Assembly (NCBI GenBank): GCA_027491355.1
Contig: JAIXWI010000019.1
Coordinates: 59,261-123,260, forward strand
Length of the DNA stretch: 64,000 nucleotides
Direction of reading: 5' to 3'
Source of the DNA: Bacteroidota bacterium
GTDB taxonomy: Bacteria; Bacteroidota; Bacteroidia; UKL13-3
Under the pieces are notes generated by a model. It saw only the letters and a program-made list of their open reading frames with translations. It was not told the DNA's origin and searched no databases. Positions 1 through 64,000 of the stretch are shown in pieces. The position numbers were made by a program, and so were the translations under genes. Positions within the stretch are counted from its first letter, which is position 1, and every line of letters begins with the position of its first letter.

Positions 1-104
1 AAATCATTTCATATTCAATTGTTAAAGCTGATAGTTTAATTGCATTTATTGCAGGATTCAAAGACAATGTTTATGCTAAAGCCTATTTTAGTTACCAAAA
101 ATAA
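1..104 (+). CDS. C-terminal end of a protein truncated by the window start
   Basis: Open frame ...IISYSIVKADSLIAFIAGFKDNVYAKAYFSYQK* ending in TAA at 102-104; short, so low certainty. Confidence 0.4.
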   Translation, partial: IISYSIVKADSLIAFIAGFKDNVYAKAYFSYQK

Positions 105-266
105 ACCCACAGTTACACAAGATATTCATTGAAAAAATGAGGCTATGATAGCATAAGAAATGATTTAAAAATACTTGTGATGTATTCTGTAATCATTTCC
201 ATTAAAATCTGTGTAGTTAAATTCAACAGGCTTTGATGATGAATTCATGCCAAAAATGTGTTTTCA

Positions 267-3200
267 TCAATGCTGAATGTGTATTTTTTGCTGTACCACA
301 CTACCACCTTTTTTTAACTTTACAATGTAAATTCCAGCATCTAAATCATTGGTTGTAAAAACATTTTTGTTTGAACTCAATGCAGCTACATCAAAAACTG
401 TTTGCCCAAGCATGTTGATTAATGCTAATTGAGCCCCTTCAATTTGTTTCCCTTCAACCGTAAATGTTGCGGTTGCAGGATTTGGATACAAACTAAAAAA
501 TTGCGTGTACTGATTGTCTTCTACATTCAAAACCCAATCTGTAGTGAATGCCAATTCTATGCTGTTACCAAAATCTGATTGTAGTGTTCTGATAGCAGTT
601 CCATTTGCATTTTTAATTTTAGCATAACCTGTTCCTTGAGCTGTATTTGCCCACCATGACAAACCATCACCACCCCTGTCTTCAATTAACAATTTGTAGC
701 AACCTCCCAATTGGTAATCAAAATTAAACACTGTATTGGCTTTGTCTAAACTTCTTTCATCAATGACTTGTTCATTTTCGTCTATGATTTTAACCACATT
801 GTCTGATGGAACATTGTTTGATCTGATTTCTAATGTAAACTTTCCTGGCAAAACTATTGGCGAATTGAAACTACTCATTGCATGGTTGTTAAATGCATAT
901 TGGTCAATTTGTTGGTTTACTTGTACAATTTGAGCATGGAAGAGATTCCCATTTTTTTGAACACCTTCTAACCACAAATTTGCAATGGGCAATTCAATTG
1001 TAACCATATCCATTGAAAGTAAACTTCCTGTCCAAGTGTACGATTGCTTGTTGCTTGACTGATTAACCCAATAGTCAATTTTTAATTGTTGAATGGTAGA
1101 TGAACCCGTATTCTGAACAACAATTTTAGGCTTTGTGCAGGTTGGATTTTTTCTTGCATAAGCAATTTTAGTGCTTGGTTGTAATACATCATTGATACGG
1201 GCATCTGTCTGAAAATTGGGTACTCCATAACTCACCAATTGGTGAGCTACATGAAACCTGTAATCACCAGCAGCATTTTGTGGAGCAGAGGTATTGTAAT
1301 CAATTGTTGTAGATTTTCCTGGAGTTAAGTAAGGAGTTAAATCTTGTTGCATGGTCAATGAGGCTTCCCCTGGGCACCATCCTTGTCGGTCGTATACCCA
1401 TGTTCCACCCTGAGGAAATACTGGATTACTCCCACATTCTTGTACAACTTTCCAATAAAACTCACTTTCACCACCCTCAATATTGATCATGTGGTTGACG
1501 GTTCCACCATTGTTTTCAAATTCACCCTCTGTACCATGACCAGTAATGGTTGATCTCAATTTGAATTGACTTGCATCTTTATGTGGAGTTATGTTTAATG
1601 TGGTAAAGCGCGTATCATTATTGATACTTGCAATAGAGGCAGCACCTGCTCTGTTGGTGCCTTGCCATAGCTGATTGAACTCTAAAACAGGTCTTGGAGG
1701 AGTTCCAACAACAAATAAATATTCCATGTCTATTTGTTCTTGATTCTGCCCACCCAATGCCATTAAGAAACGCTTATTCCCTTTAAACAAAGGGGTAAAA
1801 TCTGTCATGTCAAAATACCAAGTTTTACCTTCTACACCAAAGTCGACACCAATTCCATAAGGTGTTACAAATGAAAGCAATTCGTTGTAAAACGGGTAGC
1901 GTTTGTAATAGGTCATGTTTACTATTGTAAATTCGCCTTCAACAGCGTTGGCAATTGAATCAACTCTATTCCCTGAAGTTGCATCAAAAACCATAGATGG
2001 AGCAGCATTGGTGATGCCTACAATGGTTGTATCAAGCAATACGTCATCACTGGCAAGCGGCATCATCCCTTCTTTGCTGCGGATACTGTATTTGTATACC
2101 AATGAAGGTTTTCTTTGCAAAGAATCCAACACCTTTACAGTAACAACTGTTGTTTGAAATGTTCCCTGATGGAGCGTCAATGCAGGTTTGGTATAAGCTG
2201 CAACAAAGTTTCTGTTTAGAGATTCTCCTCTTTCAAAGCTCCACAATAAATGATCACCTATAACTGAATTTCCTGTTACTGAATTTAAAATTGCATTTGA
2301 ACCAAAATCATTCATCTGATAATATGCAACTAAATTGGCATAATTTGGATGTGTTGCATCGATGGTTTTATTCATCCATCTTGAAATGGTGGTATCGGCT
2401 AGTTCTTTGCTATAGATAGCCAATTCAGTAATTTTACCTTTGTAATTATTGTTACCATTTTGGTCTTTACCCAATAAAATTTGAAGCAGTTTTATAGCCC
2501 TTGCCTTGGAATTACCAGCAGTCCATAAAGTACCATTTAAATAAATTTTCATGGAACCGTTTTTGACATTTTTGGTAAATGCCCAATGGTTCCAACGTCC
2601 AGCTTGTTCAGCTGGAACAGCTACTTTATTCACCCTGTCATAACCCCCACTAAAACCACAATCAAAGTATACATTTCCATTGCTATGAGGCAAATGAATG
2701 TTCAATTGCCTGTCGGCAGGATTATTGGCATATCCATACAATAAAGTAGTGGTAATAGGCATTGAAGCTGCATTGCCAAAAGCCCAAAAAGAAATACTCA
2801 TTTCATTGCTAATAGTTCCCAATAAGGCTGTATCTAATTTTGCAAAGCCTTGGTTCATTAAATCGAGTGCGTAATTGTTATTGGCATGCATGCCAATTTG
2901 ATTTTGTTGTAATTGAGCTGCTAGTTGAACCGTTGTTGTTGGTAAAGAATTGGTATAAGAAAATTCCAACAACAAATCTTTGCTGCCATCCCAAGTTAAT
3001 GCTGTGTGAAATGGCAAGAAGTTTTCGCCATTTTTAAAAGTATAATTAGAAAAGTATACCTCGGTAAAACCACTCATTTCAGGTGCATTTAAATTCCATT
3101 TATAGGCTGAAACCCATTTTGCTTTTACTTTCAAGAATTGTATTTGTCCACCATTGTTTACCACATGCAAGGTCATGCCATTAATGCTTCCAGCTATCAA

Positions 3201-3755
3201 TCCTGCGGTTTGCATTTCAGCAGCGGTATACAGTATTTGAGATTTCCCTGATTTTTGATTTCCATCCAATACAAAATCGGCAATCTGACTGCCCAATAAA
3301 CCCATGCTTGCTTTGGTTTCGTTTTGAACCGAATTTACTTTAACTTCTTTTTGAGTAAAGACTTTATAATCGTAAACAGGTTTGCTGGTATACTTAAAAT
3401 TACTTCCACTAAAATTAGAAACCATGTAATTCAAATTGGTGGCTGCTACTGCTTCTATTTTAGTTGAATCAACCAAATAGGTATTGCAGCTATAATCCCA
3501 TTCGCCACAGCCTTGGTCACGGTTGGTTGAATTGGACACCAATGCATTTTTACAACGCATGGTGTACTTCAAAATAATTTTCTCAAAACTCAAATTTGAA
3601 TCTGGCAATTGCACGGCAGTATCTCTTGTTGCTGATGCAAAATGGAATACTTTTACTTTGAGGGTATCACCAGTTTGTTGGGCGAAGGTATACAGTGAAA
3701 ATAAACACAATAAAACTAGGCTAAAAAAGCTAACTATTCTTTTCATAAATCGCAT
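267..3755 (-). CDS. Secreted PNGase F-like / LamG-domain protein with T9SS C-terminal sorting domain
   Basis: Signal peptide; N-terminal RDQGCGEWDYSCNTYL motif typical of peptide-N-glycosidase F-like proteins; LamG-like central region; C-terminal SLYPNPATATFTVEG...GIYIVKLKKGGSVVQQKIHIQ typical of T9SS type A domains. Confidence 0.8.
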   Translation of the reverse strand: MRFMKRIVSFFSLVLLCLFSLYTFAQQTGDTLKVKVFHFASATRDTAVQLPDSNLSFEKIILKYTMRCKNALVSNSTNRDQGCGEWDYSCNTYLVDSTKIEAVAATNLNYMVSNFSGSNFKYTSKPVYDYKVFTQKEVKVNSVQNETKASMGLLGSQIADFVLDGNQKSGKSQILYTAAEMQTAGLIAGSINGMTLHVVNNGGQIQFLKVKAKWVSAYKWNLNAPEMSGFTEVYFSNYTFKNGENFLPFHTALTWDGSKDLLLEFSYTNSLPTTTVQLAAQLQQNQIGMHANNNYALDLMNQGFAKLDTALLGTISNEMSISFWAFGNAASMPITTTLLYGYANNPADRQLNIHLPHSNGNVYFDCGFSGGYDRVNKVAVPAEQAGRWNHWAFTKNVKNGSMKIYLNGTLWTAGNSKARAIKLLQILLGKDQNGNNNYKGKITELAIYSKELADTTISRWMNKTIDATHPNYANLVAYYQMNDFGSNAILNSVTGNSVIGDHLLWSFERGESLNRNFVAAYTKPALTLHQGTFQTTVVTVKVLDSLQRKPSLVYKYSIRSKEGMMPLASDDVLLDTTIVGITNAAPSMVFDATSGNRVDSIANAVEGEFTIVNMTYYKRYPFYNELLSFVTPYGIGVDFGVEGKTWYFDMTDFTPLFKGNKRFLMALGGQNQEQIDMEYLFVVGTPPRPVLEFNQLWQGTNRAGAASIASINNDTRFTTLNITPHKDASQFKLRSTITGHGTEGEFENNGGTVNHMINIEGGESEFYWKVVQECGSNPVFPQGGTWVYDRQGWCPGEASLTMQQDLTPYLTPGKSTTIDYNTSAPQNAAGDYRFHVAHQLVSYGVPNFQTDARINDVLQPSTKIAYARKNPTCTKPKIVVQNTGSSTIQQLKIDYWVNQSSNKQSYTWTGSLLSMDMVTIELPIANLWLEGVQKNGNLFHAQIVQVNQQIDQYAFNNHAMSSFNSPIVLPGKFTLEIRSNNVPSDNVVKIIDENEQVIDERSLDKANTVFNFDYQLGGCYKLLIEDRGGDGLSWWANTAQGTGYAKIKNANGTAIRTLQSDFGNSIELAFTTDWVLNVEDNQYTQFFSLYPNPATATFTVEGKQIEGAQLALINMLGQTVFDVAALSSNKNVFTTNDLDAGIYIVKLKKGGSVVQQKIHIQH

Positions 3756-3855
3756 TCAATGTCATCAAATATAACACAGAACTGAAAAAAAATACTGCCA
3801 TTTTTGACAACTAACACAAAATCTAATAAACAGTTACGTGAAGTTAAAAAAACAA

Positions 3856-3881
3856 AAAACCTCGAATTTCTTCGAGGTTTT
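3856..3881 (-). terminator. Rho-independent terminator downstream of tRNA-Val
   Basis: AACCTCGAA-TTTC-TTCGAGGTT perfect 9-bp stem; on the minus strand it is followed by a T-rich run. Confidence 0.7.
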
Positions 3882-3886
3882 GTTTG

Positions 3887-3961
3887 TGGAGGCACATGGA
3901 TTCGAACCAAGGACCCTCTGCTTGTAAGGCAGATGCTCTGAACCAGCTGAGCTATGCCTCC
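3887..3961 (-). tRNA. tRNA-Val(TAC)
   Basis: Minus strand GGAGGCATAGCTCAGCTGGTTCAGAGCATCTGCCTTACAAGCAGAGGGTCCTTGGTTCGAATCCATGTGCCTCCA: full cloverleaf, anticodon loop CTTACAA, GGTTCGAATCC T-arm. Confidence 0.95.
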
Positions 3962-4070
3962 CTAAGGGGAGTGCAAATATAAAAAAGGAAATTGGATTAC
4001 AAATACTTTTATAAAAATATTTTAAATAAAATTGAACCAACTCTCCTAAACAATACAAAGTCAACTACAT

Positions 4071-4106
4071 AAAAAAGGGATGTCAATACTGACATCCCTT
4101 TTTTAT
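4071..4106 (-). terminator. Hairpin terminator at the 3' end of gldN (possibly bidirectional)
   Basis: AAAAAAGGGATGTC-AATACT-GACATCCCTTTTTT perfect inverted repeat with A/T tracts. Confidence 0.75.
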
Positions 4107-4119
4107 AGTTTAAATGAGT

Positions 4120-4965
4120 TTAGTATTCCCACAAATCATGCTCCATCTCAAACAATTCATTCTTAATGCGCTCGCCTTCTAACAAAGCAGCAACTCCATT
4201 GTCTCTGAATTCTTCGTATTCTCTGATGTACATGTCGTGCTGGTTCGCTTCTTTGGTTACATAGCTCGAGAACATGCGTTGCTCAAACCAATCATCATAA
4301 GAAATACGTGCAGCATCGTTTTGTCTATTGAACAATTCGTAATTAACAGCTATATGTCTGAAATCTGTTTCAGGACTGCCATCTTTTGCATGGTATTTCA
4401 ATACACATAAATCTTGTTCAGGCAAATCATTGCCCTTGATTTTTGGTGTGTAACGAGGCGCAATAGATATGATTCTAACAAACATTTGAGAATGCTTCTT
4501 GTCAAAAATCCAATCTTCTACAATTCTGAATTTTTGAATTCTCAATTCTGGTATCATTGGGTTTACAATGGTATCAGGTTTGGTCAAGGACGGATCATTC
4601 GGATCAATTGGGGTTTCGATGTAATCTGTATCAGTACCCAATGTCATGAAATACTCAATAGACATTTGTGAAGTCAATGAATCGTTTCTGTAAGGAATCA
4701 ATTTACCTTCCTTCACTGCATTGTAAACAATGACACTCAAAGGATTTTTAGGCCAAGCCATAGGCTGGTTTTGCTTTTCTCTTACATCAATCACCCTCAC
4801 AACACGTTTGGCAAACTTCACATCTGCCTCTCTTAAATAAGGCCAAGCAATGACTTTACGTTCTTGCACAGCTTGACGGTTGTAGATGAAATCATCGTAC
4901 ACTCCTTGCGCAAAGCTTCCAAAGCTCAAGAAACTGAATAGGAGGATGATTATTGACTTCTTCAT
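4120..4965 (-). CDS. gldN: Gliding motility / T9SS protein GldN (PorN)
   Basis: Signal peptide plus VYDDFIYNRQAVQERKVIAWPYLREADV...; last gene after gldM. Confidence 0.9.
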   Translation of the reverse strand: MKKSIIILLFSFLSFGSFAQGVYDDFIYNRQAVQERKVIAWPYLREADVKFAKRVVRVIDVREKQNQPMAWPKNPLSVIVYNAVKEGKLIPYRNDSLTSQMSIEYFMTLGTDTDYIETPIDPNDPSLTKPDTIVNPMIPELRIQKFRIVEDWIFDKKHSQMFVRIISIAPRYTPKIKGNDLPEQDLCVLKYHAKDGSPETDFRHIAVNYELFNRQNDAARISYDDWFEQRMFSSYVTKEANQHDMYIREYEEFRDNGVAALLEGERIKNELFEMEHDLWEY

Positions 4966-4985
4966 AATGTTCTGTTTAATTGCTG

Positions 4986-6521
4986 TTATTGTCTAACTGT
5001 AACGGTTAAAGAAGCAGGCAAGTTTACGGCACCTGCAGGTCCTTGTGCACTGATAGCAGTTAAAGTATATGTATCTCCTGGTTTAGCCAATTGCAACAAA
5101 GCTTTAGGCTCACCTGTAATGCTTGGTCCACTACCTTGAGCAAATTTACCATCTCCTCTTTTAGGTTGGTAGATGATTGTCCATCTGATTGGAGTATAAT
5201 TTACACCTTCAAATGCAAAATCTTTCAATGCTGTGAATACAAAACTTGCAGCCTTGATTTGTCCAACTGAGAACGAACCACTTTGGTCTATAGAACCTAA
5301 CATAGGCATAGGCTTAGGGATTTGACGCACACGGTATTTTTGGAAGCCCATTGTTTTTCCTTTCACATTTGCAGTAATAGTTACCTCTCTTTGAGAACCA
5401 TCAACTCTTAACAAATAGGTTCCATCTTGTTTGTCTCTGCTCAACTTACCTCCAGCAGAACAAGTAACATCTACTTCTCTTGCAGAAACACCAGGTACTG
5501 ATATTGAAATTGGATTGTCTAAACCAATGTAAACAACATTCATTTTAGTTGCTGAAATAACAGCCAACGGTGCCAAAGCAAAATAAGAACCTTCAACTTC
5601 ATCCCTTTTAGGTTTACCTTGAGCGTCTTGGGTTACAATCACTGCTTTGAATTTGTTTTCACCTTCTCTGGTTGCAGTTACTTCGTATTTACCAACTCCA
5701 CCATCAACTTTAACAGCAGAACCGTTCACACTGATATCAGGATTGGTTCTTGAACTAGATGCTGCTAAAAAGATATCAGCAGAATACTTATTACCCAAAG
5801 TGATGTAAGTACCATTGTTAGGAATGATTTTAGCTTCCAATTTGTCAATGATCAAAACATCGTCCTTGATAGAACCTTTTAAGTAATCCAAAATTTGTGC
5901 TTCAGTATTTTTGATGTCATTTTGTGTTTTAGATAAAATGGCAACAACTGCAGCTAAAGGTGTATGTTCGAACATTTCAGACTCCCATGTTTTTGGAGCT
6001 TCAGGCTCTTCAATGATCAAATCTGATTTGATATCACCTTGTCTGTCTTTTGGCACAATGGCCATTAACTGATTTCTAATTTGGTTGATTTTTTCTTTGA
6101 CTTCTTTGCCTCTGCCTTGGTTGATCATCAAATTTGCGTGCAATTCAATGTTACTTGGTTGCAACAACTCTTCATCTGATTTTCCGTCTTTACGACCACC
6201 TGCAAGGGCAATCAATTCTTCTTTTAAATCTGAGAAATATTTAACGCCATCATCTGCAATTCTTTTCACTTCGATCGATTTGTCGTAAGCTTCTTTTCCT
6301 TTTGCATCTGCAGGACTTATTTCTTCGTGGTATTTCTTAATTGCTTTTAAGGTGTTTTCATTTTTCTTTTCAATGTTTTCACCAGCACGGTCCATACTTA
6401 CTTCTACCATATGGAAGGCTTTCAAGATTTCAGCTGATACGTTCAATGCTAACAATGCTGTTAACACCAAATACATCATGTTGATCATCTTCTGCCTTAC
6501 GCTTACATTACCTCCAGCCAT
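4986..6521 (-). CDS. gldM: Gliding motility / T9SS protein GldM (PorM)
   Basis: MAGGNVSVRQKMINMMYLVLTALLALNVSAEILKAF N-terminus; position between gldL and gldN. Confidence 0.95.
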   Translation of the reverse strand: MAGGNVSVRQKMINMMYLVLTALLALNVSAEILKAFHMVEVSMDRAGENIEKKNENTLKAIKKYHEEISPADAKGKEAYDKSIEVKRIADDGVKYFSDLKEELIALAGGRKDGKSDEELLQPSNIELHANLMINQGRGKEVKEKINQIRNQLMAIVPKDRQGDIKSDLIIEEPEAPKTWESEMFEHTPLAAVVAILSKTQNDIKNTEAQILDYLKGSIKDDVLIIDKLEAKIIPNNGTYITLGNKYSADIFLAASSSRTNPDISVNGSAVKVDGGVGKYEVTATREGENKFKAVIVTQDAQGKPKRDEVEGSYFALAPLAVISATKMNVVYIGLDNPISISVPGVSAREVDVTCSAGGKLSRDKQDGTYLLRVDGSQREVTITANVKGKTMGFQKYRVRQIPKPMPMLGSIDQSGSFSVGQIKAASFVFTALKDFAFEGVNYTPIRWTIIYQPKRGDGKFAQGSGPSITGEPKALLQLAKPGDTYTLTAISAQGPAGAVNLPASLTVTVRQ

Positions 6522-6558
6522 TGCTTCTTTCTTGAGTGTTTAATAAATGAAAAACAAA

Positions 6559-7185
6559 TTAGTTACGAACGTTCATTGCAGCCAACATGTTTCCGTAAAC
6601 ACTGTTCAATGCAGACAAGTTTTTGTTCATTTTATCAAGTTGAGCAGCCATTTCTTTAGAGCCCTCAGCAGCAGTTGCTAAACTTTCCATCGCGTTGCTA
6701 GCTTTGGCGTAAGAACCGTTAATGGTGCTCAAAGAATCAGCAGCTTGTTTAACATTTTTGCTGTATGCATCAGTTGCAACTACTGCACCAGAGATGTCTT
6801 TTAAACCCGAAACATTGTCGTTCAAAGATTTGAAACCATTGCCTAAGCTAGAAATCAATTCAGGACCTATTTTAGCATCAGCCAACATTTTGTCTAATTG
6901 TTGTGTAACGCTTCCGTTATTACCTGAAGCCTTCTTTTCTTTAGGATCTAAACCAGCTAATTCAGGGTAAACTAAAGTCCAATCTGGCTCCTGGTGAGGA
7001 GGCTCAAATGCAGAAATCGCGAAAATTGCAGCTTCAGTTAACAAACCGACCATTAACATGAAGTCAGCTCCAGCTAAGTGAAGAATTTTGAACAAAGCAC
7101 CAACGATAACTACAGAAGCACCAAGTCCATAAGCCTTGGCCATAATTGATTTAAAAAGTTTACTTTCTAAAAAGCTGTTTTTCAT
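6559..7185 (-). CDS. gldL: Gliding motility / T9SS protein GldL (PorL)
   Basis: Two N-terminal TM segments (KAYGLGASVVIVGALFKILHLAGADFMLMVGLLTEAAIFAISAFEPP) and coiled C-terminus; synteny. Confidence 0.95.
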   Translation of the reverse strand: MKNSFLESKLFKSIMAKAYGLGASVVIVGALFKILHLAGADFMLMVGLLTEAAIFAISAFEPPHQEPDWTLVYPELAGLDPKEKKASGNNGSVTQQLDKMLADAKIGPELISSLGNGFKSLNDNVSGLKDISGAVVATDAYSKNVKQAADSLSTINGSYAKASNAMESLATAAEGSKEMAAQLDKMNKNLSALNSVYGNMLAAMNVRN

Positions 7186-7228
7186 TTGAAATTATTTAAA
7201 ATGGTTAATAAAATGTTTTTATAAGAAA

Positions 7229-8521
7229 TTATTTCTTGTCTCTGTTTGAGCGACCTACGTAGCTCTGAACTGTTCTGAAACCAACGTATGAATTTGCTGA
7301 ATCTTGGTATTCATATGTTCTTGTTCCGTTTTGAATATAGTAAGCAATGTCTTTCCAAGAACCGCCTTTGATGACTTTTCTTTTCAAGGTTTCAGGCTCA
7401 TCGTCTTTTGCATCATATTGATAGTCCGAGTTCAAATCATGTGAAAACATGTGTGATGACTCGGCATAAGCTGAAATGGTCCATTCTGCAACATTACCAC
7501 TCATGTCATACAATCCGTAATCATTCGGGAAGTATGAACCAACACGGATAGGGTACACACCGCCATCTGAACTGTAATCTCCTCTGCCTGGCTTGAAGTT
7601 TGCCAATGAACAACCTTTTGCATTTTTTACATATGCACTACCCCAAGGATACATTGTTTGGTCACGACCGCCTCTTGCTGCATACTCCCACTCATATTCT
7701 GTTGGAAGACGGAAAGCTGTTACGCCGTTTTCGTCATTTTCAGCATAGAAAGCATTCAATTTAAATGTTCTCCAATGTGCAAATGCGCGGGCTTGTTTCC
7801 AATTTACACCAACTACAGGATAATCGTCATATTTTGGATGCCAATAGTACATGGTTGAAATTGGCTCATTGTATGCATAGGTAAAATCTCTCATGAACAC
7901 CAAAGTGTCAGGATAAATTTCAACCTCTTCAGTTTTTTTGAATTTCTCGCGAGAAACTTTGTAAGAATCTTGGCGTTTCAACTGAGCAGCTGCTCTTAAA
8001 TCTATGTAATCGTAACGGTATTTGATTTTTCTTACATCAAATTGTTTGGTTCTGTAATAGATTTCACCACCTTGGTAATACAAATCTTGAACATCTCCGT
8101 TTTTGGCATCTTCTGCCTCAATTTTTTCGTTGTACTTAATGGCATGTTCACCAGTTTCATCACCAGAAATTGGGTCAACCAATGGGTATTGAAATTTTTC
8201 ACCCAATTTTTCACGGTATATAGAATCCAATACACCATCTACAAACTGACGGTACTCGTTGTTTGTGATTTCAGTATCGTCCATGTAAAATGCCGTAATG
8301 GTGATTTGCTTGTTAGGCGAAATCATTGTGTTTGGGATATCCTGTTCGTTTGATCCCACGTGAATGGAACCTGAAGGAATATAAACCGTACCATATGGTT
8401 GAGGGTGGAACCAAGCCTTACGACCAGATACACCAGTTAGTTCTCCAGAATCTGAACTCAAGCCGCAACCAGCGATTGAGCTAAGAAATACGGAAAATAC
8501 AAACCACCTTAATGTCTTCAT
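7229..8521 (-). CDS. gldK: Gliding motility / T9SS lipoprotein GldK (PorK), FGE/SUMF1-like domain
   Basis: Lipoprotein signal (SSIAGCG); FGE-sulfatase motifs (VGVNWKQARAFAHWR, RLPTEYEWEYAARGG, GNVAEWTISAY, KGGSWKD); synteny. Confidence 0.95.
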   Translation of the reverse strand: MKTLRWFVFSVFLSSIAGCGLSSDSGELTGVSGRKAWFHPQPYGTVYIPSGSIHVGSNEQDIPNTMISPNKQITITAFYMDDTEITNNEYRQFVDGVLDSIYREKLGEKFQYPLVDPISGDETGEHAIKYNEKIEAEDAKNGDVQDLYYQGGEIYYRTKQFDVRKIKYRYDYIDLRAAAQLKRQDSYKVSREKFKKTEEVEIYPDTLVFMRDFTYAYNEPISTMYYWHPKYDDYPVVGVNWKQARAFAHWRTFKLNAFYAENDENGVTAFRLPTEYEWEYAARGGRDQTMYPWGSAYVKNAKGCSLANFKPGRGDYSSDGGVYPIRVGSYFPNDYGLYDMSGNVAEWTISAYAESSHMFSHDLNSDYQYDAKDDEPETLKRKVIKGGSWKDIAYYIQNGTRTYEYQDSANSYVGFRTVQSYVGRSNRDKK

Positions 8522-8552
8522 TTTATTTCAGTTTATAATTAGTCTATTTGGG

Positions 8553-8582
8553 CAAATATATTAAATACATTGAAAAATCCAA
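8553..8582 (-). promoter_or_regulatory. Bacteroidota-type promoter for the gldKLMN operon
   Basis: Minus strand TTG (8582-8580), 19-nt spacer, TATATTTG (8560-8553), matching TTG-N19-TAnnTTTG, ~30 nt upstream of the gldK ATG. Confidence 0.55.
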
Positions 8583-8623
8583 GTTTTATGATTTTTTTAT
8601 ATAACGAATTCTTTACGATTTTA

Positions 8624-9640
8624 TTACATGAACCTTGGAGTTAAAACCGGAACTGGGGGCCTTACCACAGGGGTGTATTTAATGCCAAAGCAATAACGAA
8701 TCAAGAATTCATGTGAACCAGCACTGTAAGTCAAAATTCTGGATGTAGTTAAATCATACGAATAACCTACATATAAATTGTTACCAAGTTGATAGCCTGC
8801 CAAAACAGATACAGCATCCATTGGCCTCCATGTTAAACCACCTCTGATTTTTTGGTTCCAGATGGCATAACAGTTGAAATCAGTTTGAATTTTTGCTGGG
8901 TCTTTTTTAACTAAAATATTTGGCTGTAATGTAATGGTACTGCTTAAATTGTACTCTGCTCCTGCAACAAAATAGTAATGCATTACATTTTGAACTTGTC
9001 TGCTATTTCCATTCCATTCATAAGTTACTTTAGCTTGGTTCAAATGGGTTGCTGATAAACCTGCGTAGAAATTATCAAAAACTGACAATTGTGGTTTGGT
9101 GTAATACAATCCAAAACCATAATCCATGGCGTTACCTCTAACCATTGATGTAGGAATTTTAGGGTCACCTGGGTCAAGTGCTTTTAGTTTGTCACCATCC
9201 AAAGATTTCTGCATAAATCCGGCATTGAAACCAATGGCCAGTTGTGCATCGTTCTTCAAAGGTTGTTTGTATGCGATGGAAACAGATGGAACAATTGACA
9301 GTTCAAAACCCAGCTCATCTCTCAAAACATTCAATCCTAATCCGAATCTTTTACCAATTGGTGCACTAAAAGAACCTACTAAATTGGTTGGTGCCGTTCC
9401 TCTAGGTACTGGATTTGGTGTACCTGCCATTTCATTTCCACCACCAAAACCAACCCACTGGGTTCTTTGTAACAATGTTGCACAAAATTTATCGCCATTC
9501 CCTGCAAATGCTGGGTTGTATGTCAGTTTGTTGTGCATAAATTGACTGTACTGCGGGTCTTGTTGTGCAAATACAAACCGACTGCATGAAAAAGCAATCA
9601 TTACAAATAAAATTCTTGTATAGCTGTTGTTCATTGGCAT
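8624..9640 (-). CDS. PorP/SprF family type IX secretion membrane protein
   Basis: QQDPQYSQFMHNKLTYNPAFAG N-terminal motif, beta-barrel repeats; located upstream of gldK. Confidence 0.92.
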   Translation of the reverse strand: MPMNNSYTRILFVMIAFSCSRFVFAQQDPQYSQFMHNKLTYNPAFAGNGDKFCATLLQRTQWVGFGGGNEMAGTPNPVPRGTAPTNLVGSFSAPIGKRFGLGLNVLRDELGFELSIVPSVSIAYKQPLKNDAQLAIGFNAGFMQKSLDGDKLKALDPGDPKIPTSMVRGNAMDYGFGLYYTKPQLSVFDNFYAGLSATHLNQAKVTYEWNGNSRQVQNVMHYYFVAGAEYNLSSTITLQPNILVKKDPAKIQTDFNCYAIWNQKIRGGLTWRPMDAVSVLAGYQLGNNLYVGYSYDLTTSRILTYSAGSHEFLIRYCFGIKYTPVVRPPVPVLTPRFM

Positions 9641-9750
9641 AGCCTAATTTTTCTAGAAAACAATTATACGAATAAATTCTTTTTAAAAAAGCAATCGAGA
9701 AGAATTTTTAATCCAAACTGTGCTTTGACAAATGTGGATAAGGCTAATGT

Positions 9751-10506
9751 TTAACCCTTATTGATGGCCTCTACAAATTTATCAATGGCCATCACCATTG
9801 ACGGTGTTTGAGGGGTTGGGGCTTGAATATTGACATTCAAACCAGCTTCAACCATGGCTTTGATAGTTGTTGCACCAAAACCTGCTATACAAGTTTTCTT
9901 CTGTTTGAATTTTGGAAAATTTTCGAACAATGACCTGATGTCTGCAGGAGAAAAAAAAGCAATAATGTCGTAATTGACATTGGTTAAATCTGACAGATCA
10001 GCTGATTTAATTCTGTAGAAAAATGCTTCTTTAAAAGCAATTTTATTTTTCTTCATGAATTTCTCAATGTCTTGCTTGCGCCAATCTGAACAAGGGAAAA
10101 GGTATTTTTCAGTTGGATGTGCTTTGAACAATGGCTGGAGTTCTGATTCAGTGCCTTTACCAATGAAGATTTTTCGCTTTCTAACTTGAATGTATTTAGC
10201 TAAATAATTGGCAATGCTTTCATTCACGCAGAAGTATTTCATGTCTGCGGGAATTTCAATTTTAGACTCAGTACAGATTCTGAAGAAATTGTCTACTGAA
10301 TTTCTTGAATTTAAAATGATGGCAGTATGGTCTAGGATGGTTACCTTCTGTTGGCGGAACTCTTTGAGTAAAATAGGTTCTACCTGAATAAATGGCCTGA
10401 AATCAATTTTCAACCCTTGCTTTTTAGCCAAATCAAACCAAGGCGACTTTTCGCTTTCTGGCTTGGGTTGAGACACAATAACACTCTTTATTTTTTCGTT
10501 TTTCAA
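9751..10506 (-). CDS. hemD: Uroporphyrinogen-III synthase
   Basis: HemD-like fold pattern (IKSVIVSQPKPE..., FFSPADIRSLFENFP, IAGFGATTIKAMVEAGL); typical synteny with the DUF4271 and PorP genes. Confidence 0.8.
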   Translation of the reverse strand: MKNEKIKSVIVSQPKPESEKSPWFDLAKKQGLKIDFRPFIQVEPILLKEFRQQKVTILDHTAIILNSRNSVDNFFRICTESKIEIPADMKYFCVNESIANYLAKYIQVRKRKIFIGKGTESELQPLFKAHPTEKYLFPCSDWRKQDIEKFMKKNKIAFKEAFFYRIKSADLSDLTNVNYDIIAFFSPADIRSLFENFPKFKQKKTCIAGFGATTIKAMVEAGLNVNIQAPTPQTPSMVMAIDKFVEAINKG

Positions 10507-11456
10507 TTGAACCAGGTATTTAAATACAGTTTAAATACAATAAACCATGGAAATACTTCGAAGGCGCAAAGATAGGTAAAAAGATAAATTGTTGGATACT
10601 TCATTGCTTCAATTCCCAATAATAAATTTTTTAAGGTTCTGAAAATGAAACCTACTAAAATAACTATGATGGCCAAAGCAGCAATGATTCTGGATGTTTC
10701 ATAACCCGGAACATAAATATACATGAGGTTAAATGCCAATAACAAAAGTCCAATTAAATTATTAATAGAAATAGCATTGAAAACAAACAAGGTTGCCAAA
10801 TCAAGCATTTTAAAAAGCGCTCCTACAAAAAAATTCAATACAATCTTAGCCAGATACACCAATGTAACAAAGCCTGCAATTTTCCAAAATACTTCAAAAT
10901 CTATACCTTTTTCAATTAAGCCCCTGCGCTCAGCGTAACTTACGGCAAAAAGCGACAAGGAAGCAACGAAACCCAAGAAAATAAGGAAAGATGTCAACAA
11001 ATAATTTGGTCCTTTTTCTAGCCAAGATTTCACATTCAAACCCATATCTGTGGCCGCCAAAATGATGGCATCAAATCTTTTTATGTTGAACAAGCGAACA
11101 GCTGCCAAAAAAAAGATGATCAAACTCAAAGCCCAAAATTTCCAATTCCCCTGCCGAGCAGTTCTGTACTGTATTTGTTTAACACTTGGCAAATTGCGTT
11201 GTTTGACTTCTTCTTCAAAAATAACGCGGGTAATGGCTTCTGATGGATAAATTTCTTTTCGTATAGAAGTCGGATTCCTGATACTGTCCAACAATGAAAA
11301 TTTGGAGTGGTTTGGCTTCAAAACAATGGTTTGAATAGAATCAGGAATTGAAAGTTGGTTTGCAATTGTATCCGCTTGAATGGGTGCTTGTGCTTTTAAA
11401 AAAGAACACATCATGCAAAATAGTAACAAATAAATATGGCGATTGATTTTACTCAC
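10503..11456 (-). CDS. DUF4271-type integral membrane protein
   Basis: Signal peptide, then multiple TM segments (FWALSLIIFFLAAVRLFN..., IIAALAIIVILVGFIFRTLKNLLLG); adjacent to hemD. Confidence 0.75.
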   Translation of the reverse strand: MSKINRHIYLLLFCMMCSFLKAQAPIQADTIANQLSIPDSIQTIVLKPNHSKFSLLDSIRNPTSIRKEIYPSEAITRVIFEEEVKQRNLPSVKQIQYRTARQGNWKFWALSLIIFFLAAVRLFNIKRFDAIILAATDMGLNVKSWLEKGPNYLLTSFLIFLGFVASLSLFAVSYAERRGLIEKGIDFEVFWKIAGFVTLVYLAKIVLNFFVGALFKMLDLATLFVFNAISINNLIGLLLLAFNLMYIYVPGYETSRIIAALAIIVILVGFIFRTLKNLLLGIEAMKYPTIYLFTYLCAFEVFPWFIVFKLYLNTWFN

Positions 11457-13225
11457 TAGAACAGATGGTTGTAACCGAAATGAATTTTGGCAGCATTGAA
11501 GTTGAAATCTCCACTGTTTATTTTACCGACAGCATAATACATTGATAAGACCCCATTGCTAGTGTTAATTTGTATGCCTGCACCAAAACCTTTGGCATTG
11601 TTGTACTGATTGTTACTGAAAAGTTGATTGTTCATCCAAGCTTGATTGTAAAACAAAATAAATGAAGAATTTTGAGGAAGTAAATACCTCCATTCAATAT
11701 TGCCCGAAATATATTGATTTGCAAACAAACTTTGTTCATCAAAGCCCTTTAAAGTTTTAAGCCCTCCTATTCTGAACTGTTCTTGTTGAAGGATGGAAGG
11801 ACCATTGATGGATGCTGCACAAAACTGTCCCATCAAATTAAAACTTGGGCTAATGGGTATGTATGATTTCATTTCAGCAGCTAAATGCCATTGAATACTG
11901 GTTAAATCATGTTTGTCATAGACAGTATAAAATTGTTGGTTGTTATTCGTGAAAAGAACATTTTCAATCAACTCATTTTTAAGGAGTTTTCTTTCGGCAA
12001 CACTGGCATTCAATTGCAAAATATAACCTTTGGTTGGGTATTGTTCATCGTTCAGCTTTTTGAAAGCAAATTGTAATCCCAATTGATTGCTGAGCGCATC
12101 ATGAAGCTGAGGTATATTTTGGTATTGTCTAACCCATGACGTGTCTGTGTACAATAAATTGAAACGTTTATTTTTGTATACCATTCTTAATGACAAACCT
12201 TCACGCTCTATGATTTTGTATCCAAAATCTTGGTTCAATTCAAGGTACAAACTGTCAAATTTAAGCATCCGAAAAGCATAGGAGATGCCCAGTTTATATT
12301 TATTGACATACGGAATTTCAGCATTCAATTGCAGTTCTCTGGAACCTATCAAATAACTTCTGAAAGCCGTTTCTAACTGTAATCCTGTACCCCATAAATT
12401 ACACAATTTTAACTTTATGTCTCCTGTTAAAACCAATAATTGGTTGAGACTACTTTTAGGAGCAAAACCTATGATACCATCGAATACATTTGATTTAACT
12501 TGACTGAGCGATAGATATGGCTTGGCGCTGTTTCCGTAAAAATAAATTGCAGTTGGACTACTCAGTCTTGCAAAAGGTAGTTCTCTGATTTTAGCATCAA
12601 AATTGGCGCGTAATTTTTCGTTATACAGCATTCCTGGTTGTATGCCACTCAGGTGTATCAGGTACTGTGCTTGCAAATGAACTGGCCCACCTAAAGAGAT
12701 GCTATCAAAACGTATCAGTGGACCTTGATTGAAACTGATAACAGCATTTATGTGTTGGCTATCTAACCAAATAGAATCGAGAAATATTTGTGCGAATGGA
12801 TAACCTTGTTCTTCTGCTTTATTCAATACTTTTATCAGTTGCTTTTGCCATTTATAAAACGGTATGAACACTTGCTTTTGACTGCGTTTTGGAAACAGAT
12901 AGGTATGGTAGGCTTCTGGTAAATTACCAGCTGCAAGCATGACAGATTCGAAACATAACCCTAAATTCACTGTTGTAGCAAATTGAAAAGTATCCACTTT
13001 AATAATGCTGTCGTAACCAGCAAATAAATAACCCAAATTCTTACAAGAATCAATGTACTTGTTCAACCTTTCCTGTAATTGAGGAAAGGAATCTGCTGTG
13101 TAAGTGATGGCAGATTTTGTTGAAACTACTTGGCTCAATGCCATGCGCAATTGAACTTGTGCATACAAGGTTGTTTGTACCAGTAAGAAAATGGCAATTG
13201 TTCCTATTTTTTTAAGATGACTCAC
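11456..13225 (-). CDS. BamA/TamA (Omp85) family outer-membrane protein
   Basis: Signal peptide, POTRA-like segment (GPLIRFDSISLGG...YLIHLSGIQPGMLYNEKLRANFDAKIRELPF), C-terminal barrel (RIGGLKTLKGFDEQSLFANQY). Confidence 0.75.
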   Translation of the reverse strand: MSHLKKIGTIAIFLLVQTTLYAQVQLRMALSQVVSTKSAITYTADSFPQLQERLNKYIDSCKNLGYLFAGYDSIIKVDTFQFATTVNLGLCFESVMLAAGNLPEAYHTYLFPKRSQKQVFIPFYKWQKQLIKVLNKAEEQGYPFAQIFLDSIWLDSQHINAVISFNQGPLIRFDSISLGGPVHLQAQYLIHLSGIQPGMLYNEKLRANFDAKIRELPFARLSSPTAIYFYGNSAKPYLSLSQVKSNVFDGIIGFAPKSSLNQLLVLTGDIKLKLCNLWGTGLQLETAFRSYLIGSRELQLNAEIPYVNKYKLGISYAFRMLKFDSLYLELNQDFGYKIIEREGLSLRMVYKNKRFNLLYTDTSWVRQYQNIPQLHDALSNQLGLQFAFKKLNDEQYPTKGYILQLNASVAERKLLKNELIENVLFTNNNQQFYTVYDKHDLTSIQWHLAAEMKSYIPISPSFNLMGQFCAASINGPSILQQEQFRIGGLKTLKGFDEQSLFANQYISGNIEWRYLLPQNSSFILFYNQAWMNNQLFSNNQYNNAKGFGAGIQINTSNGVLSMYYAVGKINSGDFNFNAAKIHFGYNHLF

Positions 13226-13264
13226 AATTTGTGCTTAGATTTGTCTGCAAGCAAGCATTCATTC

Positions 13265-14404
13265 ATGTCAGGCCTATACATTCATATTCCATTCTGTAAA
13301 CAAGCGTGCAATTACTGTAATTTTCACTTCAGCACAAGTTTACAACATGTTGATGCAATATTGGAAGCAATCTGTAAAGAATTACATCAGAAAGCTGCCC
13401 TTCTCAATAAACAGACCATTCATACCATTTATTTTGGAGGCGGGAGTCCTAGTATTTTAAACACCAATCAACTCAAAAAAATTGTGAGCTGTATTCAGAG
13501 TTTAACTGATACTAGCCAGGTTATTGAAATGACATTGGAGGCCAATCCTGATGACATGCATCCAGAAAAATTAAGTGATTGGTTGCAATTGGGATTCAAC
13601 AGACTGAGTATAGGCATTCAAAGTTTCAGAGATACCGATTTACTGCTAATGAACCGAGCTCATAACCAAGAACAGGCTATAAAAGGCATTCAATTGGCTC
13701 AAGAAATTGGATTTAACAATATCAGTATAGACTTAATATATGGCATACCTGGGTTGAGTCATACAGAATGGCTTAACAATATAGCAATTGCAATTGCATT
13801 GAAGGTTCCTCATGTTTCAAGTTATTGTTTAACGGTAGAACCTAAAACAGTTTTGGCATATCAAATCAACAATAAATTATTACCTGAACTAGATGATGAG
13901 CAAGCCAATGAACAATTCATTTTATTGATAGATCAGTTAGCTGCAAATGGTATTGAACAATATGAAATTTCAAATTTTGCAAAAAAAGGATATGAATCTA
14001 AGCACAACAGTGCCTATTGGAGTGGGGTTCATTACATAGGCATAGGACCTGGAGCCCATAGTTACAATGGCACACATAGAACTTGGAACCTGAGCAACAA
14101 TCAATTGTACAAACAAGCAATAGATAAACATTCCGTTTATGAAGAAACTGAGGAATTGAGCCCATTTGACAGGTACAACGAATACCTCATGACAGGCCTG
14201 AGAACCAGAGAAGGAATAGATAAACATAGACTCAGTAAATTAATTGCTGATTTGCCAATTCAAACTTACAAATCGGGCTTTAGCAAATGGATCAATGAAG
14301 GTAAAATCATTGAAACCAATACCCATTATTTTCTGAGTAAAGATGCTAGGTTTTTTGCTGATGGTATTGCTGCAGCTTTATTTGAAAAACCTAGTTCAAT
14401 TTAA
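13265..14404 (+). CDS. hemW: Radical SAM heme chaperone HemW
   Basis: MSGLYIHIPFCKQACNYCNFHFS radical SAM motif, TIYFGGGSPSIL, RLSIGIQSF. The ORF opens at 13217, but ATG 13265 places the start at the conserved N-terminus. Confidence 0.9.
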   Translation: MSGLYIHIPFCKQACNYCNFHFSTSLQHVDAILEAICKELHQKAALLNKQTIHTIYFGGGSPSILNTNQLKKIVSCIQSLTDTSQVIEMTLEANPDDMHPEKLSDWLQLGFNRLSIGIQSFRDTDLLLMNRAHNQEQAIKGIQLAQEIGFNNISIDLIYGIPGLSHTEWLNNIAIAIALKVPHVSSYCLTVEPKTVLAYQINNKLLPELDDEQANEQFILLIDQLAANGIEQYEISNFAKKGYESKHNSAYWSGVHYIGIGPGAHSYNGTHRTWNLSNNQLYKQAIDKHSVYEETEELSPFDRYNEYLMTGLRTREGIDKHRLSKLIADLPIQTYKSGFSKWINEGKIIETNTHYFLSKDARFFADGIAAALFEKPSSI

Positions 14405-15836
14405 TACAAACATTCTTTTGTTCTGTAAAGAATCTCAAAGCTTCCCATCCACCCTCTCTTCCTACTCCACTCTGTTTAACTCCACCAAATGGTGTTCTTA
14501 AATCACGCAACAACCAACAATTGATCCAAACAATTCCGGCTTGAATTTGAGCAGCTACACGGTGTGCTTTTGTTACGTTTTCTGTCCAAATTGTTGCAGC
14601 TAATCCATATTGAGTGGCATTTGCCATTTGTAAAACTTCCTCTTCAGAATCAAAAGGCATTATGGTAACCACAGGTCCAAAAATTTCTTCCAAATTGGTT
14701 CTACAATTATAAGCTAACCCTTCAATAACAGTTGGGGCTATGTAATAGCCTTCTGAGAGTTCACCTGGTAAGGTTACTGCGTGTCCACCTGCTATGATCT
14801 GTCCACCTTCTTCTTTAGCCAATGCAATGTATGACATCACTTTTTCGAAATGTATTTTAGATGCTATGGCTCCTACTTTGGTAGCGGCATGAAGAGGATC
14901 ACCTACTATTAAATTGGCAACCTGCGCCAAGAATTCCGTCTTGAATTGATCGTAAATACTGCGTTCAACAAATATTCTTGAGCCGCATAAACAAATTTCT
15001 CCTTGGTTGGTAAAACTAGACCTTACACTCTCCGCAACCGCTTTTTTGAAATCACAATCAGCGAAGATGATATTGGGATTTTTACCTCCTAATTCCAAAG
15101 ATAATTTCTTAAAAAGTGGTGCTGCAACCTTGGCAATTTGTTCGCCTGTTTTTGTGCCGCCGGTAAATGAAACAGCTTTTACATCGGGATGTGTAGTAAG
15201 AGCTGGCCCTACTTTGGTGCCCAAACCCTGCACAATGTTCAATACCCCAGGAGGCAAACCTGCTTCCATACAAATTTTAGCAAAAAGATAGGCTGTCATT
15301 GGCGTTATCTCGGAGGGTTTTGCCACCACACAATTACCCGCCGCCAATGCTGGGGCTATTTTCCATGTAAACAAATACAATGGTAAATTCCATGGACTGA
15401 TACAGGTTACAACTCCAAGTGGCGTTTTGAGTGTGTAGTTGATGGCATGATCACCCATAGCATGAGATTCAGAGGCAAAATGTTCGATGGCTGTGGCAAA
15501 AAAATGCATGTTTGATTGTGCTCTGGGAATTTCACCTTTTTGAGCCAACCAAAATGGTTTACCTTGGTCTATGCTTTCTGCTTGAGCCAATGCATCGTTA
15601 TTGAGATCTATGAGTGCTGCAATTTTCAATAAGATAGCGCTGCGTTGATTAGTGGTATATTGACTCCAAATAGGAAAGGCTGCTTTGGCTGCAGCAATAG
15701 CCAATATTGCATCTTGTTCATCACTATCCGGACATAAACTGTAAACTTTGCCTGTAGCAGGATTGTAATTGTCAATATAATTACCAGCAACAGGTTCAAC
15801 CAACTGACCATTGATATAATTCAAAATTTTTTGCAT
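14391..15836 (-). CDS. Aldehyde dehydrogenase (NAD-dependent family)
   Basis: ALDH motifs VTCISPWNLPLYLFTWKIAPALAAGN, VSFTGGTKTGEQIA, LELGGKNPNIIF, NQGEICLCGSRIFVE, EIFGPVVTIMPF. Confidence 0.92.
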   Translation of the reverse strand: MQKILNYINGQLVEPVAGNYIDNYNPATGKVYSLCPDSDEQDAILAIAAAKAAFPIWSQYTTNQRSAILLKIAALIDLNNDALAQAESIDQGKPFWLAQKGEIPRAQSNMHFFATAIEHFASESHAMGDHAINYTLKTPLGVVTCISPWNLPLYLFTWKIAPALAAGNCVVAKPSEITPMTAYLFAKICMEAGLPPGVLNIVQGLGTKVGPALTTHPDVKAVSFTGGTKTGEQIAKVAAPLFKKLSLELGGKNPNIIFADCDFKKAVAESVRSSFTNQGEICLCGSRIFVERSIYDQFKTEFLAQVANLIVGDPLHAATKVGAIASKIHFEKVMSYIALAKEEGGQIIAGGHAVTLPGELSEGYYIAPTVIEGLAYNCRTNLEEIFGPVVTIMPFDSEEEVLQMANATQYGLAATIWTENVTKAHRVAAQIQAGIVWINCWLLRDLRTPFGGVKQSGVGREGGWEALRFFTEQKNVCIKLN

Positions 15837-15910
15837 ACCCTCATTATTTAGCAGACAAAATTAGTCAATTTAATGCTAAATATTGGGCTTCATTAAATTC
15901 AATAGCTTCA

Positions 15911-17113
15911 ATGCAATCCGATATTTATTTAATAAACTTGTGGTCAGTATTCCAAATGATTCCATTGAAAAAAACCAGTATCTGTCATTTTTCCTCCGTT
16001 CACAAAACCACTGATTCAAGGGTATTTGACAGAGAATGTTTGAGTCTTTCAAGGTATTTTGAGGTATATTTAATTGGAATTGGCGAACAAGAATTTCAGC
16101 ATAACCAAATACAGGTTAAAGTCATTCAGCAATCCAAACACCCATTTTTGAGACTTTTAAAAACACGTTTTCAATGCTTTTACTATGCTTTGAAAACAGA
16201 TGCATCCGTATACCATTTTCACGATGCAGAGCTGCTCTTGGTAGGTATATTACTTAGTGTATCAGGAAAACATGTTATATACGATATCCATGAAAATACT
16301 GCTTCAGATATTTATTATAGAAAATGGCTTCCCAAATGGCTGAAACCTGTTTTGGTATTTGTATATCAAATACTCATGAACATTGCTAAAAATTACATTC
16401 ATTTTATACCAGTCATTGCTGATAAAAAAAATATCGAAAAACTGTTCATTGAAGCAGATGAAAATGTAACCATCGTTCAAAATTTTGCCGAACTGCAATT
16501 ATTCAAACAATTCCGAACTCAAAACAGGTTCAAAAAAACCTCTCCTAGGTTATTGTATGTTGGTAGGTTAAGAGATTATTACTACAATATTGACCCTGTT
16601 TTGGAAGCCATTTATTTGCTTAAAAAAGCAGGCATTGAAGTTCAATTTGATTTAATTGGCTTGATTGAGCCACAGTTTCTTCAGGGGTTTGACCATTTGT
16701 TTTTTTGGCCTGAAATAAAAAATCAAGTTCATTTTTATGGAGAACTCCATCGAGAAAATTGGTTAGCAATATCTAAGCAATCGAACATAGGAATATGTAT
16801 TAAAAATCAAGCAGATGGCGAGGTACTCTCTCATGAACGTAAACTTTTTGAATACATGGCATTGGGATTGCCTTCAATTTTTTGCAATAAGAAAATATAT
16901 ACTGACTTGAACACGCAACATGCCATTGGCATTGCTGTAAACATTACGGACCCAGTAGCTATTCAAAATGCAATACAAAAATTGGTTTCTAACCAAATAT
17001 ACTATGAACAATTGGCAGCCAATTGTATACAATTGAGTGATCATTCTTACAATTGGGAAATGGAATTTGAAAGATTGTTAAATTTGTACCATCTAATTCT
17101 AAATAAAGAATAA
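15911..17113 (+). CDS. Glycosyltransferase (GT4-like); start may be ATG at 15956
   Basis: VYHFHDAELLLVG, YDIHENTASD, RLLYVGRLRDYYYNIDPVLEAIYLL, KLFEYMALGLPSIF. Confidence 0.85.
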   Translation: MQSDIYLINLWSVFQMIPLKKTSICHFSSVHKTTDSRVFDRECLSLSRYFEVYLIGIGEQEFQHNQIQVKVIQQSKHPFLRLLKTRFQCFYYALKTDASVYHFHDAELLLVGILLSVSGKHVIYDIHENTASDIYYRKWLPKWLKPVLVFVYQILMNIAKNYIHFIPVIADKKNIEKLFIEADENVTIVQNFAELQLFKQFRTQNRFKKTSPRLLYVGRLRDYYYNIDPVLEAIYLLKKAGIEVQFDLIGLIEPQFLQGFDHLFFWPEIKNQVHFYGELHRENWLAISKQSNIGICIKNQADGEVLSHERKLFEYMALGLPSIFCNKKIYTDLNTQHAIGIAVNITDPVAIQNAIQKLVSNQIYYEQLAANCIQLSDHSYNWEMEFERLLNLYHLILNKE

Positions 17114-18018
17114 TGGCAGCCCCAAAAAAATTGATTGTAATAGTCGGGCCTACAGCTTCAGGAAAAACTGCCCTTTCAATAGAAATAGCCAAGCTACTTC
17201 AAACAGAAATTATTTCTGCAGATGCCAGACAATTTTACCAATCAATGGATATTGGAACGGCTAAACCATCCATGGTTGAATTGGAGATGGTTCAACATCA
17301 TTTCATCAATAACCTTGAACCTGCTGATTATTTTAGTGCTGGAGATTTCGAAAGAACAGCCTTAAAATTACTTGAAACACTGTTTCAAAAATACAACAAT
17401 GTGGTTGTTTGTGGCGGATCTGGCTTGTATGTTCAGGCATTATGCCAGGGTATGAGCACCATGCCTGCAGCTGATTTAAACTTAAGGGCTGAATTAGAAA
17501 AAACATACCAAAACTCAGGTATAACAGCATTGCAACTACGTCTGCATGAATTAAATCCGGTTAAGCTTCAACAAATTGACACATCAAACCCCCAACGTTT
17601 AATGCGTGCAATTGAAATGGAAATCCAACAAGTAGAGTTGGTTCAACCCGCAATAAAACGTCCATTTGAAATTCATAAATTTGGCATTTTAACAGACCGA
17701 GAAGCATTGTACAATAGGATCAATGAAAGGGTAGATCATATGATGGCAGCAGGATTATTAGCTGAGGCCAAAAAACTTTATCCAATAAAAGCATTGAACG
17801 CACTGCAAACTGTAGGCTACAAAGAATTGTTTGAATACTTTGACAATACCTGCAGCTTAGCGTTTGCAATTGATAAAATCAAACAACATACCCGTAACTA
17901 TGCCAAACGTCAAATGACTTGGTTCAAACGAGATACTGAAATAAATTGGATTCCTGCCACTGAAACCAAAACAATGGCATTGCAAATCATGAAACATTTA
18001 GAAAGCACCCCTCATTGA
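17113..18018 (+). CDS. miaA: tRNA dimethylallyltransferase MiaA
   Basis: IVGPTASGKTALSIEIAKLLQTEIISADARQFYQSMDIGTAKPS; QTVGYKELFEYFD; TRNYAKRQMTWFKRD. Confidence 0.95.
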   Translation: MAAPKKLIVIVGPTASGKTALSIEIAKLLQTEIISADARQFYQSMDIGTAKPSMVELEMVQHHFINNLEPADYFSAGDFERTALKLLETLFQKYNNVVVCGGSGLYVQALCQGMSTMPAADLNLRAELEKTYQNSGITALQLRLHELNPVKLQQIDTSNPQRLMRAIEMEIQQVELVQPAIKRPFEIHKFGILTDREALYNRINERVDHMMAAGLLAEAKKLYPIKALNALQTVGYKELFEYFDNTCSLAFAIDKIKQHTRNYAKRQMTWFKRDTEINWIPATETKTMALQIMKHLESTPH

Positions 18019-18056
18019 TTTATTTTTACTATTTTTGCACTTGCTAAATAAGACCA

Positions 18057-18821
18057 ATGTTAGAATTACTCTCACAACCTGCAGCTTGGATTTCTTTGAT
18101 TACTTTGACGGTAATGGAAATTGTACTGGGCATTGACAATGTCATTTTCATTTCTTTGGTAACTGGAAAACTAGAACAATCTAAACAACTTGGAGCCAGA
18201 AGAATTGGATTGTTTTTGGCACTATTCATACGCATTGTACTATTGAGTTTTTTAGCAAATATTGTTCACAGCGAACCTGTAAGCATTTTTAACTTTGGAG
18301 ACCATCCTATTACCATCAGAGACTTGGTTTTATTGTCTGGAGGATTGTTTTTACTTTATAAAAGCACTATAGAAATTTTTGAATTACTTGAGCATGATAC
18401 CGAAGAAAAAAGCAAACAAGTAAAGGCCGTTTTTTGGAATGTAGTTTTACAAGTTATCTTGATTGATATTGTATTTTCATTTGACTCAATTATCACAGCT
18501 GTTGGTTTGGCTCAAGACTTACCCATTATGATATTAGCAGTTATCATCTCAATGATCATTATGCTTTTCTTCTCTGGCTTGATTTCTGATTTTATTAACC
18601 AACATCCAAGTGTAAAATTATTGGCTTTAGCCTTCTTACTGGTAATTGGTGTAATGTTAGTGATTGAAGGCTGGAACCATGAAATAGCTCAACAAATCAA
18701 CTTAAAAGCATATGTTTATTTTGCCATGGCTTTCTCTATCTTGGTTGAATTATTGAACATGAAAATGCGTAAAAAAGGTAAAAATGACAAGCCTGTTGAG
18801 CTGAAAGATATTTACAAATAA
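18057..18821 (+). CDS. TerC family integral membrane protein
   Basis: ITLTVMEIVLGIDNVIFISLV and VLQVILIDIVFSFDSIITAVGL repeat motifs. Confidence 0.93.
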   Translation: MLELLSQPAAWISLITLTVMEIVLGIDNVIFISLVTGKLEQSKQLGARRIGLFLALFIRIVLLSFLANIVHSEPVSIFNFGDHPITIRDLVLLSGGLFLLYKSTIEIFELLEHDTEEKSKQVKAVFWNVVLQVILIDIVFSFDSIITAVGLAQDLPIMILAVIISMIIMLFFSGLISDFINQHPSVKLLALAFLLVIGVMLVIEGWNHEIAQQINLKAYVYFAMAFSILVELLNMKMRKKGKNDKPVELKDIYK

Positions 18822-18824
18822 TTC

Positions 18825-19529
18825 ATGCAAAAACCCGTTATATTCTCTGACTGGGGGCTTATTGAATACCAAAAAGCTTGGGACCAACAAGAAAACATTT
18901 TTAAGCAATCAGCCGATTTAAAATACCAAAGAAGGCTATCAGGTGAAATGGGGGCTGATCCAATTGAGAACCATCTCATATTCTGCGAACATCCACCTGT
19001 TTACACTTTGGGTAAAAGTGGTAAAATAGAAAACTTGTTGTTGAATGAAGCAGAGCTAAAAGCCATCAACGCTACTTTTTTTCCGATTAACAGAGGAGGT
19101 GATATCACTTTTCATGGTCCGGGCCAAATAGTTGGTTACCCTATTTTTGATTTGGAACAGTTTTACACTGATATTCATCTTTACCTGAGAAACCTTGAGG
19201 AGGCCATTATTTTAACCTTGGCACATTATGGCATTAAAGCTGGAAGGTACGAGGGTTATACTGGTGTTTGGTTAGATGCTGATTTACCCAATGCAAGAAA
19301 AATTTGTGCAATGGGTGTTAGGTGTAGCAGATGGATAACCATGCATGGCTTTGCATTCAATGTCAATACCGACTTGAATTACTTCAAACACATAGTTCCA
19401 TGTGGCATAGACGACAAAGATGTTACATCTATGGAGAGAGAGCTTGGAAAAAAGCTTGAGATTGATACGGTTAAAAAAGTACTGAAAGAAAAGCTTTCTG
19501 AGGTTTTTGAAATCAATTTATTGCCTTAA
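18825..19529 (+). CDS. lipB: Octanoyltransferase LipB
   Basis: FCEHPPVYTLGKSG, NRGGDITFHGPGQIVGYPI, KICAMGVRCSRWITMHGFAFNV, VPCGIDDKDVTS. Confidence 0.95.
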   Translation: MQKPVIFSDWGLIEYQKAWDQQENIFKQSADLKYQRRLSGEMGADPIENHLIFCEHPPVYTLGKSGKIENLLLNEAELKAINATFFPINRGGDITFHGPGQIVGYPIFDLEQFYTDIHLYLRNLEEAIILTLAHYGIKAGRYEGYTGVWLDADLPNARKICAMGVRCSRWITMHGFAFNVNTDLNYFKHIVPCGIDDKDVTSMERELGKKLEIDTVKKVLKEKLSEVFEINLLP

Positions 19530-19530
19530 T

Positions 19531-20673
19531 TTACTTTAGAATACTTCTGGCAATAACCAATTTCTGTATTTCACTGGTTCCCTCTCCTATCGTACAAAGT
19601 TTAGAATCCCTGTAAAACTTTTCAACTGGAAAATCTTTGGTATAGCCATATCCCCCGAATATTTGAACTGCTTCTGTTGCAGCCCATACAGCTACCTCGC
19701 TGGCATAATATTTGGCAAATGCTCCTTCTTTGTTAACACTCAAACCTTTGTTTTTTCTGTCTGCTGCCTGAAGGGTTAACAATTCTGCAGCCTCTATTCT
19801 GGTAGCCATGTCTGCTAATTTGAAAGAAATGCCTTGAAAGTTACTAATTGGCTGTCCAAATTGGTGCCTTTCTTTGGCGTATTTTGTTGAGGCTTCATAA
19901 GCACCTTTTGCAATACCTAAAGACAATGACGCTATTGAAATACGACCACCTTCTAAGATTTTCATGGCTTGCTTGAACCCTTCACCTTCTTTACCTAAAA
20001 GATTTGCTGCAGGAATTCGACAATCTTCAAATATCAATTCAGCAGTTTCAGAAGCACGCATGCCCAATTTATTTTCTTTCTTTCCTCCTCTAAAGCCAGG
20101 AGTACCTCTCTCTACTACAAAAGCACTGATGCCATTAGAATCTAACAATTCTCCAGTTCTTGCTAAGACAACAGCTACTTCTCCTGAAATACCATGTGTG
20201 ATCCAGTTTTTACTTCCATTCAATACCCACTCATCTCCGTCTCTTTTTGCAACACATTGCATGCGCATGGCATCGCTTCCAGTATTTGCTTCTGTTAAGC
20301 CCCATGCACCTATCCATTCTCCAGTTGCCAGTTTAGGCAACCATTTTTGTTTTTGTTCCTCGTTACCAAAATAAAGGATATGACCCGTACACAATGAATT
20401 GTGTGCAGCCATACTTAAACCAACTGAACCACATACTTTGGACATTTCAATGATAGCCGTCATGTATTCAAAATAGCCAAGGCCTGAACCTCCGTAATTT
20501 TCAGGCACCAAAATACCCATCAAACCCATTTGGCCCATTTGCTTGAACAATTCTCTTGGGAAAATCTGCGATTCGTCCCATTCCATCACATGGGGCCTAA
20601 CATGTCTTTCTGCAAAATCTCTGACCATGTTTGCTATCATTTGCTGGCTTTCTGTTTGTTCAAAATTCATCAT
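19531..20673 (-). CDS. Acyl-CoA dehydrogenase
   Basis: [55 protein letters not shown]. Confidence 0.95.
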
Positions 20674-20743
20674 TTGAATTGGTTTTATTTATGGCTGCAA
20701 TATCTTCAATTATGTTCAGAAATTGAAACCCTTTACATTTTTT

Positions 20744-21385
20744 TTACTTTGTAATTTCTATGTAGGGTAAAATTAAATTGTAAATAGAATCATTCATGGT
20801 TTTGAGTGCTTTGATATCTGTGAGTTGATTGAAAGCACCATGCTGTTCTCGGAAACGAATCAATTGTTTTGACAATGAATATTTGAAATAAGGATGCTGT
20901 TGCAACGAGGCCAGTTCACAGGTATTTAAATTGAATTTATGCACTTTACTCGGATTGACATAAATGACATCCTGCAAGTCGTATAAAAAATCTTCTTGAA
21001 AGCCATAAATTTCTGTCAATTGATAAACGGAATGGAACCCACCTAATTTTGTTCTGTAAGCAATAATTTTCCCCGCTAACTTAGGCCCAATTTTGTACAA
21101 TTTTTCCAAAGCAACAGAATCGGTTGTATTGAGTTCAACCCTAGAAGGCTTTTGAACCTTGTCACTTGTAATCAAGTTGGATGCAATTTTAGTTTCAGGC
21201 ATTGACGCGTCTGTTTGCGTAATCAATTGAACAGTAATTGGATCTTGATGAACCCACAATGGAATACAGGCGTTGGCAATTCCAATTACTCCTAATAAAA
21301 AGAGCAACAAGTATATGCCTTGCTGCTCTTTTTGTAGTGTATAAAAATACGATTGAAAAATGAATTTAAGGTTTGTCTTTTTCAT
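20744..21385 (-). CDS. ComEA-like helix-hairpin-helix protein
   Basis: One TM segment and two HhH motifs (KLYKIGPKLAGKIIAYRTKLGGFHSVYQL; FNLNTCELASLQQHPYFKYSLSKQLIRFRE). Confidence 0.8.
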   Translation of the reverse strand: MKKTNLKFIFQSYFYTLQKEQQGIYLLLFLLGVIGIANACIPLWVHQDPITVQLITQTDASMPETKIASNLITSDKVQKPSRVELNTTDSVALEKLYKIGPKLAGKIIAYRTKLGGFHSVYQLTEIYGFQEDFLYDLQDVIYVNPSKVHKFNLNTCELASLQQHPYFKYSLSKQLIRFREQHGAFNQLTDIKALKTMNDSIYNLILPYIEITK

Positions 21386-21536
21386 GGTTTTCTGGGGCTT
21401 TGTTCAACTTTGGATTTTTTACGATGAAAAAATACAACAGCGCAAAAACAAAGGCACCAAAAAAGATTTCAGTTAAAAACCAAAACCAGAAACCTGCTGG
21501 TTCTACTTGGTCTGAGAGCAAAATAAATTTATGCAT
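21366..21536 (-). CDS. Small (56 aa) predicted single-pass membrane protein, absent from the ORF track
   Basis: Minus-strand ATG...TAA: MHKFILLSDQVEPAGFWFWFLTEIFFGAFVFALLYFFIVKNPKLNKAPENHEKDKP. Overlaps the 3' end of the upstream SDR gene and the start of the HhH gene, as in a translationally coupled operon. Confidence 0.65.
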   Translation of the reverse strand: MHKFILLSDQVEPAGFWFWFLTEIFFGAFVFALLYFFIVKNPKLNKAPENHEKDKP

Positions 21537-22440
21537 GGTGAAGAGATTTGAGTTGATTGTCTACAATTTGAAGGCCTTCCTTAAAAGTATGCGCTTGGTA
21601 ATTCAGCAGAGTAATAGCTTTGTGAATTTGAAAGCCAGTAATAGGTGGTCGCTTGGCTGGTTGTTGAATGCCTTCACTGCTGGACATGCTGATCAATGAT
21701 TTATCCAAGTTCCAAAAATCGGCAACCTGCACCACCAAATCATAAATACTCATAAAGTTTTGACCAGAAATATGAAAAATACCAGTTGCTTTTTGAGCAG
21801 CAACCAATGCACAAGCTTTTGCTAAATCTTCGGCCAATGTAGGGGTCCTGAACTGGTCTGCTACCACTTGAATGGACTTACCACTTTCTAAAGCATTTTT
21901 AGCCCACAATACAATATTGGAACGGCTCATGTCTTTGACAACACCATACACCAATACTGTGCGAAGAATTGCCCATGAATTTGAATGGGCTTGCACCAAT
22001 TGTTCTGCCTTGAGTTTAGAGTGCCCATAATAGCTAAGCGGATTGGGCTTTTCGTTTTCATGCAAGGGACCATGTGTACCATCAAAGATGAAATCGGTTG
22101 ACAAATGAATCAAATGAGCGTTAATTTGGTTACAAGCATTCACAATAAATTGAACCGCTTTAACATTGAGCAAATCACAGTTTACCTGATCTAATTCACA
22201 GGCATCTACATTGGTCATTGCTGCTGTATGTATAACGACATCGGGTTTTGTTTCATTGAATACTTGGTTCACTTCCGCTTCAATTGTAATGTCTAAAGCA
22301 CAGTAAGTATAATTTCCCGGAAAGGGATACCTGTCAGCTCCTCTTGCTGTTGCAATCAGTTCAACTTCTGGAAATTGTTTGTAATGATCCAACAACTTTT
22401 GACCTAAAAGCCCATTACTGCCTGTTACCAATACTTTCAT
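21529..22440 (-). CDS. dTDP-4-dehydrorhamnose reductase-like (RmlD) SDR protein
   Basis: VLVTGSNGLLGQKLLDHY, AAMTNVDACE, LIHLSTDFIFDGTHGP, NPLSYYGHSKLKAEQ. Confidence 0.88.
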   Translation of the reverse strand: MKVLVTGSNGLLGQKLLDHYKQFPEVELIATARGADRYPFPGNYTYCALDITIEAEVNQVFNETKPDVVIHTAAMTNVDACELDQVNCDLLNVKAVQFIVNACNQINAHLIHLSTDFIFDGTHGPLHENEKPNPLSYYGHSKLKAEQLVQAHSNSWAILRTVLVYGVVKDMSRSNIVLWAKNALESGKSIQVVADQFRTPTLAEDLAKACALVAAQKATGIFHISGQNFMSIYDLVVQVADFWNLDKSLISMSSSEGIQQPAKRPPITGFQIHKAITLLNYQAHTFKEGLQIVDNQLKSLHHA

Positions 22441-22575
22441 AAGAAATAATATAGGCCTGCAATATGCGGTAAATGAGCCTTTTTCACAAGTTTATGAAGC
22501 AGCATAAGTACATTTACCCAATTTAATTTTTACCTGATAAAGACTTAAAAAACTGCCAGACTGTCAGATATTCTA

Positions 22576-22583
22576 TATATTTG
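22576..22583 (+). promoter_or_regulatory. Putative -7 element (TATATTTG) upstream of miaB
   Basis: Matches TAnnTTTG; lies ~22 nt before ATG 22605. No clear TTG -33 seen. Confidence 0.35.
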
Positions 22584-22604
22584 CAGGTCGAATTTAAATA
22601 CCCA

Positions 22605-23987
22605 ATGAAAGGAATCACCGCAAATATTGAGCGTCCCAATGCCCAAAGAAAACTATACATTGAAACCTATGGCTGTGCTATGAACCTGGCTGACAGCGAA
22701 GTAGTAGCATCCATCTTATCAGACAAGGGGTTTCAAACCACCCACCAAATAGAACAAGCAGATGTAGTTTTTATCAATACTTGTTCAATCAGAGACAATG
22801 CAGAATCACATGTTTGGGGAAGATTGAAAGAATTCAAACCCCACAAACGGAAAAATCCAAAATTAATCATTGGGGTATTGGGTTGTATGGCAGAAAGACT
22901 AAAAAATGATTTACTTGAAAAAGAACAAATCATAGACATTGTTGTAGGCCCAGATGCATACAGAGACATTCCCAGACTCATTGAACAAGTTGATGAAGGA
23001 AGCAAAGCGGTCAATGTATTGTTGTCGAGAGAAGAAACTTATGCTGAAATTACTCCAGTACGTTTGAGTTCGAATGGAGTTACTGCATTTATTTCCATTA
23101 TGAGGGGCTGTAACAACATGTGTTCTTTTTGCGTGGTACCTTTTACAAGAGGAAGAGAAAGGAGCAGACCTTCTGCGTCTATTGTAAAGGAAGCAACCGA
23201 GTTGTATCAAGCTGGCTACAAAGAAGTCACCTTGCTAGGACAAAATGTAGATTCATACAATGAACAAAATGATGCAGGCGAAAGTATTTGCAATTTTGCT
23301 GGTTTATTAAAAAAAGTGGCAGCTGTTGCGCCAAATTTGAGGGTTCGTTTTAGCAGTTCGCATCCTAAAGACATTACCGATGAGGTATTGTTTGCCATGC
23401 AAAGCCATCCCAATATTTGCAAGCATATTCATTTTCCAATTCAATCGGGCAATAGCCGAGTGTTGAATTTAATGAACCGCACCTACGACAGAGAATGGTT
23501 GATAAAACGTATTCAACGCATCCGAGAATTGATACCAAACTGTGGCATTTCCACTGATATCATTGCTGGCTTTTGCACAGAAACAGATGCTGAACACCAA
23601 GAAACTGTTAACATGATGCGTGACCTGCAGTTCAATTTTGCCTTTATGTATGCATACAGTGAAAGAGAAGGCACCTTGGCACAGAGAAGATATGCTGATG
23701 ATGTACCAGCTGAAGTTAAAAGCAGTAGATTGGCTGAAATAATTGGTACACAACAAAAGAATTCTGTTTATTTAAACCAAAGAGAAATTGGTAAAATACA
23801 TACGGTTTTAGCTGAAGGTTTTTCTAAACGTTCCGATCAAGATTTACGTGGCCGAAATGACCAAAACATCATTGTTATTTTCCCGAAAGAAAATTATGAA
23901 AAAGGTCAATACGTTAGGGTAAGGATTGAAAGTGCAACACAAACTACCTTGATAGGCAAAGCCATAGAACATATTCCTCAACCTTAA
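22605..23987 (+). CDS. miaB: tRNA-2-methylthio-N6-dimethylallyladenosine synthase MiaB
   Basis: [64 protein letters not shown]-like C-terminus. The ORF track start 22581 is a TTG inside the putative -7 element; ATG 22605 preferred. Confidence 0.95.
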
Positions 23988-24002
23988 TACTTAGGCACAC
24001 TA

Positions 24003-25244
24003 ATGAACATTCAAGATATCAAACAAAGATTTGAGATTATAGGAAATTCACCCTTGTTAAACATTGCATTGGAAACAGCTGTTAAAGTTGCTGCCACAGA
24101 CATTACGGTATTAATCAATGGTGAAAGTGGAGTTGGGAAAGAAGCGTTTTCAAAAATCATTCACTCATTAAGTCATCGCAAACATGGGCCATTCATTGCA
24201 GTAAACTGTGGTGCAATTCCTGAAGGCACCATCGACTCAGAATTATTTGGCCATGAAAAAGGATCATTTACTGGTGCACACGAAACAAGAAAAGGCTATT
24301 TTGAAACAGTTAACGGAGGCACCATTTTTTTAGATGAAGTAGGAGAACTACCGCTTGAAACCCAAGCACGTTTATTACGGGTTTTAGAGAGTGGAGAATT
24401 CATTAAAGTAGGTTCTAGCAAAGCACAAAAAACAGATGTTAGGGTTGTAGCTGCAACCAACAAAGATTTGCTCGATTTATCCATGACTGGTAAATTTAGA
24501 GAAGATTTGTATTACCGACTTTCAACTGTTCCAATTAAGGTGCCACCATTGAGAGAACGTAAAGAAGACATCAACTTATTGTTTAGAAAATTCTCTGCAG
24601 ACTTTGCAGAAAAGTACCATTCTAAACCTGTCATACTTGAACCAGATGCACTTCAACTATTGGTTAATTTTAGATGGCCAGGAAACATCCGACAATTGAA
24701 AAACATTGCTGAGCAGTTGTCTGTATTAGATGAAGATAAAATAGTCAATGGCGCCGAATTAAAAAGAGTACTTCCACCAGAGAAAACAGGTTTACCAATG
24801 GTTTTAGGCAATTTCAACAACGAAATGCAACTGAGTGAAAGAGACATCATGTACAAATTTCTACTCGATCTCCGAAAAGACCTTTCTGATTTAAAAGGGG
24901 TAGTTTATGACATGATGCAAAACAGAGAGCACTTTGGTAATGTTCCGGTTAATGCCAACCCTATTTTTAGTGCAAACGAACTCAATACTGTTCACCATAC
25001 AACACCTGTTACACCTACCGTAGTACAAATCAATCCTGGAACTAACTTGGTAAAATCGGGTGATTACATCGATATCACAGAAGCCAATATGGAACCAGAA
25101 TCATTGTCATTGGAGCAAAAAGAAATTGAATTGATAAAAAAATCACTGGATAAACACAATGGCAAACGCAAGAAAGCTGCACAAGAATTGGGTATTTCGG
25201 AGCGAACGCTATACCGAAAAATCAAACAATATGATTTGGAATAG
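24003..25244 (+). CDS. Sigma-54-dependent Fis-family transcriptional regulator (AAA+ and HTH, no receiver domain)
   Basis: GESGVGKEAFSKIIH, FGHEKGSFTGAHETRKGYFE, GGTIFLDEVGELPLETQARLLRVLE, C-terminal KKAAQELGISERTLYRKIKQYDL. Confidence 0.93.
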   Translation: MNIQDIKQRFEIIGNSPLLNIALETAVKVAATDITVLINGESGVGKEAFSKIIHSLSHRKHGPFIAVNCGAIPEGTIDSELFGHEKGSFTGAHETRKGYFETVNGGTIFLDEVGELPLETQARLLRVLESGEFIKVGSSKAQKTDVRVVAATNKDLLDLSMTGKFREDLYYRLSTVPIKVPPLRERKEDINLLFRKFSADFAEKYHSKPVILEPDALQLLVNFRWPGNIRQLKNIAEQLSVLDEDKIVNGAELKRVLPPEKTGLPMVLGNFNNEMQLSERDIMYKFLLDLRKDLSDLKGVVYDMMQNREHFGNVPVNANPIFSANELNTVHHTTPVTPTVVQINPGTNLVKSGDYIDITEANMEPESLSLEQKEIELIKKSLDKHNGKRKKAAQELGISERTLYRKIKQYDLE

Positions 25245-25335
25245 GTAATTGGTTTGGAGAACTTATTTAGTTGTGTGTGAGTTATTGGTTTGATAGTTGT
25301 TGCTCAAGAATTGTCAATCGGTTGTTGTTTAATTG

Positions 25336-26107
25336 GAACATCCGATTGATATTGGTTTAGGGATGAGATTTTGAATAGTCTTGAGTGAATGGTCGTGTGA
25401 GAGTTTTGAATTTGATTCTCCCTTTTTTCGAAAAACTAAATTGCTGCTTTTGAACGGTAATTGGCTAAAAGTCATTTTCCGTACCTTTTTTCTTGATAAA
25501 AAAGGTACCCCAAAAATCAAGACCTCCGCCAATCGGCTTAAAATCTATCTGCGTCCTTGTTCTCCACGCGCATAACGCAGCAAGTCAATACTGTTTCTGC
25601 TTGTTGTTTTTTGTTAATTGCTGTCGGGATTCGCTTGCTGCAGGCTTACCCACAACAAGTACTGGTGATTTTGTGCGCCGATTGACAATGGTCGATTCAT
25701 TCGAACGAGATTGGTTTTGGGATGAGATTTGAATAGTCTTGTGTGAATGGTCGAGCCATAGTTTTGAATTTGATTCTCCCTTTTTTCAAGTTGAAAAATT
25801 CAAAAAACTAGTTTGCAGCTTTTGATCGGTAATTGGTTAAAAGTCATGTTTCGTACCTTTTTTCTTGATAAAAAAGGTACCCCAAAAATCAAGACCTCCG
25901 CCAATCGGCTTAAAATCTATCTGCGTCCTTGTTCTCCACGCGCATAACGCAGCAAGTCAATATTGGTTTCTGCTTGTTGTTTTTAGTTAATTGCTGTCGG
26001 GATTCGCTTGCTGCAGGCCTTCCCACAACAAGCACTGGTGATTTTGTGCGCCGATTGACAATGGTCGGAAAATCCGATTGGTATTTTCTTTTGGATGAGA
26101 TTTTTAG
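25336..26107. repeat. Left array: two ~370 bp direct repeats (copies A and B), each with hairpin and ~156 bp core
   Basis: The GTACCTTTTTTCTTGATAAAAAAGGTACC...ATCAAGACCTCCGCCAATCGGC...GCGCCGATTGACAATGGTCG block recurs 372 bp apart (25481 and 25853). Confidence 0.9.
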
Positions 26108-26187
26108 TGACTTCTTTAATTATAATTTGAATTTAAAAATCAAACATAAAATGACTCATTTATTTTGAAGATACTTTGAAAATAAAA

Positions 26188-29100
26188 TCAAAAACTTCGA
26201 ACAGCTCTAACTAAAAACCAACTAATATTGGGATTCTTTACATAATACCATGATACTTGACTACATACCGTTACTGCTATTGCTAATGTTTTATTATCTA
26301 TATTACTCTCTGAGGAAGACCAATAAGGTTGACCATATCCACAAGAAAGATCTATATAACTTCGATTGAGTACTAACTTTTTCAATTCTTGTTCACTTGG
26401 TAAATACCAATCGTCAAAACCATTTACAACTAAATCATTACAAGCTTTTGCTGCTGAATATTGACTGCATCCACTTACTATTAATGCTGTATTTGCTGCT
26501 CCAGTACCAATTGCTGTTGCTGTTCCCATACTTGTGCCATCACAACCCCAGCTATATCCACAGCCCCAATACTGACAACCATTTGCATTTACATTACAGT
26601 CATTAGGAGCTGCAATAATTCCATGTATTTTATTTGCATCATATCCCAAATCACCTGGTTCTAAGATGTAGGCAACTTTACCACCACCAAATACAGAACC
26701 AACAGTTAAGTTCTTGACTACTCTTGTAAACACACAAGTTTTTCCTCCAATTGCAATACTAAAACTTGCGGTGCCTGTAGTATTGGGTGTGCCTGAAATA
26801 GTTAGAACCAATGTGCCATTACCATTGTTCAAAGTGCCCGCTACAAGTGTTGCTATTAAACCAGATACGCCTGTAGAACTAATGATTCTAGAATAGTATG
26901 AAGCTCCATTGGCTCCAGTATAATTTAGAGTTACAGTAACATTACTGGCTGCAATACCATTGTATAAATTCCCTCCATTCGCTGTTGTATCATGTTGCAG
27001 GCTTTGAATTGAGGGGGTAAGTGAAGTGCAAGGTACATATGATGACACCCCACCACACACATACTCTGCCCATTTGCAATTACACAATTGGTCTTTGCAG
27101 AAATATCTTTGAGCTTGATTGGTTGTTGTGTTGGTGGTATCATTTCCTCCAAACAAGAATACCATGTTATTAGCTGTTTTGGCTTCTATGTTAGTTCTGT
27201 TGGTGTTTTGGGTATTGCTTTGTTGGTACCATGCATTGCTTGTAAAGTCAAATACATATACCTTGTTTGAGTTGGTATTGTTTGCTTGTTTGCCGCCAAA
27301 CACATACAATTTGTTGTCGTAATTGGTAGCACCCACTTGTGTCAATGCTACTGGCAAATCAGGCATGGCAGTCCAAGTATTGTTTGTTGGATTGTAAACC
27401 TCTACACTGCTTATAGGTTGGCTATTGTTATTTGTTCCGCCTATTTTGTATAGCTTGTTGTTATAAGCTACCAATCTGCTTTGAGTTGTATTTATAGTTG
27501 GATTGGCAAGTGCTGTATAGCTATTTGTTTGTGGGTTGTATTGAATGAAGGTATTTTGATTATTGTTGTAACCTAATACATAAATTTTGTTATTGATACT
27601 TGCTGTATACACACTGCTAGTTGAAGTACTTGTTTGGTTGGCTTTGTTCTGCCAAGTATTGCTAGCAATATCATAAGCTTCTGTTGTACCATTGGTATTG
27701 AAACAATACACTTTGCCATTGGCTTCGGCTAAGCCACATTCAATACAAGCTGTTGGTTTGTTTGCAATGGCCGTGTATTTTCTGTCATTTACATTGTACT
27801 TATGTGCATTGTTTGTATAGTTTTGGTTAAACAAATAAATATTAGAATAATAAGAAGTGGCCCTTACAAGGCTTTGTGCTGGTAAGTTTACGGTTGAAAC
27901 AAGTGTGTCGTTTGCGCAGATATTGGCGGCGGCTAAAGCCGCCGCCAAACTCCTATACGTTACACGTATGCTTTGGTCACTCGTAACATTTTTAAAAGTA
28001 TAAGAACTAGCAGTTGGTACTTGAACGCCGTTTACAATGACACTATCAATCCAATACCCTGAATTGGGTGTGAAAGTGTAGGTTTGGTTTGAACCTGGAT
28101 TAACTGAAATGGTTCCTGAAGGGCTGATGCTGCCGTTTGAAGATGATACAGAAACAATTTGGTTTTTAACATATACTGTAACACTGTCTATACAACTGCT
28201 GATTCCATTACTAACAGTACAATAATAAGTGGTGGTAGTACTTGGATTAACAGAAATAGATTCAGTAGTATCACCAGTTGACCAAAAATAACTTACATTA
28301 TCTTGTTTATATGAAGCTTCTACGTATAATCTTTTGAGAGTACCATAGCAGGGATCACCAAAAACAGAATTAGTTGCAGGTATAACTGCATTAGATTTTC
28401 CTATTAAATAATTTTCAACTACAGCTTTAGACAAACTATAATGACAACTTCCTGTTGAAAAGTTGCCACAACTGCCATTCGGTGTACCATAGCTTGCAAA
28501 ATTGATTTTTGAAAACACGGCACCTTGTGGTAGACTAAATGAAATTTGATTTCCTTCTTGCGCTGTTCGGCAAATTATACTAGAATTTGAAACACTAAGA
28601 TTTATAGTGTCTCCTTTAAATATCATTGTATCACTTATATCAATTTTAACATTTATAAGATTCACAAAAACACTGTCTATTCCAAAGCAAGAACCACTTG
28701 TAACTTTGCAACTAAACCAACCAGAATTATTTACATCGATATATGATTTATTTGAACCTGTACTCCATAAATAACTATCAAATGAATTATTTATAAATAA
28801 CATTTGACTACCTCCACAAGCATTTATTGTATCTTGTAAAATAAAATTATTAGTAAAATTTATACATGGGTTAATTCCTGTATACATTGCTACGATTTCT
28901 GACGGTGTTATGACCCGATTATAGATTGCAATATCATCAAGAATCCCTTTGAAATACCTACTATCTCTGTTATAAGCACCAATTGATGAAAAAGTTGCAG
29001 AACCAGTAAAAAAACTAAAATTTGGAGTAAGACTTGATGAATCTACAAGATGAGAATTAATATAAATTTTCACCTTATTCCCTTGTGAATATGTAAGTAC

Positions 29101-29571
29101 ACAATGATACCAACTATTATTGTTTATATATGCTCCTGGATTTACATAATGTAATCCATCAGAAAGTTTAACCCCTCCACTCAAATATTTTAACCCATTG
29201 TTTAAATTAAAATTAGACAATTCCCATTCCCTGCTTCCTTGATAGTATATTAATTGCTGTCCAGCGCTTAAATCATTTGAATTCAACCAAATTGAAATTG
29301 AAAATGAATTACTCGAAACCACATTTGGGATATTTATGCAATCATTCCCATCAAAACTGAATGCTTTATTTTGATAGCCATTTTTATCTGCTGTCAGAGA
29401 AGCCCCGTTGACTGTTCCATGATTCCCATTTCCACTTTCATCATTGGCATTGCCATTAAAAGGCCACCATGCTAATAAACCATTGGTAGGAATATATGAA
29501 GGGATATTTTGACTGCGAGAAATTGAGCTAATGAATAGCAACATCAAAAGTAGGTAGTTTTTATATTTCAT
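26188..29571 (-). CDS. Mosaic secreted surface protein: LamG, InlB-type repeat, Kelch-like repeats, DUF1566-like C-terminus
   Basis: Signal peptide; GLLAWWPFNGNANDESGNGNHGTVNGA (LamG); Kelch-like YNNKLYKIGGTNNNSQPISSVEVYNPTNNTWTAMPDLP; C-terminal DDWYLPSEQELKKL...YWSSSES...FLVRAVRSF. Confidence 0.8.
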   Translation of the reverse strand: MKYKNYLLLMLLFISSISRSQNIPSYIPTNGLLAWWPFNGNANDESGNGNHGTVNGASLTADKNGYQNKAFSFDGNDCINIPNVVSSNSFSISIWLNSNDLSAGQQLIYYQGSREWELSNFNLNNGLKYLSGGVKLSDGLHYVNPGAYINNNSWYHCVLTYSQGNKVKIYINSHLVDSSSLTPNFSFFTGSATFSSIGAYNRDSRYFKGILDDIAIYNRVITPSEIVAMYTGINPCINFTNNFILQDTINACGGSQMLFINNSFDSYLWSTGSNKSYIDVNNSGWFSCKVTSGSCFGIDSVFVNLINVKIDISDTMIFKGDTINLSVSNSSIICRTAQEGNQISFSLPQGAVFSKINFASYGTPNGSCGNFSTGSCHYSLSKAVVENYLIGKSNAVIPATNSVFGDPCYGTLKRLYVEASYKQDNVSYFWSTGDTTESISVNPSTTTTYYCTVSNGISSCIDSVTVYVKNQIVSVSSSNGSISPSGTISVNPGSNQTYTFTPNSGYWIDSVIVNGVQVPTASSYTFKNVTSDQSIRVTYRSLAAALAAANICANDTLVSTVNLPAQSLVRATSYYSNIYLFNQNYTNNAHKYNVNDRKYTAIANKPTACIECGLAEANGKVYCFNTNGTTEAYDIASNTWQNKANQTSTSTSSVYTASINNKIYVLGYNNNQNTFIQYNPQTNSYTALANPTINTTQSRLVAYNNKLYKIGGTNNNSQPISSVEVYNPTNNTWTAMPDLPVALTQVGATNYDNKLYVFGGKQANNTNSNKVYVFDFTSNAWYQQSNTQNTNRTNIEAKTANNMVFLFGGNDTTNTTTNQAQRYFCKDQLCNCKWAEYVCGGVSSYVPCTSLTPSIQSLQHDTTANGGNLYNGIAASNVTVTLNYTGANGASYYSRIISSTGVSGLIATLVAGTLNNGNGTLVLTISGTPNTTGTASFSIAIGGKTCVFTRVVKNLTVGSVFGGGKVAYILEPGDLGYDANKIHGIIAAPNDCNVNANGCQYWGCGYSWGCDGTSMGTATAIGTGAANTALIVSGCSQYSAAKACNDLVVNGFDDWYLPSEQELKKLVLNRSYIDLSCGYGQPYWSSSESNIDNKTLAIAVTVCSQVSWYYVKNPNISWFLVRAVRSF

Positions 29572-29761
29572 ATTTAAAATTAACTATTATTTAAAATATA
29601 TTAATTGACACGAATATAGTATTATTATTATTTTGTTATTTTATTGGGCAAATATGAACTGGTATTTTCTAATCAGTGTTAATCAGATTTATTCACTATA
29701 ATATTTATAACAATTATTGAGAGTGTATTTATTGGTCCGTTTAAGTTTCAGTTAATAGTCT

Positions 29762-30390
29762 TTTGATTCTCCCTTTTTTCAAGTTGAAAAATTCAAAAAA
29801 CTAGTTTGCTGCTTTTGAACGGTAATTGGTTAAAAGTCATTTTCCATACCTTTTTTCTTGATAAAAAAGGTACCCCAAAAATCAAGACCTCCGCCAATCG
29901 GCTTAAAATCTATCTGCGTCCTTGTTCTCCACGCGTCTGACGCAGCAATCTAAATTTCTGTTAATATTGAGCTATGGCTTGTTGCTTTGGCATTCGCTTG
30001 CTGCAGGCCTTCCCCACATCAAGTACTGGTGATTTTGTGCGCCGATTGACAATGGTCGGAACATCCGATTGATATCTTCTTTTGGATGAGATTTTAATTA
30101 GTCTTGCGTGAATGGTCGTTTGAGAGTTTTGAATTTGATTATCTCTTTTTTTGATAAAATTTTAAAAAAAGAGTTTGCTGCTTTTGAACGGGAATTGGTT
30201 AAAAGTCATGTTTTCGTACCTTTTTTCTTGATAAAAAAGGTACCCCAAAAATCAAGACCTCCGCCAATGGTCGGGGGCTTCCGAAAGATATTTTCTTTTG
30301 TGATGAGATTTTGAATAGTCTTGAGTGAATGGTCGTTTGAGATTTTTTGAATTTGATTATCCTTTTTTTTTGATAAAAAGGAAGCAAAAA
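29762..30390. repeat. Right array: repeat copies C (full core), D (core absent) and a degenerate remnant E
   Basis: Same block as the left array at 29846 and 30216 (370 bp apart). D reads CCGCCAATGGTCGG where A-C have the core. E is a degraded CCTTTTTTTTTGATAAAAAGGAAGCAAAAAATGATG. Confidence 0.9.
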
Positions 30391-30397
30391 ATGATGC

Positions 30398-30976
30398 TTA
30401 TTCTTTCGCGCCCAGATACGCTTGCGCAATTTCTTCTAATTCTTGATACCAGGCTTTGCCGTATTTGCGTTCGAGGGCTGTTTGTAAAAAACGGTAAACA
30501 GGAACACCTTCCTTCTTACCGAGTTCACAAGCATCTTTGCAAATGCTCCATTGGTGGTAATTGAGGCCCTCGAAATCGCCAATTTTAATGGCTCTGATAG
30601 GATACAAATGACAAGAAATTGGTTTTTGAAAATGGGTATCCCCTGCTTTCCATGCTTGTTCAATGCCACAGTGCAATTGACCATTGGCATCTCGGTTGAC
30701 AAAATTGCATTCACCTGTTGGCAAACAAGTGGTCACCCATTCATCGTCTTCATCTTTTTCTACAAAACCTCTTTTTTGAATATCTGCAATAGACTCAGCA
30801 GTTAAAAAAGGTTTTATTTTAGGCCATTCTTGCTTTAAAATTTCAACTTCTTCTGCCAAAACTGGCGCACCCGCATCTCCTTCTACACAACAAGCTCCTT
30901 TACATTTATTGAGGTTACAGATGAATTGTTTTTCGAAAATATCTTCAGAAATGAGCTGTTCGCCTAGAATTATCAT
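30398..30976 (-). CDS. DUF3109-type Cys-rich protein
   Basis: CNLNKCKGACCVEGDAGAPVL, CLPTGECNFVNRDANGQLHCGIEQA, KPISCHLYPIRAI. Confidence 0.85.
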   Translation of the reverse strand: MIILGEQLISEDIFEKQFICNLNKCKGACCVEGDAGAPVLAEEVEILKQEWPKIKPFLTAESIADIQKRGFVEKDEDDEWVTTCLPTGECNFVNRDANGQLHCGIEQAWKAGDTHFQKPISCHLYPIRAIKIGDFEGLNYHQWSICKDACELGKKEGVPVYRFLQTALERKYGKAWYQELEEIAQAYLGAKE

Positions 30977-31038
30977 GATGCAATGTAAAACTTCATGAAG
31001 AAACCTACAAACAATCAGATTTGATTATCTTTGCATCA

Positions 31039-32103
31039 ATGAATTTGCCATCAAAAACTGATATCCGCTCTTTAAGCAAAGAAGCCCTGAAAGAGGCCAT
31101 GCTTGCTCAAGGAGAAAAAAGCTTCAGAGCCAACCAGGTATATGAGTGGCTTTGGAAAAAATCTGCATCTGATTTTGATGAAATGAGCAATCTTTCATTA
31201 GAGACCAGAGAATGGTTAAAATCAAATTATGTCATCAACCATGTAAAAGTAGTTGACAAACAAATCAGCAATGACAAAACCATCAAATCTGGATTCCAAT
31301 TACACGATACACATATAGTTGAAGGAGTTTTAATTCCGGCAACAGACCGCATGACGGCTTGCGTTTCTTCACAAGTTGGTTGTAGTTTATCTTGTAAGTT
31401 TTGTGCAACTGGTAAACTGGATAGAATTCGAAATTTGAATCCAGATGAGATTTACGACCAAGTAGTACATATTAGAAATTGGGCAAATCAACATTACAAT
31501 CAGCCACTGACAAATATTGTATTCATGGGAATGGGTGAACCTTTGCTCAATTACAAAAATGTATTGGCTGCCATTCAAAAAATAACTTCACCTGAAGGTT
31601 TGGGCATGAGCAATGAACGCATAACAGTTTCAACGGCTGGTATTGCCAAAATGATTGAAAAATTGGCCGACGACAAAGTTAAGTTTCGATTGGCTTTGTC
31701 TTTGCATGCAGCCAATGATGAAAAGCGAAACAGCATTATGCCTATCAATGAAAGCAATTCATTGAATGCCCTCATTGCAGCCTTACAGTATTTCCATCAA
31801 AATACCCGAAACCGCATCACCTTTGAGTACATTGCATTCAAAGATTTCAACGACTCAATTGCAGATGCTAAAGAATTACTTGCCATTTGTAAAAAAGTAC
31901 CTGCCAAAGTAAACATCATTGAATACAACCCAACAGGAGATGGATTATTTGAAAAAGCAAGTGCCAATAAAATTGATGCTTTTGCACAATTTTTGCTGAA
32001 AAATGGGGTGCAAGCAACTGTTAGAAGAAGCCGGGGCAAAGACATTGATGCCGCCTGTGGACAGTTGGCAAACAAAAAACACGAAAACGCGTTAATCAAT
32101 TAA
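31039..32103 (+). CDS. rlmN: 23S rRNA (adenine-2503)/tRNA methyltransferase RlmN
   Basis: CVSSQVGCSLSCKFCATGKLDRIRNL, FMGMGEPLLNYKNVL, ATVRRSRGKDIDAACGQL. ATG 31039 preferred over the upstream TTG at 31021. Confidence 0.95.
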   Translation: MNLPSKTDIRSLSKEALKEAMLAQGEKSFRANQVYEWLWKKSASDFDEMSNLSLETREWLKSNYVINHVKVVDKQISNDKTIKSGFQLHDTHIVEGVLIPATDRMTACVSSQVGCSLSCKFCATGKLDRIRNLNPDEIYDQVVHIRNWANQHYNQPLTNIVFMGMGEPLLNYKNVLAAIQKITSPEGLGMSNERITVSTAGIAKMIEKLADDKVKFRLALSLHAANDEKRNSIMPINESNSLNALIAALQYFHQNTRNRITFEYIAFKDFNDSIADAKELLAICKKVPAKVNIIEYNPTGDGLFEKASANKIDAFAQFLLKNGVQATVRRSRGKDIDAACGQLANKKHENALIN

Positions 32104-32112
32104 ACAGACAAT

Positions 32113-32679
32113 ATGGAACAAGCAACTTTTTTAGATGTATATGTAGAACAAACTCCAAATCCAGAAACGATGAAGTTTGTTTTTAACCGCATGATCCTTC
32201 CAAACAATGCTCTGGATTTTCCTAACAGAGACAAAACACATGGTTCGCCATTGGCTGCCAACTTGTTTGAATTCAGTTTTGTTCAAGGAGTTTTTATCAT
32301 GAACAATTTTGTTTCAATCACCAAAACTCCCTATTCGCAATGGGAAGATGTTTCGCCAATTGTAAGAGAGTTTTTAAAATCTTATGTGGCTGCAGGTGAA
32401 AAAATCATTCACGATGCAGGCTTGAGTCAACAAATAGATTCTGACGACCCAATTGTTCAGAAAATCATTGAAATATTAGATACCTATATCAAACCTGCTG
32501 TTGAAATTGATGGTGGACTCATTTCTTTCAAATCATTTGATGAAGGAAAAGTGACTGTTGAATTGAAAGGTTCATGTAGTGGCTGCCCATCCTCTACCAT
32601 TACCTTAAAAAGAGGCATTGAAGGCATGTTAACCAAAATGGTACCTGAGGTAAAAGAAGTGGTAGCAGAATCTGTTTAG
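32113..32679 (+). CDS. NifU/Nfu-type iron-sulfur cluster scaffold protein
   Basis: N-terminal VEQTPNPETMKFVFN; C-terminal IKPAVEIDGGLISF...LKGSCSGCPSSTITLKRGIEGML. Confidence 0.92.
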   Translation: MEQATFLDVYVEQTPNPETMKFVFNRMILPNNALDFPNRDKTHGSPLAANLFEFSFVQGVFIMNNFVSITKTPYSQWEDVSPIVREFLKSYVAAGEKIIHDAGLSQQIDSDDPIVQKIIEILDTYIKPAVEIDGGLISFKSFDEGKVTVELKGSCSGCPSSTITLKRGIEGMLTKMVPEVKEVVAESV

Positions 32680-33167
32680 TCTGTTTCTTGACTGCTTGAT
32701 TTGATGGTGGACCAAACCAATTCTGGTTCAAACCCCCTTCCAATTAAGTAAACAGCAACTTTGTTGTTGCGCTCCCAATCAGTTTTTGCCTTTACCTCTC
32801 TTCTTTTTTTAATGACCAATGTTGCCAACACTAGTTGGTAGTCATCCGCATCTATTTCCTTCATTCCTAATTGAATGCAATAAGCAGAAATGTCTCTTTT
32901 TTTAAGTTCATTTTTAATTTTTAAGCGTCCCCATTGTTGGGTTCTGAATTTGCCTCCTACATAAGCTTTTGCAAAACGTTCTTCATTTAAAAAATTGTGT
33001 TCAATCAGGTGTAAAACAACTTCCGCAGCCCATTCGCCAAAAACCAGCCACTCTTTGAGTTTGGCCTCAACTTCTTGGTGGCAACGTTCTTGGTAAGCAC
33101 AAAAATGTTCTGCCTTGAATTTGGCCTCTGCAAGTGTTAATTTTTTTTGTGTTCTTTCTGGCTTCAT
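32676..33167 (-). CDS. recX: RecX family regulatory protein
   Basis: AKFKAEHFCAYQERCHQEVEAKLKEW, FLNEERFAKAYVGGKFRTQQWGRLKIKNELKKRDI. Confidence 0.82.
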   Translation of the reverse strand: MKPERTQKKLTLAEAKFKAEHFCAYQERCHQEVEAKLKEWLVFGEWAAEVVLHLIEHNFLNEERFAKAYVGGKFRTQQWGRLKIKNELKKRDISAYCIQLGMKEIDADDYQLVLATLVIKKRREVKAKTDWERNNKVAVYLIGRGFEPELVWSTIKSSSQETD

Positions 33168-33204
33168 CTCCTATCTTTATCACAGCTAAATTAACCAAAA
33201 CTCT

Positions 33205-34458
33205 TTGCCTCACAAATACGCACTTCCGCTCTTATACATTGCAAATGCCATTTCTGGATTTGCACAAGGTATCAGCATGATTGCTATTCCATGGTATTTT
33301 AGTGCGCATTCTCAAAGCACCTATTTCAATACAGCTTATGGAATTGCAACGCTTTTGGTTTTATTTTTTGGCTTGTATGCCGGCACTTTGGTAGATAGAT
33401 ATTCAAGAAAATTCATCTTCATTGCAGTCAATATCATTTGCTTTGGAATAATTGGCAGCATAGCCTTTTACGGCAGACTCAATGCACTTCCTAATGAATT
33501 AATTGTATTGGTATTTGTAATAACCATGCTCAATTACAACATACATTATCCTACTTTGTACGCATTTGGGCAGGAAATCAGCAGTCCAGAAAATTATGGG
33601 AAAATAAATGCACAAATTGAAGTGGTGGGTCAAAGTACCTCCATATTATCAGGAGCGTTTGCTGGTATTTTAATAGAAGGCATCAACCATGGACAACAAA
33701 AACTTTTTGGGTTTAATGTAAATACCTCCTTTGCAATTGAAAAATGGGAACTAACGAGTATATTCATGGCAGATGCTATCACTTATTTAATTGCCTGTTT
33801 TATTATTTTCTTAATACCTTATCAAAGAAAAATACCAGCTAAAAAAGCATCTCAAGATTCCATATGGGAACAACTAAAAGCAGGTTTTACCTATTTAAAA
33901 CACCATCCTAAAGAACTAATTTTTGGCTTGTTTTCTTACAGTGTTTTTGCCGCTTTGATTGTAAGCATCCATGCACTATTACCAATTTATATCCATACTC
34001 GTTTGCATGAAGATGGAAGTGTATTTGCGGCATCAGAATTTTTATATGCCATAGGGGCACTTTTTGCTGGCTTAATGATAAGACTTTTATTTCCTGCTAA
34101 AAAGACCGCATTTGGGGTATTGTTCTTAACCAGTATTGCCGCTTTGCTTTATTTGAGTTTGTATTTCAATTTGAATGTGATCTGGTTCTATGTATTTAGT
34201 ATGGTGATGGGTATTTGCAATGCAGGAACCCGAATTCTAAGATTGACCTATTTGTTCAACCATGTGCCCAATGAATACATGGGTAGGGTAAACAGTATTT
34301 TTAATATGGGCAATGTGCTTACCCGCTCTATTTTTATTTTCTGCTTTTCGTTGCCATTTTTTACATTTGACCAACATATTGTTTACGCATTTCTGAGCTT
34401 GGCTGTATTTTTGGGTATATCCGCTTTGATTTTGAGTCAGCATAAACAAACAAATTGA
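33205..34458 (+). CDS. MFS transporter (TTG start inferred by the track)
   Basis: 12-TM-like hydrophobic pattern, GLYAGTLVDRYSRKFIFIAVN; start uncertain. Confidence 0.85.
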   Translation: MPHKYALPLLYIANAISGFAQGISMIAIPWYFSAHSQSTYFNTAYGIATLLVLFFGLYAGTLVDRYSRKFIFIAVNIICFGIIGSIAFYGRLNALPNELIVLVFVITMLNYNIHYPTLYAFGQEISSPENYGKINAQIEVVGQSTSILSGAFAGILIEGINHGQQKLFGFNVNTSFAIEKWELTSIFMADAITYLIACFIIFLIPYQRKIPAKKASQDSIWEQLKAGFTYLKHHPKELIFGLFSYSVFAALIVSIHALLPIYIHTRLHEDGSVFAASEFLYAIGALFAGLMIRLLFPAKKTAFGVLFLTSIAALLYLSLYFNLNVIWFYVFSMVMGICNAGTRILRLTYLFNHVPNEYMGRVNSIFNMGNVLTRSIFIFCFSLPFFTFDQHIVYAFLSLAVFLGISALILSQHKQTN

Positions 34459-34461
34459 TGT

Positions 34462-36936
34462 ATGAATTACACGCTGAATGAAATTTATAAGATATGTGGA
34501 GGCAAGCTAGTGCATGCTGAGCATAGTCAACATAGCATACAACATTTGGTCATAGATACCCGTAAAATCATTACAGAACAATGGGCCCTATTCGTTGCGT
34601 TAAAAGGCAAAAGAAACAGTGGTATCCATGCCGTTCATGAAGCCTACCTAGCAGGTATAAGAAATTTTCTTATCAATGAAAGCGAAGCACCAATTATTGA
34701 TTTTAGTTTGTTTCCCGAAGCAGGATTTTTATGTTGTTCGGATACGTTGCTTGCTTTGCAAAAATTAGCAGCACATCACCGTCAACAATTCAATTATCCG
34801 ATTATTGGAATAACAGGAAGTAATGGCAAAACAATTGTCAAAGAATGGTTATTTCATTTGCTCCATCAACAGTTAAAAATTGTAAGAAGTCCTAAAAGTT
34901 TCAATTCGCAAATTGGGGTTCCTTTGTCAATATTGCTCATGCAGCAAACAGATCAATTGGGAATTTTTGAGGCAGGCATTTCAGAGAAAAATGAGATGCA
35001 ACATTTGTCTTCAACCATAGCTCCAGAAATAGGTATATTTACATACATTGGAGCAGCACATCAAGCTGGATTTGAGAACAAGACAACTAAGATTGCTGAA
35101 AAATTTAAACTTTTTCAAAGCTGCAAACACCTGGTAATTGGTATTGATCAAGATGAGTTAGCAACTTCCATTACAAGTATAGGCTCAGCTTGTAAACTTA
35201 TAACTTGGAGCAAGGAAAGTCAAGCTGCAAACTTTCAATTTGAAATTCATAAAAAGAAATTCAGCACACTCATTGCAGAAAAAAATGAACAAATCAATAT
35301 CGAGATTCCTTTTACTGATGAAGCATCCATTTGGAATGCCTGTACCTGTTTGGCAAGTATTTTAGGATTGCACGCCATTTACAATTGGGACCTCAAACAA
35401 GCATTAAAAAAATTTGCTGACTTACCTGCTCTTGACATGAGGCTTCAACTCATTGAAGGTAGTGGACAGTGTATGCTCATCAATGACAGTTACAGTGCAG
35501 ATATAGATTCACTTAAAATTGCATTGGATTTTTTAAGACAACATCAAGGAGCCATGCGCAGCATCTGTATTGTTTCTGATTTTGTTGATAGTGGAAAATC
35601 TGAAGAAAAATTAAATCAGGAAATTGCCGATTTGCTTGTTCAATCAAAGATTGATACCATTATTGGTGTTGGACCATCAATGACTAAATTCAAAAATTTG
35701 TATCCAAGTAACAGCTTGTTTTTTGAGCAGACAGATTTGTTAATGTCATTTTTAAAACACAAACATTATGCTAATTCTATTTTGTTAATCAAAGGTGCAA
35801 GAAGTTTTGAGTTTGAAAAAATAAGTAAGTTATTGGCAAAACAAGTGCATCAAACCACTTTCGAAATCAATTTGAATGCGCTGGTAAACAACTTAAATAC
35901 CTATAGAAATTTACTAAAGTCCGGAGTAAAAACTATGGGCATGGTAAAAGCATTTAGCTATGGCACGGGAAGTGTTGAAATTGCAAGAACACTCGCACAT
36001 CACCAAATAGATTATTTAACTGTTGCCTATGCAGATGAAGGTGTCATTCTAAGAAATGCTGGTATCAAGACACCCATCATGGTCATGAATGCTGAACCCT
36101 CTAGTTTTGAGACTATTTTTACGCATCACTTAGAACCTGAAATTTACCAATTTGAATTGTTGAAACACCTCATTCAACATGCAAATGGAGAGGCTTTTGG
36201 TATCCATATAGAATTGGATACTGGCATGAAAAGATTAGGATTTGATGCCACTCAAATTCCTGAACTGATTCAATTATTAACAAACAATGCCAATATTCGA
36301 GTTCAATCAGTTTTCACACATTTAGCAGCCAGCGACGAAAGCGAACACGATGCTTTTACCCGCAATCAAATTAATAAATTCGAAAACATATCAACTCAAA
36401 TTTGCAAGGCTTTACCCTATCCAATTCTCAGGCATTGTGTAAATAGTAGTGGCATTACCAGATTCCCTGAAGCACATTTTGACATGGTGCGTTTAGGAAT
36501 TGGATTGTATGGCATTGATCCCTCTGAAAAAGTACAACAACAATTGCAAGTGATTGGAAGCCTCAAAACAATCATCTCTCAAATTAGAACCCTTGAAGCT
36601 GGTGAAAGTGTGGGTTATGGCAGAATGGGCAAAGTAAACCAACAGACAAAAATTGCCATTGTTGCCATTGGTTATGCTGATGGCTTGAGCAGACTTTTAA
36701 GTAATGGCAATGGTGCCATGATGGTGAACGGTGAAAAAGCATCTATTATAGGCAATGTTTGTATGGACATGACCATGATAGACATTACAAACATTTCTTG
36801 TCAAGTTGGAGATGAGGTCATTGTGTTTGGTCAAAATCCAAGTATTCAAACCATAGCCAGTCAAACCCAAACCATTCCTTATGAAATTTTAACAGGCATT
36901 TCTCAGCGTGTTAAACGCGTTTACTTTTTTGAATAA
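34462..36936 (+). CDS. Fused UDP-MurNAc-tripeptide:D-Ala-D-Ala ligase (MurF) / alanine racemase (Alr)
   Basis: MurF half: IIGITGSNGKTIVKEWLFHLL. Alr half: FEINLNALVNNLNTYRNLLKSGVKTMGMVKAFSYGTGSVEIA, HCVNSSGITRFPEAHFDMVRLGIGLYGI. Confidence 0.93.
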   Translation: MNYTLNEIYKICGGKLVHAEHSQHSIQHLVIDTRKIITEQWALFVALKGKRNSGIHAVHEAYLAGIRNFLINESEAPIIDFSLFPEAGFLCCSDTLLALQKLAAHHRQQFNYPIIGITGSNGKTIVKEWLFHLLHQQLKIVRSPKSFNSQIGVPLSILLMQQTDQLGIFEAGISEKNEMQHLSSTIAPEIGIFTYIGAAHQAGFENKTTKIAEKFKLFQSCKHLVIGIDQDELATSITSIGSACKLITWSKESQAANFQFEIHKKKFSTLIAEKNEQINIEIPFTDEASIWNACTCLASILGLHAIYNWDLKQALKKFADLPALDMRLQLIEGSGQCMLINDSYSADIDSLKIALDFLRQHQGAMRSICIVSDFVDSGKSEEKLNQEIADLLVQSKIDTIIGVGPSMTKFKNLYPSNSLFFEQTDLLMSFLKHKHYANSILLIKGARSFEFEKISKLLAKQVHQTTFEINLNALVNNLNTYRNLLKSGVKTMGMVKAFSYGTGSVEIARTLAHHQIDYLTVAYADEGVILRNAGIKTPIMVMNAEPSSFETIFTHHLEPEIYQFELLKHLIQHANGEAFGIHIELDTGMKRLGFDATQIPELIQLLTNNANIRVQSVFTHLAASDESEHDAFTRNQINKFENISTQICKALPYPILRHCVNSSGITRFPEAHFDMVRLGIGLYGIDPSEKVQQQLQVIGSLKTIISQIRTLEAGESVGYGRMGKVNQQTKIAIVAIGYADGLSRLLSNGNGAMMVNGEKASIIGNVCMDMTMIDITNISCQVGDEVIVFGQNPSIQTIASQTQTIPYEILTGISQRVKRVYFFE

Positions 36937-37594
36937 ACAAATCGAACCGGTAAGCTGCATAAGGTTGCCAAGCTTGTTGATCAATTGCCAAACCTTCTAA
37001 ACCTGCTTTTTTACACAGGGTTAATAATTGTTTTTTATTCCAAAACCTACCCATGTCGTTTTTACCAATCAGCGTGTGGTATTTGCATTTCAAGTTTGCC
37101 CAAAAACCTTTGTAATAAATACTTTTTTTAGCACTATCAGGGATATCTCCAATTAAAATACGACCGTCTGGTTTGAGGTGTTCTGCCAAATTTTTGAGAA
37201 CGGCCAAAGCTTGTTTGTTGCTTTCAAAATATTGAAAAGAAAAATACAATAAAATACAATCGAATTGTTGATGAAACTTAAATTTAGAAGCATCTGCACA
37301 ATGCCAATCTATTTGATTGCCATACTTTTTTTGTGCTTGTTCAATGAGTAAAGGAGAAAAATCTACCGCACTAATTTGGTTGCCAAATTTCTTCAGAAGT
37401 ATGGTCAATTCTCCATTCCCGCAACATACATCTAATAGGGTGTCATGAGCTTGTAAATGCAATTGTTCCGCTATTAATTCGGCAATTTTATGGAGACTTA
37501 GTTCAGACATTGTTTTGCCTTGCACAATGCGTCCAACACTGCTCAATGGATGTTCTTGCATTGCCCTATGATTCCAAAACTCTTGCCAGTTCAT
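36911..37594 (-). CDS. Class I SAM-dependent methyltransferase
   Basis: DTLLDVCCGNGELTILLKKFGNQISAVDFSPLLIEQAQ. Confidence 0.88.
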   Translation of the reverse strand: MNWQEFWNHRAMQEHPLSSVGRIVQGKTMSELSLHKIAELIAEQLHLQAHDTLLDVCCGNGELTILLKKFGNQISAVDFSPLLIEQAQKKYGNQIDWHCADASKFKFHQQFDCILLYFSFQYFESNKQALAVLKNLAEHLKPDGRILIGDIPDSAKKSIYYKGFWANLKCKYHTLIGKNDMGRFWNKKQLLTLCKKAGLEGLAIDQQAWQPYAAYRFDLFIQKSKRV

Positions 37595-38064
37595 TATTCG
37601 TGGTGGTAAGGCTCTCCTTTGATAATGGTATAAGCCCTGTACAATTGCTCTGCAAAAACGAGTTTCACCAATTGGTGAGAAAAAGTAAAGGCTGAAATTG
37701 AAAGTTTTGCATTGGCTCTTTGATAAATGCGCTCATCAAAACCAAAGGCACCTCCAATCAAAAACACAATGGATGAAGTTTGCATACTTAATTTATCTAG
37801 GTATTGCGCAAACGAAACAGAGTTGTATGATTTACCGTTTTCATCTAATAAAATCAAAAAATCTGTTGGCTTGATGGCTTTTAATTGCAAAAGGGCTTCA
37901 GTTTTTTTGATAGCATCTGATTGGTGATGCTTGTCTTTATTGGGCACTTGTATTTCACCATAAGTAAAATGGATATAATGCCCAAGTTTTTTTTCATACA
38001 ATTCAAATCCGTCTTTTACGAATGGGAAATGAGTTTTCCCTGTTTGTATCAAACGAATTTTCAT
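37594..38064 (-). CDS. rlmH: 23S rRNA pseudouridine-1915 N3-methyltransferase RlmH
   Basis: IVFLIGGAFGFDERIYQRANAKLSISAFTFSHQLVKLVFAEQLYRAYTIIKGEPYHHE. Confidence 0.95.
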   Translation of the reverse strand: MKIRLIQTGKTHFPFVKDGFELYEKKLGHYIHFTYGEIQVPNKDKHHQSDAIKKTEALLQLKAIKPTDFLILLDENGKSYNSVSFAQYLDKLSMQTSSIVFLIGGAFGFDERIYQRANAKLSISAFTFSHQLVKLVFAEQLYRAYTIIKGEPYHHE

Positions 38065-38087
38065 CCAATTAAAAAGTATTAAAAATG

Positions 38088-40640
38088 CTATTCAGGTTTT
38101 TCGGTACCTGGATTCTCTTTCTTTTTACGGGTTGCCTTTTTAACCAATGGTGCTATTTTAAGTTCGTCTGGTTGTGAAGCCTTGTCATAATCTATTTCTA
38201 AAGTATCTCCTGCTACCAATTCCATTTTTAACAATTCTTCAGCCATTGGATCTTCTACAAATTTTTGAATGGTTCTGGCTAATGGTCTTGCGCCTAAATC
38301 TGGATCAAAGCCTTTGTCTGCAAGAAACGCTTTCGCAGCATCACTGATGACAACTTTGTAGCCCAACTCTTCTATTCTTGCATACAATTTGGTTAAGTTC
38401 AATTCTAAAATTTTAGCTATTGCTGGTTTATCCAATTGACTGAATACAATAACATCGTCTATTCTGTTAAGAAACTCTGGCGAGAAAAAGCGCTTGAGGG
38501 CATTTTCAACAACAATTTTAGAATTCTTCTCAGCATCTGCAGTTTTTCCGGGTGTAGAAAAACCAACACCAGCTCCAAAGTCTTTGAGTTGTCTAGAACC
38601 CAAATTAGAAGTCATGATGATGATGGTATTTCTGAAATCTACTTTTCTGCCTAAACTATCAGTTATAAATCCTTCGTCAAGTACTTGTAACAAGATATTG
38701 AAAACATCCGGATGTGCTTTTTCTATTTCATCTAAAAGTAAAACTGCGTATGGCTTGCGCCTTACTTTTTCAGTGAGCTGTCCGCCCTCTTCATAACCTA
38801 CATATCCTGGAGGCGCTCCAACCAATCTGCTCACAGCAAATTTTTCCATGTACTCACTCATATCAATTCGAATCATGGCATCATCACTGTCAAAAAGATA
38901 GCGGGCAAGAACTTTTGCCATCTCCGTTTTTCCAACTCCTGTTGGACCTAAAAACACAAATGAGCCAATTGGTTTGTTTGGATTTTTTAACCCTGCCCTG
39001 GTTCTTTGAATGGCTTTGGTTAATTTTTTAATAGCTTCATCCTGACCAATGACTTTACCTTGCATTTCTGTTCCCATATTCAACAAACGTTGACCTTCTG
39101 ATTGGGCTATGCGCTTAACAGGAATACCTGTCATCATGGCAACTACATCAGCAACATCATTTTCTGTAACTGCATAACGTTGCGATTTGGTTTCATCTTC
39201 CCATTTACTTTTTTCTGAGGCCAATTGTTCTAGTAAATGTTTTTCTTTGTCTCTGAGCTTAGCAGCCTCTTCATAATTTTGACTCTTGACAACGCGGTTT
39301 TTTTCAAGCTTGATGTCTTCTATCTGCTTTTCCAAGTCTAAAATATTGGTAGGCACATGAATGTTACTCAGGTGTACCCTAGCTCCAGCCTCGTCCATTA
39401 CATCAATGGCTTTATCTGGCAAATGCCTGTCTGTTAAATAACGACTGCTCATTTTAACGCAAGCTTCTATGGCAGCTGCATCGTAAGTAACACTGTGGTG
39501 GCTTTCGTATTTATCTTTGATGTTGTTTAAGATTTCTATGCTTTCTGAAGCAGTAGCTGGTTCAACCATGACCATCTGAAAACGACGCTCCAATGCACCA
39601 TCTTTTTCTATGTATTGTCTGTATTCGTTAAGAGTAGTAGCTCCGATACATTGTATTTCACCTCTTGCCAATGCCGGCTTAAACATGTTTGAAGCATCCA
39701 AAGAACCTGAAGCACCACCCGCTCCAACCAAGGTATGAATTTCATCGATGAATAAAATCACATCTGGTGATTTTTCCAATTCGTTCATCACAGCTTTCAT
39801 GCGCTCTTCAAACTGTCCTCTGTATTTGGTACCAGCTACTAAACTGGCCAAGTCCAACATCACAACACGTTTGTTGAATAAAACCCGCGATACTTTTCTT
39901 TGTATGATTCTTAAGGCCAATCCTTCTGCAATGGCTGTTTTACCAACACCTGGCTCCCCAATCAAAATGGGATTGTTTTTCTTTCTCCTTGATAAAATTT
40001 GAGAAACCCTTTCAATTTCTTTTTCTCTTCCAACTATAGGATCAAGCTTACCTTCCTCACCTGCTTTTGTGAGGTCTCTGCCAAAATTATCTAGTACAGG
40101 AGTTTTAGATTTAGAATCACCTTTGCGAACTGGCTCTGATTTTCTTTCTTCTGCAGGTGGGCCATAAAATTCTTCTTCTTCAGGTGGCAATTCATTTTTG
40201 AATTCAGACAAATTACTTTCTAAAGCGTTTTTAAAAACTTCATATGTAATGCCGTATTGTCCTAAAATTTGTGAAGCCAAATTGTCTTCATCACGCAATA
40301 TTGACAGCAACAAGTGTTCTGTACCTATGATGTCTGTTTTAAAAATTTTTGCTTCAAGGTAAGTAATTTTCAATACCTTTTCTGCTTGTTTAGTAAGCGG
40401 AATGTTTACAAAATTGGTATTGTTTGTTGCCGAAGCTCGGATATTGTCTTCTATAGTCTTTTTCAATCTTACACCATCTATCTCTAGGGCTCTAAGGGTT
40501 TTAATTGCTTTCCCATCTCCCTCACGAATTAAACCTAACAACAGGTGTTCTGTTCCAATATAATCGTGACCTAAACGAATGGCTTCTTCTCTACTGTAAG
40601 AGATGACATCTTTAACACGAGGTGAAAATTTTGCTTCCAT
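38088..40640 (-). CDS. clpC: ATP-dependent Clp protease ATP-binding subunit ClpC
   Basis: Two Clp-N repeats, two Walker A motifs ([30 protein letters not shown]), UVR-like linker ([22 protein letters not shown]). Confidence 0.95.
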
Positions 40641-40758
40641 AACAAATGGTTTTTAAATGAAGTATCAAAAAAGGGTCCAAACTTCAATGGCAATTTACCA
40701 ATGTTTAATTATTTTACTGAGTTTAAATTTCCACGAACAAATGTGTGTTACTTTTGAA

Positions 40759-42399
40759 TTAGCTAGTGATGTGTTCATCTAAAATTCTATTGAGCCATTT
40801 TAACATCATAAACATAGCAGCGGCAGCAATTATCAACAAACAAAAGTTCACCAAAAAGAAATTAGATTTATCCTCATAACTGTCCCAAAAAGTTGCTAAA
40901 ATACCTGAAAGTTTATTCCCCAAAGATGTTGCCAAAAACCAACCGCCCATCATTACGGCAGTGAGTCTTTTAGGGCTTAACTTAGATACCAAGCTCAAAC
41001 CCATAGGACTCAAAAACAACTCGCCAATGGTTACCACTCCGTAACAAGAAATCAACCATGCTGGAGACACCTTGATACTTCCATTGCTTCCAGCCCATAC
41101 CGCAGCAACCATTACAAAAGTTGACAAAGCTGAAATGAGCAATCCAAAGGCAATTTTAGTAGCTGTACTCATGTCTTTTTTACGTCTACCTTTTAGCCAT
41201 GTAAAAAACGCTACCACCAGTGGAGTAAAAACAATCACCCAAAAAGGGTTGATACTTTGAAACAATTCAGTGTTGAACAAGTATACCTTACTTTCAGGAG
41301 CTGGTTCTTGTACAGCACTCACATTCCTGAAATAAACAGGAAAGTCATAGGTTAACTTGGCAACACCATTTTCTTTAACTGCTTGAAATTTTTCATTGAA
41401 AAGCGGAACAGAGTCTTGCTTATAAGCCAATGTTTCTGCTAAATACATTTGCTTGGCTAAAGGCTGAATACTTTGAGGTATTTCCCTGTCTGTATAATAT
41501 TGAGCCCATGTTGTCAAAGCTGTTCCATTTTGTTTGAATACAGCCCAAAACATCACAGACACAGCCATTATACTTAACAAGGCCGCCAATGGTCTTTTGT
41601 CTTGTACACTTGCTTTTACATACAAACCAATGTAGTAAATGATAACAGGTATGGTAGCAAAAATAAATGCATCAGTGCTGTCTGAACCAAAAATATTTCC
41701 AGGTATCATCCATGCACTCACTCCCACAATAATTGCAGGTAAAAATACACGCATAAAAATACCGCCCAAACTCATGTCTTCAGGGGCTGTAGCTTTTCTA
41801 GTATCTGCATGTGCATAATGTTTTAAACCAATTAAAAAAGTAGCAATGCCAATAAACATGCCTATTCCAGCAGTTGCAAAGGCATAGCCCCACCCATATC
41901 TGTTTCGCATGTATGCAGCAAATAAATTACAAACACACGCTCCAATATTGATACCCATGTAAAAAATATTGAAACCTGAATCTTTATGAGCTTGATACTC
42001 TGGTGCAGCATATAAATTGCCCAATAATGTTGATATATTGGGTTTAAAAAAACCATTTCCCAGTATGATTAAAAACAAAGACAAATAAAAATAATGAATT
42101 CCGGGCAGGGCCAATCCAAGATAGCCAATACCCATCATGATTCCGCCAATTAGAATTGAGTTTTTGTATCCTAAAATTCTATCAGCAAGCAAACCTCCTA
42201 AAAAAGGAGTCAAAAATACAAATGCGATAAAAGTACCATAAATATCTGCAGCTTCTTTACGATCAAAACCTAATCCTCCCTTATCTACTGATTCGGTTAA
42301 ATACAATTGAAAAATACCTATCATAAGGTAATATCCGAAACGCTCCCACATTTCAGTAAAGAAAAGGAAGCGTAAACCTGATGGATGTTTTTTACTCAT
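40759..42399 (-). CDS. Peptide MFS (POT/PTR family) transporter
   Basis: FTEMWERFGYYLMIGIFQLYL, GNGFFKPNISTLLGNLY, FNIFYMGINIGAC, SPMGLSLVSKLSPKRL. Confidence 0.93.
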   Translation of the reverse strand: MSKKHPSGLRFLFFTEMWERFGYYLMIGIFQLYLTESVDKGGLGFDRKEAADIYGTFIAFVFLTPFLGGLLADRILGYKNSILIGGIMMGIGYLGLALPGIHYFYLSLFLIILGNGFFKPNISTLLGNLYAAPEYQAHKDSGFNIFYMGINIGACVCNLFAAYMRNRYGWGYAFATAGIGMFIGIATFLIGLKHYAHADTRKATAPEDMSLGGIFMRVFLPAIIVGVSAWMIPGNIFGSDSTDAFIFATIPVIIYYIGLYVKASVQDKRPLAALLSIMAVSVMFWAVFKQNGTALTTWAQYYTDREIPQSIQPLAKQMYLAETLAYKQDSVPLFNEKFQAVKENGVAKLTYDFPVYFRNVSAVQEPAPESKVYLFNTELFQSINPFWVIVFTPLVVAFFTWLKGRRKKDMSTATKIAFGLLISALSTFVMVAAVWAGSNGSIKVSPAWLISCYGVVTIGELFLSPMGLSLVSKLSPKRLTAVMMGGWFLATSLGNKLSGILATFWDSYEDKSNFFLVNFCLLIIAAAAMFMMLKWLNRILDEHITS

Positions 42400-42445
42400 G
42401 CTGCAATTAAGGATTTGGCTTATTTAAATACAAGTAAGTTTAAAA

Positions 42446-42480
42446 AAAATGGCGCGCCAGCTTTGCTGGCGCGCCATTTT
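42446..42480 (-). terminator. 16-bp perfect inverted repeat terminator
   Basis: AAAATGGCGCGCCAGC-TTT-GCTGGCGCGCCATTTT; on the minus strand followed by a T run, 20 bp past the lipoprotein stop at 42500. Confidence 0.85.
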
Positions 42481-42499
42481 CAAAATTTCTACAGAAAAA

Positions 42500-44137
42500 C
42501 TAACACACTACTGACAAAACACCTGTAATTTTCAAAGTATTTGTTGTCGCATCATAAGTTGCAGTACATGTCAATCCATTGACACTTGGCACTACAAAGT
42601 TAGTTTTTGAAAGCGGTATGGATACTGTATAAGTTTTACCTTTGTAGAAGGTTTCTAGTACATATGTTTTACCATTTTCCACAACAAATTTTTCTATGTT
42701 GTTGGCACCACTGTAAAAAGCTGTTTCATAGGTAGTCCCCTGAAATAAATAAAACCAATTACCAAAATTTGCATCTACAGGCTTATTGCTACAGCTTGCT
42801 ATAATTGAAACATCTACATTGACGTAATCTTTAGCGGCTCCATTTGCCGTAACAGTGACAGCCCCTTTAGTACACGGATCAAATAACTCAGATTCACCTA
42901 TAAGTTTACCTCCATCTCTGTTGTCGGTTATTCTGATTTTTGCTTTTGAAATTCTTGGAGTTGAGGCAAAAACCACTTCTTTACCATTCGAAATAGATGT
43001 ACCATGCAAAGCCCCCAAATAGTTTCCATTAGCTGTAACCATTGTAACCTCATAATTACCTCCCGACAAATTGGTTTGAATGTTTACTTTAAGTGGATTT
43101 TGGCAAGAACCATAACTACCAAACATACTCCAACCCCAATCTAAATTCCAACCTGATAAGTGACTCATCTCAAATTTCGCACTTAATTTTCCGTTGTCAG
43201 CAAAAACGTTGGCTTTGCCTTCATAAACCCACTCACCAGTTTCTTCGTTCAAACTCCAAACTGGAATGGAATCTCCTGCTTGAACGGGATTTCCAGTTTC
43301 AAAATTATCTTGATTGGCATTGAGTTCTATGCTAGCTGTTATTGGCTTACTAAACTTTTTTACTTCTGTATTACCTGCTTTCATATTCATGGTGAACATA
43401 CCAGCAGTAACAAAATTTAATCCACCTGGTATCCAATTCCCATCAGGCCCTTTTACATATTGAGGCGCCATACCTCCAGGAAAAACATTGTTAGCTGATG
43501 AGCTTAACGCAGAATAAAACTGAACATTAGTTGTTGCATTTGCAGCTGAAATTTGAACACCATTTGCATCTAAAAATTGAGTGCCAGAATCTATTTTTAA
43601 AGTTACTGTTTCTGTAGTTCCTGAAGGCGTTGGAGTTGAAATCAATTGATTGGCTTGAACCACTCCATTTAACAATCCAATGTCAGCAGTTTTAATTGCA
43701 ACTCCCACCGGAGGACTTCCTAATTCTTGTAGGTAAACAGTTACTACGGTAGGTTCACCAGTGGTAACTACGATATCTTTGATCAATTTTAAAAAACCGG
43801 GCGCATCAACCTCAATCTTAAATGCAAGACGGTTAGATGAAGAAAACAATTGGTTATTTGTAACAAATAGAGGAGCCATTCCTAATTTTGCAAAGTAATT
43901 GGTACCGCCATCTGCATCTACCAATGAACCCGCACCAGGACCTGAAATTTTTACAGCAAAGTTTCCCGGCCTTGTAGCAGATGCAACATTTGCATTAACA
44001 AATCTCAACAACACTGAATTTGAATACTTCGTGGTATTTACATTTACACGAACATTTTCCGTGATTCCTCTTTTACAGGCAGAAATAATTGTGATTGCAA
44101 CAATTAAAATAGACAAAAAAATGCTAATCTTTTTCAT
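42500..44137 (-). CDS. Predicted lipoprotein with possible FAM171/CILP-like segment
   Basis: Lipobox IISACKRG; AGDSIPVWSLNEETGEWVYEGKANV...FEMSHLSGWNLDW resembles FAM171/CILP-type segments (by eye). Confidence 0.6.
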   Translation of the reverse strand: MKKISIFLSILIVAITIISACKRGITENVRVNVNTTKYSNSVLLRFVNANVASATRPGNFAVKISGPGAGSLVDADGGTNYFAKLGMAPLFVTNNQLFSSSNRLAFKIEVDAPGFLKLIKDIVVTTGEPTVVTVYLQELGSPPVGVAIKTADIGLLNGVVQANQLISTPTPSGTTETVTLKIDSGTQFLDANGVQISAANATTNVQFYSALSSSANNVFPGGMAPQYVKGPDGNWIPGGLNFVTAGMFTMNMKAGNTEVKKFSKPITASIELNANQDNFETGNPVQAGDSIPVWSLNEETGEWVYEGKANVFADNGKLSAKFEMSHLSGWNLDWGWSMFGSYGSCQNPLKVNIQTNLSGGNYEVTMVTANGNYLGALHGTSISNGKEVVFASTPRISKAKIRITDNRDGGKLIGESELFDPCTKGAVTVTANGAAKDYVNVDVSIIASCSNKPVDANFGNWFYLFQGTTYETAFYSGANNIEKFVVENGKTYVLETFYKGKTYTVSIPLSKTNFVVPSVNGLTCTATYDATTNTLKITGVLSVVC

Positions 44138-44143
44138 AGGAAG

Positions 44144-44857
44144 TTAGTTAATTTTATAGTTAAAGCTCAACTGAAACGTTGGAAAATACCTGTAATCATC
44201 CGTGTTTTTATTAATTTGAGTAGCCATGGATGCATTGTCTTGTAAACGTCCAGTTCCAATAACTGTTGTTGTTGGCTGGCTCAAATAAAACATTCCTAAA
44301 TCCATATTCAAATTAAACTTAGTTTCAGGAATAGGCATTCCAAATCCAAGACCCATGTATGGCGCTATCCCTTTCCAATCTAGATTCAATTCTAGTTGCC
44401 CAATTTCTGAGGGAGAATAGGTTACATTTTCAATGGTGTATGAGGATTTTGGCAACAATGTTGCTTTGAGATCACCGTTCAAAAAATAGCCCAAACCACC
44501 TACTAGTCTTAATCCAATGTGCTCGAAAACTTGGTATTCTCCAAATAAATGAATGTTGCTGAAACTTGCAGCTAAATTAGCAGTTGTAGAAAGACCACTA
44601 ACTGTAATGGGCATTTTATAAGTTGCTGGCAAATAACTGGCACCTGCTCTTAAAAATACCCTATTGTGAAGTTTTGCTTTGTAATTTAATCCCAATCCAG
44701 TAGTTCCAAATTGTATCCCTACAGATGAGCTTTTGACTATTTTGCTCATTGCGTTTTGTTTAGCTGACTCTTTGAGTCTCGCAATTACTTCTTTCTCAGC
44801 AGCAGACAAGAATGTGAAGTTGAGGAGCAGAAAAAACAAGGTTGTAATTTTTTTCAT
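44144..44857 (-). CDS. Predicted outer-membrane beta-barrel protein
   Basis: Signal peptide and repeated barrel-like strands (VGIQFGTTGLGLNYKAKLHNRVFLRAGASYLPATYKMP..., FPTFQLSFNYKIN). Confidence 0.65.
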   Translation of the reverse strand: MKKITTLFFLLLNFTFLSAAEKEVIARLKESAKQNAMSKIVKSSSVGIQFGTTGLGLNYKAKLHNRVFLRAGASYLPATYKMPITVSGLSTTANLAASFSNIHLFGEYQVFEHIGLRLVGGLGYFLNGDLKATLLPKSSYTIENVTYSPSEIGQLELNLDWKGIAPYMGLGFGMPIPETKFNLNMDLGMFYLSQPTTTVIGTGRLQDNASMATQINKNTDDYRYFPTFQLSFNYKIN

Positions 44858-44943
44858 GGCTTAAATTTTATACAAGTTGATGAATACTTTTAAATTTTAC
44901 AAATTAAATTATTATAGGCCAAACAGCCCTTACAAAATTAAAG

Positions 44944-45675
44944 CTACCACGAACCACTCGAGCCACCACCGCCAAAACTTCCGCCACCAAAACCTCCAAA
45001 TCCAGAACCTCCTCCACTGAACCCACCACTGCCAAAACTTCCATAAAATGGTGTTCCAAAACCACCTCTAAAGCCACCATTTCGGCCTCCACCTTTGTTT
45101 CTAAAAACAAAAAACAAGAGTAACACAACAATCATTAAAACCAATTGAATAAAACTCAAGTCATTTTTTTTGTGTTTGGGTAAGTCATTTATAAATTCAC
45201 CGGATGCAGCCTGCATCATTGCCGTTGTTGCAGCATCTATACCTGCTGCGTACTGAGCCTGTTTAAAATATGGCTGAATGATTTGATTGATGATTCGTTT
45301 TGAGAGTGCATCTGTGATGGTAGCCTCCAAGCCATAACCTGTATGAATTCTGACTTTTCGGTCCTCAATGGCGATGTAAAGTAATAAGCCATTGTTTTTA
45401 CCTTTTTCTCCTATACCCCATGTTTGAGCCAATCTTTGACAGTAATCAAAAAGATCATCGCCTGCTATACTGTTTTCAATGACAACTGCTATTTGAGTAG
45501 AGGTTGAATCGTAGTATGCCTTTAATTTATTTTCAATTTGTGCTGCATCTCCTTTACCAATAACATTTGCATAATCGTTTAAGAATCTGGGTGGATTGAA
45601 CTGACTGGGGATTTCTTTGGCTTGGAGCAGCATTGAACCAAAAAACGCAAAAATAAATGCAATTAACTTACTCAT
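44944..45675 (-). CDS. TPM-domain membrane protein with glycine-rich C-terminus (YgcG-like)
   Basis: FNPPRFLNDYANVIGKGDAAQIENKLKAYYDSTSTQIAVVIENSI; C-terminal GGSGFGGFGGGSFGGGGSSGSW. Confidence 0.9.
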   Translation of the reverse strand: MSKLIAFIFAFFGSMLLQAKEIPSQFNPPRFLNDYANVIGKGDAAQIENKLKAYYDSTSTQIAVVIENSIAGDDLFDYCQRLAQTWGIGEKGKNNGLLLYIAIEDRKVRIHTGYGLEATITDALSKRIINQIIQPYFKQAQYAAGIDAATTAMMQAASGEFINDLPKHKKNDLSFIQLVLMIVVLLLFFVFRNKGGGRNGGFRGGFGTPFYGSFGSGGFSGGGSGFGGFGGGSFGGGGSSGSW

Positions 45676-46111
45676 GCATGTCCTCCCCTAATGAGATTTC
45701 GTTGCTCAATTCATTGACATCATTCGTTTGGTAAGGAAAAAAATGCTTGAGTTTGTTTCCTGATTCCAATATTGCCCATTCCAATCCTTCTAAAAATTTA
45801 CCAGCTTTAAATTGAGTCGTCAGATGGTTGCGGATGTTATCCCAAAAATCATTGCCAACAACCTCATGAATACCTGCATCTCCAATAATGGCAAATTGCT
45901 TAGCATTGGTTGCCAGATAAATCAAAACGCCGTTTCGCTGCTCTGTTTGGTGCATGTTGAGGTGTTCAAAAACAATTTTTGCCTGCTCAAGGGCACTTTT
46001 TCCTGTTGGTAAATCTTGGTCTATATGCACCCTGATTTCACCAGATGTATCTTTCTCTGCTGACTGGATTGCATTGACAAGTAATGCTGTTTCCTTTTTT
46101 GAAAATTTCAT
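45668..46111 (-). CDS. TPM-domain protein
   Basis: AIQSAEKDTSGEIRVHIDQDLP...RNGVLIYLATNAKQFAIIGDAGIHEVVGNDFWD. Confidence 0.88.
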   Translation of the reverse strand: MKFSKKETALLVNAIQSAEKDTSGEIRVHIDQDLPTGKSALEQAKIVFEHLNMHQTEQRNGVLIYLATNAKQFAIIGDAGIHEVVGNDFWDNIRNHLTTQFKAGKFLEGLEWAILESGNKLKHFFPYQTNDVNELSNEISLGEDMHE

Positions 46112-46124
46112 TGATAAAGCTTAA

Positions 46125-46147
46125 AAAAGCCGGATTGACCGGCTTTT
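46125..46147 (-). terminator. Hairpin with T-run on the minus strand, in the lemA region
   Basis: AAAAGCCGG-ATTGA-CCGGCTTTT, followed by TTTAAG on the minus strand, between the lemA stop (46158) and TPM start (46111). Confidence 0.7.
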
Positions 46148-46157
46148 GAATGGTTAA

Positions 46158-46748
46158 TTAAAACTTTACTTCTGGAGCTTTGGCGGCCTCAGCATCTGCT
46201 TCAAAATAGCCTTTTTTATCAAAGCCAAACATTCCAGCAAACATTACCTGAGGAAATTTCCTAATGTAGGCATTGTAGTCTTTTACTGCATTGTTGAATT
46301 GGTCTCTTTCAACTTTAATTCTGTTTTCTGTACCTTCAATTTGACTTTGCAATTCAGAGAAGTTTTGGGTTGCTCTTAATTGTGGATATTGCTCTGCAAC
46401 CACCATCAAACGACCCAAGGCTTGGCTCAATTGCCCTTGAGATGCTTGGAATTTTTGCAATGATTCAGGAGATAATTTTGAGGGATCAACTGTAATTTGA
46501 CTGGCTTTTGACCTGGCTTCAATGACTGCTGTTAATGTTTGCTGTTCAAAATTGGCAGCACCTTTTACTGTAGCAACTAAATTGGGTATTAAATCCAATC
46601 TTCTTTGGTAAGCACTTTGAACGGTGGCCCATGCACTTTCTGTAGTTTCTTGTTTGGTTACCATTGAATTATAAGAGCCACAAGCTCCTACAAAAAGCAT
46701 CAACACCAATCCTACAATAGATAATAAGACAATTGTTCCTTTTTTCAT
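46158..46748 (-). CDS. lemA: LemA family protein
   Basis: ACGSYNSMVTKQETTESAWATVQSAYQRRLDLIPNLVATVKGAANFEQQTLTAVIEARSKA. Confidence 0.95.
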   Translation of the reverse strand: MKKGTIVLLSIVGLVLMLFVGACGSYNSMVTKQETTESAWATVQSAYQRRLDLIPNLVATVKGAANFEQQTLTAVIEARSKASQITVDPSKLSPESLQKFQASQGQLSQALGRLMVVAEQYPQLRATQNFSELQSQIEGTENRIKVERDQFNNAVKDYNAYIRKFPQVMFAGMFGFDKKGYFEADAEAAKAPEVKF

Positions 46749-46904
46749 GTTTAATTTTTTTAGAGTGATTGTGATGAAATATACAAATACATTGCCAAAA
46801 AACGCATACTGCCAAATTGTATGTCATTTTGCAGGTAGAGATTTTTTAAAAGTGTTGATTGAAGCTGAGTCAAATTGCATATCTTGCCACAAGAATTTAT
46901 TGCT

Positions 46905-47975
46905 ATGATATTTAACAGCGATTGCATCCACTTCAAAGGACATATTCCATGTAAACCTCATAAAGAGAATGGTTACCACTGCGAAAATTGTCCTGCCTAT
47001 ACCAAAGTCTCTAAAAGAATCCTGATCATTAAATTAGGGGCAATAGGTGATGTTATCAGAACAACTCCATTAATAGTTAGGTATAAAAACATGTTTCCAG
47101 ATTGTAAAATTACTTGGTTAACATGGACTCCAGATATTTTACCTGCATCAAAAATTGATGAGGTGTTGAAATGGGACCACAATGCTATTTTGTATGTTCA
47201 ACACAGCAATTGGGACATTGCCATTAATTTAGACAAAGAAAAAGAAGCTGGTGCTTTACTCAAAACCATTGATGCCAAAGAGAAATTTGGATACATTTTA
47301 AGAGACAATGAAATACAACCGGCTAATGACTTGGCAATTCATAAATTTGCAACCGGCATGTTTGATGATGTTTCCAAAGCAAATACTAAATCTTATTTAC
47401 AAGAAATATTTGAAATTTGTGGGTTGAAACATGAAGGTGAACCCTACTTGATGGATACCCATCATGAAAAAGGGTACCAATGGAATTTACCCTCAGATAA
47501 AAAAATCATCGGTTTAAATACCGGTTGTGGAGGGCGTTGGACAACCCGTTTGTGGAGTATAGAAAAATGGGTTGAACTTGTGGCATTGATCAAACAACAA
47601 CATCCTGATGCTCATATTTTATTATTGGGAGGTGAAGCTGAAGATGCTAGAAACAAACAAATTCAACAATTATCAGGAGCCCATTATTTAGGCTATTTTT
47701 CATTGTATGAATTCATCAATTTGGTGAACCATTGCCACCTAGTGATTACACAAGTAACAATGGGCATGCACATTACTTTGGCCTTAGGTAAAAAAATCAT
47801 TTTAATGAACAATATCTTCAATCCTTATGAGTTTGACTTGTTTGGCAAAGGAGAAATTGTATCGCCAGATAAAGCTTGTAAATGCTTTTACAGAGGCGCT
47901 TGCATAGATGGAGTTAGTTGTATGGAAGAATTACCTGCAAATAAAATTGCAAGTGCTGTTACCAGACATTACTAA
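46905..47975 (+). CDS. Glycosyltransferase family 9 (heptosyltransferase-like) with Cys-rich termini
   Basis: RILIIKLGAIGDVIRTTPLIVRYKNMFPDCKITWLT, GLNTGCGGRWTTRLWSIEKWVELVALIKQ. ATG 46905 preferred over 46875. Confidence 0.88.
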   Translation: MIFNSDCIHFKGHIPCKPHKENGYHCENCPAYTKVSKRILIIKLGAIGDVIRTTPLIVRYKNMFPDCKITWLTWTPDILPASKIDEVLKWDHNAILYVQHSNWDIAINLDKEKEAGALLKTIDAKEKFGYILRDNEIQPANDLAIHKFATGMFDDVSKANTKSYLQEIFEICGLKHEGEPYLMDTHHEKGYQWNLPSDKKIIGLNTGCGGRWTTRLWSIEKWVELVALIKQQHPDAHILLLGGEAEDARNKQIQQLSGAHYLGYFSLYEFINLVNHCHLVITQVTMGMHITLALGKKIILMNNIFNPYEFDLFGKGEIVSPDKACKCFYRGACIDGVSCMEELPANKIASAVTRHY

Positions 47976-49120
47976 TCTTTTTCAAAAATAGCGATTCGTC
48001 CTTTAGAACCAGCTAAAACAATAAGCTGTGCATTTTTAGACATCCCTATCACATTGAATCCTGGCTTCAAAGATAGCCTATCAATGACAGTTCCTTCATT
48101 GAAATGAATGAACTCTGTGCCATTGGTCCCTGTTGTTAAAAATTTATTTGAATCAATAGCTTTTACACAAGATTGATAAGAAAAGCCCTTTACGGAAGCA
48201 ATGACTCGGAAGTCTTTTAGGTCTACGATACCTATACTTGCAGACATCTTTGTGGTTGAATCATTGGTATAATCGCCACCAACAATTACCAAATAAGGCA
48301 AGCCTTTATTCTTTAATTGAGAAAATGAAAAAGCCCCCTGTGAAGCTGTACCTTGAACAATTGGCAGCGGCAATTGCTTCCATGTTTTATTCTGAACATT
48401 GTACACATATAAATTGGATTGAGTGCCACCACTCACAAACGCAAAGCTGTTTTTATTGAGCCATTGAATGCATGAACCGCTTGCAGCAAAAGCAGATTCA
48501 CCCATAGAAACTTTTGGTGCCGTTGCTGTGTCAATCAATTGCCAAGAATCACCCATATCATTTGACAAGTAAACCATGAATTTACCTTGAATGGGATCGC
48601 TCAACATGACTCCTTCTTTTTCATTAAAATCGATGCCATCAATGAATACCGCTGAATCATTGCTGCTAAAAACTTCAATCCATGTTTGTCCTTCATCAAA
48701 GGTTTTGAGCATCAAAGCAGGAAAACCGGAACTGCTGAGTAAAACAGTTGTTCGATTGAATACATGGATATCTCTAAAATCAGATTTAGCATATTTTTCA
48801 ATTTGTGTGAATTGCAAATGAGCACCTTTGTTTACGCTCTTTGCTATAACTCCTTTACTTCCTGAACACCAAAAAACTTGTTTGTTCAAAACAGAAAGCC
48901 CTCTAAAAGATACTGCATTCAACTTTAAATTTGTATTGATAGCTAATGTATCAGGCAAGTTGCATTGTTTGAGCTGTTGGCCATGTATTGGGTTCAGCAA
49001 TAAACAACAAAAAAACAATACAAAACACATTCTTATCAAGCCATTTGGGCATTCAACATGCTTCAATTTATTAAAACGCATAAGTGATTTAACAGTTACA
49101 ATTTGAAACAATATAGCCAA
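47972..49120 (-). CDS. Ycf48-like/beta-propeller secreted protein
   Basis: Repeats of the type VFWCSGSKGVIAKSVNKGAHLQF, LMLKTFDEGQTWIEVFSSNDSAVFIDGIDF, VYLSNDMGDSWQLID. Confidence 0.7.
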   Translation of the reverse strand: MAILFQIVTVKSLMRFNKLKHVECPNGLIRMCFVLFFCCLLLNPIHGQQLKQCNLPDTLAINTNLKLNAVSFRGLSVLNKQVFWCSGSKGVIAKSVNKGAHLQFTQIEKYAKSDFRDIHVFNRTTVLLSSSGFPALMLKTFDEGQTWIEVFSSNDSAVFIDGIDFNEKEGVMLSDPIQGKFMVYLSNDMGDSWQLIDTATAPKVSMGESAFAASGSCIQWLNKNSFAFVSGGTQSNLYVYNVQNKTWKQLPLPIVQGTASQGAFSFSQLKNKGLPYLVIVGGDYTNDSTTKMSASIGIVDLKDFRVIASVKGFSYQSCVKAIDSNKFLTTGTNGTEFIHFNEGTVIDRLSLKPGFNVIGMSKNAQLIVLAGSKGRIAIFEKD

Positions 49121-49231
49121 TATAGCTTACATTTGAATAGCTGCTTAAAAGATACAATGTTGAGGCAGCAGCAATTGAATCCTTGAATAGAGCTGACTCA
49201 TATCAAGCAGATTCAGTCAAATTTGAGCAGT

Positions 49232-51445
49232 ATGAAAAACAAGAAAGACATTCAATATTATAAACAAAAAGTACAACAAGTTTTTGCAGAGGCCGGTAGA
49301 AAAATACTCAACTACAAACAAGTTGCAGCTCGATTGGATTTCAACGATGGCGAAAGCAGAACCATGATACTTTCAGCAATCAAACAGTTGTGTGCCGAAA
49401 ACTTTTTAGAAGAGATAGATACAGGCAGGTACATCTTAAAATTCATTCCTCAATTTATAACGGGAAGGGTTGACATGACTCAAAATAGAGCTGCATACGT
49501 TGTTCCTGAAGATGGCACAGAAGACATTTATGTACCTGCAGATTATACCCATACAGCATTGCATGGAGATACCGTAAAGGTTGCTTTGGCTGCCAGTAAA
49601 AAAGGAGCCAAAAGAATGGGCGAAATTGTTGAAATTACCAAAAGAGACAAAAGCCAATTTGTAGGCATTCTTAACATTCATGCTGGTTATGGTTTTTTGG
49701 TTGCTGAAGACCGTAAAATGAAATTGGACATTTTCATCCCAAAGGAAAAGTTTGGCGGTGCTAAAAACGGAGAAAAAGCTATAGCAAAAATTACACATTG
49801 GGAGCCTGAAGACATGCATCCTACTGGTGAAGTGATAGCAGTATTGGGAAAGCCTGGTGTTCATGAAACAGAAATGAATGCCATTGTAGCCGAATTTGGA
49901 TTTGCTGCCAAATTCCCTGAAGAAGTAGAAATGGAAGCCTCACAATTGAACACGAAAACAAGTGCTGCAGAAATTAAATTGAGGCGGGATTTCAGAGAAG
50001 TACTCACTTTTACAATTGACCCTGCAGATGCCAAAGATTTTGACGATGCTTTGTCATTCGTGGCATTGCCAGATGGTACCTACGAAATTGGCATACACAT
50101 AGCAGATGTTTCTCATTACGTGCAAAAAGGATCAGCACTTGACCAAGAGGCCATTAAAAGAGGAACATCCGTTTATTTGGTTGACAGAACCATCCCTATG
50201 CTTCCGGAGAAACTTTCAAATGAACTTTGTTCTTTAAGGCCCAATGAAGACAAATTGTGCTTCAGTGTGGCAGTTAAAATGAACCAAGAGGCAGCAGTAT
50301 TGGATACTTGGTTTGGTAAAACCATTATCCATTCTAAACGCAGGTTTACTTATGAAGAAGCACAAGAACGCATTGAAACAAAATCTGGAGACCTTTGTGA
50401 AGAATTAGAAATATTGAACAACTTAGCCATTCAACTCAAAGAAAAACGTTTCAAAAAAGGAGCCATTAGTTTTGAAACCCAAGAGGTAAAATTCAGGCTA
50501 GATGAAAACAACAAACCCATCGATTTATTTGTAAAAATCAGAAAAGACGCCCATAAGTTGATTGAAGAATTTATGTTGTTAGCCAATAGAAAAGTAGCCG
50601 AATTGATTGCCAGCAAAAAAAGCAAAGAACATGCCTATCCTTTTGTATACAGGGTTCACGAAGAACCAAACGAAGACAAACTTGGACAGTTCAATTTGTT
50701 TGCTTCGAGGTTTGGCTACCATATTCAAACCTCTAGCGTAAAGGCCATTGCTAAAAGCTTCAATGATTTATTAGAACAAGTAGAAGGAAAACCAGAACAA
50801 AATTTGGTTCAAAGTCAGGCCATCAGAACCATGAGTAAAGCATATTATACCGGTAAAAAAACAATGCACTATGGTTTGGCTTTTGACCACTATACCCATT
50901 TTACTTCACCTATTAGAAGGTATCCTGATTTATTGGCCCATCGTTTGCTATTTGGCTATTTACACAACGAAAAACCAGGCATAGAAAAAGAGATTGAAGA
51001 ACTGTGCAAACAATCTTCTGCCATGGAGGTAAAAGCTGCAGATGCTGAAAGAGCGAGTGTTCGTTACAAACAAGTAGAATACATCAGTGATTTTATTGGA
51101 GACACTTTTAAAGGTATTATTTCAGGTGTAACAGAATGGGGAGTGTATGTAGAAATCAGTCAATTCAGAGCTGAAGGATTGATTAAAATACAAAACTTGG
51201 GTGAGGATTATTTTGATTACGACGAAAACAACAAATGGATTACCAGCAGAAATGGCAGGCAAAAATTGCAATTAGGTGATGAAATTGAGGTAATGGTTGT
51301 AGCAGCTGATATCTTTAAAAGACAAATTGATTTGGCTTGGACAGCAAGTACTGTTACAACAAATTTCAGAAAGAAATTAGACCCACGAGCAAACAAAAAA
51401 CAAGACAGAAAAGCTGGAAGGAAACACCAAAAAAGAAGAAGATAA
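49232..51445 (+). CDS. rnr: Ribonuclease R
   Basis: TIDPADAKDFDDALSFVALPDGTYEIGIHIADVSHYVQ, DRTIPMLPEKLSNELCSLRPNEDKL, FTSPIRRYPDLLAHRLL, S1 domain, basic C-terminal tail. Confidence 0.95.
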   Translation: MKNKKDIQYYKQKVQQVFAEAGRKILNYKQVAARLDFNDGESRTMILSAIKQLCAENFLEEIDTGRYILKFIPQFITGRVDMTQNRAAYVVPEDGTEDIYVPADYTHTALHGDTVKVALAASKKGAKRMGEIVEITKRDKSQFVGILNIHAGYGFLVAEDRKMKLDIFIPKEKFGGAKNGEKAIAKITHWEPEDMHPTGEVIAVLGKPGVHETEMNAIVAEFGFAAKFPEEVEMEASQLNTKTSAAEIKLRRDFREVLTFTIDPADAKDFDDALSFVALPDGTYEIGIHIADVSHYVQKGSALDQEAIKRGTSVYLVDRTIPMLPEKLSNELCSLRPNEDKLCFSVAVKMNQEAAVLDTWFGKTIIHSKRRFTYEEAQERIETKSGDLCEELEILNNLAIQLKEKRFKKGAISFETQEVKFRLDENNKPIDLFVKIRKDAHKLIEEFMLLANRKVAELIASKKSKEHAYPFVYRVHEEPNEDKLGQFNLFASRFGYHIQTSSVKAIAKSFNDLLEQVEGKPEQNLVQSQAIRTMSKAYYTGKKTMHYGLAFDHYTHFTSPIRRYPDLLAHRLLFGYLHNEKPGIEKEIEELCKQSSAMEVKAADAERASVRYKQVEYISDFIGDTFKGIISGVTEWGVYVEISQFRAEGLIKIQNLGEDYFDYDENNKWITSRNGRQKLQLGDEIEVMVVAADIFKRQIDLAWTASTVTTNFRKKLDPRANKKQDRKAGRKHQKRRR

Positions 51446-52419
51446 TGCCATTTATTCAAGGAAATTTTAAAGGTAATTTGTTTTCAAAAAATGGGCATTG
51501 GGAAACCATCATGCCAGCTTTGTTCCGAAAAATAGAATTGCCTTATAGAAGAGAACGTTTCACTTTACCTGATGGCGATTTTTTAGACCTTGACCTATTG
51601 GATCAAAGTAATGAGGATGCTCCAATTATGGTGCTTTTTCACGGGCTTGAAGGCAGCTCTAACTCTCAATACATAAAAGGCTTCAGTAAACGTTTTCAGC
51701 AATTGGGTATGCGTTGCGTTGCGGTTAATTTTAGGAGTTGCAGTGGCACCATGAACAAGCATTTGATTTCCTATCACAGTGGAGCTACTGACGACATCCA
51801 TACCATCCTACATCATTTTGCAAATCAGTTTAAAAACAGCTCATTGTTTGCATTAGGATTTAGTTTAGGAGGCAATGCTTTGCTCAAATATTTAGGTGAT
51901 GGATTGAAACAATTACCCACTCAATTGAAAGCGGCCTGTTGTATTTCTGTGCCTATTGATTTAGCAGGGAGTTCAATGCAATTGTCTAAATTTACAAATC
52001 AATTGTACATGCGTCAATTCTTGAAAAGTTTGAACGAAAAAATGAAGTTAAAAGCGCAATTTTTCCCCAATAGCATAGACACAACAGGTATAGATAAAAT
52101 TACAAACTTTTGGGAATGGGACAACCGTTTTACTGCTAAAATAAATGGATTTAAAAATGCAGAAGATTATTACAATCAATGCAATGCATTGCAATTCTTA
52201 GAACAACTGAATGTTCCAACATTGTTGTTAAATGCATTGAATGACCCATTTTTATCAGAAAAGTGTTTCCCAGAAAAATTGGCAAAACAACATCCATTGT
52301 TTACTTTTGAGCAGTGTCAATATGGTGGGCATGTAGGCTTTGCAAGTGCATTCCCAAATGGCTATTATTGGCATGAAGAACGAGCCATTGCATTTATGAA
52401 CGAACATCAACAAGGATAA
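51445..52419 (+). CDS. YheT-like alpha/beta hydrolase
   Basis: VLFHGLEGSSNSQYIKGFSKRFQQLGMRCVAVNFRSCSG, ALGFSLGGNALLKYLGD. ATG 51445 overlaps the rnr TAA (TAATG); ORF track start 51337 lies inside rnr. Confidence 0.9.
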   Translation: MPFIQGNFKGNLFSKNGHWETIMPALFRKIELPYRRERFTLPDGDFLDLDLLDQSNEDAPIMVLFHGLEGSSNSQYIKGFSKRFQQLGMRCVAVNFRSCSGTMNKHLISYHSGATDDIHTILHHFANQFKNSSLFALGFSLGGNALLKYLGDGLKQLPTQLKAACCISVPIDLAGSSMQLSKFTNQLYMRQFLKSLNEKMKLKAQFFPNSIDTTGIDKITNFWEWDNRFTAKINGFKNAEDYYNQCNALQFLEQLNVPTLLLNALNDPFLSEKCFPEKLAKQHPLFTFEQCQYGGHVGFASAFPNGYYWHEERAIAFMNEHQQG

Positions 52420-52423
52420 TATT

Positions 52424-53392
52424 TTGAAAACATATCAGGAACATTTGAGTCAATTTTTAGGTTATTTAACACAAACCAAATACGGACAAGATCCAAAAGA
52501 ATTGTATGACCCCATTGACTACATGATGCAATTGGGAGGCAAAAGATTGAGACCAGTTTTGTGTTTAATGGGATACGAACTTTTTGACAACCGAACTGAA
52601 AATGCATTGCCAGCGGCTTTGGCCATAGAAGTTTTTCATAATTTCACCTTGGTTCATGATGACATCATGGACAACGCCCCATTGAGAAGAGGAAAACCAA
52701 CCGTTTACCAAAAATGGAACATGCCAGTTGCCATATTAGTTGGCGATTTAATGATGATCAAAGCTGTTGATTTTTTAAGAGCATCTCAATCCAAACAAAT
52801 CAATGCTATGTTAGACGTTTTTTTAACAACTGCAAGAGAGGTTTGTGAAGGCCAACAATTGGATATGAATTTTGAAGTGCAAGAAAACGTAAGCATTGAT
52901 GCCTACATTGAAATGATTACTTTGAAAACTGCAGTTTTGTTAGGAGCCTCATTGAAAATAGGCGCATTAGCTGCCAATGCTAGCCTAGCACAAGCCAATC
53001 ATTTGTATGAATTTGGCAAAAACATTGGCATTGCTTTTCAAATTCAAGACGACCTTTTGGATTGTTTTGGCAACCATTCAAACACTGGTAAACAAGTGGG
53101 TGGAGACATTGCTGCCAATAAAAAAACATTGCTGTATATAGAATTGATGGCATCCGTTCATAAAGACGACCTTCAACAATTGCTAACATTGCGTGAGGAG
53201 CAAAACACTGAGGTTAAAATCAATGAAACGCTGAAATTATACGAGAAATACCAGATTCAAAGTTTTGCTGAACTACAAAAGAAGCACTACTTAGACAAGG
53301 CCATGCATCACTTAACAAATTTGGACATCCAATCAGATGCACTACAAATGCTAAAAGCTACAGCCCTGGATTTAATGGAAAGAATTGCTTAG
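52424..53392 (+). CDS. Polyprenyl (isoprenyl) diphosphate synthase
   Basis: GGKRLRPVLCLMGYELF, LVHDDIMDNAPLRRGKPTVYQKW, IAFQIQDDLLDCFG; TTG start. Confidence 0.93.
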   Translation: MKTYQEHLSQFLGYLTQTKYGQDPKELYDPIDYMMQLGGKRLRPVLCLMGYELFDNRTENALPAALAIEVFHNFTLVHDDIMDNAPLRRGKPTVYQKWNMPVAILVGDLMMIKAVDFLRASQSKQINAMLDVFLTTAREVCEGQQLDMNFEVQENVSIDAYIEMITLKTAVLLGASLKIGALAANASLAQANHLYEFGKNIGIAFQIQDDLLDCFGNHSNTGKQVGGDIAANKKTLLYIELMASVHKDDLQQLLTLREEQNTEVKINETLKLYEKYQIQSFAELQKKHYLDKAMHHLTNLDIQSDALQMLKATALDLMERIA

Positions 53393-53396
53393 CTGA

Positions 53397-54707
53397 TTAA
53401 ATTTCACGGCTTGGCTCCCAAGCCTCCATGTAATCTGCAATCCTTCTTAAGAAGCTACCTCCCAAAGAACCGTCAACCACTCTGTGGTCATAACTCAATG
53501 ACAAGAACATCATGTGTCTGATTGCTATCACATCTCCCATTGGGGTTTCCAATACCGCTGGCTTTTTCTTAATAGAACCAGTAGCCAGAATAGCCACCTG
53601 AGGTTGGTTGATGATAGGAGTTCCCATGACGTTTCCAAAACCACCTACATTGGTGACTGTAAATGTCCCGCCACTGATTTCGTCTGGGGCCAATTTATTT
53701 GCCCTTGCACGGTTGGCCAAATCATTGACTGATTTAGTTAGGCCTACTAAATTCATCATGTCTGCATTTTTAATAACAGGTACAATTAAATTGCCTGAAG
53801 GCAAAGCCGCAGCCATTCCTATATTGATTGCTTTTCTTTTGATGATGTTATGACCATCAACAGCAACATTGATCATTGGGTAATCTTTTATTGCCTTTAC
53901 AACACATTCTATGAACATAGGTGTAAAGGTGATTTTTTCAGCCTCACGCTTCTCATATACTTTTTTGGCCTTTTCCCGCCACAACACCATATTGGTAACG
54001 TCTGCTTCAACAAACGAAGTTACATGTGGACTGGTTTGCTTACTCATGACCATATGATCGGCAATGAGTTTACGCATTCTGTCCATTTCAATGATTTCAT
54101 CGCCACCATTGATACTAACAGAAGGAGCTGGTTTTGATGGAGGAGTTGGAGCTGATTGAACAGGCGCTGAAGCAGAAGCCGGAACTGCAACTGGTGTTGC
54201 TTGAGATGATCTGTTTTCAAGATAACTCATGATGTCTCTTTTGGTAACTCTTCCTTCGCTACCCGAACCTTGAATGTTTTCTAATTCCTGCATGCTGATG
54301 TTTTCAGCCTTTGCAATGTTGAGCACCAATGGCGAATAAAACCTAGCGCCGGTATTACTTGACAAAACTGCTTTTGCAGCTTCTACCTGACTGATGATTT
54401 CTTTAACAGGTGCCGCCAAAGCCTGAGGAACAGGAGCAGCAGCCTTAGGTGCTGTTGCAACAGCACCAGCAAGTTGAATGATTGCAATTGGAGCATTTAC
54501 TGGCACAACATCTCCCTCGTTGAACAATCTTTTAACCAATGTACCAGCTTTTGGCGATGGCACTTCAGAATCTACTTTATCAGTAGCTATTTCCAAGACG
54601 GTTTCATCCAATGCAATGGAATCACCCTCATTTTTGGTCCAACGAATAATTGTAGCTTCTGCAATACTTTCGCCCATTTTAGGCATTACCAATTGAAATT
54701 CAGACAT
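53397..54707 (-). CDS. 2-oxo acid dehydrogenase E2 component (dihydrolipoamide acyltransferase)
   Basis: Lipoyl domain (EIATDKVDSEVPSPKAG), E3-binding domain, catalytic DHRVVDGSLGGSFL. Confidence 0.95.
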   Translation of the reverse strand: MSEFQLVMPKMGESIAEATIIRWTKNEGDSIALDETVLEIATDKVDSEVPSPKAGTLVKRLFNEGDVVPVNAPIAIIQLAGAVATAPKAAAPVPQALAAPVKEIISQVEAAKAVLSSNTGARFYSPLVLNIAKAENISMQELENIQGSGSEGRVTKRDIMSYLENRSSQATPVAVPASASAPVQSAPTPPSKPAPSVSINGGDEIIEMDRMRKLIADHMVMSKQTSPHVTSFVEADVTNMVLWREKAKKVYEKREAEKITFTPMFIECVVKAIKDYPMINVAVDGHNIIKRKAINIGMAAALPSGNLIVPVIKNADMMNLVGLTKSVNDLANRARANKLAPDEISGGTFTVTNVGGFGNVMGTPIINQPQVAILATGSIKKKPAVLETPMGDVIAIRHMMFLSLSYDHRVVDGSLGGSFLRRIADYMEAWEPSREI

Positions 54708-54799
54708 GCGTTTTAAGATTTATAGCCTTTTAGACTTTTTACAAATTTATCGGAAAATACCGATTGAAAAAATATTTCGGGTGAAACACTAACAACCAA

Positions 54800-56683
54800 T
54801 TATTTAGAATACAACCCCACATTTTCAAATTGCAATTCTACCAATCGTTTGTACAATCCGGTTGTGTTGCTCATTAATTGTTCATGGGTACCAGTTTCTT
54901 TTACAGCTCCTTTTTCTATCACTACAATTTGTTGCGCATTTTTAATGGTAGACAAACGGTGTGCGATGACAAAAGAAGTTCTGTTTTGCATAAGGTTATC
55001 AAGTGCTTCTTGAACCAACTGCTCGCTTTCACTGTCCAAAGAACTGGTAGCTTCATCTAAAATTAAAATTCGAGGATTTTTAAGAATAGCCCTAGCTATA
55101 GCCACCCTTTGTCTTTGCCCCCCAGAAAGCTTGATACCGCGTTCACCTACCATTGTTTGATAACCTTCAGGAAATTTAGAGATGAAATCATGTGCATTGG
55201 CTTTTTTAGCAGCGGCAATGACAGCAGCTTCATCTATTTGTTCCAATCCATAAGCGATGTTTTCTAAAATAGTTCCTCCAAACAAAATGACATCTTGAGG
55301 TACATATGCCATTTGACTCCTCCATTCAGACAATGGTATTGAATGACTGGCTGTGTCATCTAAATAGATTGTGCCTTTATTGGGTTCATAAAAACGCAGC
55401 AACATGGCAGCAATAGTACTCTTTCCCGCTCCACTTGGCCCTACAATTGCCACTTGCGTACCAGCACTCACCTTCAATGAAAATGCATTCAAAACCTGAA
55501 CCTCAGGCCTTGAAGGATAACTAAACTCTATTTGTTCGAAGCGGATGGCTCCCTGGAAATTTTTAGTAGTTTGCAAAGTTTTGAATGCTAGTTTTTCAGG
55601 CGTTTGCTTCAATAATTCTCTGACCCTTTGCGTAGCACCAATGGTTTTTTGGAGGGTTGAAAACATATCAGCAAAACCAGCAAATGTACCTCCTACAAAA
55701 GCGGAGAATATGACAAACATGGTTAAGTCTCCTGCCGAAATTTTTCCAATTTGAATCATGGTTGAACCATACCACATTACAAATGCAATAGCTCCAAATA
55801 CTGAGAAAATCATCAGGCTTACAAATGCCCCTCTGTACCTACCATTTTTGATGGCAATGTCTACAACCGATTTGATGTTTTTACTATACCTGTTTAATTC
55901 ATACAGCTCTGCCGAAAACGCTTTAACCACTGAAATACCTTGTAAAGTTTCTTGAACAATGGTACTGCTATCAGCCAATTGGTCTTGTGCTTTTCTTGAC
56001 ATTTTTCTGATACGCATTCCAAACACAACTGCAATGATAGCTACCAATGGAACAACAGAAAGCATCACAAAGGCTAACTCGTTCGAAATCCAAAAAATAC
56101 TGATCAACCCAATAACTAAGGTAAAAATACCTCTTAAAAACTCAGCTAACGTAAAAGAAATGGCATCTTGTATTTGAGACAAATCTGCACTCAATCTGCT
56201 ACTTAACTCTCCTACCCTGTGTTCACTGAAAAACTGCATGGGTTGGGCAATCAAATTTTTGTACAAATCTTTTCTGATAGCTGCCAATGAGCGCTCTCCA
56301 ACATCTGTTAACAGGTAAATACGCATAAAAGAAAAAAACATTTGTACACTGAGTTGAACAAACAACAACACAATAATGGTATTCAAAGTCCATTCAAATT
56401 GATTGAGTTGTGCTGATAAAAAACCTTCAGACATGGGTAAAGATGCTTTTACCTTTGTAGTTTCGGCGCCAGCTGCATCAATCATTTTACCCAATAAAAA
56501 CGGGAATACCATGGTACTCATTGCAGACAAGCCAATGAACAGCATGCTAAGGAAAAATTTAAACCTGTATGGTTTGATATAACTGAACAAGGCAAGTGCT
56601 TCCTTGAACCTTTCTTTTGTAAAAGGAACTTTTTCTAATTCAGGCTTTGCTTGTCCGTTGCTATTGTAATTGCGTTTGGCCAT
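54800..56683 (-). CDS. ABC transporter, fused permease/ATPase (MsbA/TAP-like)
   Basis: GPSGAGKSTIAAMLLRFYEP, LSGGQRQRVAIARAILKNPRILILDEATSSLDSESE. Confidence 0.95.
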   Translation of the reverse strand: MAKRNYNSNGQAKPELEKVPFTKERFKEALALFSYIKPYRFKFFLSMLFIGLSAMSTMVFPFLLGKMIDAAGAETTKVKASLPMSEGFLSAQLNQFEWTLNTIIVLLFVQLSVQMFFSFMRIYLLTDVGERSLAAIRKDLYKNLIAQPMQFFSEHRVGELSSRLSADLSQIQDAISFTLAEFLRGIFTLVIGLISIFWISNELAFVMLSVVPLVAIIAVVFGMRIRKMSRKAQDQLADSSTIVQETLQGISVVKAFSAELYELNRYSKNIKSVVDIAIKNGRYRGAFVSLMIFSVFGAIAFVMWYGSTMIQIGKISAGDLTMFVIFSAFVGGTFAGFADMFSTLQKTIGATQRVRELLKQTPEKLAFKTLQTTKNFQGAIRFEQIEFSYPSRPEVQVLNAFSLKVSAGTQVAIVGPSGAGKSTIAAMLLRFYEPNKGTIYLDDTASHSIPLSEWRSQMAYVPQDVILFGGTILENIAYGLEQIDEAAVIAAAKKANAHDFISKFPEGYQTMVGERGIKLSGGQRQRVAIARAILKNPRILILDEATSSLDSESEQLVQEALDNLMQNRTSFVIAHRLSTIKNAQQIVVIEKGAVKETGTHEQLMSNTTGLYKRLVELQFENVGLYSK

Positions 56684-56701
56684 TTAAAATGTTAGGTTTT
56701 G

Positions 56702-57910
56702 TTAATCGACAAAATCTTGTAAATATGAAAATTGAGGGGTAAGTAGTCCATCTTTTGCAATACAAGCCCTTTCTATGATCATTGAAGGCTGCGTATCTAA
56801 CAATTCAGGCAATACATGCCTGATGAGTTGTTCACCAAATTCAATTGAAGCATCTACAGGTAACTCACATGGTAAATTGGATACTGCTTGAACATCAATT
56901 GTATTTGACTGAAAAGGGGTTTGCTCTTTGGCTGATAAAGGATGGATGCCAAAATAGGGATCTTCAATAGTGGTGCTTTTAATGGTTGTTGGCAATGGCC
57001 CAGGAATGTCACAAGTAATATCAGAAATAACCCTGATTTTGAAATCTGGTTGCTTGATTTCTTCTAAGGTATAAAATGCTGGAATATGTTCCTTCCAAAA
57101 AATAGCATTGATAAATATATCAGCCACTTTTGTAAATGGTTTGAAAGTACTGATGTAATCTTCAGGGTGTTTATAAAAATCTGATTTATCCCAGAAACGA
57201 CCCAACTTATGGGCATAATAATCTTCACTTCTGAGCTGAACAAAAACAGGCACTGAATAAGTATTTGTTAAAAAATCTTCTGCACTGATTTGTTTGATAC
57301 CAATGGCTCTCAAAAAATCGATGGATCCATGTGCTACTCTACCATCCCCACACAATACAATTTTAACAGCAGGTAATTCTATTGCATTGTATTGCGCTAA
57401 AACAGCTGCCAAGTCGGCGCATTCATGAGCAGGCTTCAATTGAAACAATTGTTGTTTTAAACCCCACATAAGCATGGCATAATGTGTACCTACCAAACCT
57501 GCAAATCTTCCAAAACCAATGATACGGTTTCCGGCTTCCCATACCAATGTTTCGTAATCAATTAACTTAATTTTTTGAGCAAGAATGGTTCTCAGTAGGT
57601 TTCTATTGTAAGCTTGTTTTTTGATGGTATGAGAAAAAAACAAATAGGTTTTTTCAGGAATCAAGGATGCAACTGGCACTTCTTTTACACCAAATAAAAT
57701 TTGACAGTCTGAAAGGTCTTCTGACAAATTAATTCCTAGTTCCTGGTATGTATGATCAGCAAAACATCTATGTGGAGAAGGTTGAATAATTATTTCTACA
57801 TTCGGATAAAAAGACATGACCTGCTTACATTGTTCAGGTGTCAGGGGTGTTCTTTTGTCGTAAGGAAATTTACCCTCTCTTATGATGCCAATTTTAATTT
57901 TTTTCTGCAT
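56702..57910 (-). CDS. Alanine dehydrogenase / saccharopine dehydrogenase-like protein
   Basis: KIGIIREGKFPYDKRTPLTPEQCKQV, IKIVLCGDGRVAHGSIDFLRAIG-type nucleotide-binding region. Confidence 0.78.
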   Translation of the reverse strand: MQKKIKIGIIREGKFPYDKRTPLTPEQCKQVMSFYPNVEIIIQPSPHRCFADHTYQELGINLSEDLSDCQILFGVKEVPVASLIPEKTYLFFSHTIKKQAYNRNLLRTILAQKIKLIDYETLVWEAGNRIIGFGRFAGLVGTHYAMLMWGLKQQLFQLKPAHECADLAAVLAQYNAIELPAVKIVLCGDGRVAHGSIDFLRAIGIKQISAEDFLTNTYSVPVFVQLRSEDYYAHKLGRFWDKSDFYKHPEDYISTFKPFTKVADIFINAIFWKEHIPAFYTLEEIKQPDFKIRVISDITCDIPGPLPTTIKSTTIEDPYFGIHPLSAKEQTPFQSNTIDVQAVSNLPCELPVDASIEFGEQLIRHVLPELLDTQPSMIIERACIAKDGLLTPQFSYLQDFVD

Positions 57911-57925
57911 TGCTCTGTAATGGTA

Positions 57926-59851
57926 TTAATCAAAAACAACTAGCCCCTTGTCTGAGCTCAATTGTGATTCTCTTTGCTTGAGGGCTTGGTATATTTCCAT
58001 GTTCAAGCGGATTTCTTCTTCGTTATTTAATTCAATTGATTTTTTGATGGCCTCTAATGTTTCAGACATTAACTTTTTATTGATATGCAACTGCAAATAC
58101 AACAACGCAGATTCAATGTCTCTTTTAATTACTTTTTCTTCTGCATCAGGAATGATATCGAAGCGGTCTTCCCATGCATTACTGATTTGATAACGCTCCG
58201 TTAAAACATTGGCTGCAAATCCTGAAACAATTGGGTTTACATGCATGGTAAACAATTCAGGTGTAATAGGTGTATTGGCTAAGTAAAACTGATGAATGGC
58301 TTCTACCAATAACAACATGGTTTCATTTTCAAAGCCTATTTGTGCGTTAGCAATCATATCAAAAAACACTTTGATGAATGGTTGAGCATCTAGCAGTTCA
58401 ACATTTGCATTTTGAATCAATAATTTAATCAGGTGTTGCTCTTGAGCCAAAGCACCTTTTTCCTGAACCAAGTCTTGTATTTGTTCAACAACAACTGGTA
58501 AAGGTTCTTCTTTAATCCATTCTTTTTCTTTGGTGGTTAAAAAATCTTTACGTGTTTTGTTAAGTTCAGTAATCAAGAGCTGTTCGTTCATGTCGAGCAA
58601 AGACGCAGCCTCTTTTACAAATGCCATCCGTTTAATAGAATCCGGAATTTTACTGATGCTGCTTACAATGTCTTTGGTTACTTGTGCTTTTTTGAGCGGA
58701 TCTCCTGCACTCTCTTTTAGCAACAAATGAATTTTGAATAGAATAAAATCTTTGACTTCATTTTTCAAATAAGTTGAAAAAGCATCTGAACCCATTTTCT
58801 GGGCGTAAGAATCTGGGTCTTCACCATCAGGGAATAGAACCACCCTGACATTGAGCCCTTGTTCCAAAAGCATATCAATTCCTCTTAAACTGGCTTTGAT
58901 ACCTGCAGCATCACCATCATACAATACCACTACATTTTCTGTATGCCTCTTAATGAGCTTTATTTGCTGCTCAGTTAAAGAGGTACCTGAACTGGCAACT
59001 ACATTTTCTACACCTGCTTGATGAAGACTGATGACATCTGTATATCCTTCAACTAAGTATACAAAATCGTCTTTACGAATTGCATTCTTGGCGTAAAATA
59101 AGCCATAAAGTTCATTGCTTTTATGGTATAAAACTGTTTCTGGTGAATTGACATATTTAGGAGACTTCTCTTCTTTTTTGAGTTGGCGTCCGGCAAATGC
59201 AATGAGTTTTCCGGTTGCACCCAAAATAGGGAATATCACTCTTCCTCTGTAGGCATCGTATACTTTGCCTTGATCTGTTTTTTTTATCAATCCTGAACTG
59301 AGTAATACTTGTTCATTGAACTGATTGGACAATGCTTCGTCGTAAAATGCAGTCCATTGGTCTGGGGCATACCCCAATTTAAACTTTTTAATGATGTCTT
59401 CTCGAAAGCCTCTCTCCTCGAAATATGAAAGTCCAATTAATTTACCTTCTTCTAATTGCCACAAATTGTTTTCAAAAAAGACCCCAGCCCAGTTGTTCAA
59501 AATTTGTAGACTCTCTTTTTCACTTTTTAGTAAAGACTCTTGCGCTTGATTGACTTGTTCAATTTGAGGCCATTCGACATTGAATCGCTCTGCCAGCTGT
59601 TTCAACGCTTCAATGTAACCAAGCCCTTCATATTCCATTAAAAAATTGACGACATTTCCTGCTTTACCACATCCAAAACATTTAAAAATGCCCTTACTAA
59701 TAGAAACCGAAAAAGAAGGAGTTTTTTCTTGGTGAAATGGGCACAAACCCTGCATGTTTGCTCCTGCTCTCTTAAGCCTGACAATGTCACCAATAACTTG
59801 TTCTATTGGAGCCGCCTGAATGATTTCTTCTATTTTACTTTGTGCAATCAT
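57926..59851 (-). CDS. dnaG: DNA primase DnaG
   Basis: CHC2 zinc finger LCPFHQEKTPSFSVSISKGIFKCFGCGKAGNVVNFLMEYE; TOPRIM VYLVEGYTDVISLHQAGVENVVASSGTSLT. Confidence 0.97.
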   Translation of the reverse strand: MIAQSKIEEIIQAAPIEQVIGDIVRLKRAGANMQGLCPFHQEKTPSFSVSISKGIFKCFGCGKAGNVVNFLMEYEGLGYIEALKQLAERFNVEWPQIEQVNQAQESLLKSEKESLQILNNWAGVFFENNLWQLEEGKLIGLSYFEERGFREDIIKKFKLGYAPDQWTAFYDEALSNQFNEQVLLSSGLIKKTDQGKVYDAYRGRVIFPILGATGKLIAFAGRQLKKEEKSPKYVNSPETVLYHKSNELYGLFYAKNAIRKDDFVYLVEGYTDVISLHQAGVENVVASSGTSLTEQQIKLIKRHTENVVVLYDGDAAGIKASLRGIDMLLEQGLNVRVVLFPDGEDPDSYAQKMGSDAFSTYLKNEVKDFILFKIHLLLKESAGDPLKKAQVTKDIVSSISKIPDSIKRMAFVKEAASLLDMNEQLLITELNKTRKDFLTTKEKEWIKEEPLPVVVEQIQDLVQEKGALAQEQHLIKLLIQNANVELLDAQPFIKVFFDMIANAQIGFENETMLLLVEAIHQFYLANTPITPELFTMHVNPIVSGFAANVLTERYQISNAWEDRFDIIPDAEEKVIKRDIESALLYLQLHINKKLMSETLEAIKKSIELNNEEEIRLNMEIYQALKQRESQLSSDKGLVVFD

Positions 59852-60118
59852 GAACGGGTAAAATTAATTCTAAATTCTTGAGTTTCCTCACTAAAATTCT
59901 GTTCAATACAACTTTTGCCAAATACAATAAATAACAAATCCTGTTTTTTATTAAAGTCATCAAAGGACCTTTTAAACGTGTTCATTCGCGAACAAAATTC
60001 CCACTTTGAAACAACCTGTTATTTAAAGCAGACCAATCAAAAAAATATATTTATCTGATTTTCAGAAGTTAAAAACATACCTAAAAAATAGGCATCATTC
60101 TAATGGGGGTATTTTACC

Positions 60119-60946
60119 ATGAAATTCATTTTGAAACAACTTCTTATTGTTTGCACATACATACTTCTGGCACCCTTTTATACGGTATGTGTGGCCCAAA
60201 TAGGTATTGGAACCAATTCGCCCAATGCCTCTGCAATACTAGATGTTAGTGCCACAAACAAGGGTTTCTTGGCCCCAAGAATGAGCTTAACACAAAGACA
60301 ATCTATTAGTTCTCCTGCTAATGGCTTAATGGTTTTTCAAGAAAATGAAAACGTAGGATTGTACATTTATTTCAATAACAAGTGGAATAAATTGGATACT
60401 GCTTTGTGGAACACATCAAGTGGAAATTTAAATTTTAGCACTGGGAATGTTGGAATTGGAACTGCTACACCCGCTGCAAAATTAGACTTAAATGGCAGTT
60501 TCAAATACACAGATGGTAACCAGGCAGCTAATAAAATTTTAACCAGTGATGCCAATGGAAACGCTAGCTGGCAATCAGCAGGTTTTTTCTTTAAAAAGAC
60601 CATATTGTTAAACTCTGTTGTACCTGGCACATATGTAGGACAAGCCAATATACCCCAGTGGAGTGCCAGCTATACAGCAAGTGGGGGAACGGTTGAAATC
60701 AGAGTCAATTTAACGGCTTTTACACTCGTTGCGGGAATGACTTCTTTTAGGTTGCTCAGAGATGGGGTTGTGATTGATAGCAATCCATTTTATTTCAATA
60801 ATGGCAACACTCACACTACAATTCCAGATTTAATTGCCATACTAGCAAATGAAACAGGAACCCATACCTATGCTGTTCAAATTGGTCCAAATATTTACGT
60901 TGATCCAAATGATAACTGCAATATGATTGTAACTGAATATAAATAA
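60119..60946 (+). CDS. Secreted surface protein with IGIGTNSPNASAILDVSATNKGFLAPRM N-terminal motif
   Basis: Signal peptide MKFILKQLLIVCTYILLAPFYTVCVAQ; two IGIGT-type motifs; ordered beta-rich C-terminus. Confidence 0.7.
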   Translation: MKFILKQLLIVCTYILLAPFYTVCVAQIGIGTNSPNASAILDVSATNKGFLAPRMSLTQRQSISSPANGLMVFQENENVGLYIYFNNKWNKLDTALWNTSSGNLNFSTGNVGIGTATPAAKLDLNGSFKYTDGNQAANKILTSDANGNASWQSAGFFFKKTILLNSVVPGTYVGQANIPQWSASYTASGGTVEIRVNLTAFTLVAGMTSFRLLRDGVVIDSNPFYFNNGNTHTTIPDLIAILANETGTHTYAVQIGPNIYVDPNDNCNMIVTEYK

Positions 60947-60961
60947 ATGAACCCAATAACC

Positions 60962-61780
60962 ATGAATCATTCTTTTAAATTTTTATTTCTTTTTATCCTA
61001 ATTGCAAAGTTCAATTTTGCTCAAATTGGCATTGGAACCAACACGCCCAATAGCTCCGCAAAACTAGAAATCAGTGCAACAGATAAAGGTTTTTTAGCGC
61101 CCAGAGTGGCTTTAACTGCCACCAATTCTGGTAGCCCAATTACAAGCCCAGCAATTGGCTTGATTGTATACAATACTGCTACGGCAGGCGCTTCCCCTTA
61201 CAATGTAAGTCCGGGTTATTATTACTATGATGGAAGCATATGGGTATCTATGTCTGCAAGTACCATTATTCCTGCAGGTTCAGTACAAACTTTTGCTGGC
61301 AGTTCTGCACCACTTGGTTATTTAATATGCGATGGATCAGCTATCAGCAGAACAGTTTATGCCAATCTTTTTGCAGCAATAGGCACATTGTATGGTGCTG
61401 GTAATGGCAGCACAACCTTTAATTTACCAGATTTAAGAGGTAGAACAATTGTTGGTGTTGGACAAGGCTCAGGCTTAACAAATAGAACCATTGCAAGTAC
61501 AGGTGGTGAGGAAAGCCATACTTTAACCATTGCAGAAATGCCATCTCACTCGCACGGTGTGAATGATCCCGGCCATAACCATGGCACCTTCAATGGAAGA
61601 GATGATGGAAATAACTCAAACCAATCTGGCCAAGCGGCTCCTGGTGATGCCAATGCAAATACCAGCGGCTGGCCTACGGCTTCGGCTACTACTGGAATTT
61701 CAATTCAAAACAATGGGGGAGGAAATGCGCACAACGTCATGCAACCATTTTTGGCATTGAATTACATTATCAAATTTTAA
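60962..61780 (+). CDS. Secreted protein with phage tail-collar-like domain
   Basis: Signal peptide; IGIGTNTPNSSAKLEISATDKGFLAPRVALT; collar-type PAGSVQTFAGSSAPLGYLICDGSAISRTVYANLFAAIGTLYGAGNGSTTFNLPDLRGRTIVGVGQG...PFLALNYIIKF. ATG 60962 preferred over 60947. Confidence 0.82.
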   Translation: MNHSFKFLFLFILIAKFNFAQIGIGTNTPNSSAKLEISATDKGFLAPRVALTATNSGSPITSPAIGLIVYNTATAGASPYNVSPGYYYYDGSIWVSMSASTIIPAGSVQTFAGSSAPLGYLICDGSAISRTVYANLFAAIGTLYGAGNGSTTFNLPDLRGRTIVGVGQGSGLTNRTIASTGGEESHTLTIAEMPSHSHGVNDPGHNHGTFNGRDDGNNSNQSGQAAPGDANANTSGWPTASATTGISIQNNGGGNAHNVMQPFLALNYIIKF

Positions 61781-61970
61781 GGCAAGGCTAAAATTCAATT
61801 TGACAATATTTCCCATATTGAAACAAGCAGGGAGCAACAAAAAAGACAAATAAAATATGTATACTATTGATTTTCTGAATATTAAATCATAAAAATATTT
61901 TTGGCATCATTCTTACAAAGTACATACCATACAGCAATTTAACCCTGCTGTACAACTTAACCAGTTAACC

Positions 61971-64000
61971 ATGAAAAAGATGAATTTAAATTTAAACCTT
62001 ATTGCCAAGCTAATGCTTGAGGCAGGTTTTCATTTGATGAAGCTATTGCAGCAACAAAATCCAAGCAACAAGTTTGCTTTCATTCCGGTAAAAAATTCAA
62101 ATCAGAAAATCAGCCTAGCTGTTTTGATTGGAGTTGCCTTGTTAGGCAATTATGAATCTGCGTCTGCACAAATGAGAATCAACAGTGGCACTGAGATTTT
62201 TATTTCAAACGCTGAAAATTTGTACATCGGAGAAAACTTAACCAATTATGGCACCATCACAATGGGCACAGGTCAATTAACACTGGCTGGTAATTTAACA
62301 GACAGCGGAACCATTAACTTGAGCAATGCAACACTTGGTTTTAGCGGAACAAATGCACAGAGCATCAACTTTAATGGCAATGAAATAACAGCTAATTTAT
62401 CAGTAAACAAAGCTGCAAATACAATCAGCTTGGACAAAGGCTTGTTAATTGTCAAACAAGTTGCTACTGTAAGTGCTGGTACATTAACTACCAACGGCAA
62501 ATTAACCTTAACAAGTGATGCCTCTTCAACAGCGAGAATTGCAGCAAGCAGTGGAACCATTTCAGGTAGTGTAAACATAGAACAATTTATTCCTTCAGGA
62601 AGAAGAAGATACCGTCACATTGGCCATCCTTTTAACAGCAACCAAGCATTGTCATTGTTAACCAACGTGATTGATATAACTGGAAATACAGATGGAGTAA
62701 CTAGCAATGTAGCAAAAACTGTAGGTACAGGATTTACACCTACTGCTACCAACAACCCAAGTGCATTCTGGTTCAATACGAGCAATGCGGATAACAATTC
62801 TGTTAATGGCGGCTGGGCTGCATTTACAAGTGCAAATGGCTCTGGAACTAATGATGCTTGGGGCGTAGGAGAAGGAATTAGGGTATTATTTAGAGGAGCA
62901 AAAGGTGAAGGTTTAACCTCTGGAAATTACACACCAAGTGCGGTTACCCTTCAAATGAGTGGAAGTGTCAACCAAGGAAATACCGTATTAAATTTATCAT
63001 CTGCAGGAACGGGAGCTGGTCAAGGTTTCAATTTAATTGGTAACCCATACCCTTCTCCTGTTGACATCAGCGCAGTTATTTTTGGGTCATCATCGCAAGC
63101 TAATATCAATAAAACTGTGTATACCAGAAACCCTCAAACTGGTGCTTATGTGAGTCAACTATTGACCTCTGGTACTCCTTATGTTATTCCTGCTTACTCA
63201 GCGGTGTTCATTAAGGCCAACGCAGCTACCTCTCCTTCCATTACTTTTACTGAAGCCAGCAAAGCAAGTACTGCAAATGCTACTACCTTCAAATCTGAAC
63301 AATACATTCAAAATGGTTTGCAATTGTTTGCTACTGACAATAACCAAGTCATCGACAATATCAATTTGGCTTTCAATGCAAACAACAATGCCAATTTTGA
63401 AGATGCTTTTGATGCCATCAAACTCAATAACGATGAATTTGATTGCTACTCCATTGCCAATGACGGTCAAAAATTAGCTACTGATTTCAGACCTCTTGAC
63501 AGCCATTCAAACATTCCTATTGGTTTGCGTTTGGCATCGGGTAAAAAAGAAATTACACTTGAAGTGGCTGCAAATACTCTACTTAACAACCAAGAAGTGT
63601 ATTTATTTGACAACTTAAACCGCAGCAGCACACTCTTAACTGACGGCACAAAATATACATTCTCTGTTGATGCTAACAATGCTGCTACTACTGGTGACAA
63701 CCGCTTGTTTATTTACTTCAAAAACAATACTACTGGCCTAGAAAATAATAGCCTGCAAAACAACTTAATGCTATTCCCTAATCCTGCTAAAAACACCTTG
63801 AACATTGCAGTCATTAACCCTGCTGTGAACCTTATCAACTACGAAGTAAGAAACGAAATTGGAAAGGTAGTACTTTCTGGAAATATCAATGATTTTACGA
63901 ATGCAACAATTGCCATTGAAAACCTTAGACCTGGTTTCTATTTCTTAAACACTGCTGATCAAAATAACAACAAAGCATCTTTGAAATTTATCAAAGAATA
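61971..64000 (+). CDS. Secreted protein with T9SS C-terminal sorting domain; runs to the window edge (not in ORF track)
   Basis: ATG 61971 opens a frame, checked at the start, around 62580 and around 63720. Ends ...ENNSLQNNLMLFPNPAKNTLNIAV...LRPGFYFLNTADQNNNKASLKFIKE followed by TA, probably a cut stop codon. Confidence 0.82.
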   Translation, partial: MKKMNLNLNLIAKLMLEAGFHLMKLLQQQNPSNKFAFIPVKNSNQKISLAVLIGVALLGNYESASAQMRINSGTEIFISNAENLYIGENLTNYGTITMGTGQLTLAGNLTDSGTINLSNATLGFSGTNAQSINFNGNEITANLSVNKAANTISLDKGLLIVKQVATVSAGTLTTNGKLTLTSDASSTARIAASSGTISGSVNIEQFIPSGRRRYRHIGHPFNSNQALSLLTNVIDITGNTDGVTSNVAKTVGTGFTPTATNNPSAFWFNTSNADNNSVNGGWAAFTSANGSGTNDAWGVGEGIRVLFRGAKGEGLTSGNYTPSAVTLQMSGSVNQGNTVLNLSSAGTGAGQGFNLIGNPYPSPVDISAVIFGSSSQANINKTVYTRNPQTGAYVSQLLTSGTPYVIPAYSAVFIKANAATSPSITFTEASKASTANATTFKSEQYIQNGLQLFATDNNQVIDNINLAFNANNNANFEDAFDAIKLNNDEFDCYSIANDGQKLATDFRPLDSHSNIPIGLRLASGKKEITLEVAANTLLNNQEVYLFDNLNRSSTLLTDGTKYTFSVDANNAATTGDNRLFIYFKNNTTGLENNSLQNNLMLFPNPAKNTLNIAVINPAVNLINYEVRNEIGKVVLSGNINDFTNATIAIENLRPGFYFLNTADQNNNKASLKFIKE

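Follow-up and report, generated by a model that had tools for sequence, protein, structure and literature searches.

Hairpins that are bracketed at their foot by short direct repeats are a classical substrate for precise-excision slippage, which leaves one of the two repeats in place. REP repeats such as those of the GTAG and CGTC families are single hairpins of 20-40 bp that are tagged by the tetranucleotide GTAG or CGTC (PMC3733652). Here we compare these systems to a repeat of about 370 bp that is present in four copies (A to D) in the window, as we call the whole stretch of 64,000 nt of Bacteroidota DNA that was analysed; the genome containing it is a draft of 2.44 Mb in 44 contigs. We consider it probable, as a joint statement, that this repeat represents, in one lineage, a type of structured intergenic repeat recurring across the Bacteroidota and that copy D is best explained by deletion of the core between two 4-bp CAATs at the foot of a hairpin.

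Copies A, B and C all contain a core that is flanked by CAAT tetramers, at 25530-25533 and 25686-25689 in A (core of 156 bp), at 25902-25905 and 26059-26062 in B (157 bp), and at 29895-29898 and 30050-30053 in C (155 bp). The direct repeat bracketing the core comprises exactly these 4 bp and extends no further. The D junction (30244-30281, + strand) reads CCCAAAAATCAAGACCTCCGC-CAAT-GGTCGG with a single CAAT at 30265-30268, and equals A, B and C minus the core and one CAAT. The core positions, core lengths (155-157 bp) and CAAT flanks given in a preliminary description of this DNA were exact to the base, and its account of D as a unit that lacks the core and one CAAT was confirmed by the sequence. 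The inverted repeats it had placed at the core ends (CAATCGGC..AAAATC and GATTTT..GCCGATTG) and the inner inverted pair GCAGCAAG / CTTGCTGC were also there, and most of the 16 units found genome-wide show little or no variation in them. Beyond what had been described, the unit starts with an additional hairpin, GTACCTTTTTT-CTTGAT-AAAAAAGGTAC, designated P1.

The repeat of about 370 bp is structured, and the 156-base core forms its main stem, P2. A full unit begins with the 5' hairpin P1 with the loop CTTGAY, continues with an A-rich linker and the complementary sequence RTCAAG, and P2 follows directly. All features of the four units lie on the + strand. In unit A, P1 spans 25481-25509 with the loop CTTGAT at 25492-25497, and both its stem and its loop covary across the phylum; the ATCAAG complementary to the P1 loop is at 25516-25521, and P2, counted as the core with both CAATs, at 25530-25689. 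Unit B has P1 at 25853-25881 (loop CTTGAT at 25864-25869) and P2 at 25902-26062, unit C has P1 at 29847-29874 and P2 at 29895-30053, and P1 of unit D is found at 30216-30244. When folded as a single strand, the core forms a long stem with the CAATCGGC/GCCGATTG pair as its foot, and it folds better than shuffled sequences (z -2.25). The terminal inverted repeats of the core are thus the foot of P2. An alignment of the copies for conservation of terminal inverted repeats, a check proposed in the preliminary description, showed conserved ends; the stem that they form belongs to the repeat in distant lineages as well.

In its own genome, the repeat occurs as 16 complete core-bearing units and about 10 further units that are cut by contig ends, distributed over 12 contigs. 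Many of the units are arranged in tandem with a spacing of about 370 bp. Matches to the repeat elsewhere in this genome exceeded chance by a wide margin (E values as low as 1e-229). The view of the whole unit as an interspersed repeat was right. The draft assembly breaks at the repeats (12 contig ends), and the array structure may be incomplete. Over the 16 units the core shows hardly any variation at its ends but does vary in its interior; one unit (C16_413) has the same core ends and an unrelated interior. A search of the genome revealed no core outside the unit, and the D junction, when up to 3 mismatches were allowed, was matched in four congeneric genomes by D alone.

At least eight families of the Bacteroidota have repeats built in this way but with P2 sequences unrelated to the one here, and diverged elements of this architecture are present in other genera of the own family. 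A pattern search detected it in 42 of 393 Bacteroidota genomes, while the reversed pattern as a control gave one match; a few single matches in this search (G239, G259, G354) look like chance. In one rich family 27 of 58 genomes were positive, with no match to the reversed pattern. The hairpin P1, the loop CTTGA followed by Y, the A-rich linker, R followed by TCAAG, and a long stem P2 are invariant across lineages, and the P2 sequences themselves are unrelated between lineages.

The pairing between the P1 loop and the linker was supported by covariation. The variable loop-linker pair (T-A, C-G or A-T, also within single genomes, e.g., G419) was complementary in 57 of 61 distinct sequences from seven families, which was reached in 0 of 100,000 permutations. 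For the P1 stem and the loop-linker pairing together, 97.2% of the cells were paired versus 87.2% in shuffles, and 56 double changes were counted versus 17 in shuffles (0/500); this signal collapsed when the alignment was shifted by one column. The inner two pairs of P1 vary between GC, UA and CG with the partners kept. For P2, an alignment of 11 sequences from two genera (A2) showed 8 pairs changed on both sides, and at 31 of 58 loci the stem was more self-complementary than 95 or more out of 100 shuffled sequences (mean -19.5 versus -14.4 kcal/mol). The loop-linker pairing is pseudoknot-like and may act in RNA, in single-stranded DNA, or as an inverted-repeat site for a protein.

Several arrangements of the element were seen in other genomes. 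In G419, a member of another family, elements form tail-to-tail inverted pairs about 300-440 bp apart (C56:50823/51118, C63:29511/29924, C72:25172/25610). The complete chromosome of G158 has a clustered array of five copies in the same orientation within 6 kb (C1:1281040-1286844). Two viral contigs from IMG/VR (L303, L304) carry the general P1-linker motif and may be proviral or mis-binned; phages or plasmids carrying the unit were not found.

All 62 examined loci were intergenic according to a crude ORF caller, although some overlap with short ORFs that are spurious. The region from 25244 to 30398 of the window, between a gene for a sigma-54 type regulator to the left of A (24003-25244, + strand) and a conserved gene for a protein of 192 aa to the right of D (30398-30976, - strand), which served as anchor of the orthologous comparison, is a hot spot. 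Here it comprises A-B, a surface-type gene with LamG, SUEL lectin, Kelch and weak Lcl_C domains (26188-29571, - strand), and C-D. Two sister species lack the surface-type gene at the orthologous place. In two sister species the hot spot (L239, L251, L252) holds what by eye is an apparent Fic gene with its partner, together with repeat remnants. Kelch/LamG paralogues often share contigs with the repeat, which then lies 3' of the gene and antisense to it (L033, L037, L045, L253, L254, L255, L258). Despite several such co-locations, a cassette role together with Kelch-type genes was dismissed, as other arrays adjoin unrelated genes. At L263 (about 3293-4888 of G000:C1), the gene beside the array contains a run of N, either a gap or masked sequence.

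The unit is present in two sister species (G002 and G003) but not in G001 of the same genus. At three fixed positions, the units of G002 and G003 additionally contain small hairpins, CCTGATAAGC..GCTTCATCAGG. These had initially seemed to be independent, mobile REP hairpins at CAAT, but they are confined to units: no small hairpin was found outside units in the two genomes. Because they occur nowhere else there, we regard them as internal growth of the unit and not as free elements. Five units of G002 and G003 (L158, L163, L165, L169, L172) lack the core, with junctions different from that of D, and have copies of the small hairpin in its place. The same small hairpins are found on both sides of the core in filled units (L164), which points to recombination or slippage between them as the process that removes the core. 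In another genus than that of D, an orthologous site with flanks of 95-97% identity is intact in G058 (L086), while G060 (L085) is missing 198 bp between TTACAA repeats and thereby most of P2. Loss of the core is therefore recurrent and takes more than one route.

As lineages far apart share P2 as part of the architecture, the filled state is ancestral and D is derived. In G002 and G003, the place orthologous to D holds only a decayed right-hand remnant (..GCTTGAAACAATGGTTGG..; ..GCTTG.AACAATGGT.GG..), a hint that this place formerly had a core. Most likely D did once have the hairpin and lost it through a deletion between short repeats. The P2 hairpin sits between CAAT repeats at its own foot, and in the simplest mechanism template slippage past the extruded hairpin would delete the core and leave one CAAT. 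We infer slippage at CAAT from the geometry of D, because D is without an exact counterpart and the junctions of the core-less units in the sister species are different. The number of units would change through recombination between repeats, and the whole unit may spread as a non-autonomous element by means of some enzyme.

CAAT at the ends of the insert would also fit insertion at CAAT. The preliminary description had labelled the core as MITE/REPIN-like and had offered two alternatives for D, non-autonomous insertion with a CAAT duplication or deletion across the CAATs, of which our results favour the latter and not the former. A non-autonomous IS200/IS605-like or RAYT-driven element inserted 3' of CAAT, with D as the original empty site, would account for the exact filled/empty geometry, one CAAT at each end being the expected outcome if an element of IS200/IS605 type inserts without duplicating its target, and at L068 of a sister species a block of small hairpins is inserted after CAAT and itself ends in CAAT. 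Yet the core was always inside the unit, as the small hairpins were, no other empty site with the CAAT junction accompanied D in the four congeneric genomes, and other families, too, have the P2 stem within the architecture. The cognate transposase with matching ends that had been proposed as a check was not found either. The only Y1_Tnp of the own genome is of the IS200 type (76.3 bits for IS200 versus 30.5 for REP_Tyr_transpos with a cut-off of 80); its flanks are unrelated to the repeat, no transposase locus carries the repeat, and a RAYT-class gene was not found in this genome. Among 20 genomes tested, Y1_Tnp was absent from the carriers G181 and G377 and also from G003, which is only 79% complete. 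An insertion of the core as an IS200/IS605 or RAYT element is strongly disfavoured, and we rate this origin of D as very improbable. The MITE/REPIN label for the core was thus not upheld.

Mobility may instead concern the whole unit, which we consider plausible from sequence comparison. If the unit were processed as a single strand with the P1 loop CTTG^AT as nick site, the tandem arrays of about 370 bp would be rolling-circle products. We take the loop to resemble the nick sequence of the rolling-circle origins of phiX174 and pC194, CTTGA is constant while neighbouring positions vary, and at one orthologous site G003 has a complete element and G002 does not (473 versus 33 bp). Against this, the difference between G002 and G003 is bounded by another repeated motif, GAGCGGAGCCGAAGCC, and may have arisen by recombination, and the search for HUH families, which covered Y1_Tnp and Y2_Tnp, found IS91-type Y2_Tnp in 0 of 19 carriers and only in the non-carrier G001. 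Y1 and Y2 transposases do not track the repeat, and RAYT/IS200 and IS91 enzymes are unsupported as drivers. We regard the nicking model as doubtful. Structured RNA, for example a 3'-UTR or regulatory element of which D would be a broken copy, is unlikely, if somewhat less so. The covariation of P1 and the loop-linker pairing, the folding of whole elements with z of about -4, the intergenic placement, and the P2 side facing a gene 3' end in the own genome (10 of the 11 loci that could be read, hand tabulation) would all agree with an RNA. The raw folding energy even favoured the bottom strand at 48 of 56 loci, but an RNA of the bottom strand was discarded when this difference vanished with shuffled controls: the z-scores of the two strands do not differ (-3.99 versus -4.11, p = 0.45), so the raw difference is compositional. 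Moreover, orientation relative to genes is mixed across the phylum (22 -E-, 13 +E+, 12 +E-, 9 -E+), variable pairs show almost no G-U intermediates (only 1 GU cell), copy number is high and variable, and in Rfam 15 no family scored at or near the gathering score.

The favoured reading, core deletion in D within a phylum-wide repeat, makes the empty/filled pair a textbook hairpin deletion of little consequence and D itself ordinary. The interesting part is the phylum-wide repeat with its pseudoknot-like pairing, in which the covarying loop and linker provide a precise handle for searching whole genomes and for assaying nicking or binding. Assemblies break at the repeat, and at the studied locus it goes along with variable gene content. 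It is a tentative idea that such repeats form a phylum-wide class of non-coding mobile elements defined by structure, in which a CTTGA-loop P1 pairs with RTCAAG beside a freely evolving main stem and which might be spread by a single-strand nuclease recognising the pseudoknot-like fold. A search of the open literature by sequence motif gave no match, and absence there and from Rfam does not prove novelty; the repeat seems to belong to a family that is defined by structure and spans a major phylum of bacteria, and we did not find this family under any name in either source.

Like REPs, the repeat is intergenic, multi-copy and palindromic and has no coding capacity, and like the CGTC REPs it appears to be without a dedicated transposase (PMC3733652). 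It differs from them by its length of about 200-370 bp, two ordered stems, the covarying loop-linker pairing and the RTCAAG before P2, and by unit size and RTCAAG foot it falls outside the hairpins of 20-40 bp with a GTAG or CGTC foot. With REPINs and their RAYTs it shares dispersed inverted-repeat DNA, and dependence on an enzyme acting in trans is conceivable; unlike in that system, no RAYT-class gene was found in the own genome and carriers without any Y1_Tnp exist. IS200/IS605 elements and MITEs derived from them also have subterminal hairpins and short sequences pairing near hairpins, and the CAAT geometry of D resembles an excision, whereas the core never occurs alone and no transposase locus has matching ends. 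The closest likeness of D is to direct-repeat deletion at the foot of a palindrome, in which a long hairpin within short direct repeats is lost and one repeat is left: D kept one of the two repeats flanking a long inverted repeat, it fits this process, and nothing notable differs.
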